A stretch of DNA of 64,000 bases. Origin: Ectothiorhodospira sp. BSL-9 (GTDB lineage: Bacteria; Pseudomonadota; Gammaproteobacteria; Ectothiorhodospirales; Ectothiorhodospiraceae). Positions within the stretch are counted from its first letter, which is position 1. Each line of letters begins with the position of its first letter. Under the pieces are notes generated by a model. It did not search any database and was not told where the DNA came from. It worked only from the letters and a program-made list of their open reading frames with translations. Of this stretch, positions 1-64,000 are shown piece by piece. A program made the position numbers and the translations under genes. The stretch lies in the NCBI RefSeq assembly GCF_001632845.1, contig NZ_CP011994.1, forward strand, positions 1,794,501 through 1,858,500. Direction: 5' to 3'.

Positions 1-1
1 C

Positions 2-307
2 CCGCATCCGCTGCTCAGCGGCAGCGTCATCCGCTCCCGCCCCGTGGGCATGCTCAAGATGACCGACGAGGCGGGTGAAGACGCCAAGCTGCTGGCCGTG
101 CCCGTGTCCAAGCTCTATCCTGAGTATGATCGCATTCAGGGGCCCGACGATGTGTCGCCGTTGCTGCTGGACCAGATCAAGCATTTCTTTGAGCATTACA
201 AGGAACTGGAACCCAACAAATGGGTCAAGGTGGAAGGCTGGGAAGGTGTCGATGCCGCCCGCGCGGAGATCGAATCCTCCGTCAAGCGCTTCCAGCAGAA
301 GGGCTGA
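2..307 (+). CDS. ppa: Inorganic pyrophosphatase, C-terminal part (cut by window edge)
   Basis: The open frame runs in from the left edge. It encodes the last 101 residues of a soluble family I inorganic pyrophosphatase, which hydrolyses cytoplasmic PPi to two phosphates and so drives biosynthesis. Visible landmarks are the stretch [19 protein letters not shown], followed by KLYPEYD and the C-terminal [20 protein letters not shown], all typical of bacterial Ppa. The N-terminal half with most metal ligands is outside the window. The stop TGA is followed by about 120 bp of GC-rich spacer before mrdA. Confidence 0.93.
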
Positions 308-428
308 TTTGATCGGTTCCGTGGGGTGTGGCGTCCTGTGAAGGGCCGCGCGCCCCGCGCGAGTCGTGGGCCGGCCGCCCCGGCCACGCATTCTTACTCC
401 CGCACGTATCACCGGAATCAGCGAGTCC
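308..428. other. Spacer between ppa and mrdA
   Basis: The 121-bp spacer is very GC-rich and has short palindromic stretches near 342-360 and 370-390 (GGCCGGCC core). These could fold as hairpins, but no T-tract follows, so I do not call a terminator. No convincing promoter was seen. Confidence 0.3.
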
Positions 429-2276
429 ATGCCGGCGCGCCAACCCATCAAGAATCACCACCAGGAAAAGAGGCTTTTCCTCGCCCGGGTCGTGATCCTG
501 GTGGTGGTGGTCACCCTGCTGTTCGGTATCGTCAGTGCGCGTCTGGGTCACCTGCAGGTGGCCAGCTATTCTCATTTTTCCACCCTGTCCCAGAACAATC
601 GCGTGCGGCTGGAGGCCCTGCCGCCCCCCCGTGGGCTGATCTTCGACCGCAATGGCGTGGTGCTGGCGGAAAACCGTCCCGCCTATCAGCTGGAGATCAC
701 TCCGGAGCAGGTGGGGGACATGGAGGACACCCTGGAGCGCCTCGCCCAGGTGGTGCATCTGGAGGAGATGCATATCGAACGCTTTCGCCGCATGCTGCGT
801 GGCAAGCGTCCATTCCAGGCCGTTCCCCTGAAACTCAACCTCAGCGACGAGGAATTGGCCAATTTTGCCGTCAACCGGCATCGCTTCCCGGGGGTGGACG
901 TGGAGGCACGTGTGGCCCGGCATTATCCCCAGGGCGCCTCGCTGGCCCATGTGCTGGGCTATGTGGGGCGCATCGACGAGCGGGAACTGGCTCGCATCGA
1001 CACCCGGCGGTATGCCGGCACCTCCCATATCGGCAAGCTGGGGATTGAACGCTACTACGAGGACGAGCTCCACGGACAGGTGGGCTTCCAGAAGGTGGAG
1101 GTGAATGCCCAGGGGCGCACGCTTCGGGTTCTGGAGCGGGAGCCGGCCACCCCGGGGCGCGACCTGGTGCTGAGCCTGGATGTGCGTCTGCAGCGGGCGG
1201 CGGAAGAGATCCTTGAGGGTCACGCGGGCGCCATCGTGGCCATGGATCCGCGCAACGGCGAGGTGCTGGCCATGGTCAGCATGCCCAGTTTCGACCCCAA
1301 TCTGTTTGTCCATGGCATCCCCCGGTCGGTCTTCCAGGAGCTGCGCACCCATCGGCGCCAGCCCCTGTTCAACCGGGCGCTGTCCGGGCAGTATCCACCC
1401 GGCTCCACCCTCAAGCCCGTGGTGGGGCTGGCGGGGCTGGAGCATGGCATCACCACGGCCGAACGCACCATGTACACCCGGGGTTACTACACCCTGCCCA
1501 ACGACTCCCGCCGCTACCGGGACTGGCGCTACCACGGCACGGTGGATCTGGATCGGGCCATCGCCCAATCCTCCGACGTGTATTTCTACGATCTGGGCCA
1601 CAAGATGGGCATTGATCGCATGTCCGAGTTTCTGGGTCTCTTTGGCCTTGGCCAGCGCACGGGCATCGACAGTACCGGCGAACGTCAGGGCCTGCTGCCC
1701 ACCCGGGAGTGGAAGCGTGCCACGCACAACCAGCCCTGGTATCCCGGCGAGACACTCATCACGGCCATCGGGCAGGGGTATATGCTCACCACGCCCCTGC
1801 AGCTGGCCTCGGTGACCAGCACCCTGGCCATGCGCGGTGAGCGGGTACGCCCGCATCTGCTGCGGGGGCGCATTCAGGGAGAGGGCGGGGAACTGACCAT
1901 CGACGAATCCCAGTACCTGCCCCCGGTACAGGTCAGCCGGCCTGAATTCTGGGATCAGGTGCTCGTGCCCATGGAGAACACCATGCACCGACCCCGAGGG
2001 ACGGCCTACAACACGGCGGGTCGGGATGCCGCCTACCGTATTGCCGGCAAGACCGGTACCTCCCAGGTCTTCGGTCTGGGCGAGGATGAGGAATACGACG
2101 AGGAACAGCTGGCGCTGCACCTGCACGACCATGCCCTGTTCATCGGATACGCGCCGGCGGATGACCCACGGATCGCCGTGGCGGTGATTGTCGAGCACGG
2201 GGGCAGCGGAGGCCGGGTGGCCGCCCCCATGGCCCGCAAGGTGATGGATTACTTTCTTCTGGAGATGGATTCCTGA
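429..2276 (+). CDS. mrdA: Penicillin-binding protein 2 (peptidoglycan transpeptidase)
   Basis: Class B PBP that cross-links peptidoglycan in the elongasome with RodA. The 615-aa protein has one N-terminal membrane helix (about residues 17-40), a pedestal region, and a transpeptidase domain. The active-site tetrad STLK starts at Ser326, SSD is near residues 381-383 and KTG at 541-543, all intact. I chose ATG 429 because the frame upstream, open from GTG 366, gives a proline- and arginine-rich non-homologous extension. The stop TGA overlaps the rodA ATG by one base, so the two genes are translationally coupled. Confidence 0.95.
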   Translation: MPARQPIKNHHQEKRLFLARVVILVVVVTLLFGIVSARLGHLQVASYSHFSTLSQNNRVRLEALPPPRGLIFDRNGVVLAENRPAYQLEITPEQVGDMEDTLERLAQVVHLEEMHIERFRRMLRGKRPFQAVPLKLNLSDEELANFAVNRHRFPGVDVEARVARHYPQGASLAHVLGYVGRIDERELARIDTRRYAGTSHIGKLGIERYYEDELHGQVGFQKVEVNAQGRTLRVLEREPATPGRDLVLSLDVRLQRAAEEILEGHAGAIVAMDPRNGEVLAMVSMPSFDPNLFVHGIPRSVFQELRTHRRQPLFNRALSGQYPPGSTLKPVVGLAGLEHGITTAERTMYTRGYYTLPNDSRRYRDWRYHGTVDLDRAIAQSSDVYFYDLGHKMGIDRMSEFLGLFGLGQRTGIDSTGERQGLLPTREWKRATHNQPWYPGETLITAIGQGYMLTTPLQLASVTSTLAMRGERVRPHLLRGRIQGEGGELTIDESQYLPPVQVSRPEFWDQVLVPMENTMHRPRGTAYNTAGRDAAYRIAGKTGTSQVFGLGEDEEYDEEQLALHLHDHALFIGYAPADDPRIAVAVIVEHGGSGGRVAAPMARKVMDYFLLEMDS

Positions 2277-3394
2277 TGTTTCATACGGCGGCTGCCGAGA
2301 CCGGGCTGGGGCGCCAGATCCTGCGCGCCCTGCATCTGGATCTGCCACTGCTGGGGGGCATCATCCTTTTGCTGTCCCTGGGCTTCGTGGTGCTCTATAG
2401 CGCCAGTGGCGAGAATATGGACATGCTGCACCGCCAGGGCGTCCGGGTTGCCCTGGCCTTCGGTGTGCTCATGCTGCTGGCGCAGATTCCCCACCATCAC
2501 CTGCGCCAGTGGTCGCCCTGGGTATATCTGATGGGCGTGGTGTTGCTGATACTGGTGATGTTTTTCGGGGAGGTGGGCAAGGGGGCGCAGCGCTGGCTGG
2601 ACCTGGGCCTGTTCCGCTTTCAGCCATCGGAGTTCATGAAGCTGGCCGTCCCCATGATGGTGGCCTGGTATTTTGCCGACCGCCCCCTGCCGCCGCGCCT
2701 GCGAGAGTTGGTGGTGGCCGGTGTGGTGGTGGCGATCCCCGCGGCCCTGATCGCTCAGCAGCCGGATCTGGGCACGGCCCTGCTGGTCACCGGGGCGGGC
2801 CTGCTGGTGATCTTCCTGGCGGGCATCCGCTGGCGGGTGATCCTGGGCCTGGGGGTTCTGGCCCTGAGTGCAGCCCCGTTGCTGTGGCACTTCATGCAGG
2901 ACTATCAGCGCCGACGGGTACTCACCCTGCTCAATCCCGAGAGCGATCCCCTGGGGGCCGGTTACCACATCATTCAGTCCAAGATCGCCATCGGTTCGGG
3001 AGGGCTGTATGGCAAGGGCTGGCTCAATGGCACCCAGTCCCAGCTGGAGTTCCTGCCGGAGCGTTCCACCGACTTCATCTTCGCGGTGTATGCCGAGGAG
3101 TTCGGCCTCCTGGGTGTGCTCCTGCTGCTTGCCCTGTATCTGTTCGTGATCCTGCGGGGCCTGGCCATCGCCGTGCGCGCCCAGGACACCTACGCCCGCC
3201 TGCTGGCTGGCAGCCTGAGTCTGACGTTCTTCATCTACGTGTTCGTGAATACCGGTATGGTGATCGGCCTGCTGCCGGTGGTGGGGGTGCCGTTGCCCCT
3301 GTTCAGTTACGGTGGAACATCCCTGGTGACCCTGATGGCGGCATTCGGTATTCTCATGTCCATCAACTCCCATCGCAGACTGCTGGCCCGATGA
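2276..3394 (+). CDS. rodA: Rod-shape-determining peptidoglycan glycosyltransferase RodA
   Basis: SEDS-family polytopic membrane protein of 372 aa that polymerises lipid II in the elongasome together with PBP2. Hydrophobic segments span the whole protein. Family signatures include QPDLGTALLV near residue 162, the long periplasmic loop with GSGGLYGKGWLNGTQSQLEFLPERSTDFIF, and the C-terminal PLFSYGGTSLVT. ATG 2276 overlaps the mrdA stop by one base. The 3' end overlaps the mltB start by four bases, so mrdA-rodA-mltB-rlpA reads as one operon. Confidence 0.96.
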   Translation: MFHTAAAETGLGRQILRALHLDLPLLGGIILLLSLGFVVLYSASGENMDMLHRQGVRVALAFGVLMLLAQIPHHHLRQWSPWVYLMGVVLLILVMFFGEVGKGAQRWLDLGLFRFQPSEFMKLAVPMMVAWYFADRPLPPRLRELVVAGVVVAIPAALIAQQPDLGTALLVTGAGLLVIFLAGIRWRVILGLGVLALSAAPLLWHFMQDYQRRRVLTLLNPESDPLGAGYHIIQSKIAIGSGGLYGKGWLNGTQSQLEFLPERSTDFIFAVYAEEFGLLGVLLLLALYLFVILRGLAIAVRAQDTYARLLAGSLSLTFFIYVFVNTGMVIGLLPVVGVPLPLFSYGGTSLVTLMAAFGILMSINSHRRLLAR

Positions 3395-4485
3395 ACTTCC
3401 CCATGACCCCCCTGGTGATCCTGATGCGCGGTTCCCTATCAAGCCCTTCCCTGCGTGTGACGACAGCCCTGATCATGGGGCTTTGCCTTCTGCTTGCCCT
3501 CCTGCCCGGGGTGGGTGATGCCGCGCCTCGCTTCAAGGCGGGAGATCCCCCCTATCTGGAGCGCGAGGAGGTGCAGCGCTTCATCCAGGAGCAGGTGGAC
3601 GAGGGGTTTGACGAGGATGAACTGCGCGCGCTGTTTGCCGACACCGACGGACTGCAGCGGGTGCTGGATCTGATCTCGGCGCCGGCCGAGGCCCGCCCCT
3701 GGAAGGACTATCGGCCCATTTTCCTCACCCGTCAGCGGATCGAGGCGGGGGTGCGTTTCTGGGAGGAGCATGAATCCACCCTGTTGCGGGCCCAGGAACG
3801 CTTCCGGGTGAACCCCGACATCATCGTTGCCATCATTGGTGTGGAGACCTTCTATGGCCGGCATGCCGGCGGCTTCCCGGTGTTCGATGCCCTGGTGACC
3901 CTGGGGTTTGATTACCCACCCCGGGCGGATTTCTTCCGCTCCGAGCTGGCCCACTACCTGCGGCTCGTGAGGGAGGAGGGGCTGGATCTGCGCGGTACCA
4001 AAGGCTCCTACGCCGGGGCCATGGGCCGGGGACAGTTCATCTCCTCCAGCTACCGGGAATACGCCGTGGACTTCAGCGGTGACGGCCGTCGGGACCTGCT
4101 CAACTCCTGGCCCGATGCCATCGGCAGCGTGGCCAACTACTTCCGGCGTCATGGCTGGTCCATGGGTGATCCCGTGGTGGTGCGCGCCCAGGTGGAAGGT
4201 GACGACTACAAGGCACTGGTGAGCCGTCCCTACCGGGCCCGGCACAGCCTGGATGATCTTGCGGAAAAGGGCGTCAAGCCGGTTTCATCGGTGGATCCGG
4301 ATGCCCGTTTTTCGGTGATTGAACTGGAGGCAGAGGAGGGTACCCAGGTCTGGCTTGGATATGAGAATTTCTACGTGATCACCCGCTACAACCGCAGCCC
4401 CCTGTACGCCATGGCCGTGTACGAACTGGCCCGGGAAATCCGCGAGGCCCGGGAAGCCGAGCTGCGACGGGGTGATGGTTCGTGA
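3391..4485 (+). CDS. mltB: Membrane-bound lytic murein transglycosylase B
   Basis: Lytic transglycosylase of 364 aa that cleaves the MurNAc-GlcNAc bond with formation of 1,6-anhydro-MurNAc in the periplasm. After a hydrophobic N-terminus (about residues 27-47) come the GH103 motifs IGVETFYGRHAGG, with the presumed catalytic Glu in GVET, and GAMGRGQFISSSYREYAVDFSGDGRRDL. No lipobox Cys is visible in the signal segment, so export as a soluble or anchored periplasmic protein is likely. ATG 3391 overlaps the rodA stop (ATGA); internal ATG codons at 3403 and 3424 are alternatives. Confidence 0.92.
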   Translation: MNFPMTPLVILMRGSLSSPSLRVTTALIMGLCLLLALLPGVGDAAPRFKAGDPPYLEREEVQRFIQEQVDEGFDEDELRALFADTDGLQRVLDLISAPAEARPWKDYRPIFLTRQRIEAGVRFWEEHESTLLRAQERFRVNPDIIVAIIGVETFYGRHAGGFPVFDALVTLGFDYPPRADFFRSELAHYLRLVREEGLDLRGTKGSYAGAMGRGQFISSSYREYAVDFSGDGRRDLLNSWPDAIGSVANYFRRHGWSMGDPVVVRAQVEGDDYKALVSRPYRARHSLDDLAEKGVKPVSSVDPDARFSVIELEAEEGTQVWLGYENFYVITRYNRSPLYAMAVYELAREIREAREAELRRGDGS

Positions 4486-5366
4486 AACTTCCCGGGTTGG
4501 CGGGCGCGCTGCTGCTGGCCCTGGTGGCAGGGGTGCTGACCGCCTGTGGCGGCCCGCGTGGACCCGTATCCGGGGATGGTGCCCCGCATCCCCGAGAAGT
4601 GCCCGATCTGGCCGCCGTCGAGGAACCCACGCCGCGGCCCGAGCCACCCAGCCGGTATGGCAATCCGGAGTCCTACGAGGTATTCGGGAAGCGCTATCAC
4701 ACGCTGGCCTCGGCCGAGGGCTACCGGGAGCGCGGCATCGCCTCCTGGTATGGCACCAAGTTTCATGGTCGGCGCACCTCCAGTGGCGAGCCCTACGACA
4801 TGTACGCCATGACGGCGGCCCATACGGCGCTGCCCCTGCCCACTTATGTGCGCGTCACCAACCTGGAGAACGGGCGCAGTGTGGTGGTTCGGGTGAATGA
4901 CCGTGGGCCCTTTGTGAACAATCGCATCATCGACCTGTCCTATGCGGCAGCGCACCGGATCGACATGATCAATCAGGGCACGGCACGTGTGGAGGTGGAG
5001 GCCCTGGAGCCCTATCCTGCCTCCGGCAGGATGCAACAGGCGGCGACGCCCGCTGGGGCCGACAACGGTTCCGGTGGCCATGTACGGACACCCGCACCCA
5101 TATTACAGCCCCTGCCGGCTGATGAGCCTCCCGGGGATGTCTTTGTGCAGGTGGGGGCCTTCGCCAGCCGCACCAACGCCGAGCTTCTGCAGGATCGCCT
5201 GCGGGCCCGGGGCCTGGGGCTTGTGGCTGTCACCGAAAGCCGGGTCGAGGATCGTTACCTTTACCGGGTGCGCCTCGGGCCGAAGGCCGACGAGTCGCGG
5301 GCGGCCGAGGCGGGGCGCACCCTGGAGGCGATGGGCATCACGGATTTTCGCATCGTGACCGATTAA
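4482..5366 (+). CDS. rlpA: Septal ring lytic transglycosylase RlpA, lipoprotein
   Basis: Outer-membrane lipoprotein of 294 aa that cleaves denuded glycan strands in the RlpA family. The signal peptide ends with the lipobox VLTAC. The double-psi beta-barrel domain follows (ASWYGTKFHGRRTSSGEPYDMYAMTAAH split across residues about 87-115, then RVNDRGPF). A C-terminal SPOR domain (about residues 215-294, DVFVQVGAFASRTNAELLQ) should bind peptidoglycan at division sites. The GTG start overlaps the mltB stop by four bases (GTGA), consistent with operonic expression. Confidence 0.93.
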   Translation: MKLPGLAGALLLALVAGVLTACGGPRGPVSGDGAPHPREVPDLAAVEEPTPRPEPPSRYGNPESYEVFGKRYHTLASAEGYRERGIASWYGTKFHGRRTSSGEPYDMYAMTAAHTALPLPTYVRVTNLENGRSVVVRVNDRGPFVNNRIIDLSYAAAHRIDMINQGTARVEVEALEPYPASGRMQQAATPAGADNGSGGHVRTPAPILQPLPADEPPGDVFVQVGAFASRTNAELLQDRLRARGLGLVAVTESRVEDRYLYRVRLGPKADESRAAEAGRTLEAMGITDFRIVTD

Positions 5367-5487
5367 GTTGCCCCATGGGGATGCGTCCCGATCCACCCTG
5401 GAGCGTCTCCGGCATCCAGGGTCTGAATGTATGATAGCCTCACCCCATCCAGTTCCGAATCGAATCATTCCAGGTGTCTGAAGAGCC

Positions 5488-6660
5488 ATGATCCAGAGAG
5501 TAAGCGTCTTTTTGCTGTTGTTTGCCCTGCTGCCCGGGGTGGCCCTGGGGAGTGCCCTCAGGGTGTCTCCTCCCTCGGATCTCAATGCCCGTAACTACGT
5601 GGTGATGGATGCGCAGAGCGGCGCCATCCTCGCCGAACGGGAAGGGGATCAGCGGGTGGAGCCCGCCAGCCTGACCAAGATCATGACCGCCTACATGGTC
5701 TTCCGTGAACTGCAGGAGGGCAAGCTCAGCCTGGACGAAGAGGTGGAGGTCAGTGAGCGGGCCTGGCGTACCGGGATGCGCGGGGCGTCGCGCATGTTCA
5801 TCGAGGTGGGCAGGAAGGTCACGGTGGAAGACCTGCTCCGTGGCATGATCGTCCAGTCCGGCAACGATGCCTGTGTGGCACTGGCAGAACGGGTGGCCGG
5901 TACCGAGGGGGCGTTCGTGGACCTGATGAACGCCCAGGCCCGAGCCCTGGGGATGCACGACACCCGCTTTCAGAACAGCCACGGTCTGCCCAGCGAGGCG
6001 GATCAGTACACCTCGGCCCGGGACATCTCCACGCTGATGCAGGCCCTGGTGAACGATTTCCCCGAGTACTACGGGTACTACGCCGAGCGCAGCTTCACCT
6101 ATAACGGCATCAGCCAGTCCAACCGCAATCTGTTGCTGTGGCGGGATGACTCGGTGGACGGCGGCAAGACCGGCTGGACCAGTTCCGCGGGCTACAATCT
6201 GGTGTCCTCGGCCAAGCGTGACGACATGCGACTGGTGGTGGCGGTGATGGGAATCGAAGCCTCCAGTCACGAACAGGGCGGGCGCATGCGGGCCAACGAG
6301 TCCCAGGCCCTCTATAACTGGGCCTTCCGCCAGTTCGAAACCCACCGGGTCTACGAGGCCGGAGAGCCCCTGACCGAGGCCCGGGTGTGGAAGGGGGAAG
6401 CCAAGTCCGTCCCCCTGGGCCTTACCGAGCCCTTCTATGTGAGCATTCCCCGGGGCGGTTATGAGCAGATGCAGGCACAAACGGAGATGGACCGCCTGCT
6501 GGAAGCCCCCATTCAGCAGGGTGCCGGCTATGGCGAGTTGAAGCTGGTGCTGGGAGACGAGGTGGTCGCGACCCGCCCCCTGGTGGCGCTGGAGGCCGTG
6601 GAAGAGGGGGGGCTGGTCCGCCAGTTGATGGACGGGGCCTGGCTTTGGATTCGCTATTGA
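5488..6660 (+). CDS. dacA: D-alanyl-D-alanine carboxypeptidase (PBP5/6 family)
   Basis: Removes the terminal D-Ala from pentapeptide stems in the periplasm. The 390-aa protein has a signal peptide (about residues 1-21), SLTK with Ser61 as nucleophile, SGN (VQSGNDACVAL) and KTG (GGKTGWTSSAGYN). The C-terminal beta-rich domain ends in an amphipathic tail (RQLMDGAWLWIRY) that typically anchors PBP5 to the membrane. A 121-bp gap separates it from rlpA, with a possible -10 TATGAT at 5430 but no good -35. The gene dat follows after 24 bp. Confidence 0.95.
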   Translation: MIQRVSVFLLLFALLPGVALGSALRVSPPSDLNARNYVVMDAQSGAILAEREGDQRVEPASLTKIMTAYMVFRELQEGKLSLDEEVEVSERAWRTGMRGASRMFIEVGRKVTVEDLLRGMIVQSGNDACVALAERVAGTEGAFVDLMNAQARALGMHDTRFQNSHGLPSEADQYTSARDISTLMQALVNDFPEYYGYYAERSFTYNGISQSNRNLLLWRDDSVDGGKTGWTSSAGYNLVSSAKRDDMRLVVAVMGIEASSHEQGGRMRANESQALYNWAFRQFETHRVYEAGEPLTEARVWKGEAKSVPLGLTEPFYVSIPRGGYEQMQAQTEMDRLLEAPIQQGAGYGELKLVLGDEVVATRPLVALEAVEEGGLVRQLMDGAWLWIRY

Positions 6661-6684
6661 GCGGACAGGCACACGGGAGCCACG

Positions 6685-7551
6685 ATGTCTGATAGCAAGA
6701 TCATCTATCTCAACGGCGAGTTTCTGCCGGAGGATATGGCGAAGGTGTCGGTGCTCGACCGGGGCTTTCTGTTCGGGGACGGCGTGTACGAGGTGATCCC
6801 CGTCTTCGGCGGACGCCTGCTGCGTCTGGGGGAGCATCTGGATCGCCTGGCCCGCAGCCTGGCGGAGATCCGTATTCCCGATCCGCTGTCCCGGCAGGGC
6901 TGGGCGGCCCTCCTTGAGGAGTTGCTGGCCCGTAACCCGGGTGGCGATCGCAGCATCTACGTGCAGGTGACCCGGGGCGTGGCGCCCCGGGACCACGCCT
7001 TTCCGGAAGCCATCACGCCTACGGTGATGGCCATGGTCAACCCCATCCGGCCGCCCGACGAGCAGGTGCTGGCCCAAGGCGTGGCCGCCGTGGTGATCCC
7101 CGACCACCGCTGGTCCCGTTGTGACATCAAGGCCATCACCCTGCTGGCGAATGTGCTGGCCCGGCAGGAGGCCGTGGACAGCGGTGCCACGGAGGCCATC
7201 CTGGTGCGCAACGGCCTGGCCACGGAAGGTGCAGCCAGTAACCTGTTCCTGGTGGCGGATGGGGTGATCGTCACGCCGCCCAAGGATCATTCCCTGCTGG
7301 GTGGGATCACCCGGGATCTGGTGGTGGAGCTGGCCGAGGCCAACGACCTGCCGGTGATGGAAACGCGCATCCCCGGGGACAGTCTCCACGGGGCCCAGGA
7401 GATCTGGCTCACCAGTTCCACCCGCGAGATCCTGCCGGTCACGCGCCTGGATGGCCGGGCAGTGGGGGAGGGGACGCCTGGCCCCGTGTGGCAGCGCATT
7501 CATGCACTTTATCAGGACTACAAGGCCAGTCTGCGCCAGGAGGCCCCATGA
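6685..7551 (+). CDS. dat: D-amino acid aminotransferase (class IV PLP enzyme)
   Basis: 288-aa fold-type IV PLP aminotransferase. Known relatives interconvert D-alanine and pyruvate with 2-oxo acids. It shows VLDRGFLFGDGVYEVIPV near the N-terminus, the presumed PLP lysine in CDIKAITLLANVLARQEA, and EGAASNLFLV plus the C-terminal LTSSTREILPVTRLDG. The SD GGGAG precedes ATG 6685. Its position between dacA, which releases D-Ala, and ybeD suggests D-amino acid recycling, which is inference. Branched-chain aminotransferase and aminodeoxychorismate lyase are related, but the motifs fit D-Ala aminotransferase best. Confidence 0.88.
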   Translation: MSDSKIIYLNGEFLPEDMAKVSVLDRGFLFGDGVYEVIPVFGGRLLRLGEHLDRLARSLAEIRIPDPLSRQGWAALLEELLARNPGGDRSIYVQVTRGVAPRDHAFPEAITPTVMAMVNPIRPPDEQVLAQGVAAVVIPDHRWSRCDIKAITLLANVLARQEAVDSGATEAILVRNGLATEGAASNLFLVADGVIVTPPKDHSLLGGITRDLVVELAEANDLPVMETRIPGDSLHGAQEIWLTSSTREILPVTRLDGRAVGEGTPGPVWQRIHALYQDYKASLRQEAP

Positions 7552-7826
7552 GCGATCACAGTGAGACTCCCCTGCTGGATGACGCCTTCCCCTGCCAATT
7601 CCCCGTGAAGGTGATGGGGGCCTCGGTGCCCGAGTTTCATGAGCGGGTGGAGGCCATCGTGCGCCGCCATGTGCCTGAGGTGTCCAGCCAGGCCTTCTCT
7701 TCCCGCCCGTCCCGCAATGGCCGGTATGTGGCCATTACCGTGGTGGTACAGGCCCAGAGCCGCCAACACATGGATGCCCTCTACCAGGACCTGACCGCCT
7801 GCGAACTGGTGACCATGGCTCTGTGA
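7548..7826 (+). CDS. ybeD: YbeD/DUF493 family protein
   Basis: Small ACT-like cytoplasmic protein of 92 aa whose function in the family is unsettled. It is usually encoded just before lipB and has been proposed to regulate lipoate metabolism. Typical features are [11 protein letters not shown] near residue 14 and [28 protein letters not shown] near the C-terminus. I set the start at ATG 7548 because it overlaps the dat stop (ATGA); the longer in-frame reading starts inside dat. Its stop overlaps the lipB GTG by four bases. Confidence 0.9.
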
Positions 7827-8455
7827 AGTCTTCCATCCGCGTGCATCGCCTGGGTCGGCGCGAGTACGAGCCTGTGTGGCGAGCCATGCAGGACTTCACC
7901 GCCGGGCGCGACGAGGATACTGCAGACGAGATCTGGCAGGTGGAGCATCCGCCGGTGTTCACCCTGGGCATGAATGGCAAGCCGGAGCATGTGCTGGATG
8001 CCGGCGATATCCCGGTGATCCCGGTGGACCGGGGTGGGCAGGTGACCTATCACGGCCCCGGTCAGGTGGTCATCTATCTGCTGCTGGATGTGCGTCGTCA
8101 GGGCACGGGGGTACGTGCCCTGGTAACGGCCCTGGAGCGCACCGTGATCGATTATCTGGAGGGGCTGGGTATCCAGGCCCAGGCCCGTGCGGATGCCCCC
8201 GGGGTGTATGTGGGGGGTGCCAAGGTGGCCGCCCTGGGGCTGCGGGTGCGTCGCGGAGGCAGCTACCATGGGCTGGCCTTCAACGTGAACCCGGATCTGA
8301 GCGCCTTCGCGCGCATCAATCCCTGTGGCCACCAGGGGCTGGCGACCACGTCTCTGGAGCAGTTGGGGGTGGAGGTGAGTTGGGGGGAGGCTGCGGAGGG
8401 GCTAACGCGTTGCCTGGTGGAGAGGCTGGGGCGCCAGGTTGAGTGGGTGGGGTGA
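7823..8455 (+). CDS. lipB: Octanoyl-[acyl carrier protein]:protein N-octanoyltransferase
   Basis: Transfers octanoyl groups from ACP to lipoyl domains, the first step of lipoate assembly. The 210-aa protein carries [44 protein letters not shown] with the active-site Lys, and the conserved [14 protein letters not shown] with the catalytic Cys. It starts with GTG overlapping ybeD by four bases. The usual downstream partner lipA is not present; the next gene is convergent after 23 bp. Confidence 0.95.
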
Positions 8456-8478
8456 TGGAACGGAACGAAGCCGTCCTG

Positions 8479-8898
8479 CTACAGGTATTCCCGCCAGTGT
8501 CGGGGCCGATGATCCCGGCAGCCGTGGGCCTGTTGCCGGTACTGGTTCACGAACACCCGCTGGGCCACGCCACTGATGCTTTCGTCCTTGACCAGGCCCA
8601 GGTTGTCGCGGACGGTATCCTCACCGTAGTTGTACAGGGCGCGGCGTAGTTTCGACAGCAGGCTGTTATCCATGTGGAAGCCCACCTCGGTGAGGGCCTG
8701 CTCCAGTTCCGCATAGGTGATCTCGCGGATGTCATAGGTGACCTGGAGTTTCTTGTCGCCATCGCGGTGTACCTCGCGGATGGCGGGCACCTCGTCCCGC
8801 AACATCAGCCAGGCGGCCTCCAACTGGTCCTGTTCTTTCTGCGGGCCCCGGAACACCAGTTCCCGATGGCGAATGTATGCGTCGTCTGCGGATTCCAT
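8479..8898 (-). CDS. Conserved hypothetical protein, 139 aa
   Basis: I do not recognise a named family. The protein is hydrophilic and charged, without signal peptide or membrane segment. The central part (residues about 40-75: IREVHRDGDKKLQVTYDI, then ITYAELEQALTEVGF) resembles the beta-alpha-beta layout of heavy-metal-associated (HMA) domains but lacks the CxxC pair. The tail is rich in Arg, Asn and Gln. It lies 67 bp downstream of prmC on the same strand and may be the last gene of the hemA-prfA-prmC unit; it converges on lipB. Confidence 0.65.
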   Translation of the reverse strand: MESADDAYIRHRELVFRGPQKEQDQLEAAWLMLRDEVPAIREVHRDGDKKLQVTYDIREITYAELEQALTEVGFHMDNSLLSKLRRALYNYGEDTVRDNLGLVKDESISGVAQRVFVNQYRQQAHGCRDHRPRHWREYL

Positions 8899-8965
8899 GG
8901 GGCCAATGCTAGCGGCCTGCCCGGAATATGCAAGACAAAAAATGCAGGCTTCCCAATCCGGGGGT

Positions 8966-9802
8966 TCAGTCCCGGCAACCCAGGGTCACCCGGTCCCGCC
9001 CGGCCAGATCCTTGAGTGTGCCCACCTGTGACAAACCCGCTGCCTGGAACAGCGCCCGGACAGCCGCCCCCTGATCCGCCCCATGCTCCACCAGCAGCCA
9101 GCCGCCGGCCCGAAGATGATGCGGCGCGCCGGCCACAATATGGCGCAGGTCATCCAGGCCGTCGGCGCCGGACACCAGGGCCTCCCGGGGTTCGTGATCC
9201 AGTTGCGCCAGATGCGGGTCGGCGTCGGCCACATAGGGGGGGTTGCTGACGATCATGTCAAAGCGTGTGTCCCCCAGCGGGGCATACCAGCTTCCGCTGA
9301 CCCATTGGACGCGAGTGTCCAGGCCCAGGTGGCGGGCGTTGTCAGCGGCCATCCCCAGGGCGAGGCTGGAGCGGTCCGTGGCGGTGATGCGTGCCTTCGG
9401 ACGTTCCGTGGCCAGGGCCAGGGCGATGGCGCCGGAGCCCGTGCCCAGGTCGATAATGGACGCGTTGCTGTCCTCGTCCAGGTGGGACAGGGCTGCCTCC
9501 ACCAGGACCTCGGTGTCCGGGCGCGGGATCAGTACCTGGGGGCCCACCTTCAGATCCAGCGACCAGAACTCTCGACGCCCCAGCAGATAGGCTGCGGGTT
9601 CCCCGGCAGATCGGCGCAGCGCCCACTGGCGCACCTGCTCGATGACGTCTTCTGGAGCAGGGTCCTCCCCATGAGCATAGAGCCAGGCACGATCGCGACC
9701 CAACGCCTGGGCCACCAGCAACTGGGCCTCAAGGCGGGGGGCATCCACCGCTTGCAGGCCCTGGCAGGTTTCGGTGATCAGCTGGGCAACGGTCAGGGTC
9801 AT
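8966..9802 (-). CDS. prmC: Release factor glutamine methyltransferase PrmC
   Basis: SAM-dependent enzyme that methylates the Gln of the GGQ motif in release factors RF1 and RF2. The protein has an N-terminal helical domain, the SAM-binding IIDLGTGSGAIALALA, and the substrate-binding NPPY (VSNPPYVADADP). I prefer ATG 9802 (278 aa), with AAAGGTG upstream, over ATG 9847, which adds 15 non-conserved residues. It sits 83 bp downstream of its substrate gene prfA, the standard arrangement. Confidence 0.92.
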   Translation of the reverse strand: MTLTVAQLITETCQGLQAVDAPRLEAQLLVAQALGRDRAWLYAHGEDPAPEDVIEQVRQWALRRSAGEPAAYLLGRREFWSLDLKVGPQVLIPRPDTEVLVEAALSHLDEDSNASIIDLGTGSGAIALALATERPKARITATDRSSLALGMAADNARHLGLDTRVQWVSGSWYAPLGDTRFDMIVSNPPYVADADPHLAQLDHEPREALVSGADGLDDLRHIVAGAPHHLRAGGWLLVEHGADQGAAVRALFQAAGLSQVGTLKDLAGRDRVTLGCRD

Positions 9803-9885
9803 CTCAGGTGGCACCTTTGCGTTGGGGAGGGCAGGTGAGGGGCCCATTGTGAGAGCCTATCGTGGGCGCTTGCTGAGGTCTTGCC

Positions 9886-10968
9886 TCAGTCACCCAGGGC
9901 GGCGAGCTGTTCGGCCTGGTGTTCATTGACCAGCGGGTCGATCACCGGGTCCAGGTCGCCCGTCATGATGTTTTCCAGCTTGTAGAGGGTGAGGTTGATC
10001 CGGTGGTCGGTCACCCGGCCCTGGGGGAAGTTGTAGGTGCGGATGCGCTCGGAGCGATCGCCGCTGCCCACCAGGGATTTGCGGGTGGCGGACTGTTCCG
10101 AGTGGCGCCGGGTCTCTTCCATTTCCAGGAGCCGGGCGGCCAGGTAACTCATGGCCTTGGCCCGGTTCTTGTGCTGGGAGCGTTCTTCCTGGCATTCCAC
10201 CACCAGACCCGAGGGGAGGTGGGTGAGACGCACGGCAGAGTCGGTGCGGTTCACGTGCTGCCCGCCGGCGCCGCTGGCCCGGTAGGTGTCCACCCGCAGA
10301 TCGGCGGGATTGATCTCGGGGATTTCCATCTCGTCGGGTTCGGGCATGACCACCACGGTGGCCGCCGAGGTATGGATGCGGCCCTGGGATTCGGTCTCGG
10401 GTACCCGTTGCACCCGATGCGCACCGGATTCGAACTTGAGGCGTGCATACACGCCCCGCCCCGTCACCCGGGCGATGATCTCCTTGAAACCGCCATGCTC
10501 ACCCTCGCTTTCCGAGAGGATTTCCATCTGCCAGCCGCAGGTCTCGGCGTAGCGGGAATACATGCGGAACAGGTCCCCGGCAAAGATGGCGGCCTCGTCT
10601 CCGCCGGTGCCGGCGCGGATTTCCAGAAAGGTGTTGCTGTCGTCGTGGGGGTCGCGGGGGATCAGGTGGCGCTGAAGGTTCTGCTCCAGATCCGCCAGGC
10701 GGATCTGGGTGGCGTCCACCTCATCCTGGGCCATGGCGCGCAGATCCGGATCCGGGTCGCGGGCCATCTCGCGGGCGGCCTCCAGGTCGTCACGGGCCTG
10801 GGCATACTCGTTCCAGGCCGCTACCACCGGTTCCAGCTGGCTGTATTCCACGGAATACTGGCGAAACCGATCCTGGTCGCCGATCACGTCCGGGTCGGAG
10901 AGCAGGCCGCCCAGTTCTTCAAATCGCTCGGCAATGTCTTCCAGCTTGCGGCGAATGGAGTCTTTCAC
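9886..10968 (-). CDS. prfA: Peptide chain release factor 1
   Basis: 360-aa class I release factor for UAA and UAG stop codons. The GGQ motif that triggers peptidyl-tRNA hydrolysis is present ([20 protein letters not shown]). An acidic, coiled-coil-rich N-terminal domain and the [21 protein letters not shown] segment are typical of RF1. Length equals the E. coli protein. The ATG overlaps the hemA stop by four bases, so translation is coupled to hemA. Confidence 0.97.
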
Positions 10969-12248
10969 GAACTGATCTTGTTACCGCTGGTGTCGGTTTC
11001 AGGCAGCTTGAACAGGGCATGGGCCGCGTCGATGAGTTCCAGTTTGCCGTCCCGGGCTGCCTGGTTCATGCTGTCGCAAGGCTCATGCAGGAACTTGTTG
11101 GTGAGGGTGTGGGCGAGAAAGCCCAGGGCCTCCTCCGGGGACTTTCCGGCGGCCACCATCTGCAGGGACTTGTCCAGCACCTCCAGCTGCATGCTGTGGG
11201 CCTTGTCGCGGAAGGCGCAGATGGTGCTCACCGCGTCCTGGGCCCGCAGCCAGCCCATGAAGGTATCCACCTGGGATTCGATGATCTCCTCAGCCTGGCG
11301 CGCTGCCTCGCGGCGGGACTGCAGGTTCTCCTGGATGACCTCTTCCAGGTCGTCCACCGTGTAGAGATACACGTCGTCCAGCTTGCCCACCTCCGGTTCG
11401 ATGTCCCGGGGTACGGCGATGTCCACCATGAACATGGGTCGATGCTTGCGCACCTTCAGGGCCCGCTCCACGGCGCCCTTGCCCAGGATGGGCAGTGGGC
11501 TGGCGGTGGAAGAGATCAGGATATCGGCTTCTGCCAGGCGATTGGGGATCTCCTGCAGGGTGATCACCTCGGCATTGAACTGATCTGCCAGGGGCTTGGC
11601 GCGTTCCACCGTGCGGTTGGCGACGATGATGCGCCCGATCTCGTTGGTGCTCAGGTGGCGGGCGGCCAGTTCAACGGTTTCGCCGGCGCCGATCATCAGC
11701 GCCGTCAGGGGCTTCATGTCACCCCAGATCTGCTTGGCCAGGGAAACCGCCGCAAAGGCCACGGAGACCGGGCTGGAACCGATGGCGGTGGAGGTGCGCA
11801 CATTCTTCGCCACGGAGAAGGCGTGCTGGAACAGGCGACCCAGTTGACGGCCCAGGGTGCCGGAGCTGTTGGCGTTCTGGTAGGCCCCCTTGAGCTGACC
11901 CAGGATCTGGGGTTCGCCCAGCACCAGGGAGTCCAGTCCGCAGGCCACGCGCAGCAGGTGACGCACGGCGTCATCATCGTGGTGGCGGTAGATATAGGGC
12001 TGGATCTCGCTGGGTTTGAGGCGGTGAAATTCCCCCAGCCAGTGCAGTACCCGGTCGGTGGGCTGGTGGGCTTCGGAGCGGAAGTAGATTTCCGTGCGAT
12101 TGCAGGTGGACAGTATGGCTGCCTCTTCCACCGGCGTGGATTGGGTCAGCCCGCTAAGGGCCTCCTCCATGCGATCCGGTGAGAAGACGACCCGTTCGCG
12201 AATCCCGACGGGGGCGGATTTGTGATTGACTCCGAGAGTAAAAAGCAT
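10965..12248 (-). CDS. hemA: Glutamyl-tRNA reductase
   Basis: NADPH-dependent reduction of glutamyl-tRNA to glutamate-1-semialdehyde, the committed step of C5 tetrapyrrole synthesis; HemL (58464-59744) does the next step. Features are [16 protein letters not shown] at the N-terminus, the nucleophilic Cys in [12 protein letters not shown], and the nucleotide-binding [16 protein letters not shown] chose ATG 12248 (427 aa) because homologues begin MxxxxLGxNHKSAP; the frame is open further to 12299. A candidate promoter lies just upstream. Confidence 0.95.
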
Positions 12249-12275
12249 CGCACGTGAGGACCTGGTGAATAGCGT

Positions 12276-12304
12276 ATTTTGCGCCAGCATTGAAGTCATG
12301 ACAA
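12276..12304 (-). promoter_or_regulatory. Candidate sigma-70 promoter for hemA
   Basis: On the minus strand TTGTCA (12304-12299) and CAAAAT (12281-12276) are separated by 17 bp, giving a transcript start about 20 nt before the hemA ATG at 12248. Matches to the consensus hexamers are five and four of six. Confidence 0.4.
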
Positions 12305-12601
12305 GTTTACCCCAGTTTCAACCCTTTGAGTCCGCACGGAAAACTCCTGATCCTATGGGTGTCGGCCAAGAGCCCGGGAACTTATCGGTCGCGTTATGGT
12401 GCCAAAGGGATACGAGGCGACGCATTCCGTGAGGCTGTTTCCTCAATCTGACACGCAGGGTGCCCGGGCGCTGTCCAGTTGAGTTTACACTGTCCGGGGC
12501 CTTTGGCGCGCCCCCCTTGTGGGTATTCGTGCCGACGGGTTGCAACAAGCGATCCGGTCTGGTGTCCTGCTCATTTCGACCTATTGGGTTACTGTCCCCT
12601 G
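12305..12601. other. Divergent intergenic region hemA / TPR lipoprotein
   Basis: Nearly 300 bp with no convincing gene. Short open frames on both strands here lack family features. The region presumably holds the promoter of the 12602 gene, but I cannot pick a clear -35/-10 pair. It is slightly AT-richer than the flanking coding sequence near 12300-12350. Confidence 0.4.
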
Positions 12602-14368
12602 ATGAAGCCTTTCGCCACGTCTTTTGCATCGTTTCCCGCTCGCGCCGCCGTCGGTCTGGCCGGCATCGTTCTTGCGGCCAGCCTGCTTACCGCCTGTGCC
12701 GGCCTGACCCAGGGGGGCGGCGGGCACGATCCGGAAGTGTATCCCAATCTCGATCTGCGGATGGGGACGCCGGAGGACAATGGTCAGGCGGATCTCTTAT
12801 ATGAACTGCTGGTGGGGGAGATTGCCGGTCATATGGGCGAACTGCAAGTCTCCCTTGATCATTACTTGCGCGCGGCCAAACGAAGTGACGATCCGGGCGT
12901 GGCCGAGCGGGCCACCCGGATCGCCCTCTTCTCCGGTGACCGGGAGAAGGCCCTGCCGGCGGCCCAGCGCTGGGTGGCATTGGACGGCGACAGCCTGGAG
13001 GCCCGTCAGGTGCTGGCCGCCATGCTGGTCAATGACGATCAGCCGGATGCTGCCGTGCCTCACCTGGAACGGGTGCTTGAGCGCATGGAAGCCGTGGAGG
13101 GGGACGGCCTGGGGCTGTTGGTGAATATTCTTTCCCGGGCACAGCATGGTGCGGCGGCGGTGAAGGCCATGGAGCAGGTGGCCGCCAAGCGCCCCGATGA
13201 TGCCAGCGTGCAATTGGCCCTGGGTAGCCTGGCACTGCAGCAGGATCAGCCCCATGCGGCGGTGGCCGCCACCGAGAGGGCGCTGCGCATCGACCCGGAC
13301 CTGCGCGAGGCCAGCGTGCTCAGGGCACGGGCAATCCAGCGCACCGGTGATCGTGAGGCTTCCCTGCAGGCCATGGAGGACCTGGTGGAGCGCTACCCCG
13401 ACGATCTGGATCTGCGGGTCAATTACGGTCGGCTGCTGCTGCAGGAAGAGCGCTTTGCGGATGCCCGGACCCAGTTCGAGGCGGTGGTGGCCGAGCGCGG
13501 CGATGACGCCGACATGCTCTATACCCTTGGGCTGATCAATATCGAGATGGAGCAGTACAGCGAGGCCGAACGCTATCTGGAGCAGTTGCTCAAGATCGGT
13601 CAGCGCGCCGGTGAGGCGCGCTACTACCTGGGTCGCATTGCCGAGCTCACGGGGGATGCCCAGCGTGCCGTGGACTTTTACGAGGAGGTGGATCGGGGGG
13701 AATACCGCCAGGAGTCCATGATTCGTGCCGCCCGTCTTCGGGGTGAAATGGGGCAGGTCAACGAGGCTCGGGAGGCTCTCACCCGCTTGCGCGAGACCAG
13801 CGACAACCCGCGTTTGCAGGTGGAAACCTATCTTTCGGAGGCCCAGCTACTGCGTGAGACCCGGGACTATCGGGCGGGCATGGAGCTTCTGGATAAGGCT
13901 CTGGAGTCACATCCTGACCACCTGGAGTTGCTGTATGCGCGGGCCCTGATGGCCGAGCGCCTGGATCGGATCGACCAACTCGAGGAAGACCTGAATCGCA
14001 TCCTGGAGCAGGATCCCGACAACCCCGCGGCCCTCAATGCGCTGGGATATACCCTGGCTGATCGCACCGATCGCTTCGAGGAGGCCTACGATTACATCAG
14101 TCGGGCCTATGAGCAGCGCCCCGACGATGCCGCCATCATCGACAGCATGGGATGGGTGCTGTACCGCCTGGGTCGCCTGGACGAGGCGGAAAGCCACCTG
14201 CGCCGCGCCTACGGCAAGATGGAGGATGGCGAGATCGCCAGCAACCTGGCCCAGGTGCTCTGGGAGCGGGGTGAGCGCGAGGAGGCCCTGGATATCCTTG
14301 AGGCTGCCCTGGAGCGGGATCCCGATCACGAACGCCTGTTGCGCCTCAAGGAAAGACTGAACCCATGA
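12602..14368 (+). CDS. TPR-repeat lipoprotein encoded upstream of lolB
   Basis: 588-aa protein with a signal peptide ending in lipobox LLTAC, followed by a long array of tetratricopeptide repeats. Recurring units such as DDASVQLALGSLALQQDQPHAA, the GDREASLQAMEDLVERYPDD block and NPAALNALGYTLADR mark the array. It is probably anchored in the outer membrane and acts as a protein-interaction scaffold; the exact role is unknown. I set ATG 12602 because it starts a good signal peptide; upstream codons in the same frame do not. Its stop overlaps the lolB start by four bases. Confidence 0.85.
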   Translation: MKPFATSFASFPARAAVGLAGIVLAASLLTACAGLTQGGGGHDPEVYPNLDLRMGTPEDNGQADLLYELLVGEIAGHMGELQVSLDHYLRAAKRSDDPGVAERATRIALFSGDREKALPAAQRWVALDGDSLEARQVLAAMLVNDDQPDAAVPHLERVLERMEAVEGDGLGLLVNILSRAQHGAAAVKAMEQVAAKRPDDASVQLALGSLALQQDQPHAAVAATERALRIDPDLREASVLRARAIQRTGDREASLQAMEDLVERYPDDLDLRVNYGRLLLQEERFADARTQFEAVVAERGDDADMLYTLGLINIEMEQYSEAERYLEQLLKIGQRAGEARYYLGRIAELTGDAQRAVDFYEEVDRGEYRQESMIRAARLRGEMGQVNEAREALTRLRETSDNPRLQVETYLSEAQLLRETRDYRAGMELLDKALESHPDHLELLYARALMAERLDRIDQLEEDLNRILEQDPDNPAALNALGYTLADRTDRFEEAYDYISRAYEQRPDDAAIIDSMGWVLYRLGRLDEAESHLRRAYGKMEDGEIASNLAQVLWERGEREEALDILEAALERDPDHERLLRLKERLNP

Positions 14369-14964
14369 TGCGACTCATCACGATATGCCTGGCGGCAGCC
14401 CTGCTCGCCGCCTGTGCCGTGCGTCCGCCCGAGCCGGTTGAGGATGTTGAGCGCACCTGGCAGCAGCGGCTGGAGGTCCTGTCGGCGCGGGATGACTGGG
14501 TGCTTGCGGGGCGCGTGGCCGTGGCCGTGGATGAGGAGCGCTGGAATGCCAATCTGCGCTGGCGGCAGGATGGTGAGGCCTACGATATCCAGATCTACGG
14601 GCCCTTCGGCCGTCATGCCGCCCGCCTGCGTGGCGATGCCTCCGGCGTAACCCTCACCGACAGTGAAGGGCGTGACCACCATGCCCGGGACGCCGATCAA
14701 CTGGTGTACGATACCCTCGGCTGGCGGCTGCCGGTGAACGGTCTGCGCTACTGGGTGCTGGGGATTCCTGCTCCCGGGGGCTCCCTGGAGGCCTATGCGC
14801 TGGACCCGGCCGGCCGCCCCGAGCAGCTGGCGCAATCGGGATGGACCGTGCGCTACCAGCGCTACAGCGACGAGGCCCGCCCGCCGCTGCCCGATCGCAT
14901 GACCCTGGAATTCGACGACATACGCGTCCGTGTACTGATGGATGACTGGCAGATGAACCCATGA
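14365..14964 (+). CDS. lolB: Outer-membrane lipoprotein receptor LolB
   Basis: Accepts lipoproteins from LolA and inserts them into the outer membrane. The 199-aa precursor has lipobox LLAAC, then DDWVLAGRVAVAVDEERWNANLRW and LRYWVLGIPAPG, which are LolB landmarks. Two ATG codons are adjacent at the start. The gene overlaps its neighbours on both sides by four bases, so TPR-lolB-ispE form one translational unit. Confidence 0.92.
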   Translation: MMRLITICLAAALLAACAVRPPEPVEDVERTWQQRLEVLSARDDWVLAGRVAVAVDEERWNANLRWRQDGEAYDIQIYGPFGRHAARLRGDASGVTLTDSEGRDHHARDADQLVYDTLGWRLPVNGLRYWVLGIPAPGGSLEAYALDPAGRPEQLAQSGWTVRYQRYSDEARPPLPDRMTLEFDDIRVRVLMDDWQMNP

Positions 14965-15815
14965 ACCTGGATGCCTGGAAGGGTTGGCCCGCGCCAGCCA
15001 AGCTCAATCTGTTCCTGCATATCACCGGTCGCCGCCCGGATGGCTATCATGAGCTGCAGACGGTGTTTCAGTTCCTCTCCCACGGAGATGTGCTGGATTT
15101 CGAACCGCTCGATGGAGATCAGATACGTCCCGCCCATGTGCTGGAGGATGTGGCGCCGGAGGATGACCTGACGGTGCGGGCGGCCCGCTGCCTGAAGCGG
15201 GCCACCGGGTATGGCGACGGGGCACTGATCCGGGTGCGCAAGGTCCTGCCCATGGGCGGCGGGCTGGGGGGTGGCAGCTCCGATGCCGCCACCACCCTGG
15301 TGGCGCTCAATCATCTCTGGGGCACTGGACTGACCCTCGGGGAATTGGCGGAGCTGGGCCTGGGTCTGGGGGCTGATGTGCCCATCTTTGTCCACGGGCG
15401 GGCGGCCTGGGCGGAGGGGGTGGGGGAGCGCTTCGAGCCCGTTGCCCCCTCCGAACCCTGGTATCTGGTGATCCACCCCGGGGTGCATGTGTCCACCGGC
15501 GCCGTCTTTGGCGATCCTGGATTGACACGAAACTGCGAACCCATCAAAATAGCCGACTTTACTGCGGGACGGGCTGCGAACGTGTGTGAGCCCATCGTGT
15601 GCAAGCACTATCCGGCCGTGGCCGAAGCCCTTGGCTGGCTGGAGCGCCAGGGTGTTCAGGCACGCATGACGGGAACCGGTAGTTGTGTCTTTGCCGCCTT
15701 TGCGGGAGAAGATGCTGCTCGGGAGGCTCACAGCCGGTTGCCAACAGCCTGGCAGGGCTTTGTGGCCCAGGGCCAAAACCGCTCCGCATTGCAGGACCGC
15801 ATGGATCGCGCATGA
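14961..15815 (+). CDS. ispE: 4-diphosphocytidyl-2-C-methyl-D-erythritol kinase
   Basis: GHMP kinase of the MEP isoprenoid pathway; phosphorylates CDP-ME at the 2-hydroxyl. The 284-aa protein starts with WPAPAKLNLFLHITGRRPDGYHEL, has the ATP-binding glycine-rich MGGGLGGGSSDAATTL near residue 97, and MTGTGSCVFAAF near the C-terminus. Isoprenoids made here feed quinone and lipid carriers and, in a phototroph, carotenoids and phytol, which is inference. tRNA-Gln starts 26 bp downstream. Confidence 0.95.
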   Translation: MNLDAWKGWPAPAKLNLFLHITGRRPDGYHELQTVFQFLSHGDVLDFEPLDGDQIRPAHVLEDVAPEDDLTVRAARCLKRATGYGDGALIRVRKVLPMGGGLGGGSSDAATTLVALNHLWGTGLTLGELAELGLGLGADVPIFVHGRAAWAEGVGERFEPVAPSEPWYLVIHPGVHVSTGAVFGDPGLTRNCEPIKIADFTAGRAANVCEPIVCKHYPAVAEALGWLERQGVQARMTGTGSCVFAAFAGEDAAREAHSRLPTAWQGFVAQGQNRSALQDRMDRA

Positions 15816-15841
15816 GTTCCAACTCTCGCTGAAAGTTTTCT

Positions 15842-15916
15842 TGGGCCGTCGCCAAGTGGTAAGGCACCGGGTTTTGATCCCGGCATTCGCAGGTTCGAAT
15901 CCTGCCGGCCCAGCCA
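15842..15916 (+). tRNA. tRNA-Gln (anticodon TTG)
   Basis: 75 nt including an encoded CCA. The acceptor arm TGGGCCG pairs with CGGCCCA, the anticodon loop reads ttTTGat, and the T-arm contains GGTTCGAATCC. It lies between ispE and prs, the order usual in gammaproteobacteria. Confidence 0.96.
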
Positions 15917-15928
15917 ACCATCGTCGAG

Positions 15929-15967
15929 TCCCCTGCGCCCTCCCGGTGCAGGGGATTTGGTGTTTTT
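15929..15967 (+). terminator. Terminator after tRNA-Gln
   Basis: TCCCCTGC (15929-15936) pairs with GCAGGGGA (15948-15955), giving an 8-bp stem with an 11-nt loop, followed by a T-rich run with TTTTT at 15963-15967. A second small hairpin TTTAGGG-TT-CCCTAAA (15965-15980) overlaps the tail. Confidence 0.6.
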
Positions 15968-16019
15968 AGGGTTCCCTAAAATTATGCTCCCTAGATCCAC
16001 AGTGGTCGAAAAAACCAAA

Positions 16020-16958
16020 ATGATGATCTTCGCCGGGAATGCCACTCCCAACCTGGCGCAAAGTGTGGTCAACCATCTCAATCTGCCTCTGGGCAAGGCA
16101 GTCGTCGGTCGTTTCAGCGATGGCGAGGTGCAGGTGGAATTGCTGGAGAATGTTCGTGGGAGGGATGTCTTCATCATCCAGTCCACCGGTTCCCCCACCA
16201 ACGACAACCTCATGGAACTGCTGATCATGGTGGACGCCTTGCGTCGCGCCTCGGCGGGTCGCATCACCACTGTCATCCCCTATTTTGGTTACTCCCGCCA
16301 GGACCGTCGTGTGCGCTCCGCCCGCGTGCCCATCTCCGCCAAGGTGGTGGCCAACATGCTCGAGGCGGTGGGAGCAGACCGGGTGCTTACCGTGGACGTG
16401 CACGCCGACCAGGTGCAGGGCTTCTTCAACGTGCCGGTGGATAACGTCTACGCCTCCCCCATCCTGCTGGGGCACATCTGGCGCCAGAAGATCCCCAACC
16501 TGCTCGTGGTCTCCCCGGATGTGGGTGGTGTGGTGCGCGCCCGTGCCCTGGCCAAGCGCCTGGACGACGCCGAGCTGGCCATCATCGACAAGCGCCGGCC
16601 CAAGGCCAATGAATCCCAGGTGATGCACATCATCGGCGATGTGCAGGACAAGACCTGCATCATCATCGACGACCTGGTGGATACCGCCGGGACCCTGTGC
16701 CAGGCCGCCAAGGCCCTGAAGGAGCACGGCGCCTCCAAGGTCATGGCCTATGCCACTCACCCGGTCCTGTCAGGCCCCGCCATCGAGAACATCACGAACT
16801 CGGAGCTGGATGAGCTGGTGGTGACGGACACCCTGCCGCTGCGCCCGGAAGCCCAGGCCTGTGATCGTATCAAGCAGCTCAGTGTGGCTGGCATGCTGGC
16901 CGAGACCATCCGTCGCATCAACCGCGAGGAGTCGGTCAGCTCGCTGTTCGTGGACTGA
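16020..16958 (+). CDS. prs: Ribose-phosphate pyrophosphokinase
   Basis: Makes PRPP from ribose-5-phosphate and ATP for nucleotide, His and Trp synthesis. The 312-aa protein is close to E. coli Prs throughout: [11 protein letters not shown] at the N-terminus, [11 protein letters not shown], and the PRPP-binding [14 protein letters not shown] take the first of two adjacent ATG codons (16020, 16023); the frame upstream to 15957 crosses the terminator region and is not conserved. No strong SD was seen. Confidence 0.95.
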
Positions 16959-16976
16959 CGGTAGGGAATGCATTTT

Positions 16977-17036
16977 GGCCGGGAGGTTCCTCTCCCGGCC
17001 CCATCGCCCCTCCTGGTCGCGGGAGGGGTTTCTTTT
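16977..17036 (+). terminator. Tandem hairpins between prs and rplY
   Basis: Two stems lie in the gap. GGCCGGGAG (16977-16985) pairs with CTCCCGGCC (16992-17000). CCCCTCC (17007-17013) pairs with GGAGGGG (17022-17028) and is followed by TTTCTTTT. The second is a good intrinsic terminator. The rplY ATG is only 20 nt further, so attenuation of rplY is possible. Confidence 0.6.
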
Positions 17037-17055
17037 GTAAGTCGGAGAGCAAGAC

Positions 17056-17694
17056 ATGAGTGTCAATTTTGAACTGCAAGCAGAGTCGCGTACGGAGCGG
17101 GGCAAGGGTGCGAGCCGCCGCCTGCGCCGGGCCGGCCGACTGCCCGCCATCATCTATGGCGCCGGCAAGGAACCCATGAGCATTACCCTGGATCACAGCG
17201 CGGTCTGGCTGAGCCAGGAATACGAGGCTTTTTATTCCCACATTCTCAACGTCACGATCGACGGCAAGCTGGAAAAGGCCATCGTGCGCGACCTGCAGCG
17301 CCACCCCTACAAGCCCTTCCTGGTGCATATGGACCTGCAGCGCGTGAGTGACAATGAGCCCGTGCGTGTGCACGTGCCCCTGCACTTCCTCAATGAAGAG
17401 ACCTGTGTGGGTGTGAAGAAGGGTGGCGGCATGCTCAGCCACCAGTCCGTGGAAGTGGAAGTGGAGTGCCTGCCCCGTGATCTGCCCGAGTACATCGAGG
17501 TGGACGTGGGCGAAATGAACGTGGGCGATTCCGTGCACCTGTCCCAGCTGACCATGCCCCAGGGCGTGACCCTGACCGCCCTGGCTCAGGGCCCCGATCA
17601 CGACCTGCCGGTGGTGAGCGTGCTCAAGACCCGCGGTGGCAGCGCCGCCGAGGACGAGGAGTCCGAAGGTGGCGAGGAAACCCCCGAGGCCTGA
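17056..17694 (+). CDS. rplY: 50S ribosomal protein L25 (general stress protein Ctc form)
   Basis: 5S rRNA-binding ribosomal protein of the long, two-domain Ctc type (212 aa compared with 94 in E. coli). The N-terminal L25 domain contains [21 protein letters not shown] and the C-terminal TL5-like beta domain follows from about residue 95. The last 25 residues are acidic ([14 protein letters not shown]). The SD GGAGAG lies before ATG 17056. pth follows after 42 bp, the usual rplY-pth-ychF order. Confidence 0.95.
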
Positions 17695-17736
17695 TGGGCT
17701 CGCGGGGTTGGCTGAGATCTGGAATGGACGCGTACC

Positions 17737-18321
17737 GTGAGTGAGCAGGACACGATCCGCCTGATCGCGGGGCTGGGCAATCCCGGCCCCAAATATGACC
17801 GAACCCGGCATAACGCCGGGTTCTGGTTTGTGGACGCCCTGGCCCGGCGTCACGGTGGACAGTTCCGCTCCGAGAGTCGGTTTGCCGGTGATGTGGTCCG
17901 GGTGACGATCGATGGGCAGGATGTCTGGCTGCTCAAGCCCATGGCCTACATGAACCACAGCGGGCAGCCCATTCGCCTGTTGTCGGACTTTTACCGGATT
18001 CCCGTGGCTTCCATTCTGGTGGTCCACGATGAGATCGATCTGCCTCCGGGTGCCGCCCGGATCAAGCGCGGCGGTGGCCATGGTGGCCACAATGGGTTGC
18101 GTCATATCATGGCCCATCTGGGCAAGGACTTCCTGCGTCTCAGGCTGGGCGTGGGTCACCCCGGGCACCGGGATGACGTGGTACCTTTCGTCCTCAGCCG
18201 ACCGGCCCCCGATGAGGATGTGGCCATCCAGGACAGCATCGAACGGGCCCTGGATCTCACCCCTCAGGTGGTCATCGGAGAGGTTCAAAAGGCCATGAAT
18301 CAGCTCCATACCAGTCCTTAG
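17737..18321 (+). CDS. pth: Peptidyl-tRNA hydrolase
   Basis: Recycles tRNA from prematurely released peptidyl-tRNA. The 194-aa protein has LIAGLGNPGPKYDRTRHNAGFW with the catalytic His, then MAYMNHSGQPI, VVHDEIDLPPG and KRGGGHGGHNGLRHI, all intact. The start is GTG. ychF follows after 45 bp. Confidence 0.96.
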   Translation: MSEQDTIRLIAGLGNPGPKYDRTRHNAGFWFVDALARRHGGQFRSESRFAGDVVRVTIDGQDVWLLKPMAYMNHSGQPIRLLSDFYRIPVASILVVHDEIDLPPGAARIKRGGGHGGHNGLRHIMAHLGKDFLRLRLGVGHPGHRDDVVPFVLSRPAPDEDVAIQDSIERALDLTPQVVIGEVQKAMNQLHTSP

Positions 18322-18366
18322 CCTCACCTCCCAGACAAGAACTCAAGACCGGAGTCCGGACACCCC

Positions 18367-19458
18367 ATGAGCCTCAAATGCGGTATCGTCGGCCTGCCCA
18401 ATGTGGGCAAGTCCACCCTGTTCAATGCCCTCACCAAGGCCGGTATTCAGGCCGAGAACTATCCCTTCTGCACCATCGACCCCAACGTGGGCGTCGTGCC
18501 GGTCCCTGATCCACGTCTTGAGGTGCTGGCGGGTATCGTCAAGCCCGAGCGTGTGCTGCCAACCACCGTGGAGTTCGTGGATATCGCCGGGCTGGTGGCC
18601 GGTGCCTCCAAGGGGGAGGGCCTGGGCAACCAGTTTCTGGCCCATATTCGCGAAACCGACGCCATTGCCCACGTGGTGCGCTGCTTCGAGAACGATGATG
18701 TGGTGCACGTGGCGGGCCGCGTGGACCCGGTGTCCGATATCGAGGTGATCCACACCGAACTGGCCCTGGCAGACCTGGAGACGGTGGAAAAGGCCCTGAC
18801 GCGGCTGGTGCGTAATGCCAAGTCCGGCAACAAGGAGGCTATCGCCCGCAAGACCGTGGCGGAAAAGGCCCAGGCCGTGCTGGCGGAAGGGCTTCCGGCG
18901 CGCACCGTGGAGCTCACCGACGAGGAGCGTCCGCTGCTCAGGGAGTTGCAGCTGATCACGGCCAAACCGGCCATGTTCATCGCCAATGTCAACGATGATG
19001 GCTTCATCGACAATCCGCTGCTGGAGCGTGTGCGCGAACTCGCCGAGGCGGAGCAGGCCCAGGTGATCCCGGTCTGTGCCGCCATCGAGGCGGAGATCGC
19101 CCAGCTGGAAGAAGACGAGAAGGCGGAATTCCTGTCCGAGATGGGCCTGGAGGAGCCGGGCCTGGATCGGGTGATCCGTGGCGCCTACGATCTTCTGGGG
19201 CTGCAGACCTTCTTCACTGCGGGTGTGAAAGAGGTGCGTGCCTGGACCGTCAAGCGCGGCGCCACTGCCCCCCGCGCAGCCGGGGCCATCCACACGGATT
19301 TCGAGAAGGGTTTCATTCGCGCCGAAGTGATCGCCTACGACGACTATGTGGCCTGCAAGGGTGAGCAGGGCGCCAAGGATGCCGGTAAGTGGCGCCTGGA
19401 AGGCAAGGAATACGTCATGAAGGAAGGCGACGTGGTGCACTTCCGCTTCAATGTGTAG
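18367..19458 (+). CDS. ychF: Redox-regulated ATPase YchF (Obg-like)
   Basis: TRAFAC-class P-loop protein of 363 aa that binds ribosomes and hydrolyses ATP in characterised relatives. It has the P-loop [14 protein letters not shown], switch regions ([24 protein letters not shown]), a coiled-coil insertion at about residues 125-200, and a C-terminal TGS domain ([16 protein letters not shown] to [11 protein letters not shown]). Length matches the family exactly. tRNA-Met follows after 46 bp. Confidence 0.97.
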
Positions 19459-19504
19459 GCCTTGACAATCCGGGCTAAAACCACGAGAATCCTGCGCTTC
19501 CCAA

Positions 19505-19581
19505 GGCTACGTAGCTCAGCTGGTTAGAGCATCGCACTCATAATGCGGGGGTCGGTGGTTCGAATCCACCCGTAGCCACCA
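19505..19581 (+). tRNA. tRNA-Met (anticodon CAT, elongator type)
   Basis: 77 nt with encoded CCA. The acceptor arm GGCTACG pairs with CGTAGCC; the anticodon loop is ctCATaa. The sequence follows the elongator tRNA-Met pattern rather than initiator, whose acceptor would start with an unpaired C. A CAT anticodon could also be lysidine-modified tRNA-Ile2, but the body fits Met. Confidence 0.93.
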
Positions 19582-19613
19582 ATCACGTTTCCAGTAACAC
19601 CCCGAAAAACCTT

Positions 19614-19640
19614 GAAGCCCGCGATAGAGCGGGCTTCTTG
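19614..19640. terminator. Bidirectional hairpin after tRNA-Met
   Basis: GAAGCCCGC (19614-19622) pairs with GCGGGCTTC (19629-19637) across a 6-nt loop, a perfect 9-bp stem. It separates tRNA-Met from the convergent arsS gene and could serve both strands. Confidence 0.65.
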
Positions 19641-19667
19641 CGTTGTGCGCAGGTCAAACCGGCCGGG

Positions 19668-20627
19668 TCAGAGGGCTCCGCCGCAACTGGAGCCCTGGCC
19701 GGCCGTGCAGCCGTAGCAGTGGACAGCGACGTTAATCGGCGCGCCACTCAGATCCCGATGGATCAACTCCCGCAGATGCGTCCGCTGATGTGTGCCGGCC
19801 CCCAGGGGCAGGCGCAGCATCTGGTTGAAATCACAATCGTACACATAGCCCTGCCAGTCCACGCTCAGCAGGCTGCGGCACATGACGCTTGCCAGATTTT
19901 CGTCCCGGTAGGCATCCTTGAGCAGGGTCATGTAGGCCTCGTACTCACGGTTTTTGTGCAGCTGCTTGGCAAAGCGGTGAATGGGCATGTTGGTGATGGC
20001 GAACAGCCCATTGAAGACGATGCCGTATTCCCGGGCCAGGTGGTCCTTGTAGTCGGCCTCCAGCTGGGCCTGCGGGGGTGGCAGATGGGGTCCGAGCGGG
20101 TTATAGACCAGGTTGAGCACCAGATCGCTGCCGGGCTGTCCGTAGCCCACCGCGTTCAGTTGCCGGAGGCCGGCCAGGCTCTGCGCGAAGACCCCCTCGC
20201 CGCGCTGGGTGTCCACATTGTCCTGGGTGTAGCAGGGCAGGGAGGCCACCACCTCGACCCGGTGAGCCGCCAGAAATGCCGCCAGATCCGCCTGGCCTGG
20301 CTGCTCCAGCACCGTGAGATTGCAACGATCCATCACATGCACCCCCATGCCTCGTGCCTGCTCCACCAGGTAGTGAAACTGGGGGTTCAGTTCTGGTGCC
20401 CCGCCGGTGAGATCAAGGGTGTGGATGCCGGTCGCGCGAAGGTAATCGAGCACCAGATCGGCGGTGGCGCGATCCATCTTCTCCCGACGGTTGGGCCCGG
20501 CATTCACGTGGCAATGAAAGCAGGTCAGGTTGCAGACATAGCCCACGTTCACCTGCAGGGTTTCCAGTTGGCCACGCTTGATGGCCGGGAAGGTGGTTGA
20601 TTGCGGCTGTGGCAGGATGGCGCTCAT
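19668..20627 (-). CDS. arsS: ArsS-type radical SAM protein (arsenosugar biosynthesis)
   Basis: Radical SAM enzyme of 319 aa. The CxxxCxxC cluster motif is CNLTCFHC near residues 32-39, followed by NAGPNRREKM and LTGGAPELNP. The Cys-rich C-terminus (CYGCTAGQGSSCGGAL) marks the rSAM/selenodomain-associated ArsS family. Characterised relatives form 5'-deoxy-5'-dimethylarsinoyl-adenosine, the arsenosugar precursor. No good SD precedes ATG 20627. Its natural partner, the 22314-23006 glycosyltransferase, lies upstream on the same strand but is now separated by an iscB element. Confidence 0.85.
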   Translation of the reverse strand: MSAILPQPQSTTFPAIKRGQLETLQVNVGYVCNLTCFHCHVNAGPNRREKMDRATADLVLDYLRATGIHTLDLTGGAPELNPQFHYLVEQARGMGVHVMDRCNLTVLEQPGQADLAAFLAAHRVEVVASLPCYTQDNVDTQRGEGVFAQSLAGLRQLNAVGYGQPGSDLVLNLVYNPLGPHLPPPQAQLEADYKDHLAREYGIVFNGLFAITNMPIHRFAKQLHKNREYEAYMTLLKDAYRDENLASVMCRSLLSVDWQGYVYDCDFNQMLRLPLGAGTHQRTHLRELIHRDLSGAPINVAVHCYGCTAGQGSSCGGAL

Positions 20628-20671
20628 CAGTTTGCGCGAGAAACCCCGTCCAGGTCGGGGAGGGATAGCGC

Positions 20672-20688
20672 ATCGTGCGTAGCACGAT
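20672..20688 (-). repeat. Subterminal hairpin at 3' end of iscB element
   Basis: Perfect 7-bp stem ATCGTGC / GCACGAT with GTA loop, immediately after the iscB stop codon and 45 bp before arsS. It probably acts as the transposon end hairpin; it has no T-tract in either direction. Confidence 0.5.
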
Positions 20689-22016
20689 CACGCGGCCCTG
20701 CTCGCGTCCTCCTGTAGTGGTTTGGGTTGGAAGGTATAGCCATAGCCATCGGCTCGTTGCAGCAGACGGCAGTGGCGGTGTGAAATGCCCTGGACGACGC
20801 CTTGGGCGGTCTGGATGTTGAAGCTGCCGGTGGCGCGGATGGCCACGCGGCCCTGATACGTGCCTGCTTTCTTGCCGCTCGGCACCTGGGCCTGGACCAG
20901 ATCTCCGGTCTGAAAGCCCTTCACCTGTTTTTGACGCATCAGGTAGCCACGGGGGAAGCCAAAGCGGTTGAGCCGCGTGCGCTGATAACTCCCCCGGCCC
21001 GTGGCCCGCGTCGTCAGCGTCGGCACGTTCCAGCCCGTGACCGCTGCGACCTGACCGACGCAAGCCGCATCCAGCGCATGGGTCTTGGGTAGGCCCAACC
21101 GCTGGTGGTTGTATTTGGTGCGACCGCCGCTGCCAGTGATCACGGGCAGGCCCATGGCCTTGAGCCCTTGAAACAGCGCCCAGCGCGTGGCATTGACCGC
21201 TGCCGCGTCCTTGAGCGGCGCACGGGCCTGGTCCTTGATCCGTTGCAGGCGTTTGGGATCGTCAGCCAGAAAGGCTTCCACGGGCTGATTCCCCTTGGCC
21301 TGATTGCAGTCGTGGCAGGCCAGGGTCAGGTTGCTGACCCGATCCGATCCGCCCCGGCTCCGGGGATTGATGTGATCCACCTCCAGAGGCAAGTCCCTGG
21401 CCCCGCAGTAGGCGCAGCGCCGTTGCCACTTCTCCAGCAGGTATTCGCGCACCTCGTAACCGTGCAATGTCCCCTGCTGGTACTCCACGCCGCTGATCTC
21501 GGGGGCTTCCATCGCCTGTGTATCGAATCGAACCAACTCCTGGTCGATGGCTGTGACCGGGGCCAGTCGGCGCAACCGCGCCACCCAGGCCAGTGTGGTA
21601 TCCACCCGGTGTTGAAGGCTCGGTGCCAACCAGCCCCGAGGCCGGGTGCGATTGTCGAACCGGGGTGCCCGGTGACGCAACTGCCCCCGACGACGACGAA
21701 AGGCGCGGCGCTGGGTCAATGCGTCCTTGATGTATTGTCCGCGATGTTCCACCTCCATCAGCATCAACACCTGCTGCTGCTCCGGGTCGGAATCATCCTC
21801 GCGGATCACCGTCACCCCGGTGGTCTTGCTGCCGGGATCGATCTTGATTCGTACCGGCTGCAAGGTGGATGCCTCCGCCGTGCGATCCTTCAGCCGGATC
21901 GTGAACGGACGCATCTTGTGGACCACGGCCCGACCCCGTTCCAGCAGTAGCCGTGCGCGTTTCTCCGAACACGGCATCAGGGGCTTTTTACGCCTGTCCA
22001 GTACCAAAACCGCCAT
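20688..22016 (-). CDS. iscB: IscB RNA-guided nuclease (OMEGA system)
   Basis: 442-aa IscB, the Cas9-ancestor class. In order: PLMP domain (RRKKPLMPCSEKRARLLLER), RuvC-I with catalytic Asp (KIDPGSKTTGV), arginine-rich bridge helix (RRAFRRRRGQLRHRAPRFDNR region), RuvC-II Glu (IDQELVRFD), an HNH domain with two zinc CxxC pairs (CAYCG, CHDC) and VDHINPRSRGG, RuvC-III (KTHALDAACVG), then a basic C-terminal domain. All catalytic residues appear intact, so nicking of both strands is predicted. ATG 22016 follows the SD GGAGAG; the frame is open further upstream but would erase that SD. Confidence 0.93.
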   Translation of the reverse strand: MAVLVLDRRKKPLMPCSEKRARLLLERGRAVVHKMRPFTIRLKDRTAEASTLQPVRIKIDPGSKTTGVTVIREDDSDPEQQQVLMLMEVEHRGQYIKDALTQRRAFRRRRGQLRHRAPRFDNRTRPRGWLAPSLQHRVDTTLAWVARLRRLAPVTAIDQELVRFDTQAMEAPEISGVEYQQGTLHGYEVREYLLEKWQRRCAYCGARDLPLEVDHINPRSRGGSDRVSNLTLACHDCNQAKGNQPVEAFLADDPKRLQRIKDQARAPLKDAAAVNATRWALFQGLKAMGLPVITGSGGRTKYNHQRLGLPKTHALDAACVGQVAAVTGWNVPTLTTRATGRGSYQRTRLNRFGFPRGYLMRQKQVKGFQTGDLVQAQVPSGKKAGTYQGRVAIRATGSFNIQTAQGVVQGISHRHCRLLQRADGYGYTFQPKPLQEDASRAA

Positions 22017-22296
22017 TTCAACGCTCTCCAAAAACAGAACCCTTACGGGTCTGGTGACAGGGCCTTGCGGCCCGCTCCCCTCGGGAATGTCTGCAACCGG
22101 CTCCCGCTTGCGCGGCGACCGGAACCTTCGGCGTTTTACCTTTCGCCAGCATGATCCCGGCCTTCCAGAGCGGCAGACTGAGGCAGCATCCGCCGGTGGG
22201 TCTAGACGACCTGTTGCAAACGTAGCGGGCTTTCACCGCTCTCCCTGGTCAAGCCAGCCTGCTTTCACAAGCTCCCGCCTTCAGGCGGGGGTAGTT
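22017..22296 (-). ncRNA. Predicted omega-RNA of IscB
   Basis: About 280 bp directly upstream of iscB on its strand, GC-rich and rich in short inverted repeats. It starts near a strong hairpin CCCGCCT-TC-AGGCGGG (22289-22274) followed by GAGCTTGTGAAAGC, a sequence type common at the 5' end of IscB-linked noncoding RNAs. In known systems the guide is the stretch just 5' of this scaffold, here about 22297-22320, at the end of the glycosyltransferase gene. Boundaries are inferred from position and structure. Confidence 0.65.
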
Positions 22297-22313
22297 GACG
22301 GGGATATCCGACC

Positions 22314-23006
22314 TCATCCCGGGCGGTGGTAGCGCTGGGCCAGGACATGCGCCGGAGCGCCCCGCCAGTAAGCCCAGCGCAGTTGCCACATGAGCAGGAT
22401 GGTCCGCCATACCCCGTTGTGCTCCCAGCGCCGCCCCGAGGTGTCCACCCGTGCCCGCAGGCAGCGGGGGGGCGAGAGCCGCCCCAGCCGGCGGCTGATC
22501 TCGATGTCCTCCATCAAGGGCTGTTTCGGAAAGCCGCCCACCGCGTCGAAAAACTCACGCCGCATGAACAGGGCCTGATCGCCGGTGGCGATACCGGTGA
22601 GCCGCGAGCGCTGGTTCATCAGCGTGGCCACCAGGGGGAGCAGCACCCGGCTGCGCCCGCGAATACTCACGTCAAAACGTCCCCAGCCGGACCTACCCAT
22701 CAGGGCGTCACGTACCCGGTCATCGGCAGCCCTGGGCAAATGGGTATCGGCATGGAGGAACAGCAGTAGCGGTTGTTGCGTGGCCGCCGCGCCGGCATTC
22801 ATCTGGCAGGCCCGCCCGGGGGGCGAGGTGATGAGCGGCAGCCCATGCGTGGCGGCCACCGCCACGGTGTCATCCTGGCTGCCGCCATCCACCAGGAGGA
22901 TGTGGGTGTCCTGTGCCAGGGAGGCGCGAAGGTTTCGGGCCAGGTCCGGCAGATTGGCTGCCTCGTTCAGGACCGGCACGACCACGACCAGCGCAGGCCG
23001 GTTCAC
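22314..23006 (-). CDS. Family 2 glycosyltransferase, rSAM/selenodomain-associated type
   Basis: 230-aa GT-A fold transferase. Features are VVVPVLNEAANLPDLARNL at the N-terminus, LLVDGGSQDDT, the metal-binding FLHADTHLP, and GDQALFMRREFFDAVGGFP. This matches the transferase-2 subgroup commonly encoded beside ArsS-type radical SAM genes and proposed to act in arsenosugar assembly. I chose GTG 23006 because GGGAGG lies 7 nt upstream; the longer frame to 23099 has no SD. The stop is about 20 bp from the iscB element, which now separates it from arsS. Confidence 0.82.
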   Translation of the reverse strand: MNRPALVVVVPVLNEAANLPDLARNLRASLAQDTHILLVDGGSQDDTVAVAATHGLPLITSPPGRACQMNAGAAATQQPLLLFLHADTHLPRAADDRVRDALMGRSGWGRFDVSIRGRSRVLLPLVATLMNQRSRLTGIATGDQALFMRREFFDAVGGFPKQPLMEDIEISRRLGRLSPPRCLRARVDTSGRRWEHNGVWRTILLMWQLRWAYWRGAPAHVLAQRYHRPG

Positions 23007-23249
23007 GATGGATCCTCCCGTCGAATGACCGTTTCCTGCGCCATCACCCACTCTGCCATGATCGCCCCCGCCTCGGTGCAGCCTGATGAACCGGCTCACG
23101 GTTGTATTAGATGCACGATCAGATCATCGGTTTCGGTGTTCGTGCCCGCTTCTCAGTATTGATCATCCAGGAGCTCGTGGGTATCCGTAATACCCAAAGA
23201 GAGCCTGAGGGCGACGGTGCTGCCAAGAGGGGTTCGAGCAGTTCACTTG
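23007..23249. other. Intergenic region between glycosyltransferase and IS607 element
   Basis: About 240 bp with no recognisable gene. It contains a perfect hairpin GGGTAT-CCGTA-ATACCC at 23179-23195. The 8-mer TTAGATGC at 23107 recurs at 25093 near the far IS end. The region must hold the promoter of the minus-strand glycosyltransferase. Confidence 0.35.
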
Positions 23250-23282
23250 AAACCTACTCATAACTTATCTATGCTTTCCAAT

Positions 23283-23906
23283 ATGAAAAGATTGGTAAGC
23301 ATCGGCGAGGCCGCCAAGGCGCTGGGCGTGTCCATTACGACCCTGCGCCGCTGGGAAGCATCGGGGAGGTTGGTGCCTGAGCACACGGCGGGCGGCCATC
23401 GCCGTTACGACCTGGCGAAACTCCGGCCCGAGATGTTCCGGGCCGAGGAAGATGCAGGGCGGCGCACCGTGGCCTATGCTCGCGTGTCCAGCCATGATCA
23501 GAAGGAGGATCTGGAGCGGCAGAAACAGGTGCTGGAACTTTACTGCGCTCAGCAGGGATGGACATTCGAGTTGATTTCCGACCTTGGTTCAGGGATGAAC
23601 TATCACAAGAAAGGTTTGAAGCGACTGCTTGATGCCATCATCGATGGGGAAGTCGGGCGACTGGTGATCACCCACAAGGATCGGCTTTTGCGCTTCGGGG
23701 CCGAGTTGGTCTTTGCCCTCTGCGAAGCCAGGGAGGTCGAGGTGGTGATTCTCAACCAGGGTGAAGATACGACCTTTGAGGAAGACCTGGCGAAAGATGT
23801 GCTGGAGATCATCACCGTGTTCAGCGCCCGACTCTACGGCAGCCGCTCGCGCAAGAACCAGAAGCTGCTGGACGGCGTGAAGAAGGCCGTGGAGGACGCG
23901 ACATGA
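23283..23906 (+). CDS. tnpA: IS607-family serine recombinase (transposase TnpA)
   Basis: 207-aa small serine recombinase. A MerR-like N-terminal helix-turn-helix (SIGEAAKALGVSITTLRRWEASG) is followed by the resolvase domain with the nucleophilic Ser in VAYARVSSHDQKEDLERQ, and the conserved ITHKDRLLRFG. ATG 23283 gives the standard IS607 TnpA N-terminus; upstream in-frame codons from 23217 lie in the presumed transposon end. The stop overlaps the tnpB ATG by four bases. Confidence 0.92.
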   Translation: MKRLVSIGEAAKALGVSITTLRRWEASGRLVPEHTAGGHRRYDLAKLRPEMFRAEEDAGRRTVAYARVSSHDQKEDLERQKQVLELYCAQQGWTFELISDLGSGMNYHKKGLKRLLDAIIDGEVGRLVITHKDRLLRFGAELVFALCEAREVEVVILNQGEDTTFEEDLAKDVLEIITVFSARLYGSRSRKNQKLLDGVKKAVEDAT

Positions 23907-25096
23907 TCCGTGCCCACAGGATTGCGCTTGCGCCCAACAACAGGCAGGCGACCTATTTTGCCCGCGCGGCAGGCACGGCACGTTTTGCCTACAACTGGGC
24001 GTTGGCCGAATGGCAGTGCCAGTACGCGGCCTGGAAGCAGGACAGCAGTCTGCCCAAACCCTCGCAGGCGGCGCTTCGTCGCCAGTTGAACGCTGTCAAG
24101 CGCGAGCAGTTTCCATGGATGCTGGAGGTCACCAAAACGGCACCGCAGATGGCAATCATCCAGTTGGGCGAAGCGTTCAGGAATTTCTTCGCCGGCCGCG
24201 CCAGGTACCCGAGGTTTCGCAAGAAGGGCGTTCATGACCGATTCACCCTCACCAACGACCAGTTCCGCGTCGAAGGCTCCCGCATCCGCATCCCCAACCT
24301 TGGCTGGGTGCGGATGCGGGAGTCGTTGCGCTTTACCGGCAAAATCATGTCCGCGACGATCTCCCGCGTCGCCGACCGCTGGTTTGTCAGCATCACCGTA
24401 GACACCGAAGACCCACCCAGGCGACCGGCTGAAAACCAAGGCTCGGTCGGGGTGGATCTGGGGGTCTTGGCACTGGCCACGCTCTCGACGGGAGACACCA
24501 TGACGGGCCCCAAGGCGCATACCGCCGTGCTCAAGCGACTCCGTCGGCTATCACGCAGCCTGTCGCGCAAGCAAAAAGGCTCCAGCAACCGGAACAAGGC
24601 CAAGGCGAAACTGGCACGGCTGCATGCCCGCATTGCCAACATTCGCCAAGATGCCTTGCACAAACTCACGTCGGATCTGACACGGCGGTTTCATACCATC
24701 GGCATCGAGGATCTGAACGTGCGCGGCATGATGGCGAACCGGCATCTGGCCCGCTCCATTGCCGACATGAGCTTTCATGAGTTCCGGCGGCAACTGGCGT
24801 ACAAGGCAGATCAGCGGTGTGGGCAGGTGGTGGTGGCCGATCGCTGGTTCCCTAGCAGCAAAATGTGTTCGGTTTGTGGAGCGGTGCAGAGGGCAATGCC
24901 ACTATCCACGCGGCAGTGGATTTGCCCGGATTGTGGCGTACACCACAACCGGGATGTGAATGCGGCAAGAAATCTTGCCCATTACGCCGTGAGTTCCACG
25001 GTGTCAGCCTGTGGAGAGGAAGGCGCTGGCTCAGGTCGCAAGACCGGAGTGAAACCGGCCTCTGTGAAGCAGGAAATCAGCACTGAACCTGTTTAG
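23903..25096 (+). CDS. tnpB: TnpB RNA-guided endonuclease
   Basis: 397-aa TnpB, the ancestor class of Cas12. The N-terminal wedge/REC part (residues about 1-175) contains TARFAYNWALAEW. The RuvC nuclease follows, with catalytic Asp in GVDLGVLALATL, Glu in IGIEDLNVRGM and Asp in HNRDVNAARN, and a zinc finger CSVCG...CPDCG between the last two. All residues are intact. In characterised relatives TnpB cuts DNA at empty donor sites guided by an omega-RNA from the element right end, promoting retention of the transposon. Confidence 0.93.
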   Translation: MIRAHRIALAPNNRQATYFARAAGTARFAYNWALAEWQCQYAAWKQDSSLPKPSQAALRRQLNAVKREQFPWMLEVTKTAPQMAIIQLGEAFRNFFAGRARYPRFRKKGVHDRFTLTNDQFRVEGSRIRIPNLGWVRMRESLRFTGKIMSATISRVADRWFVSITVDTEDPPRRPAENQGSVGVDLGVLALATLSTGDTMTGPKAHTAVLKRLRRLSRSLSRKQKGSSNRNKAKAKLARLHARIANIRQDALHKLTSDLTRRFHTIGIEDLNVRGMMANRHLARSIADMSFHEFRRQLAYKADQRCGQVVVADRWFPSSKMCSVCGAVQRAMPLSTRQWICPDCGVHHNRDVNAARNLAHYAVSSTVSACGEEGAGSGRKTGVKPASVKQEISTEPV

Positions 25097-25125
25097 ATGC
25101 TTCTGAGCAGGTTTGGGTAGGTATG
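24990..25125 (+). ncRNA. Predicted omega-RNA at the 3' end of tnpB
   Basis: TnpB scaffolds overlap the end of the gene and run to the element right end, with the guide just beyond it. Here the last part of tnpB includes GTGAAGCAGGAAATC, a sequence type common in these scaffolds, and a possible stem AACCTG (25086-25091) with CAGGTT (25108-25113). The guide would then begin near 25115. This is placed by analogy; boundaries are uncertain. Confidence 0.4.
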
Positions 25126-25127
25126 AT
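25122..25127 (+). promoter_or_regulatory. Possible -10 element at the IS607 right junction
   Basis: TATGAT lies just outside the IS607 right end and 48 bp before the leader peptide start. No clear -35 stands 17 bp upstream. If real, it would drive the leader-LysE unit from the edge of the element. Confidence 0.25.
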
Positions 25128-25174
25128 AGAACGGTTAGAATCCGCCCCCCACGTGAGACAAAGGAGATGAATTC

Positions 25175-25231
25175 ATGACCGAACCCGACCCGCCCATGGG
25201 CGCGCGCCCGAATCCGGGCCGCGTGTGCTGA
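25175..25231 (+). CDS. 18-aa upstream open reading frame coupled to the LysE gene
   Basis: ATG 25175 is preceded by AAAGGAG at an 8-nt spacing, the strongest ribosome binding site in this region. It opens an 18-codon frame encoding MTEPDPPMGARPNPGRVC. Its TGA overlaps the ATG of the exporter gene by one base. The exporter itself has no good SD, so its translation probably depends on this short frame. The peptide is Pro-rich (six Pro in 18), which might slow ribosomes. No homologue is recognised. Confidence 0.5.
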   Translation: MTEPDPPMGARPNPGRVC

Positions 25232-25854
25232 TGGAATCCACTCCTGTCCTGTTGATGGCTGTGGTGCTCGGCCTGTCCGCCGGGGTGGCGCCTGGTCCCT
25301 TGCTGGCCCTGGTGATCTCCGAGACCCTGCAGCACGGTCTGCGTGCCGGCATGAAGGTGGCGCTGGCCCCGCTGCTGACGGATCTGCCCATCATCCTGCT
25401 CACCTTGTTGATCCTGGCGCAGCTGGCTCATGTGGATCAGGTGCTGGGAGGGTTGTCGATTATCGGTGCCGGCGTGGTGGCCTGGCTGGGGTGGGAGTCG
25501 CTGCGATTTCGTCCGGCTGGCCCGGGCGACGGCGTGGTGCCTCGGGAGCGCTCGCTGCAAAAGGCTGTGCTGGCCAATATGCTCAGCCCGCATCCCTATC
25601 TGTTCTGGCTCAGTGTGGGTGGCCCCATCGTCATCCGCGCGTCCGAGTCCGGTCCTTGGGTTGCCGTGGGTTTTATTGCGGTCTTCTATGCGCTGCTCAT
25701 CGGCGCCAAGGTGGGCATCGCCTTGATGACCGCCCGGGCCCGCCCCTGGCTGGCAGGGCGGGGCTATGTGATGACGGTGCGGGCGCTGGGGCTGGTGCTG
25801 TGGGCTCTGGCCGCCGTGCTGTTGTATGAAGGGTTGCGGACCCTGCTGGCCTGA
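25231..25854 (+). CDS. LysE/RhtB-family translocator
   Basis: 207-aa inner-membrane exporter with about six hydrophobic helices. The N-terminal LGLSAGVAPGPLLALVISETLQHGLRAGMKVALAP is the family signature. LysE-family members export amino acids or related small molecules; the substrate here is not evident. I use ATG 25231, which overlaps the leader stop; GTG 25225 is in frame but lies inside the leader. The gene converges on the DUF3309 gene. Confidence 0.85.
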   Translation: MESTPVLLMAVVLGLSAGVAPGPLLALVISETLQHGLRAGMKVALAPLLTDLPIILLTLLILAQLAHVDQVLGGLSIIGAGVVAWLGWESLRFRPAGPGDGVVPRERSLQKAVLANMLSPHPYLFWLSVGGPIVIRASESGPWVAVGFIAVFYALLIGAKVGIALMTARARPWLAGRGYVMTVRALGLVLWALAAVLLYEGLRTLLA

Positions 25855-25908
25855 GGTCAGGACGCTTCAGGAAGCCCGGCGCGGGTCAGCCCCATCGCCC
25901 CGCCGGAG

Positions 25909-26067
25909 TTACAGGCGTCCCGCCAGTATCAGCACCAGCAGTATCAGCACGACAACCCCAATGGCACCGCTGGGACCATAGCCCCAGCCCCTGGCGTGCG
26001 GCCAGGCGGGGATGACGCCAACAAGGATCAGTATCAGAACGATCAGGAGAATGGTTGTCAGGGTCAT
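25909..26067 (-). CDS. DUF3309 small membrane protein, 52 aa
   Basis: Two hydrophobic segments (residues about 4-20 and 35-50) flank the conserved centre IPAWPHARGWGYGPSG, which is diagnostic of DUF3309. The family consists of tiny inner-membrane proteins of unknown function, often stress-induced. ATG 26067 is preceded by TTGGAG at suitable spacing. A perfect copy of the regional motif (26123-26142) lies 55 bp upstream. Confidence 0.85.
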   Translation of the reverse strand: MTLTTILLIVLILILVGVIPAWPHARGWGYGPSGAIGVVVLILLVLILAGRL

Positions 26068-26122
26068 GGTTGAATACTCCAAGGGGTGATTGGAGTTCCA
26101 TGTTGCGGCCCTTGAGGGCGAT

Positions 26123-26142
26123 CTGTCTGTACGCCAGCGTAC
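26123..26142 (-). promoter_or_regulatory. Regional palindromic motif, copy E (upstream of DUF3309)
   Basis: Reads GTACGCTGGCGTACAGACAG on the minus strand, 20 of 20 to the consensus GTRCGSTRRCGNACAGACAG built from this window. It contains a 6-2-6 palindrome. It lies between the stop of the Crp/Fnr gene and the DUF3309 start. Confidence 0.5.
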
Positions 26143-26145
26143 CCA

Positions 26146-26895
26146 TTAGCCCTCGGATGGCGGGCCCTTCGTGGGTTTGACAAGGAGTCGATCGCATTCG
26201 CGCTTGACCACGGCATAGCATTCGCAACTGCGCGCTTCCAGGCCGGCACGGTCGAGGATCGTGATGTGGCCGCGATGGTATTCGATGAGGCCCGCCCGTT
26301 GCAGTTTGCCGGCAGCCTCCGTGACCCCTTCGCGCCTGACCCCAAGCATGTTGGCGATCAGCTCCTGGGTCATGACCAGGTGGTTGGATGGCAATCGGTC
26401 CAGGGACAGGAGCAGCCAGCGGCACAGCTGCTGATCCACCGTGTGGTGGCGGTTGCAGACCGCAGTCTGGGCCATCTGGGTGAGCAATGCCTGGGTATAG
26501 CGAAGCAACAGGTCATTCAATACCCCCCGGCGGCGTCCACCCACGCGATGAAAGGCCTCCTTGAGGCGCCGGCCACTGAGCCGGTAGGCCTGCCCGGCAC
26601 TTTGCACCAGCGCCTGACTGGGGGTGGTTTCTCCTCCCATGAACAGCGCGACCCCCACCAGGCCGTCCTTGCCCACCACCGCGATTTCAGCCGAGGAGCC
26701 ATCCTCCATCACGTAGAGGAGGGAGACGATGGCGTTGATGGGGAAGTAGACATGCTCCATCTGGACGCCGGGCTCATAGATCAACTGCCCCAGTTCGAGG
26801 GGGACGAGTTCGAGTCCAGGGAGCAGGTGCTGGTATTCCTGATCCGGCAGCATGGAAAGAAGCTGGTTGAGCCTGGGGTCCGGCACTTCCTGCAT
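26146..26895 (-). CDS. Crp/Fnr-family transcriptional regulator
   Basis: 249-aa protein with an N-terminal cyclic-nucleotide-binding-like domain (LELGQLIYEPGVQMEHVYFPI near residue 34) and a C-terminal winged helix (LVMTQELIANMLGVRREGVTEAAGKLQRAGLIEYHRGHITILDR). The N-terminal Cys cluster of FNR is absent, so an Fe-S sensor is unlikely; the effector is unknown. I chose ATG 26895, with AAAGGA upstream; the frame is open to 26991 but lacks an SD. It is divergent from the CheB-CheR gene. Confidence 0.85.
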   Translation of the reverse strand: MQEVPDPRLNQLLSMLPDQEYQHLLPGLELVPLELGQLIYEPGVQMEHVYFPINAIVSLLYVMEDGSSAEIAVVGKDGLVGVALFMGGETTPSQALVQSAGQAYRLSGRRLKEAFHRVGGRRRGVLNDLLLRYTQALLTQMAQTAVCNRHHTVDQQLCRWLLLSLDRLPSNHLVMTQELIANMLGVRREGVTEAAGKLQRAGLIEYHRGHITILDRAGLEARSCECYAVVKRECDRLLVKPTKGPPSEG

Positions 26896-27165
26896 GTGGG
26901 AGGTTCCTTTTGCCGGTGATCTTGGTGTTTTTAGTTCCAGTGTAACTGCATCCCTGCAGGGATGAGTGTGAGCCATGTCCTGAATCAGCAACGCAGTATC
27001 TCCCGGCCTGCCGATGATTTTTCTGGCTCGCTGCTGACAACGGATGATGGTGTGAATCGCCCCTCATGTGGGCCCTTTTGCCTGGCTGGCCCGTTGTCAT
27101 CGGCGTAGGATGGCGGACCATGGAGGTAAAATCGACGCCGGCAGGCCGGCTCAGGAGATACCCAC
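26896..27165. promoter_or_regulatory. Divergent control region crp-like / cheBR, with palindrome
   Basis: 270 bp without a gene. It contains a perfect 16-bp palindrome CATCCCTGCAGGGATG (26949-26964), 54 bp before the regulator start. It also has an inverted pair TGACAACGG (27035-27043) / CCGTTGTCA (27091-27099). Both are candidate operators, perhaps for the Crp/Fnr-like regulator itself. Confidence 0.4.
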
Positions 27166-29820
27166 TTGACCTCAACCGATGATTCGCCCGAGCCATCCTC
27201 GCAGGCCCGAACCTCGCAGGATGCTCCCGACAGCGCCCTGCAAGGAGCACCTCAATCCACCTCGCCCCTAGCACCTCCCATCGTTGGTGTCGGCGCCTCG
27301 GCCGGGGGGCTGGAGGCCCTGGAGGATCTGCTCAGGGGGTTGCCTGAACAGCCGGGATTTGCGGTGGTGGTGGTTCAGCATCTGGATCCCACGCGCAAGG
27401 GCATGCTCACCGAACTGCTGCAGCGCGTGACACCGCTGTCGGTGGTGCAGGTGGAAGATGGCATGACGGTGGTGCCCAATCAGGTCTACGTCATACCGCC
27501 GGGCAAGGATCTTTCGGTGCTCAAGGGCGTGCTGTACCTGCAGGAACCCACCGGTCGTCGTGGTACCCGGTTGCCCATCGATTTCTTCCTCCGCTCACTG
27601 GCGGCGGATCAGGGGGGGCACTGTGTGGGCGTTATCCTCTCGGGTACCGGCTCCGACGGTACGCTGGGCATGCGCGCCATCAAGGAGCAGGCAGGCATGA
27701 CCTTGGCCCAGCCCCCCGATGAGGCCCAGTATGCCAGCATGCCCAGCAGCGTCATTGACGCCGGCCTGGCTGACATGGTGGTCCCCGTGCGCCTCATGGG
27801 TGAGCGGATCAGTGACTATCTGATCCGCAAGAAGCAGATCGGCACCCGGCGCATCAGCAATAAGGACATGGATCAGCGCCACGCCCTGGAAAAGATCGTG
27901 GTCTTGCTGCGAACCCGCACCAGTCACGACTTTGCCGATTACAAGACCAACACGCTCTATCGCCGCATCGAAAGGCGCATGAGCCTGCATCAACTGGACA
28001 AGCTCTCCCAGTATGTCCAGTTCCTGCGCGACAATCCCCAGGAACTGGACCTGCTGTTCAAGGAACTGCTCATCGGCGTGACCAGTTTCTTTCGTGACCC
28101 CATGGCCTGGGAGAGCCTGCAGGCCCAGGTACTCACCCCCCTGTGCCAGGCGCCCCCCTCCCAGGGGCGCGTCCTGAGGGCCTGGGTTGCCGGTTGCTCC
28201 ACCGGCGAGGAGGCGTATTCGCTGGCCATTGCCTTCCGGGAGGTGCTGGAAGAATGCGCCCCGGGTGGACGCATCATGCTGCAGGTCTTTGCCACCGACC
28301 TCAACGAACACGCCATCGAACGGGCGCGTCAGGGCCTGTATCCGCCCAACATCGCCGCGGATGTGTCGCCCGAACGCCTGCAGCGCTTCTTTCAGGAAGA
28401 GGCGGGTGGCTACCGGGTCAATCGTGCCATCCGCGAGACGGTGATCTTTGCCACCCAGAACGTCATCATGGACCCGCCCTTCACCAAGCTGGACCTGTTG
28501 ATCTGCCGTAACCTGCTCATTTACCTGAACACAACGGCCCAGCACAAGCTCATGTCGTTGTTCCACTACAGCCTGCTGCCCGACGGGGTCCTGTTCCTGG
28601 GTAATGCGGAAAGTGTGGGAGGTGACAGTGAGTTATTCACCCCACTGGATGCCCGTGCCCGCCTGTTCCACCGGGCCGAGGGCCGCATCAGCGTGCCGGA
28701 TCTGGATTTTCGCTCTCGGCTGGCGGAACCGGAGGTGGAAACCCAGGCGCGCTGGGCCAGCGGAGCGCCTGCAGGCAGTCTGCAATCCCAGGCAGAGCAG
28801 GTGCTGCTCAGGGAATTTGCCCCGCCGGGGCTGCTGGTGAACGCGGACGGAGACATCCTCTACGTGTTCGGTCGTACCGGTGACTATCTGGAGCCGGCCA
28901 GCGGGCGGGCCAACTGGAACATTCATGTGATGGCCCGGGATGGGTTGCGTCAGGAACTGGCTGTGCTGTTGCCCCGGGCAGTCAGGGAACAACAGTCCAT
29001 CAGCCAATCGAGCATCGGTGTTGGCAACGCGGATCGCCAGCAGTTCATCAACCTGACGGTCTCACCCATCCAGGACCCCGAGCCTCTGAAAGGCATGCTG
29101 ATGATCGTTTTTCAGCCCGCGCCATCCCGGCCGAGCCTTCCGACCGAGTCGCTGGATCCCAAGGACCGCAAGGATAGCCGCATCCAGGAGATGGAGCAGG
29201 CACTGCAGCAGAGCCGCGAAGACCTGCGGGCGACCCGTGAGACCATGCAGGCCTCCCAGGAGGAACTTCGCTCGGCCAACGAGGAGCTCCAGTCCACCAA
29301 TGAGGAGCTGACCACATCCAAGGAAGAGATGCAGTCACTCAACGAAGAGTTGCAGACCGTGAATGCTGAACTGCAATCCAAGGTGGAAGAACTCACCCTG
29401 GCCAACAGCGACATGAAAAACCTGCTCGACAGTACCGATATCGCTACACTCTTTCTGAGCAAGGACTTGCGCGTCCGCCGCTTCACCGCTGCGGCACAGC
29501 GCATCTTCAAGCTCATTGCCACCGATGTGGGGCGTCCTTTGAGCGATATTGTCACCGACCTGGACTATCCGGGGCTGCACGATGATGTGCAGGAGGTCTT
29601 GCGGAGCCTGTCCCATTTCATAGAGGAAATCCCCACCCGGGACGATCGCTGGTACCAGGTCAAGGTGATGCCTTATCGCAACCTGGACGATGTGATCGAT
29701 GGCGTGGTGGTCACATTCACGGACATCACCAAGGCCAAGGCCCTGGAAAGCCGTTTACGCGGTATTCAATCTGCGCCGGAAGAATCCGGCGGGGAGCCAG
29801 ACCATGACCCAGGGAGATGA
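27166..29820 (+). CDS. CheB-CheR fusion with C-terminal PAS domain
   Basis: 884-aa chemotaxis-type signalling protein. CheB methylesterase comes first, with triad residues Ser45 (GVGASAGG), His72 (VQHLDP) and Asp164 (SGTGSDGT). A CheR SAM methyltransferase follows (helical part near 235-300, AGCSTGEEAYSLA near 340, NLLIYLN near 447). A long coiled coil (about 660-745, many EEL repeats) leads to a PAS domain (about 750-855). There is no receiver domain. The TTG start at 27166 is supported by AGGAG 8 nt upstream. The stop overlaps the next gene by 17 bp, so the two are coupled. Confidence 0.9.
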   Translation: MTSTDDSPEPSSQARTSQDAPDSALQGAPQSTSPLAPPIVGVGASAGGLEALEDLLRGLPEQPGFAVVVVQHLDPTRKGMLTELLQRVTPLSVVQVEDGMTVVPNQVYVIPPGKDLSVLKGVLYLQEPTGRRGTRLPIDFFLRSLAADQGGHCVGVILSGTGSDGTLGMRAIKEQAGMTLAQPPDEAQYASMPSSVIDAGLADMVVPVRLMGERISDYLIRKKQIGTRRISNKDMDQRHALEKIVVLLRTRTSHDFADYKTNTLYRRIERRMSLHQLDKLSQYVQFLRDNPQELDLLFKELLIGVTSFFRDPMAWESLQAQVLTPLCQAPPSQGRVLRAWVAGCSTGEEAYSLAIAFREVLEECAPGGRIMLQVFATDLNEHAIERARQGLYPPNIAADVSPERLQRFFQEEAGGYRVNRAIRETVIFATQNVIMDPPFTKLDLLICRNLLIYLNTTAQHKLMSLFHYSLLPDGVLFLGNAESVGGDSELFTPLDARARLFHRAEGRISVPDLDFRSRLAEPEVETQARWASGAPAGSLQSQAEQVLLREFAPPGLLVNADGDILYVFGRTGDYLEPASGRANWNIHVMARDGLRQELAVLLPRAVREQQSISQSSIGVGNADRQQFINLTVSPIQDPEPLKGMLMIVFQPAPSRPSLPTESLDPKDRKDSRIQEMEQALQQSREDLRATRETMQASQEELRSANEELQSTNEELTTSKEEMQSLNEELQTVNAELQSKVEELTLANSDMKNLLDSTDIATLFLSKDLRVRRFTAAAQRIFKLIATDVGRPLSDIVTDLDYPGLHDDVQEVLRSLSHFIEEIPTRDDRWYQVKVMPYRNLDDVIDGVVVTFTDITKAKALESRLRGIQSAPEESGGEPDHDPGR

Positions 29821-32023
29821 TCATGATGAGGTCCGCAGACTGAGAGAGCTGGCGGAGCGAAAGCTTCGGGAACAGGTCTCGGGCATGCCTGATCCGCCCA
29901 CGGAGCCCCTGGCCCTGTTGCACGAGCTTCAGGTGCATCAGCTGGAACTGGAGATGCAGAACGAGGCCCTGCAAAAGGCCCGCATCGAGGCGGAGGCGGC
30001 GAGGGACCTGTTCGCACAGCTCTACGATCATGCGCCCATGGCCTATTTCAACCTGGATGCACAGGGGGAGGTGCGTCGCACCAACCTGGCGGGAGCCCGG
30101 CTGCTGGACATCACCCGGAGTGAGCTTGTGGGGCGGCACCTGGCGGTCTTCGTGAATGACGAGGACCGCCCCCGGCTGGCGGATTTGCTCCACAAGGTGT
30201 TTGCCGGTCAGGCATCGGGCGATGCTGAACTGGCCATCACCACCCATGCCGGCATCCCGCGCATCCTGCGGGTGGAGGCCTGTGCTGGTGAGGTGGGGCC
30301 GGATACCTGCCTGCTGGCGGCCATGGATATCACCGATCTGGTGGAGTCCCGCCAGGCGTTGATGGTTGCGGCCTCGGTCTACGAGACCCTGGACGAGGCG
30401 GTCATGATTGCCAATGCCAGGCAGCGTATCATGCGCGTCAATCCCGCCTTTACCCGCCTGACCGGATTCAGCGCCAATGAGGTACTGGATCAGAGTGTCG
30501 AACTGATCCGTGCCCACCGGGAACCCCCCGATTTCGAAGAACACATGCGCCGCAGCCTCCACACCACCGGTCACTGGCAGGGGGAGATCCTGCACCGGCG
30601 CCGATCGGGGGAGCATTACATGGCCTGGGTCTCCATGCACCTGCTGCGGGACGACAAGGGCCAGCCAACGCGCTACATCAGCGTGTTCCGGGACATCACC
30701 GAACAGCGCCGGGCTGAAGAGGTCATCTGGCGTCAGGCCAATTATGACCCGCTCACCGAACTGCCCAATCGCCTGCTCTTCCTGGATCGATTGCGCCACG
30801 GTATCCGCCAGGCCCAGCGACGGGGCCGACTCCTGGCCCTGCTGTTCATCGACCTGGATAAATTCAAGGAGATCAATGACCGGCTGGGACACGATGCGGG
30901 AGACGCCGTCCTCAAGGAAGCAGCACATCGCATCAGTGGGTGCGTGCGCACCAGTGATACCGCGGCACGACTCAGTGGGGATGAGTTCACGGTCATCATG
31001 GGCGGGGTGGAGAGTGATGGCTCGGGCGTGAACGAGGTGGGCGCAAAGATCCTCGATGCCCTGGGCCAGCCCTTCGACGTGGCGGGCACCCAGGTTGCCC
31101 TGTCAGCCAGTATCGGCACGGCTTTCTGTCCCGGCGATGCCACGGATCCTGCTGGCCTCATGAAATGTGCCGATCAGGCCATGTATGCGGCCAAGCAGGC
31201 CGGTGGGCAGCAGATCAGGCAGTTTTCGCCGGATCTGGACACCACGCTGCAGGAACGTGAAGCGCTGGCCCGGGAGCTGCCCGACGCCGTTGAGCGCGGC
31301 CAGTTCAGCCTGTGCTTCCAGCCCATCCTGGCGCTGGATACCCGGCAGGTGGTCATGTTCGAAGCCCTGCTGCGCTGGGAGCACCCCCGGCGTGGACAGC
31401 TCAACCCGGATCAGTTCCTGGGCCTGGCGGAATCCGCCGGCCTGATGGGGCAGATCGATGAGTGGGTCTTCAAGCAGTCCCTGAACGCCCTGGAGCGGCT
31501 GAATGATCAACTGGGCGAACAGGAATTGCCGCTCAAGATCACCATCAACGAATCATCCCCTGATGGTGACGAAGGGGTGTCGGTAGAGACCTGGAGGCAC
31601 CAGCTGTCGCTGTCGAGGATATCCCCGGAGTCCGTCATCATCGAGGTGACCGAACTACTGCTTCAGGATGAGAGTGGCCGGATACGCGACTGGATGAACG
31701 AAGTGCATGCCAGCGGCCTGAAGATCGCCCTGAGCCAGTTTGGCATCAGCAGGACCGGGATACCTTATCTGCAGCGCTATCCGTTTGATCTGCTCAAGAT
31801 CGACCGAAGCTTCGTGCACAACATGCCCCAGGACATGGCCGATCGCACCATCGTTCACAGCATCATCAACATGGCCCATGGACTCGGACTGAAGGTGGTG
31901 GCAGAGGGCGTGGAAACCGATGAACAGCACGAACTGCTGTGTGCCGCCGGATGCGACTATGCCCAGGGATACCTGTTGGGCAAACCCCTCCCCATCGGTC
32001 AGATCCTGAGCGAGATGACCTGA
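29804..32023 (+). CDS. PAS-PAS-GGDEF-EAL protein with degenerate EAL
   Basis: 739-aa cyclic-di-GMP protein. Two PAS domains (about 65-180 and 185-300) are followed by GGDEF with active-type motif SGDEF near residues 391-395, then EAL beginning at Glu520 (EALLRWEHPRRG). The EAL metal-binding DDFG is replaced by SQFG (Ser644, Gln645), which should abolish phosphodiesterase activity, while KIDRSFV and AEGVET remain. It therefore probably acts as a diguanylate cyclase with an EAL-like sensor. ATG 29804 follows GGGGAG and overlaps the CheB-CheR end. Confidence 0.88.
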   Translation: MTQGDDHDEVRRLRELAERKLREQVSGMPDPPTEPLALLHELQVHQLELEMQNEALQKARIEAEAARDLFAQLYDHAPMAYFNLDAQGEVRRTNLAGARLLDITRSELVGRHLAVFVNDEDRPRLADLLHKVFAGQASGDAELAITTHAGIPRILRVEACAGEVGPDTCLLAAMDITDLVESRQALMVAASVYETLDEAVMIANARQRIMRVNPAFTRLTGFSANEVLDQSVELIRAHREPPDFEEHMRRSLHTTGHWQGEILHRRRSGEHYMAWVSMHLLRDDKGQPTRYISVFRDITEQRRAEEVIWRQANYDPLTELPNRLLFLDRLRHGIRQAQRRGRLLALLFIDLDKFKEINDRLGHDAGDAVLKEAAHRISGCVRTSDTAARLSGDEFTVIMGGVESDGSGVNEVGAKILDALGQPFDVAGTQVALSASIGTAFCPGDATDPAGLMKCADQAMYAAKQAGGQQIRQFSPDLDTTLQEREALARELPDAVERGQFSLCFQPILALDTRQVVMFEALLRWEHPRRGQLNPDQFLGLAESAGLMGQIDEWVFKQSLNALERLNDQLGEQELPLKITINESSPDGDEGVSVETWRHQLSLSRISPESVIIEVTELLLQDESGRIRDWMNEVHASGLKIALSQFGISRTGIPYLQRYPFDLLKIDRSFVHNMPQDMADRTIVHSIINMAHGLGLKVVAEGVETDEQHELLCAAGCDYAQGYLLGKPLPIGQILSEMT

Positions 32024-32140
32024 ATCCTGCGCTCCGGCACCAGCAACGTCCTCGCCCTCTTCGAGAGAGCCAGGGCGTTGCCGCCGCCAGATGCTTGAGC
32101 CTGGCAGGGGGGCTTCCCCTGGAGGCTGTGCGATGCCAGC

Positions 32141-32215
32141 TTACCGAAGTCCCAGGAACCCAAGGATGAACAGGATGATCACGATGGCGCCGACAATATA
32201 GATGATCTGATGCAT
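32141..32215 (-). CDS. 24-aa single-span membrane peptide
   Basis: ATG 32215 follows a strong SD (AGAGGAGAAGCTC then ATG). The frame encodes MHQIIYIVGAIVIILFILGF plus LGLR, one continuous hydrophobic helix with a basic end. Such peptides often join membrane complexes or respond to stress; I recognise no family. A weaker copy of the regional motif (minus orientation, 32320-32301) lies 85 bp upstream. Confidence 0.6.
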   Translation of the reverse strand: MHQIIYIVGAIVIILFILGFLGLR

Positions 32216-32300
32216 GAGCTTCTCCTCTGTATGGAAGGGTCCAGTGCAGGGATGCGTGAACCCGGTACTGCACCTGCCACACTATGCGTAGCCGGACGCC

Positions 32301-32326
32301 GTGTCGGTACGGCGCCGCACACAGAG
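32301..32326. promoter_or_regulatory. Regional palindromic motif, copy D
   Basis: Reads GTACGGCGCCGCACACAGAG on plus (32307-32326) and GTGCGGCGCCGTACCGACAC on minus (32320-32301). Each matches the window consensus in 16 of 20 positions. In minus orientation it faces the 24-aa peptide gene. Confidence 0.35.
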
Positions 32327-32342
32327 CCTGCCGGCGGTCCAT

Positions 32343-32362
32343 GTGCGGTAACGGACAGACAG
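32343..32362 (+). promoter_or_regulatory. Regional palindromic motif, copy A
   Basis: GTGCGGTAACGGACAGACAG, 20 of 20 to the consensus, 100 bp upstream of the 32463 gene. Confidence 0.5.
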
Positions 32363-32462
32363 GAGGAGGGACTTGCCGCATGATGGATCCAGTAAAAGGG
32401 ATGGCTTCCAGATATGAAATTTTCCACCTGCTTTTAGCGTAGCCAGCTAATGCGAGCGCCCC

Positions 32463-32900
32463 ATGAAGAAAAAGCTCCTCATTATCCCGATTGTCGTCTT
32501 GAGTATCTTCCTGTTCGCGAATTGGCTCCTGTGGGGGCCTAATTCCTGGGAGGTGCAGATCTCCGGCACCACGGGCGACGGTCAAAACATCCAATACCGC
32601 ATCGAGACGATTTATGCAGGAACCTCCAAGAGTCTGATCTTTCGCAACGAGGATGCCCGTTTCTGGCCCCCGTATTTCAAATTCGACTCGGCGGATCTGC
32701 AGGCCCGTGCCAACCGGATCAAGGAGCAATGCCCCGAGGTGCCGGTCACCATCAATGGGTATAGCTTTCGCCTGCCGTTTCTCGACATGTTCCCCAACGC
32801 CACATCGATTGATGCCCCGGAGCGTTGCATTCAGGCAACAACGCGCGCGCCAGGTTCAGCCCCCGAACCTCTGCCACCCGATCCCGGGCAGAGTGAATGA
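32463..32900 (+). CDS. Exported or membrane-anchored protein, DUF1523-like
   Basis: 145 aa with a lysine start and one hydrophobic segment (residues about 4-24) that is either an uncleaved anchor or signal peptide. The periplasmic part includes SLIFRNEDARFWPPYFKFDSADLQ, a pattern I associate with DUF1523, a family without known function. The C-terminus is Pro-rich. The start ATG 32463 is the first in frame; no strong SD was seen. Convergent with the DUF3185 gene. Confidence 0.6.
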   Translation: MKKKLLIIPIVVLSIFLFANWLLWGPNSWEVQISGTTGDGQNIQYRIETIYAGTSKSLIFRNEDARFWPPYFKFDSADLQARANRIKEQCPEVPVTINGYSFRLPFLDMFPNATSIDAPERCIQATTRAPGSAPEPLPPDPGQSE

Positions 32901-32983
32901 TCGAGGCAAAAAACGGCCTTGGCCCTGTTCGCTGGCGAGCAGGGCCTGGACTGTGGTTGACAGGGTATTGCATCGTCCTGGAT

Positions 32984-33199
32984 TTAGTGCGATGTGGATC
33001 GACCAAACAGCAGCATTCCAACACCGGCCACCGCAGAAGCAGCGCCAAGGAGCAGGAACCAGATGGTGGAGTCAGTAAAGCGGCCTGTCACGGCCTCCGT
33101 TAACTGATCGCCAACGCTTTGGGATGACTGATATGCAAGGAAGAGCAGAATCAAGCCCACCACAATCAATACAAGAGCCAGAATTTTATTGGTCGCCAT
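32984..33199 (-). CDS. DUF3185-family small membrane protein
   Basis: 71 aa with two hydrophobic helices (residues about 5-22 and 45-65) separated by the polar SSQSVGDQLTEAVTGRFTDST. This is the DUF3185 layout; function is unknown. AAAGGAG 6 nt upstream selects ATG 33199 over the ATG two codons earlier. It is 26 bp downstream of the OmpA-like gene on the same strand and probably ends that operon. Confidence 0.75.
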   Translation of the reverse strand: MATNKILALVLIVVGLILLFLAYQSSQSVGDQLTEAVTGRFTDSTIWFLLLGAASAVAGVGMLLFGRSTSH

Positions 33200-33225
33200 G
33201 TGCATCTCCTTTCAAATGACTACTT

Positions 33226-34023
33226 TCATGACCTGCTGGCGTCCGAGATGATGATCTCGACGCGCCGGTTCTGTTGACGGCCCGAGGCGGTATTGTTCTC
33301 GGCAACCGGATGCTCCTGGCCCCTGCCCGTGGTGCGCAGGCGGTTGGAATCCACACCCTGACGGACCAGATATCGCTTCACCGAATCAGCCCGCTGTTCC
33401 GACAGGCGGACGTTCGAACTGGCGCTGCCAACGCTGTCGGTGTGTCCCTCGATGATGGCTGTGCGTTCGGGATGCTCCCGGAGGAACGCGGCGAGCTGGT
33501 CGAGGTTGCGCACCGCGCCATCTCGCAATTCTGAACGCCCTGTTGCGAAGAGCAGGTCACCCAGGGTCAGGACCAGACCGCGGTCTGTGGGCCTGGCGTT
33601 CTTTGCTTCGATCTGTCGTTGCAGTTCCGCGGTTTCACGCCTCGATGCATCCACCTCACGGGTGCGGGAATCCAGGCGCGCGGTGGCACCCTGGTCGCTC
33701 AATGCGGCACGTTGATCTTCCAGCAGGCGGGTCTGCGCACGGGCCCTGGCGATCTCGACCTTGCGATCGGCGATCAGCACCTGGTGCCTGGCCCATTCTC
33801 CGTCTGCCTGGGGTTCTTCGGCCGCCCGCACGGCGACTTCCGCATCCTTGATCTCCACCGGCGCCCGGCTGGCCAGTTGCGGATCCGCCTGCAGTTGCAT
33901 CAGTTTGGTACGGGCGTTGTCAGCACCCGGTGGCACGGTCATCGACGTTGCGCACGCAACCAGGAACAGGCTGGTTGCCGTGACCGCGACCAGTCGGGAA
34001 AGAGTGGCATATGGCGTTTTCAT
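33226..34023 (-). CDS. OmpA-family lipoprotein with DUF4398 region
   Basis: 265-aa precursor with lipobox LVAC. Residues about 25-140 are alanine-rich helical sequence of DUF4398 type. The C-terminal OmpA domain (about 145-262) contains LLFATGRSELR, IEGHTDSVGSASSNVRLSEQRADSV and QNRRVEI, the peptidoglycan-binding signature. It probably bridges outer membrane and peptidoglycan under envelope stress. ATG 34023 overlaps the stop of the 34020 gene by four bases. Confidence 0.87.
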   Translation of the reverse strand: MKTPYATLSRLVAVTATSLFLVACATSMTVPPGADNARTKLMQLQADPQLASRAPVEIKDAEVAVRAAEEPQADGEWARHQVLIADRKVEIARARAQTRLLEDQRAALSDQGATARLDSRTREVDASRRETAELQRQIEAKNARPTDRGLVLTLGDLLFATGRSELRDGAVRNLDQLAAFLREHPERTAIIEGHTDSVGSASSNVRLSEQRADSVKRYLVRQGVDSNRLRTTGRGQEHPVAENNTASGRQQNRRVEIIISDASRS

Positions 34024-34433
34024 GGGCGTTCTCCCGAACCGCGTTGCATTTCCTGCTTCAGCACTTCAAGGCTCATTTCCATCTCCTCGTTGATCGCCTT
34101 GGCCTTGATCAGCTCGGCCTTGGCGGATGCCAGTTCGGCGTTGACGCGGGACTGTTTGGCAAGACGCTCGGCCCGCTCCATGTTCTCTTCCTGCACAGCC
34201 TTGCGGGCCGCCGCCAGGTTCTCGCGGGCCTCATTGAGTTCGACGGACGCATAATCCGCGACGCGTGCCTGTTCGGCACTGGTGATGGCGGTCTCGGCGG
34301 CCTGCAGGGCGTGGGTGGGAGCCGGTGGGGCAGACGCGCAGGCCGTCAGCGTGATCAATCCCGCGACAGCAGCCGCCACCGGCAGGGACCGAACCACCCG
34401 GTTCGGGGTGGATGGGATGGGTTTGGGTTTCAT
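34020..34433 (-). CDS. DUF4398-domain lipoprotein
   Basis: 137 aa with signal peptide and lipobox LTAC, then an Ala/Glu-rich helical domain (HALQAAETAITSAEQARVAD and LNEARENLAAARKAV). It pairs with the OmpA-like protein encoded downstream. I chose ATG 34433 because GAGGAG lies 7 nt before it. The first gene of the minus-strand trio DUF4398-OmpA-DUF3185. Confidence 0.78.
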   Translation of the reverse strand: MKPKPIPSTPNRVVRSLPVAAAVAGLITLTACASAPPAPTHALQAAETAITSAEQARVADYASVELNEARENLAAARKAVQEENMERAERLAKQSRVNAELASAKAELIKAKAINEEMEMSLEVLKQEMQRGSGERP

Positions 34434-34531
34434 TTGCTTACTCCTCGAGGACATCACCGATCAGGAAAGCCACCCATACGTGGCAGCACCTGGCCTTGGA
34501 CAAGTGTCCTTGAGTGCCGGGCGTGGGGTCG

Positions 34532-34545
34532 GTGCGCTGGCGCAC
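34532..34545. promoter_or_regulatory. Regional palindromic motif, copy F (core only)
   Basis: GTGCGCTGGCGCAC matches the 14-nt core of the consensus and extends to the 16-bp palindrome GGTGCGCTGGCGCACC (34531-34546). It lies between the divergent DUF4398 (99 bp away) and 34685 genes; being palindromic it could serve either. Confidence 0.4.
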
Positions 34546-34583
34546 CAAGCGGGGCATGGCGCGATGGCCTGTCATCGAGCTGT

Positions 34584-34603
34584 GTGCGGTAGCAGACAGA
34601 CGC
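34584..34603 (+). promoter_or_regulatory. Regional palindromic motif, copy B
   Basis: GTGCGGTAGCAGACAGACGC matches the consensus in 17 of 20 positions, 81 bp upstream of the 34685 gene. Confidence 0.45.
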
Positions 34604-34684
34604 GATGCCGGGGTCAACGTAACCTGACTTCAGTGAAGAGGCTGGCTTCCAGGTCTGGAAGTCGCCGAATCCAGGAGAAAGAGC

Positions 34685-34876
34685 ATGAAGAAATACCAAA
34701 CAGTGACGGGTACTGCCCTGGTTCTGGGCTTGCTGGTCATCGCGCTGGCGGCCTGTGATAAGGGACCGGCCGAGAAGGCCGGGGAGAATATCGACGACGC
34801 CGTCGAACGTGCGGGGGATTCCCTCGAAAGAACCGGAGACCGCATCAGGGATGCGGGCCGGGACGCTCGTGAGTGA
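34685..34876 (+). CDS. Small entericidin-like lipoprotein, 63 aa
   Basis: Signal peptide with lipobox LAAC, then a short mature part that is highly charged and repetitive (DDAVERAGDSLERTGDRIRDAG), likely an amphipathic helix. It resembles entericidin-type or stress-induced small lipoproteins, but a specific family is not certain. The SD AGGAG lies 9 nt before ATG 34685. csbD follows 61 bp later, probably cotranscribed. Confidence 0.7.
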   Translation: MKKYQTVTGTALVLGLLVIALAACDKGPAEKAGENIDDAVERAGDSLERTGDRIRDAGRDARE

Positions 34877-34937
34877 TCAACGGGTGACCTATACCGAAAG
34901 TGACGCCTTCATCATTGTGAATCGTCGGGAGAATGTT

Positions 34938-35129
34938 ATGAACAAGAATCAGGTCAAGGGCCGGGCCAACGAAGCCACGGGCAAGGTCAAGGAAGTCACC
35001 GGCCGGTTGGTCGGCAATGAAAGTCTGGAAGCCAAAGGGAAGATCCAGAAGGCCGCCGGCAAGGTCCAGGCGGAATATGGCGATGTGAAGGAGGACCTCA
35101 AGGATGATCTGGAAGGGAATTCGCGCTAG
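34938..35129 (+). CDS. CsbD family stress-response protein
   Basis: 63 aa, starting MNKNQVKGRANEATGKVKEV, the CsbD signature, followed by the second half-repeat SLEAKGKIQKAAGKVQAEYGDVKEDLKDDL. CsbD proteins are small, highly charged and induced by general stress; their mechanism is unknown. GGGAG precedes ATG 34938. Confidence 0.88.
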   Translation: MNKNQVKGRANEATGKVKEVTGRLVGNESLEAKGKIQKAAGKVQAEYGDVKEDLKDDLEGNSR

Positions 35130-35213
35130 TTCGTCGAGGAGGGCGAATGCTTGAGATCTGGCGGTCGGAGGTGGCATCTCCGGCCGTCAGACTTCACGGA
35201 AGACACACGCTGT

Positions 35214-35233
35214 GTGCGCTAGCGCACGGATGG
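35214..35233 (+). promoter_or_regulatory. Regional palindromic motif, copy C
   Basis: GTGCGCTAGCGCAC (35214-35227) is a perfect 14-bp palindrome matching the consensus core; the 3' arm (GGATGG) is weaker. It lies 51 bp upstream of the BON gene start. Confidence 0.45.
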
Positions 35234-35503
35234 CCATGTTACAGACGCAGATCCTGTCTCCATCTGCCTTTAGGAGTTGTCATCATGAATACCTGGTTAA
35301 GGTATCTGTCCGTATTGTTCATGGCCTTCGCGCTGGTCGCGGTGGTGAGTTGTGCGGCCCCTTCCAAGCAGCAATCGGCCGGAGAATATGTAGACGACAC
35401 CTTCATCACCACCAAGGTGAAGACGGCGATACTCAACGATCCTGATCTGCGAGTGACCGAGATCAGTGTCGAGACCTTTGACGGCGTGGTTCAGCTCAGC
35501 GGC

Positions 35504-35506
35504 TTT
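35504..35506. repeat. Target-site duplication, left copy (TTT)
   Basis: TTT before the IS at 35504-35506 is repeated after it at 36780-36782; three bases is the usual length for IS3-family insertions. Confidence 0.75.
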
Positions 35507-35571
35507 TGAGGTGGACCCCAAGATTCGGACCAGGGGTTAAGCTCTGATCATTCCGACAGGAGAATCTGATC

Positions 35572-35859
35572 ATGAGCAGGAAACGCAAGCAATACAGCGC
35601 CGACTTCAAGGCCAAGGTGGCCCTTGAAGCCCTCAAAGGGGAACAGACCACCTCGGAGCTGGCAGCCCGCTTCGAGATCCATCCGACCATGGTGAGTCAG
35701 TGGCGGCGTGAGTTGCTGGACAAGGCGACGGGGATCTTCGAGGGCAAGGGTGGGGGCAAGGCGGCCCAGAAGACTCAGGAGGAGATCGACACCCTGTACC
35801 GTGAGATCGGCAAGCTGACGGTGGAACGCGATTTTTTATCACGCAGGCTCGGTCGTTGA
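35572..35859 (+). CDS. IS3-family transposase OrfA
   Basis: 95-aa DNA-binding subunit with the helix-turn-helix SAEFKAKVALE-like segment (here SADFKAKVALEALKGEQTTS) and a leucine-zipper-like tail (QEEIDTLYREIGKLTVERDFL). It contains the -1 slippery site near its 3' end, from which the OrfAB transposase can be made. Confidence 0.92.
   Translation: MSRKRKQYSADFKAKVALEALKGEQTTSELAARFEIHPTMVSQWRRELLDKATGIFEGKGGGKAAQKTQEEIDTLYREIGKLTVERDFLSRRLGR
35832..35838 (+). other. Programmed -1 frameshift site (T TTT TTA)
   Basis: The heptamer TTTTTTA is in the correct phase (X XXY YYZ) for the OrfA frame and lies before the OrfB frame, which is -1 to OrfA. Slippage gives an OrfAB fusion of about 378 aa, as in other IS3 elements. 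Confidence 0.7.
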
Positions 35860-36707
35860 GCCGGGCCCAGCGACAGGCCCTGGTGGAGCCGCAGGCGGTT
35901 GATGTCAGCGTCCGGCGACAGTGTCAGTTGCTCGACATCAGCCGTTCTTCGGTGTACTACCGGCCCAAGCCGACCCAGGATAGCGACCTGGAGCTGATGC
36001 GCCTGATTGACGAGGAATACCTGCGAAGGCCGTTCTATGGTTCGCGGCGGATGAGGGCCTACCTCAACCGCTTGAGCCACCCGGTAAACCGCAAGCGAGT
36101 CCAGCGGCTGATGCGCCAGATGGGCCTGCACGCCGTGTATCCGAGGCCGCGCACCAGTCGACCGGGCGAGGGCCACCAGATCTATCCCTACCTGCTGCGG
36201 GATCTGGTGATCGATCGTCCCAACCAGGTCTGGGCGACCGATGTGACGTTCATCCCGATGGCCCGGGGGTTCATGTACCTGGTGGCCATCATGGACTGGC
36301 ACAGTCGTCGTGTGCTCTCCTGGCGTGTGTCGAACACCCTGGACACCGACTTCTGCATTGATGCCCTTGAGGAGGCTCTGGCACGCCATGGGCGACCCGA
36401 GATATTCAACACGGACCAAGGCTGCCAGTTCACCAGCAAGGCGTTCACCCAGGTGCTGAAAGACCACAAAATCCAGATCAGCATGGACGGTAAGGGCTGT
36501 TACCAGGACAACATCTTTGTGGAGCGGCTCTGGCGCAGCGTGAAGTACGAGTGCGTCTACCTGAAGGCCTTTGATAATGGCGTCCACTTACGCCAGGATC
36601 TGAAGCAGTACTTCACCTGGTACAACGCCGAGCGGCCCCATCAGGGGCTGGACGACGCAACACCGGATGAGGTTTACTTCAACCAACCTCTGACTCGGGC
36701 GGCCTGA
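35856..36707 (+). CDS. IS3-family transposase OrfB (DDE integrase core)
   Basis: 283 aa from a TTG start; normally made as the OrfAB fusion by frameshifting. The HTH_21 segment (IDEEYLRRPFYGSRRMRAYL) precedes the rve integrase core with Asp in VWATDVTF, Asp in FNTDQGCQFTS and Glu in DNIFVERLWRSVKYE, the complete DDE triad. Ends with the conserved YFTWYNAERPHQGLD. Confidence 0.94.
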   Translation: MSRAQRQALVEPQAVDVSVRRQCQLLDISRSSVYYRPKPTQDSDLELMRLIDEEYLRRPFYGSRRMRAYLNRLSHPVNRKRVQRLMRQMGLHAVYPRPRTSRPGEGHQIYPYLLRDLVIDRPNQVWATDVTFIPMARGFMYLVAIMDWHSRRVLSWRVSNTLDTDFCIDALEEALARHGRPEIFNTDQGCQFTSKAFTQVLKDHKIQISMDGKGCYQDNIFVERLWRSVKYECVYLKAFDNGVHLRQDLKQYFTWYNAERPHQGLDDATPDEVYFNQPLTRAA

Positions 36708-36871
36708 CGCCTGAGAGCTACAACCCCGGTTAGAGCTTAACCCCCCTGTCAGGTGGTCCAGTGGATGGGGTCCACTTCATTTGTCAGTTCCAGGGCCGAG
36801 ATCAATCGGGCAATGGAGGTGGCCCGAGGCGTGGGCGGTGTGAAGGATGTGAAGAACGACATGCGTGTCAA

Positions 36872-39800
36872 GTGAGGTTCCGCCTGCGGTCTGCAGGGCG
36901 GCGCCAGCCGCCGGGTGACGAGGGCGCTGTGGAGTTGCTGCGGGCTGAGTTGTTCAGCCTCGAGCAACTCAAGCGCCACGGCGTGGCGCTGGCCGAGCAG
37001 CACCCGCTCTCCTCTCGTCCCGGACCCGACCGGCTGTTGCCCAGGCTGGCGGAGAATTCGCGGCGCCTGCTGGCCGCCTACGATGTGGTCACGACGGCCG
37101 CCTCGCCGGGGCAGCGAGTGGTTCCGGCAGAGGCCTGGCTGCTGGACAATTTCTATCTGATTGAACAACAGATCAGCGAGGTCCGCCGGCACCTGCCGCG
37201 CGGATACAGCCGACAACTGCCGCAACTGGCCGATGGTCCATCCGCCGGTTTTCCTCGTATCTACGACCTGGCACTCGAGCTGATCTCCCATATGGATGGC
37301 CGTGTCGATCACGACAATGCCACCCAGTTTATCGCCGCCTACCAGTCCGTTGAGCCCCTCAAGGTCGGCGAATTGTGGGCCTTTCCCATCATGCTGAAGC
37401 TGGCCCTGCTGGAAAATCTGCGCCGGGTCGGGGTGAGTATTGCCCAGCGTCGTCGCGAGCGGGACGCCGCCCTCGCCTGGGCCGATCGCATGCTGGTGAC
37501 GGCCGAGCAGGAGCCCAAACAGCTCATTCAATTGCTGGCCGAGTTTGCCCGGTCGGATGTGCCGCTGACGGCCCCGTTCGTGGAAGCCTTTGACGCCGCA
37601 CTCCAGGCCCAGGGGCCGGCCCTGGCGTTCATCCAGACCTGGGTGGAGCACAAGCTGCTGGAACAGGGCGTGACCGCCAGCCAGTTGGCGGAAGTAGCCG
37701 GCCGCACGGCCGCAGCCAACCAGATATCCATGGCCAACAGCATTGGCAGCCTGCGCTTCATCGGCAGCATGGACTGGAAGGATTATGTCGAGTCTCTCAG
37801 CGTGATTGAGCGGATCCTGCGGGACGATCCCGTAGGCATGCATGCTGCTCAGGACTTTGCCACCCGAGATCGCTACCGGCACGTGGTGGAGGACGTGGCC
37901 CGGGAGGCCGTCTGCCCGGAGCCGGACGTGGCTCGGGCGGCGATCGAGCTTGCCCGTGCCGCTGCAGCCCAGCACGGAGAAGAAGATCGCAGTGCTCATG
38001 TGGGGTATTACCTGATCGACCGGGGGCGACCGGCACTGGAACAGGCGGTGGGCTGCCGGGTGCCCTGGATATCCCGCATCGGACGCCGTTGCCGACCGGC
38101 CTGCCTGCCCCTGTATCTGGGCGTCGTGATGTGGCTCACGCTGCTGGGTGCGGGGGGCGTGCTGCTGCTTCTGGACGGATTCACCCTCAACACAGGGTGG
38201 GCCTGGCTGCTGGCACTGCCGCTGCTGATTGCGGTGTCGTCACCGGCCGTCTCGCTGGTGAACATGGGTGTCACGCTGCTCTTGACGCCCAAGGCCCTGC
38301 CACGGATGGATTTCTCCGGCGGGATTCCCAAGGCCCGGCGCACCATGGTGATCGTGCCCACCCTGCTGACCGGGCCCAAGGACATCGATCACCTGCTGGA
38401 GGCCCTGGAAATCCGCTATCTGGGTAATCGGGACCCCAACCTGTTCTTTGCCTTGCTCACGGATTTTCCGGATGCCCCCCAGGAGGTGCAGCCCCAGGAC
38501 GCAGCCCTGCTTGAGCAGGCCCGCACGGCGGTGGAGCGACTCAATCTCAGGTATCGGGAGGATCGCCCCGGCATCTTCTACCTGTTTCATCGGCCTCGGG
38601 TGTGGAATCCGTTCGAACGGGTGTGGATGGGCTACGAGCGCAAACGGGGCAAGCTGGAACAATTCAACGCGCGCCTCAGGGGAGAGGGGAGTGGTGCCTT
38701 CTCGGAGATCATCGGGGATACCGGACGGCTGACCTCCATCCGTTTCGTCATCACCCTGGACACCGACACCCAGTTGCCCCGGGACGCGGCGCGCCAGCTG
38801 GTGGGTAACCTGGCGCATCCACTCAACCGACCGGTCCTCGATCCCGAGCGGGGCCGCATCGTCGAAGGTCACGGGATCCTGCAGCCTCGCACTTCCATCA
38901 GCCTGAACAGTGCCCTCCAGTCACGCTTTTCCAGATTGTTCGCGGGTGAGCCGGGCATGGACCCCTACACACGGGAGGTCTCCGATGTGTATCAGGATCT
39001 GTTTGGCGAGGGGTCCTTCGTCGGCAAGGGCATCTACGACGTGGATGCCTTTCGCCATGCCATTGATGGCCGCCTGCCGGAAAACCTGATCCTGAGTCAC
39101 GATCTGCTGGAAGGGGGTTATGCCCGGTCGGCGCTGGTGACGGATGTGGATCTGCTTGAAACGCTTCCGGCCACCTATCCTGCGGAGGCCAGTCGCCGCC
39201 ACCGCTGGATACGGGGCGATTGGCAACTGATGGGCTGGCTGCTGCCGCGCGTGCCAGCCCCCCGGGGGCGCACGCCCGCACGGGTGCCAAACCCCTTGTC
39301 GGCCCTCTCCCGCTGGAAGCTGTTCGACAATCTGCGCCGCAGCCTGGTGGCCCCATCCCTGCTGGCCCTGTTGCTGGGGGGCTGGCTGCTGGGCGTCGGG
39401 CCGGTGTGGCTCTGGAGCCTGCTGGTGCTGGCGCTGGTGGTCGTGCCCGCCCTGTTGCCCGCCATGATCGATCTGGGGCGCAGGCCACAGGACCGGGATC
39501 GTCGGGTACATCTGAGCCTGACCGGCAGGGCCGCGTTACGGCCACTGGCCCAGGCCATGTTGACCCTGGCGTTCCTGCCCTATGATGTGCGGATCTCCCT
39601 GGGCGCCATCGTCTGCTCCTGGGGGCGAATGCTGTTTACCCGGCGAGGCCTGTTGCTCTGGCAATTGCCCAGCTATGCCCGCCGCAATGCCTGCCGGACA
39701 CCCATCGACTTCTTGCGGGAGATGTGGCTCGCACCGATCCTGGCGCTGTCCACGGGAGCTGCCCTGGTCTGGACATCCGGAGATGCCTGGGCCACGCAGG

Positions 39801-42800
39801 GGGTGTTTGCCGCACCCTTCCTGTTGATGTGGCTGGTATCACCCGGCATCGGCTGGTGGATCAGCCGCCCGCCGGGTGACCGCATACCGCGCCTGAACGT
39901 GTCGCAGGAGGCCTTCCTGCGCCGCGCCGCCCGCAGGACCTGGCGCTATTTCGCCGACTTCGTGGGGCCGGAGGATCACTGGCTGCCGCCGGATAATGTC
40001 CAGGAATACCCCAGGCACATGGTGGCTTCACGGACCTCGCCCACCAATATCGGCATGTCCTTGCTGTCGGAACTGGCCGCCCATGACTTCGGCTATGTGA
40101 CCATCGGCGAATGCCTGTCGCGGATCGACCGCACCGTTTCCTCCATGGAGCGTCTGGAGCGCTACCGGGGACACTTCTACAACTGGTATGACACCCGCAC
40201 CCTCAAGCCCCTCCAGCCCAGATACGTCTCCTCGGTGGACAGCGGCAATCTGGCGGGCGCCTTGCTCACCCTGCAGGCCGGGCTGGATGAACTGAAGCAT
40301 CAGCCGGTGCCCTCATCCCGGGCGTTGCAGGGGCTGCTGGATACCCTGGGGGTGCTGGCCGAACACCGATCCGAATCCTCCCCACCCCTGGTTGAACTGG
40401 AACGCCGGGTTCAGGGGTTGCAGGACGCCGTGTCCACCACGGACCTCATCAAGGGCCTGGAGGACATTCAACAGGCGGGCGGCGCCGCAGCCGCCTGGCT
40501 GGCGGCCGAGGGCAGGCCTGCGGGCGACGAGGCATCGGCCTATTGGGTGCAGGCCTTCGACGGGCAGTTGGCTGCCCTGCGGGACGAGCTGGTTCAGCTG
40601 TTGCCGGCGGGTGGGTCCGTGGCGACGGAGGGCCCATCCCGGGCACAACTGGACATCATTGATGACCTGATCCGGCGTTGCCGGCATCTGGCGACCATGG
40701 ATTTCGAGTTTCTCTACGATGCTCCGTCCGGCTTGCTGGCCATCGGCTATGACGTGGGCGAGCGGCGCCGCGATCCGGCCTGCTACGACCTGCTGGCTTC
40801 GGAGGCGCGCCTGGCCAGCTTCCTGCTGATTGCCCAGGGGCAGTTGCCCCAGAAGCACTGGTTTGCCCTGGGGCGTCTGCTGACCAGCCAGGGGCGCGAT
40901 GTGAGCCTGATCTCCTGGAGCGGCTCCATGTTCGAGTACCTGATGCCGCAACTGATCATGCCCAGCTTCGGCAATACCCTGCTGGCCCAGACCTGCAAGG
41001 CGGCCGTGTCGCGTCAGATCGAGTATGGCCGCCAGCGTGCGGTGCCCTGGGGGATTTCCGAATCCTGCTACAACGTCACCGACATGAGCCAGGTCTACCA
41101 GTACCGGGCCTTCGGCGTGCCCGGGCTGGGCTTCAAACGGGGACTGGGGGAAGACCTGGTGATCGCCCCCTATGCCACGGCGCTGGCGCTGACGGTGCTG
41201 CCCGAGGAGGCCTGCCGCAACCTGGAACGGATGGCCTCCACGGGCTTTCTGGGTGAATACGGATTTTACGAGGCGGTGGATTACACGCCGTCCCGCGTGC
41301 CCCGGGGCAAGTCCTGGTTCATCGTGCGCAGTTTCATGGCCCATCACCAGGGCATGAGTCTGCTGGCCCTTGCCCATGCGCTGCTGGATCAGCCCATGCA
41401 GCGTCGATTCATGGCCGATCCGCAGGTGCGGGCAACGGAGTTGCTGCTACAGGAGCGTGTTCCACGGCAGGGGGGCACCTTGCACCCCCATGCCGCCGAG
41501 GTGAGTGCCTCCGCTCAGCCACCCGATGCGGAATTGGGCAGCATCATGCGGGTGTTCAGGGAGACCACCACGCAACTCCCCGAGGTGCACCTGCTGTCCA
41601 ATGGACGCTACCACGTGATGGCCACCCATGCAGGGGGCGGTTACAGCCGCCGACACGGGCTGGCCGTGACCCGCTGGCGTGAGGATGTCACCACCGATGC
41701 CTGGGGCACGTTCATCTACCTGCGTGACCGCGACAGCGGGGAGTACTGGTCCAGCGCCCATCAGCCGACACTGCGGCGGGCGGATCACTACGAGGCCATC
41801 TTCGTGCAGGCCCGCGCGGAATACCGGCGACAGGACCAGGCCATCGACTCCCACACCGAGATCTGTGTCTCCCCCGAGGATGACGTGGAGATCCGGCGTG
41901 TGACCCTCACCAATCAATCCTCCCGAACGCGCCATATCGAGTTGACCAGCTATGCGGAAGTGGTGCTGGCGCCCCTGGCCGCCGACCTGGCCCATCGTGC
42001 CTTCAGCAATCTGTTCGTGCAGACCGAGATTCTGCCTGACCACCAGGCCATCCTGTGTACCCGGCGACGGCGCACGCCGGACGAGCAGGTGCCCTGGATG
42101 TTTCACCTCATGGCCGCGCCAGGGGCCCAGGTGGATGCGCCGTCCTTCGAAACCGATCGTGCCCGCTTCGTGGGCCGCGGTCGCACGCCCGTGAACCCGG
42201 TGGTGATGGATGCAAGAACAAGGGCAGGGCGCCTGTCCGACACCGCAGGCGCGGTGCTCGACCCCATCGTCGCCATTCGTCGCACGGTGACCCTGGCACC
42301 CGATGAATCGGCCAGCGTCCAGATCATCTCCGGGGTGGCCGATACCCGGGAAGCGGCCCTGGGGCTGCTGGAGAAATATTGTGATCGGCACTTTGTTGAA
42401 CGCGCCTTCGAGATGGCCTGGTTCCAGAGCCAGGAGGTGCTGCGTGTGCTCAACGCCACCGAGGTGGATGCCCAGGTCTATGGGCGTCTGGCCAATTCGG
42501 TGGTTTTCGGCAACGCGCTGCGCCGTGCCGCGCCGGGGGTCATCGCCCGCAATCAACTGGGGCAGTCGGGCCTGTGGCGCTTCGCCATCTCCGGGGACCT
42601 GCCCATCGTCCTGCTGCATGTGGGGGATATTCATCGCATCGACCGGGTCAAGCAGGTACTGCAGGCCCACGCCTACTGGCGCATGAAGGGGCTGAGCGCC
42701 GATCTGGTGATCCTGAATGAGGACTTTTCGGGGTATCGGGCGGTCCTGCACGACCGGATCATGGGTCTGATCAATTCAGGCCCCGAGGCGCAGATGCTGG

Positions 42801-45439
42801 ACAAGCCCGGTGGGGTCTTCCTGCGGCGTGCCGAGGAGTTGTCGGAGGATGAGCGGGTGCTGTTGCAGACGGTGGCGCGCATCGTCTTCAGCGATACGGC
42901 CGACACCCTGATCGAGCCGGTGGAGCGCCGCATCTCCGCGAGCCGTCCATCGGATCGGCTGGAGCCGGTGCGCCCGGTGGTCACCGAGACACCCGCGCCC
43001 CCAGTGGCGCGGGAGCTCATCTTTGATAACGGTCTGGGGGGGTTCACGCCGGACGGACGGGAATACGTGATCACCCTGGCACCGGGACAGGCGACACCGG
43101 CCCCCTGGGCCAACGTGATTGCCAGTCCGCACATCGGCACCGTGGTGAGCGAGGCGGGCAGTGCCTATACCTGGGTGGACAACGCCCATGAGTTCCGGCT
43201 GACCCACTGGCACAACGATCCGTTGTCCGATGCCAGCGGCGAGGCCTTCTATATCCGCGATGAGGAAACCGGGGCCTTCTGGTCGCCGACACCGCTGCCG
43301 GCCCGGGGACGCAATGGGTATGTCTGCCGGCATGGTTTTGGCTACAGCATCTTCGAGTACCAGGAGTCGGGCATCGCCTCGGAATCGAGCATCTATGTCG
43401 CCATGGATGCGCCGGTGAAGTGTGTGGTGATCAAGCTGCACAACCATTCCCGGCGTGCGCGGCGATTGTCCCTGACCGGTTATTGGGAACTGGTGCTCGG
43501 GGAGTGGCGGCATGCCAATCTCATGCACATTGTCACCGAAACGGAGCCTCATACCGGGGCCCTGCTGGCCCGCAACGCCTATGGGCAGGAGTGCGCCCAC
43601 AGGCTGGTCTTCGCCCATGTGAGCGGGCGGGACCGCTCCATCAGCGGTGGGCGGACCGAGTTCATCGGCCGCAACGGTTCCATGGCCAACCCGGCGGCCA
43701 TGCGTCGCAAGCGCCTGTCCAACCGGACCGGCGGGGGCATGGATCCCTGCGCAGCGGTGCAGGGCCGGATCGAGCTGGAGGCGGGGCAGTCCACCGAAGT
43801 CGTGTTCGTGTTCGGCGCGGCGACGACTGTGGCTGAGGTGGAGCAGTACATCCATCGGTTCGGCGGCCGGGCAGGGGCCCGCCAGGCCCTTGAGCAGGTG
43901 TGGGAGTACTGGAATCACACCCTGGGTGCGGTTCAGGTGGATACGCCCGATCCGGCACTGAACGTGCTGGCCAATGGCTGGCTGGTCTATCAGACCCTGT
44001 CCAGCCGCCTGTGGGCACGCAGCGGCTATTACCAGTCCGGCGGTGCCTACGGCTTCCGTGACCAGTTGCAGGACGCCATGGCCCTGGTCCATGCCACCCC
44101 CGAGCTGGCCAGGGAGCAATTGATCCGCTGCGCCGGGCGTCAGTTCCTCAAGGGGGACGTGCAGCACTGGTGGCATCCCCCCGGCGGCCAGGGTGTGCGC
44201 ACCCATTTTTCCGACGATTATCTGTGGCTACCCTATGTGGCCTGCCATTACGTGACCACCACCGGGGACACCGGCGTGCTGGATGAACCGGTGCATTTCC
44301 TGGAGGGCCGCGAGCTCAACCCTGACGAAGAGGCTCACTACAGTCAGCCACAACGCTCCCAGGAAGTGGCCAGTCTCTATGAGCACTGTGTCCGCGCCCT
44401 CAGGCATGGTCTGCGGTTCGGGGCGCATCAGTTGCCGCTGATGGGATGTGGCGACTGGAACGATGGCATGAACAGGGTGGGCCACGAGGGTCGGGGCGAG
44501 AGTGTCTGGCTGGCCTGGTTCCTGTTGGACGCCCTGCAGCGGTTTGCCGATCTTGCCCGGTCCCGTGAGGACGGGGTGTTCGCCGAGCTCTGTCAGGCCC
44601 AGGCCCGGCAGTTGCGCCGCCATATCGAAGCGAGCGCCTGGGACGGCGCCTGGTACCGGCGGGCCTGGTTCGACGACGGTACGCCCTTGGGGTCCAGCGA
44701 GAACGATGAATGTCGCATCGATGCCATCAGTCAGAGCTGGTCAGTCCTCTCCGGTGCCGGGGATCCCCAGCGGGCCCGTGAAGCCATGAATGCCGTGTAC
44801 CGGCACCTGGTCAGCCGGGATGACGGCCTGATCCGTCTGCTGGACCCACCCTTTGACCAGTCTGAACTGGAGCCGGGGTACATCAAGGGCTATGTGCCGG
44901 GGGTGCGCGAGAATGGGGGGCAGTACACCCACGCCGCCATCTGGACCACGATGGCCTTCGCCCGGATGGGCGACAGGAAAAGGGCCTGGGAATGCTATGC
45001 CCTGCTCAACCCCGTCCACCATGGCGATACGCCCGAGGCCGTGGCGCGATACAAGGTGGAGCCCTACGTGATGAGCGCGGACGTGTACGGCTCACCGCCC
45101 CACACGGGGCGTGGCGGCTGGACCTGGTATACCGGCGCGGCAGGCTGGATGTACCGGCTGACCGTGGAAACCCTTCTGGGCCTGCAACGGGAGGTGGATC
45201 ATCTGCGCATCGCGCCCTGCATCCCCGACCACTGGGATGCCTATACCCTGCATTACCGCTATCGGGAAACCCTGTATCACATTCATGTGAGCGGCGTGGC
45301 CGGGGGGTCCCGGCGGGTCACTCGCGTCACCCTGGATGGGACCGAGATCCGTGATGAAGCCGCGCTGGAGGCCGGGTGGGGCAGGATTCCCCTGGTGGAC
45401 GACCGTCAAACCCACCATGTGGAGGTGGGCCTGGGCTGA
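36872..45439 (+). CDS. ndvB: Cyclic beta-1,2-glucan synthase (NdvB-like), 2855 aa
   Basis: Giant inner-membrane enzyme. In order: N-terminal helical domain; membrane helices near residues 413-465; GT84 glycosyltransferase (LDTDTQLP near 628, RRHRWIRGDWQ near 774); more helices near 829-870 and 950-1000; a glucoamylase-like domain near 1300-1510; then two GH94-type repeats starting near 1563 and 2046, and a phosphorylase core with YGFRDQLQDAMAL and the catalytic-type Asp in GDWNDGMN near 2527. Relatives make and cyclise periplasmic glucans for osmoadaptation. GTG 36872 overlaps the BON stop (GTGA); codons further upstream lie in BON/IS sequence. Confidence 0.9.
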   Translation: MRFRLRSAGRRQPPGDEGAVELLRAELFSLEQLKRHGVALAEQHPLSSRPGPDRLLPRLAENSRRLLAAYDVVTTAASPGQRVVPAEAWLLDNFYLIEQQISEVRRHLPRGYSRQLPQLADGPSAGFPRIYDLALELISHMDGRVDHDNATQFIAAYQSVEPLKVGELWAFPIMLKLALLENLRRVGVSIAQRRRERDAALAWADRMLVTAEQEPKQLIQLLAEFARSDVPLTAPFVEAFDAALQAQGPALAFIQTWVEHKLLEQGVTASQLAEVAGRTAAANQISMANSIGSLRFIGSMDWKDYVESLSVIERILRDDPVGMHAAQDFATRDRYRHVVEDVAREAVCPEPDVARAAIELARAAAAQHGEEDRSAHVGYYLIDRGRPALEQAVGCRVPWISRIGRRCRPACLPLYLGVVMWLTLLGAGGVLLLLDGFTLNTGWAWLLALPLLIAVSSPAVSLVNMGVTLLLTPKALPRMDFSGGIPKARRTMVIVPTLLTGPKDIDHLLEALEIRYLGNRDPNLFFALLTDFPDAPQEVQPQDAALLEQARTAVERLNLRYREDRPGIFYLFHRPRVWNPFERVWMGYERKRGKLEQFNARLRGEGSGAFSEIIGDTGRLTSIRFVITLDTDTQLPRDAARQLVGNLAHPLNRPVLDPERGRIVEGHGILQPRTSISLNSALQSRFSRLFAGEPGMDPYTREVSDVYQDLFGEGSFVGKGIYDVDAFRHAIDGRLPENLILSHDLLEGGYARSALVTDVDLLETLPATYPAEASRRHRWIRGDWQLMGWLLPRVPAPRGRTPARVPNPLSALSRWKLFDNLRRSLVAPSLLALLLGGWLLGVGPVWLWSLLVLALVVVPALLPAMIDLGRRPQDRDRRVHLSLTGRAALRPLAQAMLTLAFLPYDVRISLGAIVCSWGRMLFTRRGLLLWQLPSYARRNACRTPIDFLREMWLAPILALSTGAALVWTSGDAWATQGVFAAPFLLMWLVSPGIGWWISRPPGDRIPRLNVSQEAFLRRAARRTWRYFADFVGPEDHWLPPDNVQEYPRHMVASRTSPTNIGMSLLSELAAHDFGYVTIGECLSRIDRTVSSMERLERYRGHFYNWYDTRTLKPLQPRYVSSVDSGNLAGALLTLQAGLDELKHQPVPSSRALQGLLDTLGVLAEHRSESSPPLVELERRVQGLQDAVSTTDLIKGLEDIQQAGGAAAAWLAAEGRPAGDEASAYWVQAFDGQLAALRDELVQLLPAGGSVATEGPSRAQLDIIDDLIRRCRHLATMDFEFLYDAPSGLLAIGYDVGERRRDPACYDLLASEARLASFLLIAQGQLPQKHWFALGRLLTSQGRDVSLISWSGSMFEYLMPQLIMPSFGNTLLAQTCKAAVSRQIEYGRQRAVPWGISESCYNVTDMSQVYQYRAFGVPGLGFKRGLGEDLVIAPYATALALTVLPEEACRNLERMASTGFLGEYGFYEAVDYTPSRVPRGKSWFIVRSFMAHHQGMSLLALAHALLDQPMQRRFMADPQVRATELLLQERVPRQGGTLHPHAAEVSASAQPPDAELGSIMRVFRETTTQLPEVHLLSNGRYHVMATHAGGGYSRRHGLAVTRWREDVTTDAWGTFIYLRDRDSGEYWSSAHQPTLRRADHYEAIFVQARAEYRRQDQAIDSHTEICVSPEDDVEIRRVTLTNQSSRTRHIELTSYAEVVLAPLAADLAHRAFSNLFVQTEILPDHQAILCTRRRRTPDEQVPWMFHLMAAPGAQVDAPSFETDRARFVGRGRTPVNPVVMDARTRAGRLSDTAGAVLDPIVAIRRTVTLAPDESASVQIISGVADTREAALGLLEKYCDRHFVERAFEMAWFQSQEVLRVLNATEVDAQVYGRLANSVVFGNALRRAAPGVIARNQLGQSGLWRFAISGDLPIVLLHVGDIHRIDRVKQVLQAHAYWRMKGLSADLVILNEDFSGYRAVLHDRIMGLINSGPEAQMLDKPGGVFLRRAEELSEDERVLLQTVARIVFSDTADTLIEPVERRISASRPSDRLEPVRPVVTETPAPPVARELIFDNGLGGFTPDGREYVITLAPGQATPAPWANVIASPHIGTVVSEAGSAYTWVDNAHEFRLTHWHNDPLSDASGEAFYIRDEETGAFWSPTPLPARGRNGYVCRHGFGYSIFEYQESGIASESSIYVAMDAPVKCVVIKLHNHSRRARRLSLTGYWELVLGEWRHANLMHIVTETEPHTGALLARNAYGQECAHRLVFAHVSGRDRSISGGRTEFIGRNGSMANPAAMRRKRLSNRTGGGMDPCAAVQGRIELEAGQSTEVVFVFGAATTVAEVEQYIHRFGGRAGARQALEQVWEYWNHTLGAVQVDTPDPALNVLANGWLVYQTLSSRLWARSGYYQSGGAYGFRDQLQDAMALVHATPELAREQLIRCAGRQFLKGDVQHWWHPPGGQGVRTHFSDDYLWLPYVACHYVTTTGDTGVLDEPVHFLEGRELNPDEEAHYSQPQRSQEVASLYEHCVRALRHGLRFGAHQLPLMGCGDWNDGMNRVGHEGRGESVWLAWFLLDALQRFADLARSREDGVFAELCQAQARQLRRHIEASAWDGAWYRRAWFDDGTPLGSSENDECRIDAISQSWSVLSGAGDPQRAREAMNAVYRHLVSRDDGLIRLLDPPFDQSELEPGYIKGYVPGVRENGGQYTHAAIWTTMAFARMGDRKRAWECYALLNPVHHGDTPEAVARYKVEPYVMSADVYGSPPHTGRGGWTWYTGAAGWMYRLTVETLLGLQREVDHLRIAPCIPDHWDAYTLHYRYRETLYHIHVSGVAGGSRRVTRVTLDGTEIRDEAALEAGWGRIPLVDDRQTHHVEVGLG

Positions 45440-45464
45440 CACCAACAGGCCCATGACCCGGCGA

Positions 45465-45480
45465 GAGCCTGGTCAGGCTC
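45465..45480. terminator. Hairpin between ndvB and the PAS gene
   Basis: GAGCCT (45465-45470) pairs with AGGCTC (45475-45480); the stem overlaps the stop of the convergent PAS gene. No T-tract follows, so termination is uncertain. Confidence 0.3.
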
Positions 45481-46084
45481 CGGGGGGTGCGTGGTGCGGT
45501 AATATGATCATGAGAATGGCATCGCCGCTGGCAGACAGATCGGCAACCACATGCAGCTGGCGCAAGCCGCCTCCGCTGTCCGTGTGCGAGACCGAGCAGG
45601 ACGATGCGCTTGCGCGCCCCTCGGCCAGGTCCTTCAGCAGACCGGCAAGCGTTGCTCGACTTTCGGGCGCCAGGAAACTGACGACCGTGTGGCCCACGAG
45701 GCGGTCCCTTGGGGCCCCAAGCAGTTCGGCCCCTGCCGGATTGGCTTCGATGACCCGTCCGTCGAGATCCACGGTGAGATAGCCGGCGGGCGCGTTGTTG
45801 AAAAGGACCTTGTAGCGATCCTTTTCCAGGGCAAGCTCCTGCTCGTTGGCCTCCAGCTGTTGATACTGCAGGTCCAGTTCCACCTGATGCGTCTGCAACT
45901 CATGCAATAACCTGAGCGCATCGCTGGCACTGTCCGGGTTGCGGGCCAGGCTGTACAGGAGCGCCAGGGCATCCTCTCCCAGCGTCCAGCCGCGAGTGGG
46001 GGGAGCAGTGCCCTCCCTGAGCCGTTCCTCAGCGTCAGCGCGCAACTGCTCATGCCCTCGGGGTTCGCGGGTGAACTTGGGCAT
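45473..46084 (-). CDS. Single PAS-domain protein
   Basis: 203 aa. A charged helical N-terminus includes LYSLARNPDSASDALRLLHELQTHQVELDLQYQQLE, the same kind of leader seen in the 29804 protein. It is followed by a PAS domain (about residues 92-195, NNAPAGYLTVDLDGRVIEANPAGAELLG). No output domain is present, so it may work as a sensor partner. I chose ATG 46084 (GGAGG four bases upstream) over ATG 46132. Confidence 0.78.
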   Translation of the reverse strand: MPKFTREPRGHEQLRADAEERLREGTAPPTRGWTLGEDALALLYSLARNPDSASDALRLLHELQTHQVELDLQYQQLEANEQELALEKDRYKVLFNNAPAGYLTVDLDGRVIEANPAGAELLGAPRDRLVGHTVVSFLAPESRATLAGLLKDLAEGRASASSCSVSHTDSGGGLRQLHVVADLSASGDAILMIILPHHAPPGA

Positions 46085-46153
46085 ACAGCCTCCATTGAGA
46101 TCAATCGTGAGTGGCGTTCGCCTGTTTTGCAATCAATACTACTGTGAGCCCAT

Positions 46154-46690
46154 TCACATGTCTGTCTGCCATCCCACATAGCCTGGAGACCGGGTGAGGG
46201 GCGCTACCGGCCTGAATGCCTCCCCGCCGACCTTGTCCCCCGGTTCGATTCCGTGGCGTTCGAACCAGCCCGCATTCACCTCCAGGGCGAAGCGCACCGG
46301 CTCAGAGGCGGTGTGCGAATCGGTGGTTTCCGGCTGCATGGTCATGATGTCGGTGATGCGATGATCGGCGCTGATGAACGCCACGTCCAGGGGAATGAGG
46401 GTGTTTTTCATCCACATGCCGTAATGGGCGTCCTGGGGCCATACAAAGAGCATCCCCTGGCCGTCGGGCAGGTGGTCGCGGAACATCAGGCCCTGGCGGC
46501 GACTGGCCGGGTCCATGGCCCTTTCCACCATGAGGGTGTGTTCGCCAACGGTGAGCGGCAGCAGCAGGGGAGCGCTGTCATCGGCAGGGTGCGAGTAGCG
46601 CAGCAGGGGAATGCAGGCCGTCAGCAGCAATGCGCCTATGAGACTTGCCCACAGCAGTTTCCGGGACGGGCCGGAGGGCCTGGATGGCAT
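46154..46690 (-). CDS. DUF192 lipoprotein
   Basis: 178-aa precursor with lipobox LLTAC. The DUF192 domain covers about residues 45-165 with RRQGLMFRDHLPDGQGMLFVWP and WMKNTLIPLDVAFI, its hallmarks. Function is unknown; in other genomes it is often linked to envelope or metal-related genes. It lies 55 bp downstream of hslO on the same strand. Confidence 0.87.
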   Translation of the reverse strand: MPSRPSGPSRKLLWASLIGALLLTACIPLLRYSHPADDSAPLLLPLTVGEHTLMVERAMDPASRRQGLMFRDHLPDGQGMLFVWPQDAHYGMWMKNTLIPLDVAFISADHRITDIMTMQPETTDSHTASEPVRFALEVNAGWFERHGIEPGDKVGGEAFRPVAPLTRSPGYVGWQTDM

Positions 46691-46745
46691 CAGTCAGTGC
46701 TCCCTGGAGGGGGTGTCCACCACTCCGGTCGGGCCGGCGGTCGGG

Positions 46746-47603
46746 CTAGTGCAGTGTCGGCGGTGATTCATCGAAGAGGGCCGCCACAGCGGCGGCGTCC
46801 AGTCGGTATTCCCGGTTGGCCAGGTCGTCACGGATGACCACCTCGCCCTGTTCGCTCAAGACGGATTCCACCTGCTCGCGCCCCAGGGAGCGCAGCATAT
46901 TACGTACCTTGGTCCAGTCCTCCGGCGCGTCGTGGATGACACGGCGGGGCTCGAAGACGCGCACCTTCTCTTCCGGGAAGAGGCGGGTGAGCAGGTCCTG
47001 CGCCGGGAGTTCAATCTGCTCCTGCGGGGTGACGGTCGAGGCCAGTTGCTCGACACGGTTCCAGCCGTCCGGATCCCGGGCGTCGGCCTCGGGCAGCTTT
47101 TGCAGCAGCAGGCCGGCGACGCCGGTCCTGGTGGCGGCCAGGAAGAGTCGGGAGGGCAGTTGATCCGACAGCCCCAGGTAGTGCTCGAACATGCTGGCGA
47201 TGCGTTCCCCCTGCATGGGCACCACGCTCTGCCAGGGCTGGCGCATGGTGGGCATGTCCAGGGAGAGGAGCAACTGACCATCACCCAGGAGCTGCGGGGC
47301 AGGGGCCGGCTCGATGCGGGGCTCCGTCTGGGCCATGGCCCGCAGATTCAGGCGCTCGTCGCAGTCCACCACCAGCAGGGAGATGGGGCCATCCCCCTTG
47401 AGCTGAAAGGTGATCCTTCCGGGTTGCTTGAGCGATTCGGAGATCAGTAGCGCGGTGGCGCACATCTCGCCCAGCAGTTCGGTGGCTGGAAAGGGGTAGT
47501 CCCGATCGGCCATGACCTGCTGCCATATGGGCCCCAGGCGCACCACGGCGCCGCGGATGTCCAGGTCCTCGAGCAGGAAGCGCTGCAGTTGATCCTGGCT
47601 CAT
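46746..47603 (-). CDS. hslO: Hsp33-family chaperonin lacking the redox-zinc cysteines
   Basis: 285 aa and alignable with E. coli Hsp33 end to end, including GEMCATALLIS, DGPISLLVVDCDERLNLRA and QQL-type C-terminal residues. The redox switch is missing. In an ungapped alignment the four zinc ligands (CxC and CxxC) fall on Ala226, Glu228, Asp259 and Ala262. Only two other Cys remain (48, 81). The flanking pattern REQVESVLSEQGEVVIRDDLANREY keeps the fold pattern, so this is divergence, not frameshift. It cannot be activated by disulfide formation as in E. coli. Overlaps yffB by four bases. Confidence 0.9.
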   Translation of the reverse strand: MSQDQLQRFLLEDLDIRGAVVRLGPIWQQVMADRDYPFPATELLGEMCATALLISESLKQPGRITFQLKGDGPISLLVVDCDERLNLRAMAQTEPRIEPAPAPQLLGDGQLLLSLDMPTMRQPWQSVVPMQGERIASMFEHYLGLSDQLPSRLFLAATRTGVAGLLLQKLPEADARDPDGWNRVEQLASTVTPQEQIELPAQDLLTRLFPEEKVRVFEPRRVIHDAPEDWTKVRNMLRSLGREQVESVLSEQGEVVIRDDLANREYRLDAAAVAALFDESPPTLH

Positions 47604-47968
47604 GCCAGCACCGCCTTGTACTGATCGGTGTCGAAGCCCACCAGCACCGTATTGCCCCTCTCCAGCACCGGTCGCCTGATCAGGGTCGGGTGCGTCTCCA
47701 TCAACTCACGGGCGCGGCGCTCGTCCAGTGGATCACGCGTCTCCTGGGGAAGCTTGCGCCAGGTGAGGCCCCGGCGGTTGATCAGTGCATCCCAGCCCAC
47801 GGCCTGGCTCCAGTGAGACAGTCGCGAGGCGACCACGCCAGATTTCTTGTAGTCGATGAAGGTGTGCTCGATGCCATGATCATTCAGCCAGGCGATGGCC
47901 TTTTTCATGGTGTCGCAGTTCTTGATGCCGTATAGGCGGCAGGCAGAGTCTTGCTCGAGGTCGGACAT
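47600..47968 (-). CDS. yffB: ArsC/Spx-family protein YffB
   Basis: 122-aa thioredoxin-fold protein with YGIKNCDTMKKAIAWL, the YffB form of the ArsC active site, and TWRKLPQETRD, followed by HPTLIRRPVLERG. YffB relatives have been suggested to act as glutathione-dependent reductases; arsenate reduction is not established for them. First gene of the yffB-hslO-DUF192-PAS run. No SD is visible before ATG 47968. Confidence 0.85.
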   Translation of the reverse strand: MSDLEQDSACRLYGIKNCDTMKKAIAWLNDHGIEHTFIDYKKSGVVASRLSHWSQAVGWDALINRRGLTWRKLPQETRDPLDERRARELMETHPTLIRRPVLERGNTVLVGFDTDQYKAVLA

Positions 47969-48227
47969 GGGAGGGGATGCGGGCCTGTGTGTACGAGTCC
48001 CGGATTATAACGCCCTGTCCGGCAACGGGAACACACTCCCGGTGCGTCAGTGGGGAGGATGCGGGGAGAGAGAGGGGGCAGAGAAACGGGGGAGGGTAGG
48101 TAGTGGAACGGTAGAGGCGGCTGACAAACCGCGTCGGATAGGCCTCTGCAAAGTCACTATCACGACGTGTGAGGGATTTGTCAGCGCGGCCTCTACCCGC
48201 ACCGCGACTTCCGATGCCGCGAAGACC
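47969..48227. other. Intergenic region with large stem-loop downstream of the antenna genes
   Basis: 259 bp without a supported gene. It is purine-rich on the plus strand near 48060-48105. A long imperfect inverted repeat joins 48111-48128 (GTAGAGGCGGCTGACAAA) to 48177-48196 (TTTGTCAGCGCGGCCTCTAC), enclosing a 48-nt loop. It starts 31 bp after the beta-subunit stop on the minus strand, so it may stabilise or end the antenna transcript. Confidence 0.45.
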
Positions 48228-48368
48228 TCAGTAGAAGGGTCTCCACAGGAACACCAGGAAGTGGGCAGCAGCCGCCAGCACCATGAACACGGTGAAGGTG
48301 GTCTTGAACTGCTCGTGGAATTCCTTGGCTTGTTCTTCGCTCAGGCCGGAGATGCTGTTTTCGTTCAT
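48228..48368 (-). CDS. pucB: Light-harvesting antenna beta polypeptide (LH2-like)
   Basis: 46-aa bacteriochlorophyll-binding protein: polar N-terminus LSEEQAKEFHEQFKTTF, one membrane helix, the bacteriochlorophyll-ligand His36 in AAAAHFLVFLWRPF, and the terminal WRPF typical of beta chains. It starts 18 bp after the alpha gene stop. Assignment to the peripheral LH2 rather than core LH1 is by general likeness; pucB is used provisionally. Confidence 0.87.
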   Translation of the reverse strand: MNENSISGLSEEQAKEFHEQFKTTFTVFMVLAAAAHFLVFLWRPFY

Positions 48369-48386
48369 GGTCTAGGTCCTCGTCGC

Positions 48387-48587
48387 TCAGGCGATGTCTT
48401 GGGTGGCTTCAACTTCGCTGTGCAGCGGGTTGTAGCTGTCGTTGCTGTAGACAAAAGCGTGAACCACCAGGGCCACCACCAGAACGGCCATCAGGATGGG
48501 CATCAGCCAGGTGCCGGGGTTGACCACCAGCCACAGCTTCCAGTCGTCGCGGGGGTTGCTGGGCTTGCTCGGTCTGTATTCGCTCAT
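48387..48587 (-). CDS. pucA: Light-harvesting antenna alpha polypeptide (LH2-like)
   Basis: 66-aa alpha chain with DDWKLWLVVNPGTWLMP at the membrane entry, a single helix and the ligand His43 in VALVVHAFVYSND. The VVNP motif is closer to LH2 alpha than to the FDPRR form usual in LH1. ATG 48587 (AGAGG upstream) gives a normal antenna length; an ATG at 48596 is possible. Unlike the common puf/puc order beta-alpha, alpha comes first here. Confidence 0.87.
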   Translation of the reverse strand: MSEYRPSKPSNPRDDWKLWLVVNPGTWLMPILMAVLVVALVVHAFVYSNDSYNPLHSEVEATQDIA

Positions 48588-48727
48588 GGATATCATCCTC
48601 TTGAGATTGAAGGTGGGTCCTTGGAGACCCTGAACACAACACATGGTGCTAATCACGAGCGTGGCGGGCTATCCTTCCCGAGTCACCCGAAAGTGGCGGG
48701 AATGACCCTGCTCGTAGTCCGGGTGTG

Positions 48728-48755
48728 AGTCTACGTTGACACGGGGGGATGTCAA
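48728..48755 (-). promoter_or_regulatory. Antenna promoter with overlapping palindrome
   Basis: On the minus strand TTGACA (48755-48750) and TAGACT (48733-48728) are 16 bp apart, a plausible sigma-70 promoter giving a 130-nt leader. TTGACA is also one arm of the perfect palindrome TTGACA-N8-TGTCAA (48736-48755), a likely operator for light or oxygen control. The geometry differs from the TGT-N12-ACA sites of PpsR/CrtJ. Confidence 0.5.
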
Positions 48756-48835
48756 GGCAGGTGGACGCCCCCTCTGCCCGGACAGCCCCAGAACCCTTCA
48801 AAGTGTTGAGCCAAATCATGAATAGCGAGGTGCCC

Positions 48836-49039
48836 ATGACCCGGATACACATCACTGGAATGAGTTGCGGCCATTGCGAGGCCAGCGTGGAAAAGGCCCT
48901 GGCGGCCGTGCCTGGTGTGGACCAGGTGGTGCGAGTGGACCGCCAGCGGGAGGAGGCGGTGGTGGAGGGGCCAGCCGCCGCCCAGGCCCTGGAGGAGGCC
49001 ATCATCCGTCTGGGTTTTCAGGCAAGGGTGATGGAATAA
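48836..49039 (+). CDS. copZ: CopZ-like heavy-metal-binding protein
   Basis: 67-aa HMA-domain protein with the metal-binding MSCGHC (residues 8-13) and the beta-alpha-beta-beta-alpha-beta pattern of copper chaperones. It would bind Cu(I) in the cytoplasm and pass it to partners; no copper ATPase is nearby. ATG 48836 with GAGGTG upstream is preferred; ATG 48818 would add six residues. Confidence 0.85.
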   Translation: MTRIHITGMSCGHCEASVEKALAAVPGVDQVVRVDRQREEAVVEGPAAAQALEEAIIRLGFQARVME

Positions 49040-49100
49040 GTCCCGTCTTCACGGGTCCAATGGACCTCCATACGTCGAGATCCGGACCGAGGATCCCCAT

Positions 49101-50177
49101 GTGAAAGCCGCAAAACTCGTTGCCCCGGGCATCCTGGCCCTGGTCGTCGTGGCCGCCGCCATCTATTTGTGGGGGTGGGACCGCTCAGGGCCCCCCGTGA
49201 CCGCCGGGGGTGGCCCCCCCGCCGCCGTGCCGGTGATCGTTGCGGAGGTGGGCTGGCGTGAGTTTCACACTCAACTCCAGGCCCTGGGTACGGCCCGGGC
49301 CAACGAGGCGGTGGACATCACCGCGCGGATCACCGCGCCGGTGGAGGCCATCGAGTTCACGGACGGCATGCAGGTGCGCCAGGGGCAGGTGCTGGTGCGC
49401 CTGGCCGCGGCGGAGGAGGCGGCCGAGGCCCGGGAGCGGCATGTGGGGGTGCAGGAACAGCAGCGTGAACTGGAGCGCATCCGGGGGCTGGTGGCCGATC
49501 GCAACCTGCCTCGCCAGCGGCTGGATGAGCAGCAATCACGCCTCAGTGAAGCCCAGGCGCGCCTCGAGGCCGCCCAGGCGCGGGTGAGGGACCGGGTGGT
49601 GCGGGCGCCCTTCGACGGCGTGGTGGGGTTCCGCAGGGTGAGCCTGGGCGCCCTGGTGAGCCCCGGCACCATCATCACCACACTGGATGACATCAGCGTC
49701 ATCAAGCTGGATTTCAGCGTGCCCGAAACATTTCTGGCCGGGGTGAAGTCCGGCCAGCTGATCCAGGCCCGTGCCGCCGCCTTCCCCGGTGAGCGCTTCG
49801 CCGGCGAAGTCACCAGCGTGGATGTGCGCGTGGACCCGGTCACGCGGGCCGCCATGGCCCGGGCCACCCTGCCCAACCCCGACGGTGTCCTGCGTCCTGG
49901 CATGCTGCTCACCGTGACGCTGCTCAAGGACGAGCGCCGCTCCCTGAGTCTGCCTGAAGGGGCCCTGCTGCGGCAGGCCGATCAGGCCTATGTGTTCGTG
50001 CTGGATGATGACACGGTGGTGCGTCGCGAGGTGCGCACCGGCCGACGTGCGCCGGGGGTGGTGGAGATCCTGGACGGGTTGCAGCCCGGCGAACGCGTGG
50101 TGAGCGAGGGTGCGGTGCGGCTGCGACCGGGTGCCCGGGTCACCGTGGCTGACATGGCACCGGCCGCCGGAGACTGA
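49101..50177 (+). CDS. RND efflux periplasmic adaptor subunit
   Basis: 358-aa membrane fusion protein. One N-terminal membrane helix (residues about 8-26), biotinyl-lipoyl halves (ITAPVEAIEFTDGMQVRQGQVLVRL and VRAPFDGVVGFRRVSLGALVSPGT) around a coiled-coil hairpin (about 95-160), then beta-barrel and membrane-proximal domains. It bridges the RND pump to an outer-membrane channel, which is not encoded here. GTG start with GAGGA upstream. The pump gene follows after 5 bp. Confidence 0.92.
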   Translation: MKAAKLVAPGILALVVVAAAIYLWGWDRSGPPVTAGGGPPAAVPVIVAEVGWREFHTQLQALGTARANEAVDITARITAPVEAIEFTDGMQVRQGQVLVRLAAAEEAAEARERHVGVQEQQRELERIRGLVADRNLPRQRLDEQQSRLSEAQARLEAAQARVRDRVVRAPFDGVVGFRRVSLGALVSPGTIITTLDDISVIKLDFSVPETFLAGVKSGQLIQARAAAFPGERFAGEVTSVDVRVDPVTRAAMARATLPNPDGVLRPGMLLTVTLLKDERRSLSLPEGALLRQADQAYVFVLDDDTVVRREVRTGRRAPGVVEILDGLQPGERVVSEGAVRLRPGARVTVADMAPAAGD

Positions 50178-50182
50178 CGCCC

Positions 50183-53100
50183 ATGATCCTCTCCGATGTG
50201 GCCAATCGCCGCCCCGTGCTGGCCGTGGTGCTCAGTCTGCTCCTGATCACCCTGGGGATTCTCTCCTTCGATCGCCTGGCCCTGCGGGAATATCCGGACA
50301 TCAATCCCCCGGTGGTCACGGTGCAGACCCAGTATCCGGGTGCCAATGCCGCCATCATCGAAAGCCGCATCACCCAGCGCCTGGAGGATCGGGTGAGCGG
50401 CATCGAGGGCATCAAGTGGATTTCTTCCCAGAGCATGGACGGGCAGTCGCAGATCACCATTGAATTCAATCTGAGCCGGGACATCGACGCCGCCGCCAAC
50501 GATGTGCGTGAGGCGGTGGGTCGGGTGCTGGGGCAGTTGCCCGACGAGGCGGACCCACCCCAGGTGTTCAAGGCCGATACCAATGCCGATCCCATCATGT
50601 GGCTCAACCTGGCCAGTGACACCCTGGATGGGCTGGAACTGACCGACTACGCCGAGCGCTATCTGGTGGATCGACTCTCCACGGTGGAAGGGGTGGCGCT
50701 GATCCGTATTGGCGGTGCCAAGCGTTATGCCATGCGCATCTGGCTGGACCGGGAGGCGCTGGCTGCTCGTGGGCTCACCGTGGACGATGTGGAACAGGCC
50801 CTGCGCCGGGAAAACGTGGAACTGCCGGCGGGACGGGTGGAATCGGTGGACCAGGAATTCACCGTGCGCCTGGCCCGGGGATACCGGGATGCGGAGGACT
50901 TCTCCGGCATGGTGATCCGCCGGGGTGCCGATGGGCATCTGGTGCGTCTGGGGGAGGTGGCCCGGGTGCAGGTGGGCCCGGAAAATGATCGCACCGAGCT
51001 GCGGGGCAATGGTGAGGACATGGTGGGGCTGGGGGTGATCCAGCAATCCACGGCCAATACCCTGGCGGTGTCGCGGGCGGTACGTGCCGAGGTGGACCGA
51101 ATCAATCCCACCCTGCCCGATGGGCTGCGTCTGGCCATGAGCTATGACACCTCGGTGTTCATCGACGGGGCCATCAAGGAGGTCTTCATCACCCTGTTCA
51201 TCGCCATGAGCGTGGTGATCCTGGTGATCTACCTCTTCCTGGGCAGCGTACGCGCCATGCTGGTGCCTGCAGTCACCGTGCCGGTGTCCCTCACGGCCTC
51301 GTTCACCGTGCTGTTCGCCCTGGGTTTTTCCGTGAATCTGCTGACCCTGCTGGCGCTGGTGCTGGCCATTGGCCTGGTGGTGGACGATGCCATTGTTGTG
51401 CTGGAGAACATCCATCGCCGCATCGAGGCGGGGGAGCCTCCATTGCTGGCGGCCTACCGGGGGACGCGTCAGGTGGGGTTTGCCGTGGTGGCCACCACCC
51501 TGGTGCTGATCTCCGTGTTCGTGCCCCTGGCCTTTCTGGAGGGCAACATCGGCCGGCTGTTCACCGAGTTTGCCCTGGCCATGGCGGCGGCGGTGGCCTT
51601 CTCCAGCATCGTGGCCCTGACGCTTTCACCGGTGATGTGCGCCCGACTGATCCGCAGGGACACCCAGAAGACGGGATTGAACCGGCACATGGCCCAGGGC
51701 TTTGAGCGGCTGGGCCGGTTCTATGCCCGGCTGCTGCGCGGGTCCCTCAAATGGCCATTGGTCACCGGCCTGGCCATGGTGGTCATGTTCGTGGCCATCG
51801 TCCTGCTCATCGAGAAGATTCCCAACGAGTATGCCCCCCGGGAGGATCGGGGGGCCTTCTTCGTGCTGGTGGATGGCCCGGAAGGGGCCAGTTACGAGTA
51901 CATGCAGGCGCAGATGCGGCAGGTGGAGGCGCGCATGCTGCCCCTGCTGGAGTCCGGCGAGGCCATGCGGGTGCTGGCCCGCACGCCCCGGGGCTTTGGC
52001 AACGCCGATGTGGTGAACAACGGGTTCGGCATCATCGTGCTGGAGCACTGGAACCAGCGGGAGCGCTCCGCCTGGGAGATCATGGACAGCCTCTCGGCCC
52101 AACTGCGGGAGATCCCCGGGGTGCGCACCATCACGGTGATGCGTCAGGGGCTGGGTGGCCGCCGGGTCGGTCAGCCGGTGCAGTTCGTCATCGGCGGGCC
52201 TGACTACGACGAGCTGGTGCAATGGCGTGACATCATGCTGGAGCGGGCGGCGGAAAACCCGGGCCTGCGGGGGCTGGATTCGGACTTCAAGGAGACCAAG
52301 CCGCAGTTGCTGGTCACCGTCGACCGGGATCGGGCGGCGGATCTGGGGGTGTCCTTCGAGACCATCGGTCGCACCCTGGAGACGGTCATGGGGTCGCGCC
52401 GGGTCACCACCTATATCGACCGGGGCGAGGAGTATGACGTGATCCTGGAGGGGGACCGGGAACAGCGCCGCACACCGGATGACATCCGCAATGTGCATGT
52501 GCGGTCAGAGATCAGCGGCGAGCTGATTCCGCTGTCGAACATGGTGAGCTTCGTGGAACAGGCGGATGCCGCCAGCCTCAATCGCTACAACCGCATGCGG
52601 GCCATCACCCTCACCGCCGGCCTGGCGCCGGATTACACCCTGGGTGAGGCCCTTGATTATCTGGACGCCCTGGCGATGGAGGTGCTGCCGGCCACGGCGC
52701 GTATCGATTACAAGGGGGAGTCGCTGGAATACCAGGAGGTGGGCGGGGCCGTGCTGTTCATCTTCGTGCTGGCGCTGGTGGTGGTGTTTCTGGTTCTGTC
52801 GGGACAGTTCGAGAGCTTTGTGCAGCCCCTGGTGATCCTGACCACCGTGCCCCTGGCGGTGGTCGGGGCATTGCTGGGTCTGTGGCTGACCGGGCAGAGT
52901 CTCAATATCTACAGTCAGATCGGCATTGTCATGCTCATTGGTCTGGCCGCCAAGAACGGCATCCTGATCGTGGAATTCACCAACCAGCTGCGGGATGCGG
53001 GGCAGGCCTTCAGCGAGGCCCTGGTGGAGGCGGCCCGCATTCGTTTGCGGCCTGTGCTGATGACGGCGGTGACCACGGTGATGGGCACGCTGCCACTCAT

Positions 53101-53299
53101 CATGGCCAGTGGCCCGGGGTCGGAGAGTCGGTTCGTGATCGGTACGGTGGTGTTTTCCGGGGTGTTGTTCGCGACCCTGTTCACCCTGTTCGTGGTGCCG
53201 GTGGCCTACCAGACCCTGGCCCGACGCACGGGTTCGCCCGGTGATACCGGCCGTCGCATTGATGCCCTCGATCATCAACACGGGCCGGCGGAGGTCTGA
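50183..53299 (+). CDS. RND efflux transporter, HAE1-like (AcrB/MexF type)
   Basis: 1038-aa inner-membrane pump with 12 predicted helices and two large periplasmic loops. The proton-relay Asp pair of helix 4 is present (LAIGLVVDDAIVVLENIHRR). N-terminal DVANRRPVLAVVLSLLLITLG and the C-terminal IVMLIGLAAKNGILIVEFTNQLRD are typical of the hydrophobe/amphiphile group. The substrate is not predictable from sequence. It forms an operon with the adaptor; the CopZ gene upstream does not by itself make it a metal pump. Confidence 0.93.
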   Translation: MILSDVANRRPVLAVVLSLLLITLGILSFDRLALREYPDINPPVVTVQTQYPGANAAIIESRITQRLEDRVSGIEGIKWISSQSMDGQSQITIEFNLSRDIDAAANDVREAVGRVLGQLPDEADPPQVFKADTNADPIMWLNLASDTLDGLELTDYAERYLVDRLSTVEGVALIRIGGAKRYAMRIWLDREALAARGLTVDDVEQALRRENVELPAGRVESVDQEFTVRLARGYRDAEDFSGMVIRRGADGHLVRLGEVARVQVGPENDRTELRGNGEDMVGLGVIQQSTANTLAVSRAVRAEVDRINPTLPDGLRLAMSYDTSVFIDGAIKEVFITLFIAMSVVILVIYLFLGSVRAMLVPAVTVPVSLTASFTVLFALGFSVNLLTLLALVLAIGLVVDDAIVVLENIHRRIEAGEPPLLAAYRGTRQVGFAVVATTLVLISVFVPLAFLEGNIGRLFTEFALAMAAAVAFSSIVALTLSPVMCARLIRRDTQKTGLNRHMAQGFERLGRFYARLLRGSLKWPLVTGLAMVVMFVAIVLLIEKIPNEYAPREDRGAFFVLVDGPEGASYEYMQAQMRQVEARMLPLLESGEAMRVLARTPRGFGNADVVNNGFGIIVLEHWNQRERSAWEIMDSLSAQLREIPGVRTITVMRQGLGGRRVGQPVQFVIGGPDYDELVQWRDIMLERAAENPGLRGLDSDFKETKPQLLVTVDRDRAADLGVSFETIGRTLETVMGSRRVTTYIDRGEEYDVILEGDREQRRTPDDIRNVHVRSEISGELIPLSNMVSFVEQADAASLNRYNRMRAITLTAGLAPDYTLGEALDYLDALAMEVLPATARIDYKGESLEYQEVGGAVLFIFVLALVVVFLVLSGQFESFVQPLVILTTVPLAVVGALLGLWLTGQSLNIYSQIGIVMLIGLAAKNGILIVEFTNQLRDAGQAFSEALVEAARIRLRPVLMTAVTTVMGTLPLIMASGPGSESRFVIGTVVFSGVLFATLFTLFVVPVAYQTLARRTGSPGDTGRRIDALDHQHGPAEV

Positions 53300-53395
53300 A
53301 GCTGGCGAGTCCTGGCTGCTAATCTCCAGTAAAATACCGGTCTTGCGCGAAGACCCGGAGCGGGTGACGTGCTTCGGGGGCTGAAAGGAGGGCTC

Positions 53396-55741
53396 ATGGA
53401 CAGGCTGGGGCTTCGCATCACATTGGCCATCGCCATCCCGGTGGTGGCCTTTCTCATCATGGCGGGTATCGCCCTGGGTGAGCGCGAGCGCATTGGTCGT
53501 GAAATGGCCGCGACCGGGGAGGTGGCCGCCCTCGCCACGGAGGGCAAGGCCCTGGTGCACGCCCTGCAGGATGAACGGGCCGATTCGGTGGGTTATCTCA
53601 GTGGTCTGGATAATGAATTCTGGTACATCCTGGAGGAGGCCCGTGACGCCACCGATGGACTGATCGGGCCGTTTCGGGAGCGGTGGCAGCAACTGGCCAG
53701 TGGGAATGAGGGCCTGCCGCCACACACCCTGCAGGGCCGGATGGATGAGGATCTGCGCAGCATGGCGCAAACCCGTGGCCTGGTGAACGAGCAGGTGTTG
53801 CACCCCCTGGAGGTGCTGCCGGCCTATGACCGACTGATTCAGCGGCTCATCCTGATGGTCTCTCACACCTCTCAAGCGCATGCCGACGCGCAGCTCACGG
53901 CGCTCTACAACGCTTACCGTCCCTTGTTGCTCCTCAAGGAGCATGCGGCTCGCGAGCGTGCCCTGGGAAATGCCTGGCTGGGAGCCTTTCATCCCGATCG
54001 GCGGGTGTTCCATGGTTTCCTGAGCAGCGTGGCCATTCAGGATCTGCAGCGTCAGCAGTTCATGTCCCTGGCCCCGCCGGGCCACCGTGATGCCCTGCTG
54101 GAGCTGGAATCCCTGCCGGCCCATCAGGAAATGCTGGCCGCCCGCGCGGCCATGATCAACCAGGGCTCTGCCGGCAGACCGGAGCATTTGAACGTCATGC
54201 GCTGGTATGGCATCACCCGCGAGCGCGTCCATCAATTGCGACAGATGGAACAGGACCTGGCCACCGAGATTCGCGCCGCCGCCGCACGGGCAGAGCGTGA
54301 GGCCCGTCGGGAGTTCATGGTCTTGCTGGGGATTGCGCTGATCCTGCTGCTGTCTACGGTGGCCCTTTCGGTGGCCATCGCCCGCGGTCTGCTCAAGCGC
54401 CATCGGGAACGTATTCAAGCCATGGAGCGGGTGGCCTGGCTGGCCCGCCACGACACCCTCACGGGCCTTCCTAACCGGAGTCATTTCACCGAGTGGCTGG
54501 AACAGCGGCTGGAGGCTGCGCGCCCTGGGGGGAGTTTCATGACCCTTTACCTCATGGATCTGCAGGGATTTTCGGAGGTCAACCGTATCTGGGGTGAAGC
54601 TGTCGCGGACCAGGTGCTGGTGCAGGTGACCGAGCGGATGCGTGGGGTGCTGTACCCGGACGCGCTGCTGGCACGCATCTACGGGGATCAGTTCGGCGTG
54701 GTGGTAGGGCCCTCTGAGCCCGCGGCGGGTCTGGATGCCGCCGAGGGTGGGGAGGCGTTCGCGCAGCGGTTGCTCGCCTGCCTGGATGAGCCTTTCCAGG
54801 TGGGGCGGCGGCGGATCGAAATGCGTGGCAACATCGGTGTGGTGGTCTGCCCGCCCTTTCCTCAGCATGCCTCGGAATTGCTGTCCGACGCCGGCTTTGC
54901 GGTGGAATACGCCAAGTCCAGTCCGCGCCAGCGCTACCGTCGCTTCGAACCCAGAATGCTGGAGCGGCATGCGGCCCTGGTGGATATGGATCGGGATCTG
55001 GAAAAGGCCCTGGAGCGGGGCGAGTTTCAGGTGCACTATCAGCCCAAGCTGGATCTGGAAACCGGTCGGGTCGTGAGCCTGGAGGCCCTGTTGCGCTGGT
55101 ATCACCCAAGGCGTGGTCTGGTGTCGCCGGACGAGTTCATCCCCCGGGCCGAGACCAACGGCACCATCATCGAGATCGGTGACTACGTCCTGCGCGTGGC
55201 CTGTGCACAGATGCATGCCTGGCGTCAGAGCCTTTGCCCGGACCTGACCGTGGGCGTGAACCTGGCCACCCTGCAACTCTATCAGGCCGATATCGTGGCA
55301 AGGGTGCGCCAGGCCCTGGCCGAGTCGGGTCTGCCGCCCGAGGCACTGGAGCTGGAACTGACCGAGACCGGCCTGATGGAGGACATGGACGCCGCCGCCG
55401 AGGCCCTGGAACGCCTGAGGGGCCTGGGGGTCAGCCTGTCCGTGGATGACTTTGGCACGGGCTATTCGTCACTGGCCTATCTGCGCCGCTTCCCCTTGCA
55501 GGGGTTGAAGCTGGACAAGCGCTTCGTCAGCGACCTGGAATCCAGCGACGAGTCACGCATGATTGCCTCGGCGGTGCTGGGATTGGCCCGAAGCCTGTCC
55601 TTGCGTTCCGTGGCCGAGGGTGTGGAAACCCAGGCCCAGGCCGACTGGCTGAGGGAGCGGGGTTGCCGGCTGGGGCAGGGATATCTGTATGCCCCAGACA
55701 TGTCCCCGGACGAATTCGTCCTCTGGTTGGGGCAGCGGTGA
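53396..55741 (+). CDS. NIT-sensor GGDEF-EAL protein with degenerate GGDEF
   Basis: 781-aa membrane receptor. A first helix (residues about 5-25), a periplasmic region resembling nitrate/nitrite-sensing (NIT) domains (LVHALQDERADSVGYLSG), and a second helix near 305-325 lead to GGDEF and EAL domains. The GGDEF motif is YGDQF (residues 429-433), so cyclase activity is unlikely. EAL starts at Glu563 and retains DDFGTGYSS (Asp684, Asp685), LKLDKRF and AEGVET, so it should hydrolyse cyclic di-GMP. ATG 53396 follows AAGGAGG; GTG 53369 lacks an SD. Confidence 0.87.
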   Translation: MDRLGLRITLAIAIPVVAFLIMAGIALGERERIGREMAATGEVAALATEGKALVHALQDERADSVGYLSGLDNEFWYILEEARDATDGLIGPFRERWQQLASGNEGLPPHTLQGRMDEDLRSMAQTRGLVNEQVLHPLEVLPAYDRLIQRLILMVSHTSQAHADAQLTALYNAYRPLLLLKEHAARERALGNAWLGAFHPDRRVFHGFLSSVAIQDLQRQQFMSLAPPGHRDALLELESLPAHQEMLAARAAMINQGSAGRPEHLNVMRWYGITRERVHQLRQMEQDLATEIRAAAARAEREARREFMVLLGIALILLLSTVALSVAIARGLLKRHRERIQAMERVAWLARHDTLTGLPNRSHFTEWLEQRLEAARPGGSFMTLYLMDLQGFSEVNRIWGEAVADQVLVQVTERMRGVLYPDALLARIYGDQFGVVVGPSEPAAGLDAAEGGEAFAQRLLACLDEPFQVGRRRIEMRGNIGVVVCPPFPQHASELLSDAGFAVEYAKSSPRQRYRRFEPRMLERHAALVDMDRDLEKALERGEFQVHYQPKLDLETGRVVSLEALLRWYHPRRGLVSPDEFIPRAETNGTIIEIGDYVLRVACAQMHAWRQSLCPDLTVGVNLATLQLYQADIVARVRQALAESGLPPEALELELTETGLMEDMDAAAEALERLRGLGVSLSVDDFGTGYSSLAYLRRFPLQGLKLDKRFVSDLESSDESRMIASAVLGLARSLSLRSVAEGVETQAQADWLRERGCRLGQGYLYAPDMSPDEFVLWLGQR

Positions 55742-55834
55742 TCTGAGCCGGTCGACCCTGGTGGGCTGCCGGCCACCCCCGGTAGCTGGAGCCCGGTGTT
55801 GACCATCGGCCTGTCCCTGCTGGCCCGTGGGTAT

Positions 55835-55863
55835 GTGACCCGTTCCTGAAGACTGAGTATGAT
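55835..55863 (+). promoter_or_regulatory. Candidate promoter for ubiX
   Basis: GTGACC (55835-55840) and TATGAT (55858-55863) are separated by 17 bp, within the 180-bp gap after the EAL gene and about 60 bp before the ubiX GTG. Confidence 0.45.
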
Positions 55864-55923
55864 GCAGGGATGGCTGTCCCGTTGCCGGGACCCGATCATT
55901 TCCTGCCTTTGAAGGAGTCCTAC

Positions 55924-56577
55924 GTGGCTGATACTCCCGGGACAGTGGCCCTGGCCATGACCGGCGCATCCGGTGCCCAATATGGCCTGCGTCTGTTGCA
56001 ATGCCTGCTGGATGCGGGTGTGCGGGTCTATCTCATGGTGTCCCGGCCCGCCCAGGTGGTGTTGAGCATGGAAACGGATCTGTCACTGCCGGGCAGACCC
56101 CGGGAGATGGAGCGCTTTCTCTCGGAACGTTTCGGAGCCGCTCCGGGGCAGTTGCAGGTCTTTGACCGGGAGCAGTGGACCGCCCCGGTAGCCAGTGGCT
56201 CTTCCCCACCCGATGCCATGGTGATCTGCCCCTGTACCACGGCCACCCTGGCGGCCGTGTCGGGCGGTGCCAGTCGCTCCCTGATCGAGCGCGCCGCCGA
56301 CGTGGCCCTGAAGGAGCGTCGCCGGCTGGTGCTGGTGGTGCGCGAGACGCCCTTCTCGGAGATTCATCTGGAACACATGCTGCGGCTGAGCCGCATGGGG
56401 GCCGTGATCCTGCCCGCCAATCCCGCCTTCTATCATCGGCCGCAGAGTGTGGATGACCTGGTGGATTTCATTGTCTCCCGGGTGCTGGATCATCTGGGGG
56501 TGCCCAACGCCCTGGTCCGCCGTTGGGGGCAGGATGCCGACCATGATACGGGCCGCGAGGCCGGGGGAGTGGAGTGA
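55924..56577 (+). CDS. ubiX: Flavin prenyltransferase UbiX
   Basis: Makes prenylated FMN, the cofactor of UbiD decarboxylases in ubiquinone synthesis. The 217-aa protein has VALAMTGASGAQYGLRLLQCLL at the N-terminus, MVICPCTTATLAAVSGGAS, and RLVLVVRETPFSEIHLEHMLRLSRMGAVILP. GTG 55924 is chosen because AAGGAG stands 7 nt upstream; the frame is open to 55870 but that ATG has no proper SD. The stop overlaps the next gene start. Confidence 0.93.
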   Translation: MADTPGTVALAMTGASGAQYGLRLLQCLLDAGVRVYLMVSRPAQVVLSMETDLSLPGRPREMERFLSERFGAAPGQLQVFDREQWTAPVASGSSPPDAMVICPCTTATLAAVSGGASRSLIERAADVALKERRRLVLVVRETPFSEIHLEHMLRLSRMGAVILPANPAFYHRPQSVDDLVDFIVSRVLDHLGVPNALVRRWGQDADHDTGREAGGVE

Positions 56578-57158
56578 TGGAACTGCCGCTGTTTCCGCTC
56601 AACACGGTGCTCTTCCCGGGCGGCGTGTTGCCGCTGCGGATCTTCGAGACCCGCTACATCGACATGGTGCGCCAGTGCATGCGTACCGAGAGTCCCTTTG
56701 GTGTCTGTCTGATCCGCGAGGGGCCGGAGGTGGCCGGGACGGCTCAGGTGCACACCATGGGCACCTGGGGGCGCATTGTCGATTGGGATCGCCGCGCCGA
56801 CGGATTGCTGGGGATCACGGTGATGGGTGAGAGCCGTTTCCGGGTGGAGACCACCTGGGCCCGCAAGGACCATCTGCTCATGGGGGAGGTGGAAGCAGTG
56901 GAGTGGCCACCTGAAGTCGGGCTGCCGGAGGAGTTTCTGCCCCTGTCGGGCCTGCTTCAGCGCCTGGTGGAACAGTTGCCGCCGCCTTATGGGTTGCTGC
57001 ATGGGCATTATGATCAGGCCGGCTGGGTGGGTGCCCGTCTGGCGGAGTTGATGCCCCTGGATCTGAAGGAAAAACAGGCCATGCTGGAGATGGATGATCA
57101 CCTGGCCCGCCTGTTCCGCCTGCGTGATGCCATGATGGGGTTGCAACTGCAGCCCTGA
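56577..57158 (+). CDS. LON substrate-binding (N-terminal) domain protein
   Basis: 193 aa composed of only the Lon N-terminal domain (LPLFPLNTVLFPGGVLPLRIFETRYIDMV, then GVCLIREG and the DDHLARLFRLRDAM tail). It has no ATPase or protease domain. Function of stand-alone forms is not settled. ATG 56577 shares its A with the ubiX stop; GTG 56574 is also in frame. The GGGGGAG SD supports ATG. Confidence 0.87.
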   Translation: MELPLFPLNTVLFPGGVLPLRIFETRYIDMVRQCMRTESPFGVCLIREGPEVAGTAQVHTMGTWGRIVDWDRRADGLLGITVMGESRFRVETTWARKDHLLMGEVEAVEWPPEVGLPEEFLPLSGLLQRLVEQLPPPYGLLHGHYDQAGWVGARLAELMPLDLKEKQAMLEMDDHLARLFRLRDAMMGLQLQP

Positions 57159-57246
57159 GCCTTCGGCTGGGTAAGGGCTTTACGTTGACAACGGGCCCCG
57201 GGGCCTGCATCGTGCCCGGCTCGATACCGACTCAGGAGGCCTGAAC

Positions 57247-57627
57247 ATGGCCGTCATTGATATTACCCAGGACCGCCTGGAGGCCGCGATCCGTGACAGC
57301 GGCACGCTGATCCTGGATTTCTGGGCCCCCTGGTGCGCCCCGTGCCGGGCCTTTGCCCCCATCTTCGAGGAGGCCTCCGAGCAGTTCCCCGACGTGGTGT
57401 TCGGCAAGGTGAACACCGAAGAGGAGCAGCAACTGGCGGCCTTGTTCCAGATCCGCTCCATCCCCACCCTGATGATCTTTCGAGAACAGATCATCGTCTT
57501 CAACCAGCCGGGCATGCTCTCGGCCAGTCAGCTCAATGAGGTATTGGAGAAGGTGGCCGCGCTGGACATGGATGACGTGCGCAGCAAGATGGAAACCGGA
57601 CCAGAGCCCGGCGAAGGTCAGGGCTGA
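57247..57627 (+). CDS. Thioredoxin-like protein
   Basis: 126 aa with thioredoxin fold and active site WCAPC (residues about 29-33) in LILDFWAPWCAPCRAFAPIF, plus the cis-Pro in IRSIPTLMIF. The CAPC pair differs from thioredoxin 1 (CGPC) and should shift its redox potential. An acidic 20-residue tail follows. AGGAGG precedes ATG 57247. The upstream gap holds TTGACA at 57185 and a palindrome GGCCCCGGGGCC (57194-57205), but no matching -10. Confidence 0.9.
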   Translation: MAVIDITQDRLEAAIRDSGTLILDFWAPWCAPCRAFAPIFEEASEQFPDVVFGKVNTEEEQQLAALFQIRSIPTLMIFREQIIVFNQPGMLSASQLNEVLEKVAALDMDDVRSKMETGPEPGEGQG

Positions 57628-58422
57628 TCAGCCCCCGACCCCGATCATCCTCAAGCCCAGCCCGATCAGCAGCAGGGCAAACACCCGCCGCACGAGTTTC
57701 ACCGGCAGGCGGTGAGTAAGCCAGGCGCCGACGCGGGCAGTGAAAAAGGCCGCTAAGGCGATGCCGGCAAAGGCCGGCCAGTGCACATAACCACTGCTGA
57801 AGGCGGGTAGCGCGGCGTGCCCCCAGCCGTGAATCATGAATCCGGCAGTGCCCGCCAGGGCGATGGGCAGGCCGGTAGCTGCGGCGGTGGCGATGGCCTG
57901 GCGCAGATGGATATTGAACCACACCATGAAGGGCACCATCAGGGTGCCGCCGCCAATGCCCAGCAGGGCCGACACCCCACCGATCATCCCACCGCCGGTG
58001 TTGAGCACGGCAGGTCCGGGTAGCCGTCTGCCCGGTCTTGGCGGCAGGCTCATGAGCAGATAAAGCCCCATCAGGATCTCGAACACCCCGAAGACCTGAC
58101 GCAGCATGACGGCGCTCATGAATTCTGCCAGAGTGGCCCCGGCCAGGGCGCCGAGCATGACGCCGGGCGCCATCTGCCGGATCACCTGCCACTGTACGGC
58201 GCCGTGACGATGATGCGCCAGGGTGGAGGCGATGGCGGTGGGGATGATGGTGGCCAGGGAGGTGCCGATGGCCAGGTGGGTGATGATGCCACTGTCCACC
58301 TGCTGGCGTGTGAACAGCCACACCAGCACCGGCACGATGATCAGGCCGCCGCCCACCCCCAGGAGGCCCGCCACCACGCCGGTGAAGGCTCCCAGTGCCA
58401 GGTAGGCGACGATATCCCACAT
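57628..58422 (-). CDS. TauE/SafE-family sulfite or organosulfur exporter
   Basis: 264-aa membrane protein with about eight helices and the repeated family motif (GVVAGLLGVGGGLIIVPVLVW near the N-terminus; GVSALLGIGGGTLMVPFMVW in the second half). Relatives move sulfite, sulfoacetate or other sulfur anions; the substrate is not shown here. ATG 58422 lies seven bases after a very strong hairpin and has no separate SD. It abuts the convergent thioredoxin-like gene with no gap. Confidence 0.88.
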   Translation of the reverse strand: MWDIVAYLALGAFTGVVAGLLGVGGGLIIVPVLVWLFTRQQVDSGIITHLAIGTSLATIIPTAIASTLAHHRHGAVQWQVIRQMAPGVMLGALAGATLAEFMSAVMLRQVFGVFEILMGLYLLMSLPPRPGRRLPGPAVLNTGGGMIGGVSALLGIGGGTLMVPFMVWFNIHLRQAIATAAATGLPIALAGTAGFMIHGWGHAALPAFSSGYVHWPAFAGIALAAFFTARVGAWLTHRLPVKLVRRVFALLLIGLGLRMIGVGG

Positions 58423-58429
58423 ATCATGA

Positions 58430-58451
58430 ACCCGGGGGAAAACCCCCGGGT
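58430..58451 (-). terminator. Strong hairpin between hemL and the tauE-like gene
   Basis: ACCCGGGGG (58430-58438) and CCCCCGGGT (58443-58451) form a perfect 9-bp GC stem with an AAAA loop (TTTT on the minus strand). No U-tract follows. It could end the hemL message or hide the ribosome entry site of the next gene. Confidence 0.5.
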
Positions 58452-58463
58452 ATCAGCCTGGGC

Positions 58464-59744
58464 TTAAAGGCTTTGCAGCACTTCGCCCGCCTTGCGGATG
58501 GTTTCTTCCAGGTCCTCGGCGCTGTGGGCGGCAGAGAGGAAGCCGGCCTCGAAGGCAGAGGGTGCCAGGTAAACGCCCTTGTCCAGCATGGCATGGAAGA
58601 ACTTGCCGAAGCGCTCCGTGTCGCAACGCCCCACTTCCTGGAAGTTGCCCACCTGGGGCTGATCGGTGAAGAACAGACCGAACATGCCGCCCACGCGATT
58701 GGCGGTCATGGGGACGCCGGCCTTCTTCGCCTCATCCAGGATGCCATTGACCAGGGTTTCCGTCTTGGCGGCCAGATCGTCGTGGAAACCCGGTGCGGAG
58801 AGGATCTCCAGGGTCTTCAGGCCCGCCGTCATGGCGATGGGGTTACCGGAGAGCGTGCCCGCCTGGTACACGGGGCCCAGCGGTGACATGTATTCCATCA
58901 CCTGGCGACGACCGCCCACGGCACCCACCGGCATGCCGCCGCCGATGACCTTACCCAGGGTGGTCAGGTCGGGCTTGACGTTGTACAGGGCCTGGGCGCA
59001 GCCCAGTGCCACACGGAAGCCGGTCATCACTTCGTCGAAGATCAGCAGGGCACCGTGGTCGTCACAGACGCTGCGCAGGCCTTCCAGGAAGCCCGGCGCT
59101 GGTGGCACGCAGTTCATGTTGCCGGCCACCGGTTCCACGATGATGCAGGCGATCTCGTTGCCGTACTGGGAGAAGACTTCCCGCACCTGCTCGATGTCGT
59201 TGAAGCTCACCGTGAGGGTGTGTTCCGCCAGGGAGGCGGGTACGCCGGGGGAGTTGGGCACGCCCAGGGTCAGGGCCCCGGAGCCGGCCTTTACCAGCAG
59301 TGAATCGCTGTGGCCGTGATAGCAACCCTCGAACTTGAGGATCTTGTCCCGCCCGGTGAAACCGCGTGCCAGGCGGATGGCGCTCATGGTGGCTTCCGAG
59401 CCGGAGCTGGTCATGCGCACCATCTCCATGGATGGCACCAGTTCGCAGACCCGGTCGGCCATTTCCGTCTCGATGGCGGTGGGTGCGCCGAAGGACAGGC
59501 CGTTGAGAGCGGCTTCACGCACTGCGGCGATGACTTCCGGGTGGGCGTGGCCGACGATCATCGGACCCCAGGAACCGACGTAGTCGATGTAGCGTTTGCC
59601 GTCGGCGTCGTACATGTAGGCGCCCTGGGCACGTTCGACGAAGACGGGGTCGCCACCGACGCCCTTGAAGGCGCGGACCGGCGAGTTGACGCCACCGGGG
59701 ATGTGCTTCTGGGCTGCCTGGAAGAGATCGTGGGATTTTGTCAT
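58464..59744 (-). CDS. hemL: Glutamate-1-semialdehyde 2,1-aminomutase
   Basis: PLP enzyme that converts glutamate-1-semialdehyde to 5-aminolevulinate, the partner of HemA. The 426-aa length equals E. coli HemL. Signatures are [56 protein letters not shown] and the PLP Lys in [16 protein letters not shown] set ATG 59744; the frame runs on to 59951 but upstream residues overlap thiE and are not conserved. Confidence 0.96.
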
Positions 59745-59806
59745 GGGGTGATCTTTCGCTTGTTGGGCTTGGTGAAAGTGACTGGGCAAAACCTTGAAGG
59801 GGGACA

Positions 59807-59834
59807 AGATACTCGATCTGGATGTCCCTGCAAA
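59807..59834 (-). promoter_or_regulatory. Candidate promoter for hemL
   Basis: On the minus strand TTGCAG (59834-59829) and TATCTT (59812-59807) are 16 bp apart in the 136-bp thiE-hemL gap, about 60 bp before the hemL ATG. Confidence 0.35.
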
Positions 59835-59880
59835 ACCGGGGGCAAGCCGCACGCCCCTGGAACCGGGTTCGGTCGGTGGG

Positions 59881-60558
59881 TCAGGTGCAACCTTCCGCGC
59901 GTGCCATGGCGGCAATCCGCGCCGCGCCGGCCCGCACATCGGTGGCGCCAAATACGCCCTGGATCACCGCCGCCATATGGGCCCCGGCCTGGAAGACCTG
60001 CCCGGCGTTTTGCTCGGTGATGCCGCCGATAGCAGCAATGGGCAGGTGCAGTTCCGATCGTGCACGGCTCAGCAGCGACAGCGGCGCGTGCACCGCCTGG
60101 GGCTTGGTGGAGGAGGGGAAGACCGAGCCAAAGGCCACGTAATCGGCGCCCTGTTCCTGGGCCTCGTGGGCCAGGTCCAGACGGTTGTAGCAGGATACGC
60201 CGATGATGGCCTGGGCTCCCAGGCGCTCCCGGGCGAGCCCCAGGGGGCTGTCTTCCAGGCCTATGTGTACGCCATGGGCACCGCAGGCCCGGGCCAGCTC
60301 CACGTCGTCGTTGATGATGAGCAGGGCTCCGTGTTCCTGGCACAGGGACAGCAGAGCCCGGGCCTCGCTCAGGCGGCGCGAATGATCCGTGGTCTTGTCC
60401 CGGTATTGCACCACCCGGGCGCCGCCGTCCAGGGCCTGACCCACCATCGTTTGAAGCTGTGCGCCCAGGTCGGCGGGGGTGATCACGTACAGGCCGACGA
60501 GGCCCGTGTGGAGAGGGGTGGCTTCAGTCGGCATGGTGGGTCTGTTTGTCGCTGTCAT
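59881..60558 (-). CDS. thiE: Thiamine-phosphate synthase
   Basis: Joins HMP-PP and the thiazole phosphate to thiamine phosphate. The 225-aa TIM barrel has [51 protein letters not shown] and the phosphate-binding [14 protein letters not shown] 60558 overlaps thiD by 35 bp and has GGAG 10 nt upstream; ATG 60534 is an alternative without SD. Confidence 0.94.
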
Positions 60559-61360
60559 CCTCGATGTTCTCTCCAGCCCAGAACAGTCGATTGGGGATCA
60601 TCTGTCCCATGCCCAGGCGGTGGGCGTGGCGCAGGGTATTCCAGGTGTAGTTCAAGCCTTCGTGCACGGCGGCACTGGGGACGGTGCCCTGGGCCAGCAG
60701 GGCAGCGATGGCCGAGGAGAGGGTGCAACCCGAGCCATGGAACTGACCCTCCAGGCGATCCACGGTGAAGGTGTCCAGGCGGCGATGATTGCCGTACAGG
60801 GTGTTGTGCACCTTGCCGGTCTTTTCGTGGGTGCCGGTAATGAGCACGTATTCCGTGCCCTGATCCAGCAACGACATGGCGCAGGCGTCCAGGGTGTCCG
60901 AGCCCGTGGCCAGGGTGCGGGCTTCCAGGCTGTTGGGCGTCATGATGGTGGTGAATGGGGCCAGCAGGGTCAGGATGCCGTCGATGATTTCCTCGTCGGC
61001 CAGTGCGGTGCCGCTGCCGGAGGCCAGCACCGGATCCAGCACTACCGGAAGATCCGGGTAGTCGCTCAGCAGGGTGTGTACCGCCTGCACCGCCTCGATG
61101 GACCCCAGCAGGCCGATCTTGATGGCCGCCACCGGCATGTCTTCCAGCACGGCCCGGGCCTGGTGGATGATGAGTTCCGCGTCCAGGGGGGCGAAACCCA
61201 TCACCCTGGCGGTGTCCTGCACCGTGATGGCGGTGATCACGGGCGCGGGATGGCAGCCCATGCTGATGATGGATTCGATGTCTGCCTGGATGCCGGCACC
61301 ACCGGTGGGATCGTTGCCCGCCAGGGTCATGACGACGGGAACCGATGGCTGATCGATCAT
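60524..61360 (-). CDS. thiD: Hydroxymethylpyrimidine/phosphomethylpyrimidine kinase
   Basis: Ribokinase-like enzyme that phosphorylates HMP twice for thiamine synthesis. 278 aa with TLAGNDPTGGAGIQADIES near the N-terminus, VVLDPVLASGSG, and the C-terminal GSGCTLSSAIAALLAQG anion hole. It is translated together with thiE (35-bp overlap) and divergent from the rubredoxin gene. Confidence 0.95.
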   Translation of the reverse strand: MIDQPSVPVVMTLAGNDPTGGAGIQADIESIISMGCHPAPVITAITVQDTARVMGFAPLDAELIIHQARAVLEDMPVAAIKIGLLGSIEAVQAVHTLLSDYPDLPVVLDPVLASGSGTALADEEIIDGILTLLAPFTTIMTPNSLEARTLATGSDTLDACAMSLLDQGTEYVLITGTHEKTGKVHNTLYGNHRRLDTFTVDRLEGQFHGSGCTLSSAIAALLAQGTVPSAAVHEGLNYTWNTLRHAHRLGMGQMIPNRLFWAGENIEDDSDKQTHHAD

Positions 61361-61449
61361 GCTAAGCTCCCCAACTTGATTTGATCACAGTGTACCACCT
61401 GGCCATGCCACCTCATTGCGGGTTGGCCGTCATCGGAGGAGTGTCAGCG

Positions 61450-61614
61450 ATGAAAAAATATCAATGCGTGATCTGTGGGTTCATCTACGATGAGGCAGAG
61501 GGAGTGCCTGATGATGGCATCCCGCCTGGCACCGTGTGGGCCGACGTGCCTGATGACTGGGTCTGCCCGGAATGCGGTGCGACCAAGTCCGATTTCGAGG
61601 AAATGGCTTCCTGA
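61450..61614 (+). CDS. Rubredoxin
   Basis: 54-aa iron protein with the two knuckles CVICGFIYD and [11 protein letters not shown] that bind one Fe by four Cys. The conserved [19 protein letters not shown] links them. It serves as a one-electron carrier. ATG 61450 with GGAGGAG upstream is clear; in-frame ATG codons from 61381 precede it but lie in the promoter region shared with thiD. Confidence 0.96.
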
Positions 61615-61658
61615 CCCGTTAAGGGTGAAACCGGCACTCCCGTGGGCGGGGTTTCCTC

Positions 61659-61683
61659 TGTGGGAGCGGGCCTCGCCCGCGAA
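61659..61683. repeat. REP-like palindromic element
   Basis: TGTGGGAGCGGGCCTCGCCC continues with GCGAA; the centre GCGGGC-CTC-GCCCGC (61666-61680) is a hairpin. This closely resembles the extragenic REP elements common in Pseudomonas and some other gammaproteobacteria. It lies between convergent rubredoxin and HAD genes. An inverted CCCACAG at 61730-61736 may belong to a second copy. Confidence 0.6.
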
Positions 61684-61748
61684 GGGGGGGGCACCAGGCC
61701 GGGCGCAGCGATTCCCTGACAGGCCAGCCCCCACAGGGAGCCCGGTGT

Positions 61749-62414
61749 TCAGGCGGTATCGCGCAGCGAGATCTGCTTCCAGCCTCGGGCCCGGGCAGTG
61801 TCTGCCAGGATCTCGTCGGGATCCACGGCCACGGGGTATGCCACCCGCTCCAGCAGCGGCAGGTCGTTGTGGGAGTCGCTGTAGAACCAGCTGCCGTCCA
61901 GTGCCCGGCCGGGCTGGGAGTTGAGCCACTGTTCCAGGCGGGTGACCTTGCCTCCCTGGAAGCAGGGCACGCCCTTGAGTTCACCGGTATAGCGACCGTC
62001 CTCGAAGTGGGGCTCGGTGGCCAGCAGGTGCTCCACGCCCAGCAGGCGGGCGATGGGTTCGGTAACAAAGCGGTTGGTGGCCGTGATGATCACCAGTTCA
62101 TCGCCAGCCTCCCGGTGCTCCGTGAGCAGGTGCTCGGCGCCCGGAGCAATCATGGGCTTGATGCGCTCGTGAATGAACTGCTCCCGCCATCCCTGCAGTT
62201 GATCCAGCGGGTGAGCGGCCAGAGGCGCGAAGGAGAAACGGCAGAATTCCAGAATATCCAGGGTGCCGGCCTTATACTGCTCGTAGAAGCGGTGGTTGAG
62301 TTCCTCGTATTCGCTTCGGTCCACGATGCCCAGATCCACCAGAAACTGGCCCCATTCGTGGTCGCTGTCTCCTGCCAGCAGGGTGTTGTCCAGGTCGAAC
62401 AGGGCGAGGCTCAC
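61749..62414 (-). CDS. HAD-IB family phosphatase (SerB-like)
   Basis: 221-aa HAD hydrolase with the nucleophile motif ALFDLDNTLLAGDSD at the N-terminus, the Thr/Ser motif VIITATNRF, and the acidic motif YSDSHNDLPLLERV. It is in the group that includes phosphoserine phosphatase and other small-molecule phosphatases; the substrate is unknown. GTG 62414 is preferred, as AAGGAG is 6 nt upstream; the open frame to 62480 encodes a His-rich tail without homology. Confidence 0.9.
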   Translation of the reverse strand: MSLALFDLDNTLLAGDSDHEWGQFLVDLGIVDRSEYEELNHRFYEQYKAGTLDILEFCRFSFAPLAAHPLDQLQGWREQFIHERIKPMIAPGAEHLLTEHREAGDELVIITATNRFVTEPIARLLGVEHLLATEPHFEDGRYTGELKGVPCFQGGKVTRLEQWLNSQPGRALDGSWFYSDSHNDLPLLERVAYPVAVDPDEILADTARARGWKQISLRDTA

Positions 62415-62578
62415 AGGGTTCTCCTTGTGGTGATGATGGGGGGCATGTGATGTTAACTGATCCGGGTGCCCTGCTGCCACGCGCGGCGGTTTATCCGCCG
62501 GGATTGTATGTTATTTGCCGATCCGCCTCGCTTATGGAAAAATGCAGGGCAACGAACGGCTTTCAGGTGGCTGCGTAA
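62415..62578. other. Divergent gap HAD phosphatase / rppH
   Basis: 164 bp. No repeats and no clear promoter pair were seen, though both genes must start transcription here. Confidence 0.3.
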
Positions 62579-63103
62579 GTGATTGATTGTGATGGCTATA
62601 GGCCGAACGTGGGTATCATCCTGTGTAACCAGGATGGTCGCCTGTTCTGGGCCAAGCGCATCGGGCAGCAGTCCTGGCAGTTTCCGCAAGGGGGTATCCG
62701 TCGGGATGAGACACCCACCGAGGCCATGTACCGAGAGCTGGCCGAGGAGACGGGGCTGGAAGCCTGTCATGTGGAGATTGTGGGTTGTACCCGCCACTGG
62801 CTCCGCTACCGGTTGCCCAAGCATTTGATCCGCCGCCGCTCCAACCCGGTGTGCATTGGCCAGAAGCAGGTGTGGTTCCTGCTGCGGCTGGTGGGGGAAG
62901 ACAGCTGCGTGCGACTGGATGCGGCACCCCACCCGGAGTTCGATTCCTGGCGCTGGGTGGATTACTGGTACCCCATGCGAGAGGTGGTGTTCTTCAAGCG
63001 CCACGTCTATCGTCGGGCGCTCAAGGAACTGGCGCCCTTGCTGTTTCAGGAGGACGTACCCTCCTGTCCTGCCGAGCGGCACTATCGTCCCCGCCGGCTT
63101 TGA
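62579..63103 (+). CDS. rppH: RNA pyrophosphohydrolase RppH
   Basis: Nudix enzyme that removes pyrophosphate from 5'-triphosphate mRNA and so starts RNase E decay. 174 aa with the N-terminus [17 protein letters not shown] as in E. coli, [20 protein letters not shown], and the complete Nudix box (GGIRRDE to [10 protein letters not shown]). GTG 62579 gives the conserved start. ptsP follows after 42 bp, the standard order. Confidence 0.95.
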
Positions 63104-63145
63104 TCCACGGGCCGCACGAGCGGCTCATCACCCCTGGCCCCGCGC

Positions 63146-64000
63146 ATGCTGCATGTACTCAGACGGATCGTCCTGGAGGTCGGCGCCGCCAGTAACCTGG
63201 CGGAGGCGCTGGAGATCATCGTTCGCCGGGTCAAGCAGGAACTGACCATCGATGTCTGCTCCGTCTATCTGCGTGAACCGGAGGCCAATGGTCAGCGCCT
63301 GTTGCTGATGGCCTCGGAGGGCCTGAACCCCGATTCCGTGGGGACGGTGGTGATGAACACCGGCGAGGGCCTGGTGGGTCTGGTGGCCGAGCGGGCCGAG
63401 CCGGTCAACCTGGAAAACGCCCCGGACCATCCCCGCTTCAAGTATTTTCCCGAGACCGGCGAGGAGCGTTATCACGCCTTCCTGGGTGTGCCCATCATCC
63501 ATAACCGGCGCCTGCTGGGCGTGCTGGTGGCGCAGCAGCGGGAGCGGCGGCGGTTCGATGATGAGCACGTGGCCTTCCTCATCACCCTGGCGGCTCAGCT
63601 GGCAGGGGCCATCAGCCACGCCGAACTGATTGGTGAGGTGGGCAAGCGCCGCGAGGAGATCCAGCAGGATAACCTGCAGATCGCCGGCATCCCCGGGGCC
63701 GCGGGCGTCGCGGTGGGTCAGGGGGTGGTGGCCTATGCCCTGGCGGATCTGGAGTCCGTGCCCGACCGGGACGCGGAGTCCATCGAGAACGAGGAGACAG
63801 CGTTTCGCGAGGCGGTCAAGGAGGTTCAGGATGAACTCATCGAGATCAAGGATCGGATGCAGGACGTGCTGCCCATGGAGGAGCGGCTGCTGTTCGATGC
63901 CTATGTGATGATGCTGGGTAGCGACAGCCTGGTGAATGGCACGGTGGACCGCATCCGTGGTGGCAGCTGGGCACCGGCCGCCCTGCGGGACACGGTGCGC
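63146..64000 (+). CDS. ptsP: PtsP (PEP-protein phosphotransferase, nitrogen PTS), N-terminal part
   Basis: The frame is open to the right edge (285 codons). It starts with MLHVLRRIVLEVGAASNLAEA and a GAF domain (about residues 15-160: VCSVYLREPEANGQRLLLMASEGLNP, GEGLVGLVAERAEPVNLENAPDHPRF). The start of the EI-like region follows (IAGIPGAAGVAVGQGVV, then SLVNGTVDRIRGG). The phosphorylatable His and PEP-binding barrel are beyond the window. It should phosphorylate NPr in the PTS-Ntr chain. Confidence 0.93.
   Translation, partial: MLHVLRRIVLEVGAASNLAEALEIIVRRVKQELTIDVCSVYLREPEANGQRLLLMASEGLNPDSVGTVVMNTGEGLVGLVAERAEPVNLENAPDHPRFKYFPETGEERYHAFLGVPIIHNRRLLGVLVAQQRERRRFDDEHVAFLITLAAQLAGAISHAELIGEVGKRREEIQQDNLQIAGIPGAAGVAVGQGVVAYALADLESVPDRDAESIENEETAFREAVKEVQDELIEIKDRMQDVLPMEERLLFDAYVMMLGSDSLVNGTVDRIRGGSWAPAALRDTVR

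Follow-up and report, generated by a model that had tools for sequence, protein, structure and literature searches.

Hsp33 is the textbook redox-switched chaperone, and its switch is built on four zinc/redox cysteines. What can such a protein still do when all four are gone? The question is raised by hslO of Ectothiorhodospira sp. BSL-9, a gene in the 64,000-nucleotide stretch of DNA analyzed here (the window; contig NZ_CP011994.1, positions 1,794,501 to 1,858,500), which an initial annotation had described as encoding an Hsp33 without any of these residues, either constitutive or switched by another cue. Two published accounts treat the four cysteines as invariant: one calls them absolutely conserved (PMC4735815), and the other describes them as fully conserved, counting fewer than 10 sequences out of 1579 that lack the second (PMC7423844, section 5; here and below, papers given by PMC number are cited from excerpts). 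Searching the open-licence literature by titles and the beginnings of abstracts, we found no paper on a cysteine-less bacterial Hsp33; in the same literature, Hsp33 combined with Rhodocyclaceae gave nothing, and Hsp33 combined with Ectothiorhodospira gave off-topic papers only.

Results

The Hsp33 gene of the window is full-length and single-copy. It (46746..47603, minus strand, stop codon included) specifies 285 amino acids, which match the Pfam family HSP33 (PF01430) over the entire profile (1-273 of 273), scoring 213 bits where the cut-off is 21.4. A second hslO had been suggested as something to look for; PF01430 has this one match in the 3.55-Mb source genome. The N-terminal chaperone domain (approximately residues 1-172; 47088..47603, minus strand), the boundary of which we placed after the E. 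coli domain limits given in PMC7423844, holds the only two cysteines of the protein, C48 and C81, both N-terminal to the C-terminal domain. The linker (approximately residues 173-213; 46965..47087, minus strand) keeps both linker motifs of the Hsp33 family, TxxxxE and RL(Y/F) (PMC7423844), as T190-E195 and R207-L208-F209. The remainder is the former zinc/redox-switch domain (approximately residues 214-285; 46749..46964, minus strand), which has no cysteine and is modelled as folded to about residue 278.

Residues 206 to 282 align without a gap to E. coli Hsp33, and the alignment bears out what the initial annotation had read at the four zinc positions, all on the minus strand: alanine at codon 226 in the place of Cys1 (46926..46928), glutamate at codon 228 in the place of Cys2 (46920..46922), aspartate at codon 259 in the place of Cys3 (46827..46829), and alanine at codon 262 in the place of Cys4 (46818..46820). 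The CxC and CxxC cysteines that bind zinc in HslO proper are absent. Since these four thiols are gone and the domain has no other cysteine, the protein as encoded cannot carry the CxC/CxxC zinc-thiol switch. It also falls below the cut-off of the NCBIfam equivalog for HslO (NF001033), with 183.7 bits against 244; five members of the clade described below that we tried scored 194-231, and two canonical relatives scored 283-284. Judged by these profiles, the window protein is filed in the Hsp33 fold family and outside redox-regulated HslO.

A sequencing error, the objection anticipated at the outset, is very unlikely as the cause, because six further Ectothiorhodospira loci (L032-L037, 71-99% identical), taken from separate records, also lack all four cysteines; the E. 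haloalkaliphila protein (L032) is 99% identical to the window Hsp33. With the window included, 7/7 copies found in the genus are without them. Hsp33 was matched in 78 of the 116 relatives searched and, within the genus, in 7 of the 10 genomes (G000-G009, the window genome among them). The other three (G001, G006, and G008, each 99% complete) gave neither an Hsp33 nor a yffB match, so Hsp33 is dispensable in the genus. In other genera of the source family, the 13 plus 2 loci that we read all encode ordinary four-Cys Hsp33. Whether the loss is clade-wide among related phototrophs had been put forward as a check: it is genus-wide among the copies found, and it is not a trait of phototrophs as such.

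The three genomes without a match would fit a decaying gene, an Hsp33 that has ceased to matter and is on its way out. We regard this as very improbable, for it is contradicted by the reading frames, open over their full length in all seven Ectothiorhodospira copies, and by dN/dS, which lies between 0.00 and 0.31 over all pairs and regions computable. Among the seven genes, the values are 0.03-0.21 for the N-terminal domain, 0.07-0.31 for the linker, and 0.00-0.20 for residues 214-285 (two values were not computable, and several dS exceed 1). A broader comparison, in which C-terminal domain identity was taken at matched N-terminal domain identity with the Cys columns excluded, gave 0.50, 0.55, 0.65, and 0.74 in four successive bins for zero-Cys proteins vs 0.50, 0.55, 0.60, and 0.77 for four-Cys proteins, the pairs being non-independent and the last four-Cys bin consisting of 10 pairs. 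By these measures, constraint on the former redox domain is not relaxed after cysteine loss. Constraint of this strength fits a client- or EF-Tu-binding role of the domain equally with a switch role.

An AlphaFold2 model of the window Hsp33, built with a 15-row alignment, has a mean pLDDT of 89.8; for residues 211-280 in blocks of ten, the values, listed in ascending order, are 78, 83, 84, 85, 85, 89, and 94. The predicted structure has the Hsp33 fold, linker and C-terminal domain included, and Foldseek matches it to B. subtilis 1vzy_A (TM 0.84), which is the reduced form of Hsp33 (PMC7423844), and to T. maritima 1vq0_A (TM 0.81). The C-terminal domain is predicted in its resting fold, with no disorder. 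A four-Cys control (L042), modelled with a similar alignment, reached a mean pLDDT of 87.3 and C-terminal blocks of 86-92, somewhat higher than most of the corresponding blocks in the window protein; because the control is the more confident in this domain, the model is silent on stability without zinc, and AlphaFold2 may return the fold of the family regardless of sequence.

These results bear on the constitutive option, under which the zinc-free linker would be permanently loose and the chaperone always on. A single linker-destabilizing mutation does make E. coli Hsp33 constitutively active (PMC4735815), and the title of structure 1i7f ascribes constitutive chaperone activity to the domain. 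A clamp that had lost its function should decay, yet here the constraint equals that of four-Cys proteins and the domain is retained and modelled as folded; moreover, Hsp33 that had been plasma-treated and then reduced again, and whose zinc binding was impaired, showed no activity (PMC10598452). We therefore favor the constitutive option less than the initial annotation did in naming it first, rank it third among the explanations considered, and think it improbable. The retained domain suggests, on the alignments and the model, that it still gates or binds something.

Where does the cysteine-less protein come from? A scan of named genomes gave, as the nearest proteins beyond the genus, those of Propionivibrio and of other Rhodocyclaceae-like records; they are 58-63% identical and keep a single cysteine in the switch domain. 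A profile of these relatives, run over 150 genomes of the family to which Propionivibrio soli belongs (Rhodocyclaceae in the NCBI taxonomy), matched Hsp33 in 134. We read 133 of these, leaving out G431, in which hslO lies in four pieces, and taking G519 and G552 from the larger piece only (partial). Not one of them has the full set: Cys1 and Cys4 remain in 69, Cys1 alone in 7, and none of the four in 57. Hsp33 of the two-Cys kind is present as well in three further families (f176, f203, and f224) of the order of G366, and in family f54, where 61 genomes have a match: 30 of the 31 sequences read for the alignment are two-Cys, as are two read later, and the remaining one (L153) is masked at and before the Cys3 place. 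In f54 (L048, L049, L051, and L141-L168), His258 is invariant in the 30 rows with Asn259, beside Cys262, and these two-Cys proteins possibly have a different metal site. Among the sequences read, the reduced-Cys clade turns up most frequently in the Propionivibrio family.

The full alignment has 269 rows, corresponding to 254 distinct trimmed sequences, with some genes reached twice and the window gene counted twice; on the strength of identical coordinates, G436, G467, and G479 were taken to be G586, G632, and G675, and f201 to be the family of G412. It comprises 79 four-Cys, 107 two-Cys, 15 one-Cys, and 68 zero-Cys rows, and a three-of-four-Cys state occurs nowhere in it. The cysteines that remain are always the same ones, Cys1 and Cys4 in 107/107 two-Cys rows, the masked L153 among them, and Cys1 in 15/15 one-Cys rows.

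The residue changes in the reduced-Cys switch domains, as aligned, are patterned. Four-Cys proteins have F-x-C-x-C-S/T and C-E-F-C at the zinc sites; the reduced-Cys classes mostly have Pro227, Asp229, Asp/Glu260, and Asn263. Place 259 is Asp in 67/68 zero-Cys, 15/15 one-Cys, and 76/107 two-Cys rows, the remaining two-Cys rows having Asn (30) or the masked residue of L153. The Cys1 place in the 57 zero-Cys rows outside Ectothiorhodospira is Trp in 57% and Phe in 17%, and 66 of the 68 zero-Cys rows are without any cysteine from residue 212 on, the other two having one elsewhere.

Might these residues compose some other chemical switch, based on a different metal held by Asp, Glu, or His ligands, on intermolecular disulfides through C48 and C81, or on amine chlorination? 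The near-constant Asp259 and the basic residue at place 258 in most zero-Cys rows would suit such a switch, as would the invariant His258 beside the two kept cysteines of f54 and the presence of C81 in 60/68 zero-Cys and 15/15 one-Cys rows. C81 is not a specific gain, however, being present in 73/107 two-Cys and 45/79 four-Cys rows as well, and C48 is a cysteine in 21/68 zero-Cys rows. Place 228, the glutamate of the window protein, is Pro or Arg in most zero-Cys rows other than those of Ectothiorhodospira, H224 is the only conserved histidine between residues 218 and 269 in the Ectothiorhodospira rows, and the zero-Cys logo, inspected for substitute zinc ligands, displays no conserved His/Cys set. 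We consider a replacement chemistry to be a long shot.

A tree was built from hslO residues 1-212, a range chosen to keep the switch domain from shaping the topology, and without 104 of the 269 rows, which were short or nearly identical to others; the method was a quick one, by which 65 of the 162 inner branches stay open. All 126 reduced-Cys rows fall on one side of a single branch with an SH-aLRT of 99. Within this clade, the window Hsp33 joins that of E. marina (L033; 99), then the other Ectothiorhodospira proteins (84), and then the one-Cys protein of L083 (99). The zero-Cys label changes seven times on the tree, and at least four of these changes are forced by well-supported branches. Taken with the fixed pattern of remaining cysteines, the changes on the tree suggest an order of loss in which Cys2 and Cys3 went together, followed by Cys4 and then by Cys1. 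The tree is unrooted; because four-Cys Hsp33 is spread over distant bacteria, we infer that the direction was from four to fewer.

The initial annotation had also placed hslO in a conserved operon with yffB, a name that we have taken over. In the window, yffB (47600..47968, minus strand; ArsC family, Pfam PF03960) lies directly upstream and overlaps the start of hslO by 4 bases, and to this extent the linkage stands; it is conserved in only part of the clade. Outside f54, yffB adjoins hslO in 35 of 49 other reduced-Cys loci; it does so in 0/31 f54 and 0/79 four-Cys loci, some loci in these counts being repeats of one gene, and two of the seven Ectothiorhodospira loci (L033 and L037) have no yffB neighbor. 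A yffB tree, resting on 121 columns and a bootstrap that had not fully settled, puts the Ectothiorhodospira genes inside those of the Propionivibrio family, grouped with L083, L084, and L087 (98/94), and apart from the yffB genes that other genera in their own family carry (98/93). Because the two gene trees and the synteny agree, these relationships indicate that yffB and hslO were passed as a unit into Ectothiorhodospira, and the nesting of the Ectothiorhodospira genes would make the Propionivibrio family the donor.

Other features of the locus are recorded here for completeness. A downstream DUF192 gene, considered as part of a conserved unit, was rejected, as it occurs only in the window genome, L032, and L033 (repeated as L080) among the loci listed. 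Five Ectothiorhodospira regions upstream of yffB, scanned for a sigma-32-like promoter, gave best scores of 10-11, and shuffles of the window upstream region mostly score 10-11 too; since real and shuffled sequences score alike, control by heat has no support from the promoter. A sigma-70 scan of 45900-48800 gave two sites vs 0.5 expected. To one side of the locus, the window encodes a 2892-aa protein with GH94 and glucoamylase-type domains (36761-45439, plus strand), which we take to be cyclic beta-glucan synthase-like; to the other (48749-53299, plus strand) it encodes an HMA metal-binding protein and, after it, a membrane-fusion protein of the HlyD type and a pump of the AcrB type.

How rare is the reduced-Cys state? 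A class-wide search matched Hsp33 in 193 of 369 genomes, and among the 30 matches listed, 5 are reduced-Cys (the window, G366, G237, G341, and G099) and 25 are four-Cys; scores do not cleanly split the two kinds, as the four-Cys protein of G378 (296 bits) outscores the reduced-Cys protein of G099 (287 bits). Phylum-wide, 265 of 398 genomes have a match, and the 30 listed include 4 reduced-Cys (the window, G366, G609, and G586) and 26 new four-Cys proteins. We read 86 further loci, made up of those 26 and 60 others, many chosen for low scores: 82 are standard four-Cys, one is four-Cys with shifted spacing, two are the later f54 two-Cys sequences, and one has a single cysteine. The protein with shifted spacing (L328; G084 C284:5440-6261) has CxxC instead of CxC as its first pair. 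The single-Cys protein (L336; G104 C98:506-1297), from a 1.1-Mb draft genome, keeps its cysteine at the Cys3 place, and its loss is apparently unrelated to the clade. Among the loci read, which are a minority of the matches and do not amount to a census, the reduced-Cys state looks rare outside the clade.

Discussion

We suggest, with a confidence only a little short of even, that the window protein is a redox-blind, zinc-free Hsp33 that is held closed by the packing of the protein itself and opens on heating or under some other unfolding stress. The C-terminal domain would stay folded at rest through protein contacts that replace zinc, supplied by a helix start (P-E/x-D) and a turn (R/H-D-D-x-x-N), and would still hold the linker, as a clamp, against the face that binds clients. 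What frees the linker and turns the holdase on would then be heat or a different unfolding stress, and not the oxidation of thiols. Of the two stresses to which the known switch responds, heat would remain as a trigger and oxidation would have dropped out. We arrive at this reading because the domain is retained and constrained, and because of the literature on the linker, zinc, and EF-Tu: linker unfolding is described as necessary and sufficient for Hsp33 activation (PMC4735815), and zinc release by itself as insufficient (PMC10598452).

The main rival, which seems to us unlikely, holds that the protein has been frozen as reduced Hsp33 and performs a reduced-state function only, such as binding EF-Tu through its folded C-terminal domain and, under heat, promoting the unfolding of EF-Tu and its degradation by Lon; its work as an oxidative holdase would have been given up. 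Such a role would explain why the C-terminal domain is conserved after the loss of every cysteine, and in E. coli, EF-Tu binding is reported for reduced Hsp33 only and requires a folded redox-switch domain, with EF-Tu being unfolded as well as bound (PMC8614738). The retention of the linker motifs in the window protein counts against it, and the EF-Tu role itself rests on cited overexpression work together with the in vitro work of the authors (PMC8614738).

A broader proposal, to which the redox-blind, unfolding-opened Hsp33 would be the end point, is that this lineage dismantled the zinc-thiol switch in a fixed order, by way of a two-Cys (Cys1-Cys4) form that was possibly a zinc-free single-disulfide switch, and ended several times in a thiol-free, still gating domain in which an acidic/basic and hydrophobic core replaces the metal. 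We offer it tentatively, as a history that is possible and on balance doubtful. If it is true, one family holds both redox-gated and purely physical (heat, pH, ionic strength) switches, along with the natural intermediates between them.

Whatever the mechanism, a natural series of four-, two-, one-, and zero-Cys proteins is at odds with the statements of strict cysteine conservation in the excerpts of PMC4735815 and PMC7423844. The series supplies ready-made variants with which one can ask how much of the regulation of Hsp33 depends on zinc and thiols and how much is thermal, and also whether the reduced state has the more essential function.

How does the window protein compare with the Hsp33 proteins already described? 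It may resemble the reduced Hsp33 that acts on EF-Tu in having a role for which a folded C-terminal domain is required and oxidation is not; that domain is zinc-bound in the EF-Tu-acting protein (PMC8614738), and in the window protein it has none of the four zinc cysteines. With the redox-regulated HslO of E. coli it shares the full-length Pfam match, the gapless C-terminal alignment, the linker motifs, and the predicted fold; the E. coli-type protein has the four zinc/redox cysteines, whereas the window protein has none and stays below the NF001033 cut-off. The Hsp33 of the alga Chlamydomonas is reported to be a natural case of lost zinc binding, with a greater sensitivity to mild heat or oxidation (PMC7423844). 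The algal protein has lost one cysteine of the four, whereas the window protein has lost all four and has no thiol in the domain. Finally, the constitutively active E. coli forms, 1i7f by its title and the linker mutant (PMC4735815), resemble it in having no working redox switch. Those forms were made in the laboratory; the window protein is natural, and its whole switch domain is under selection.
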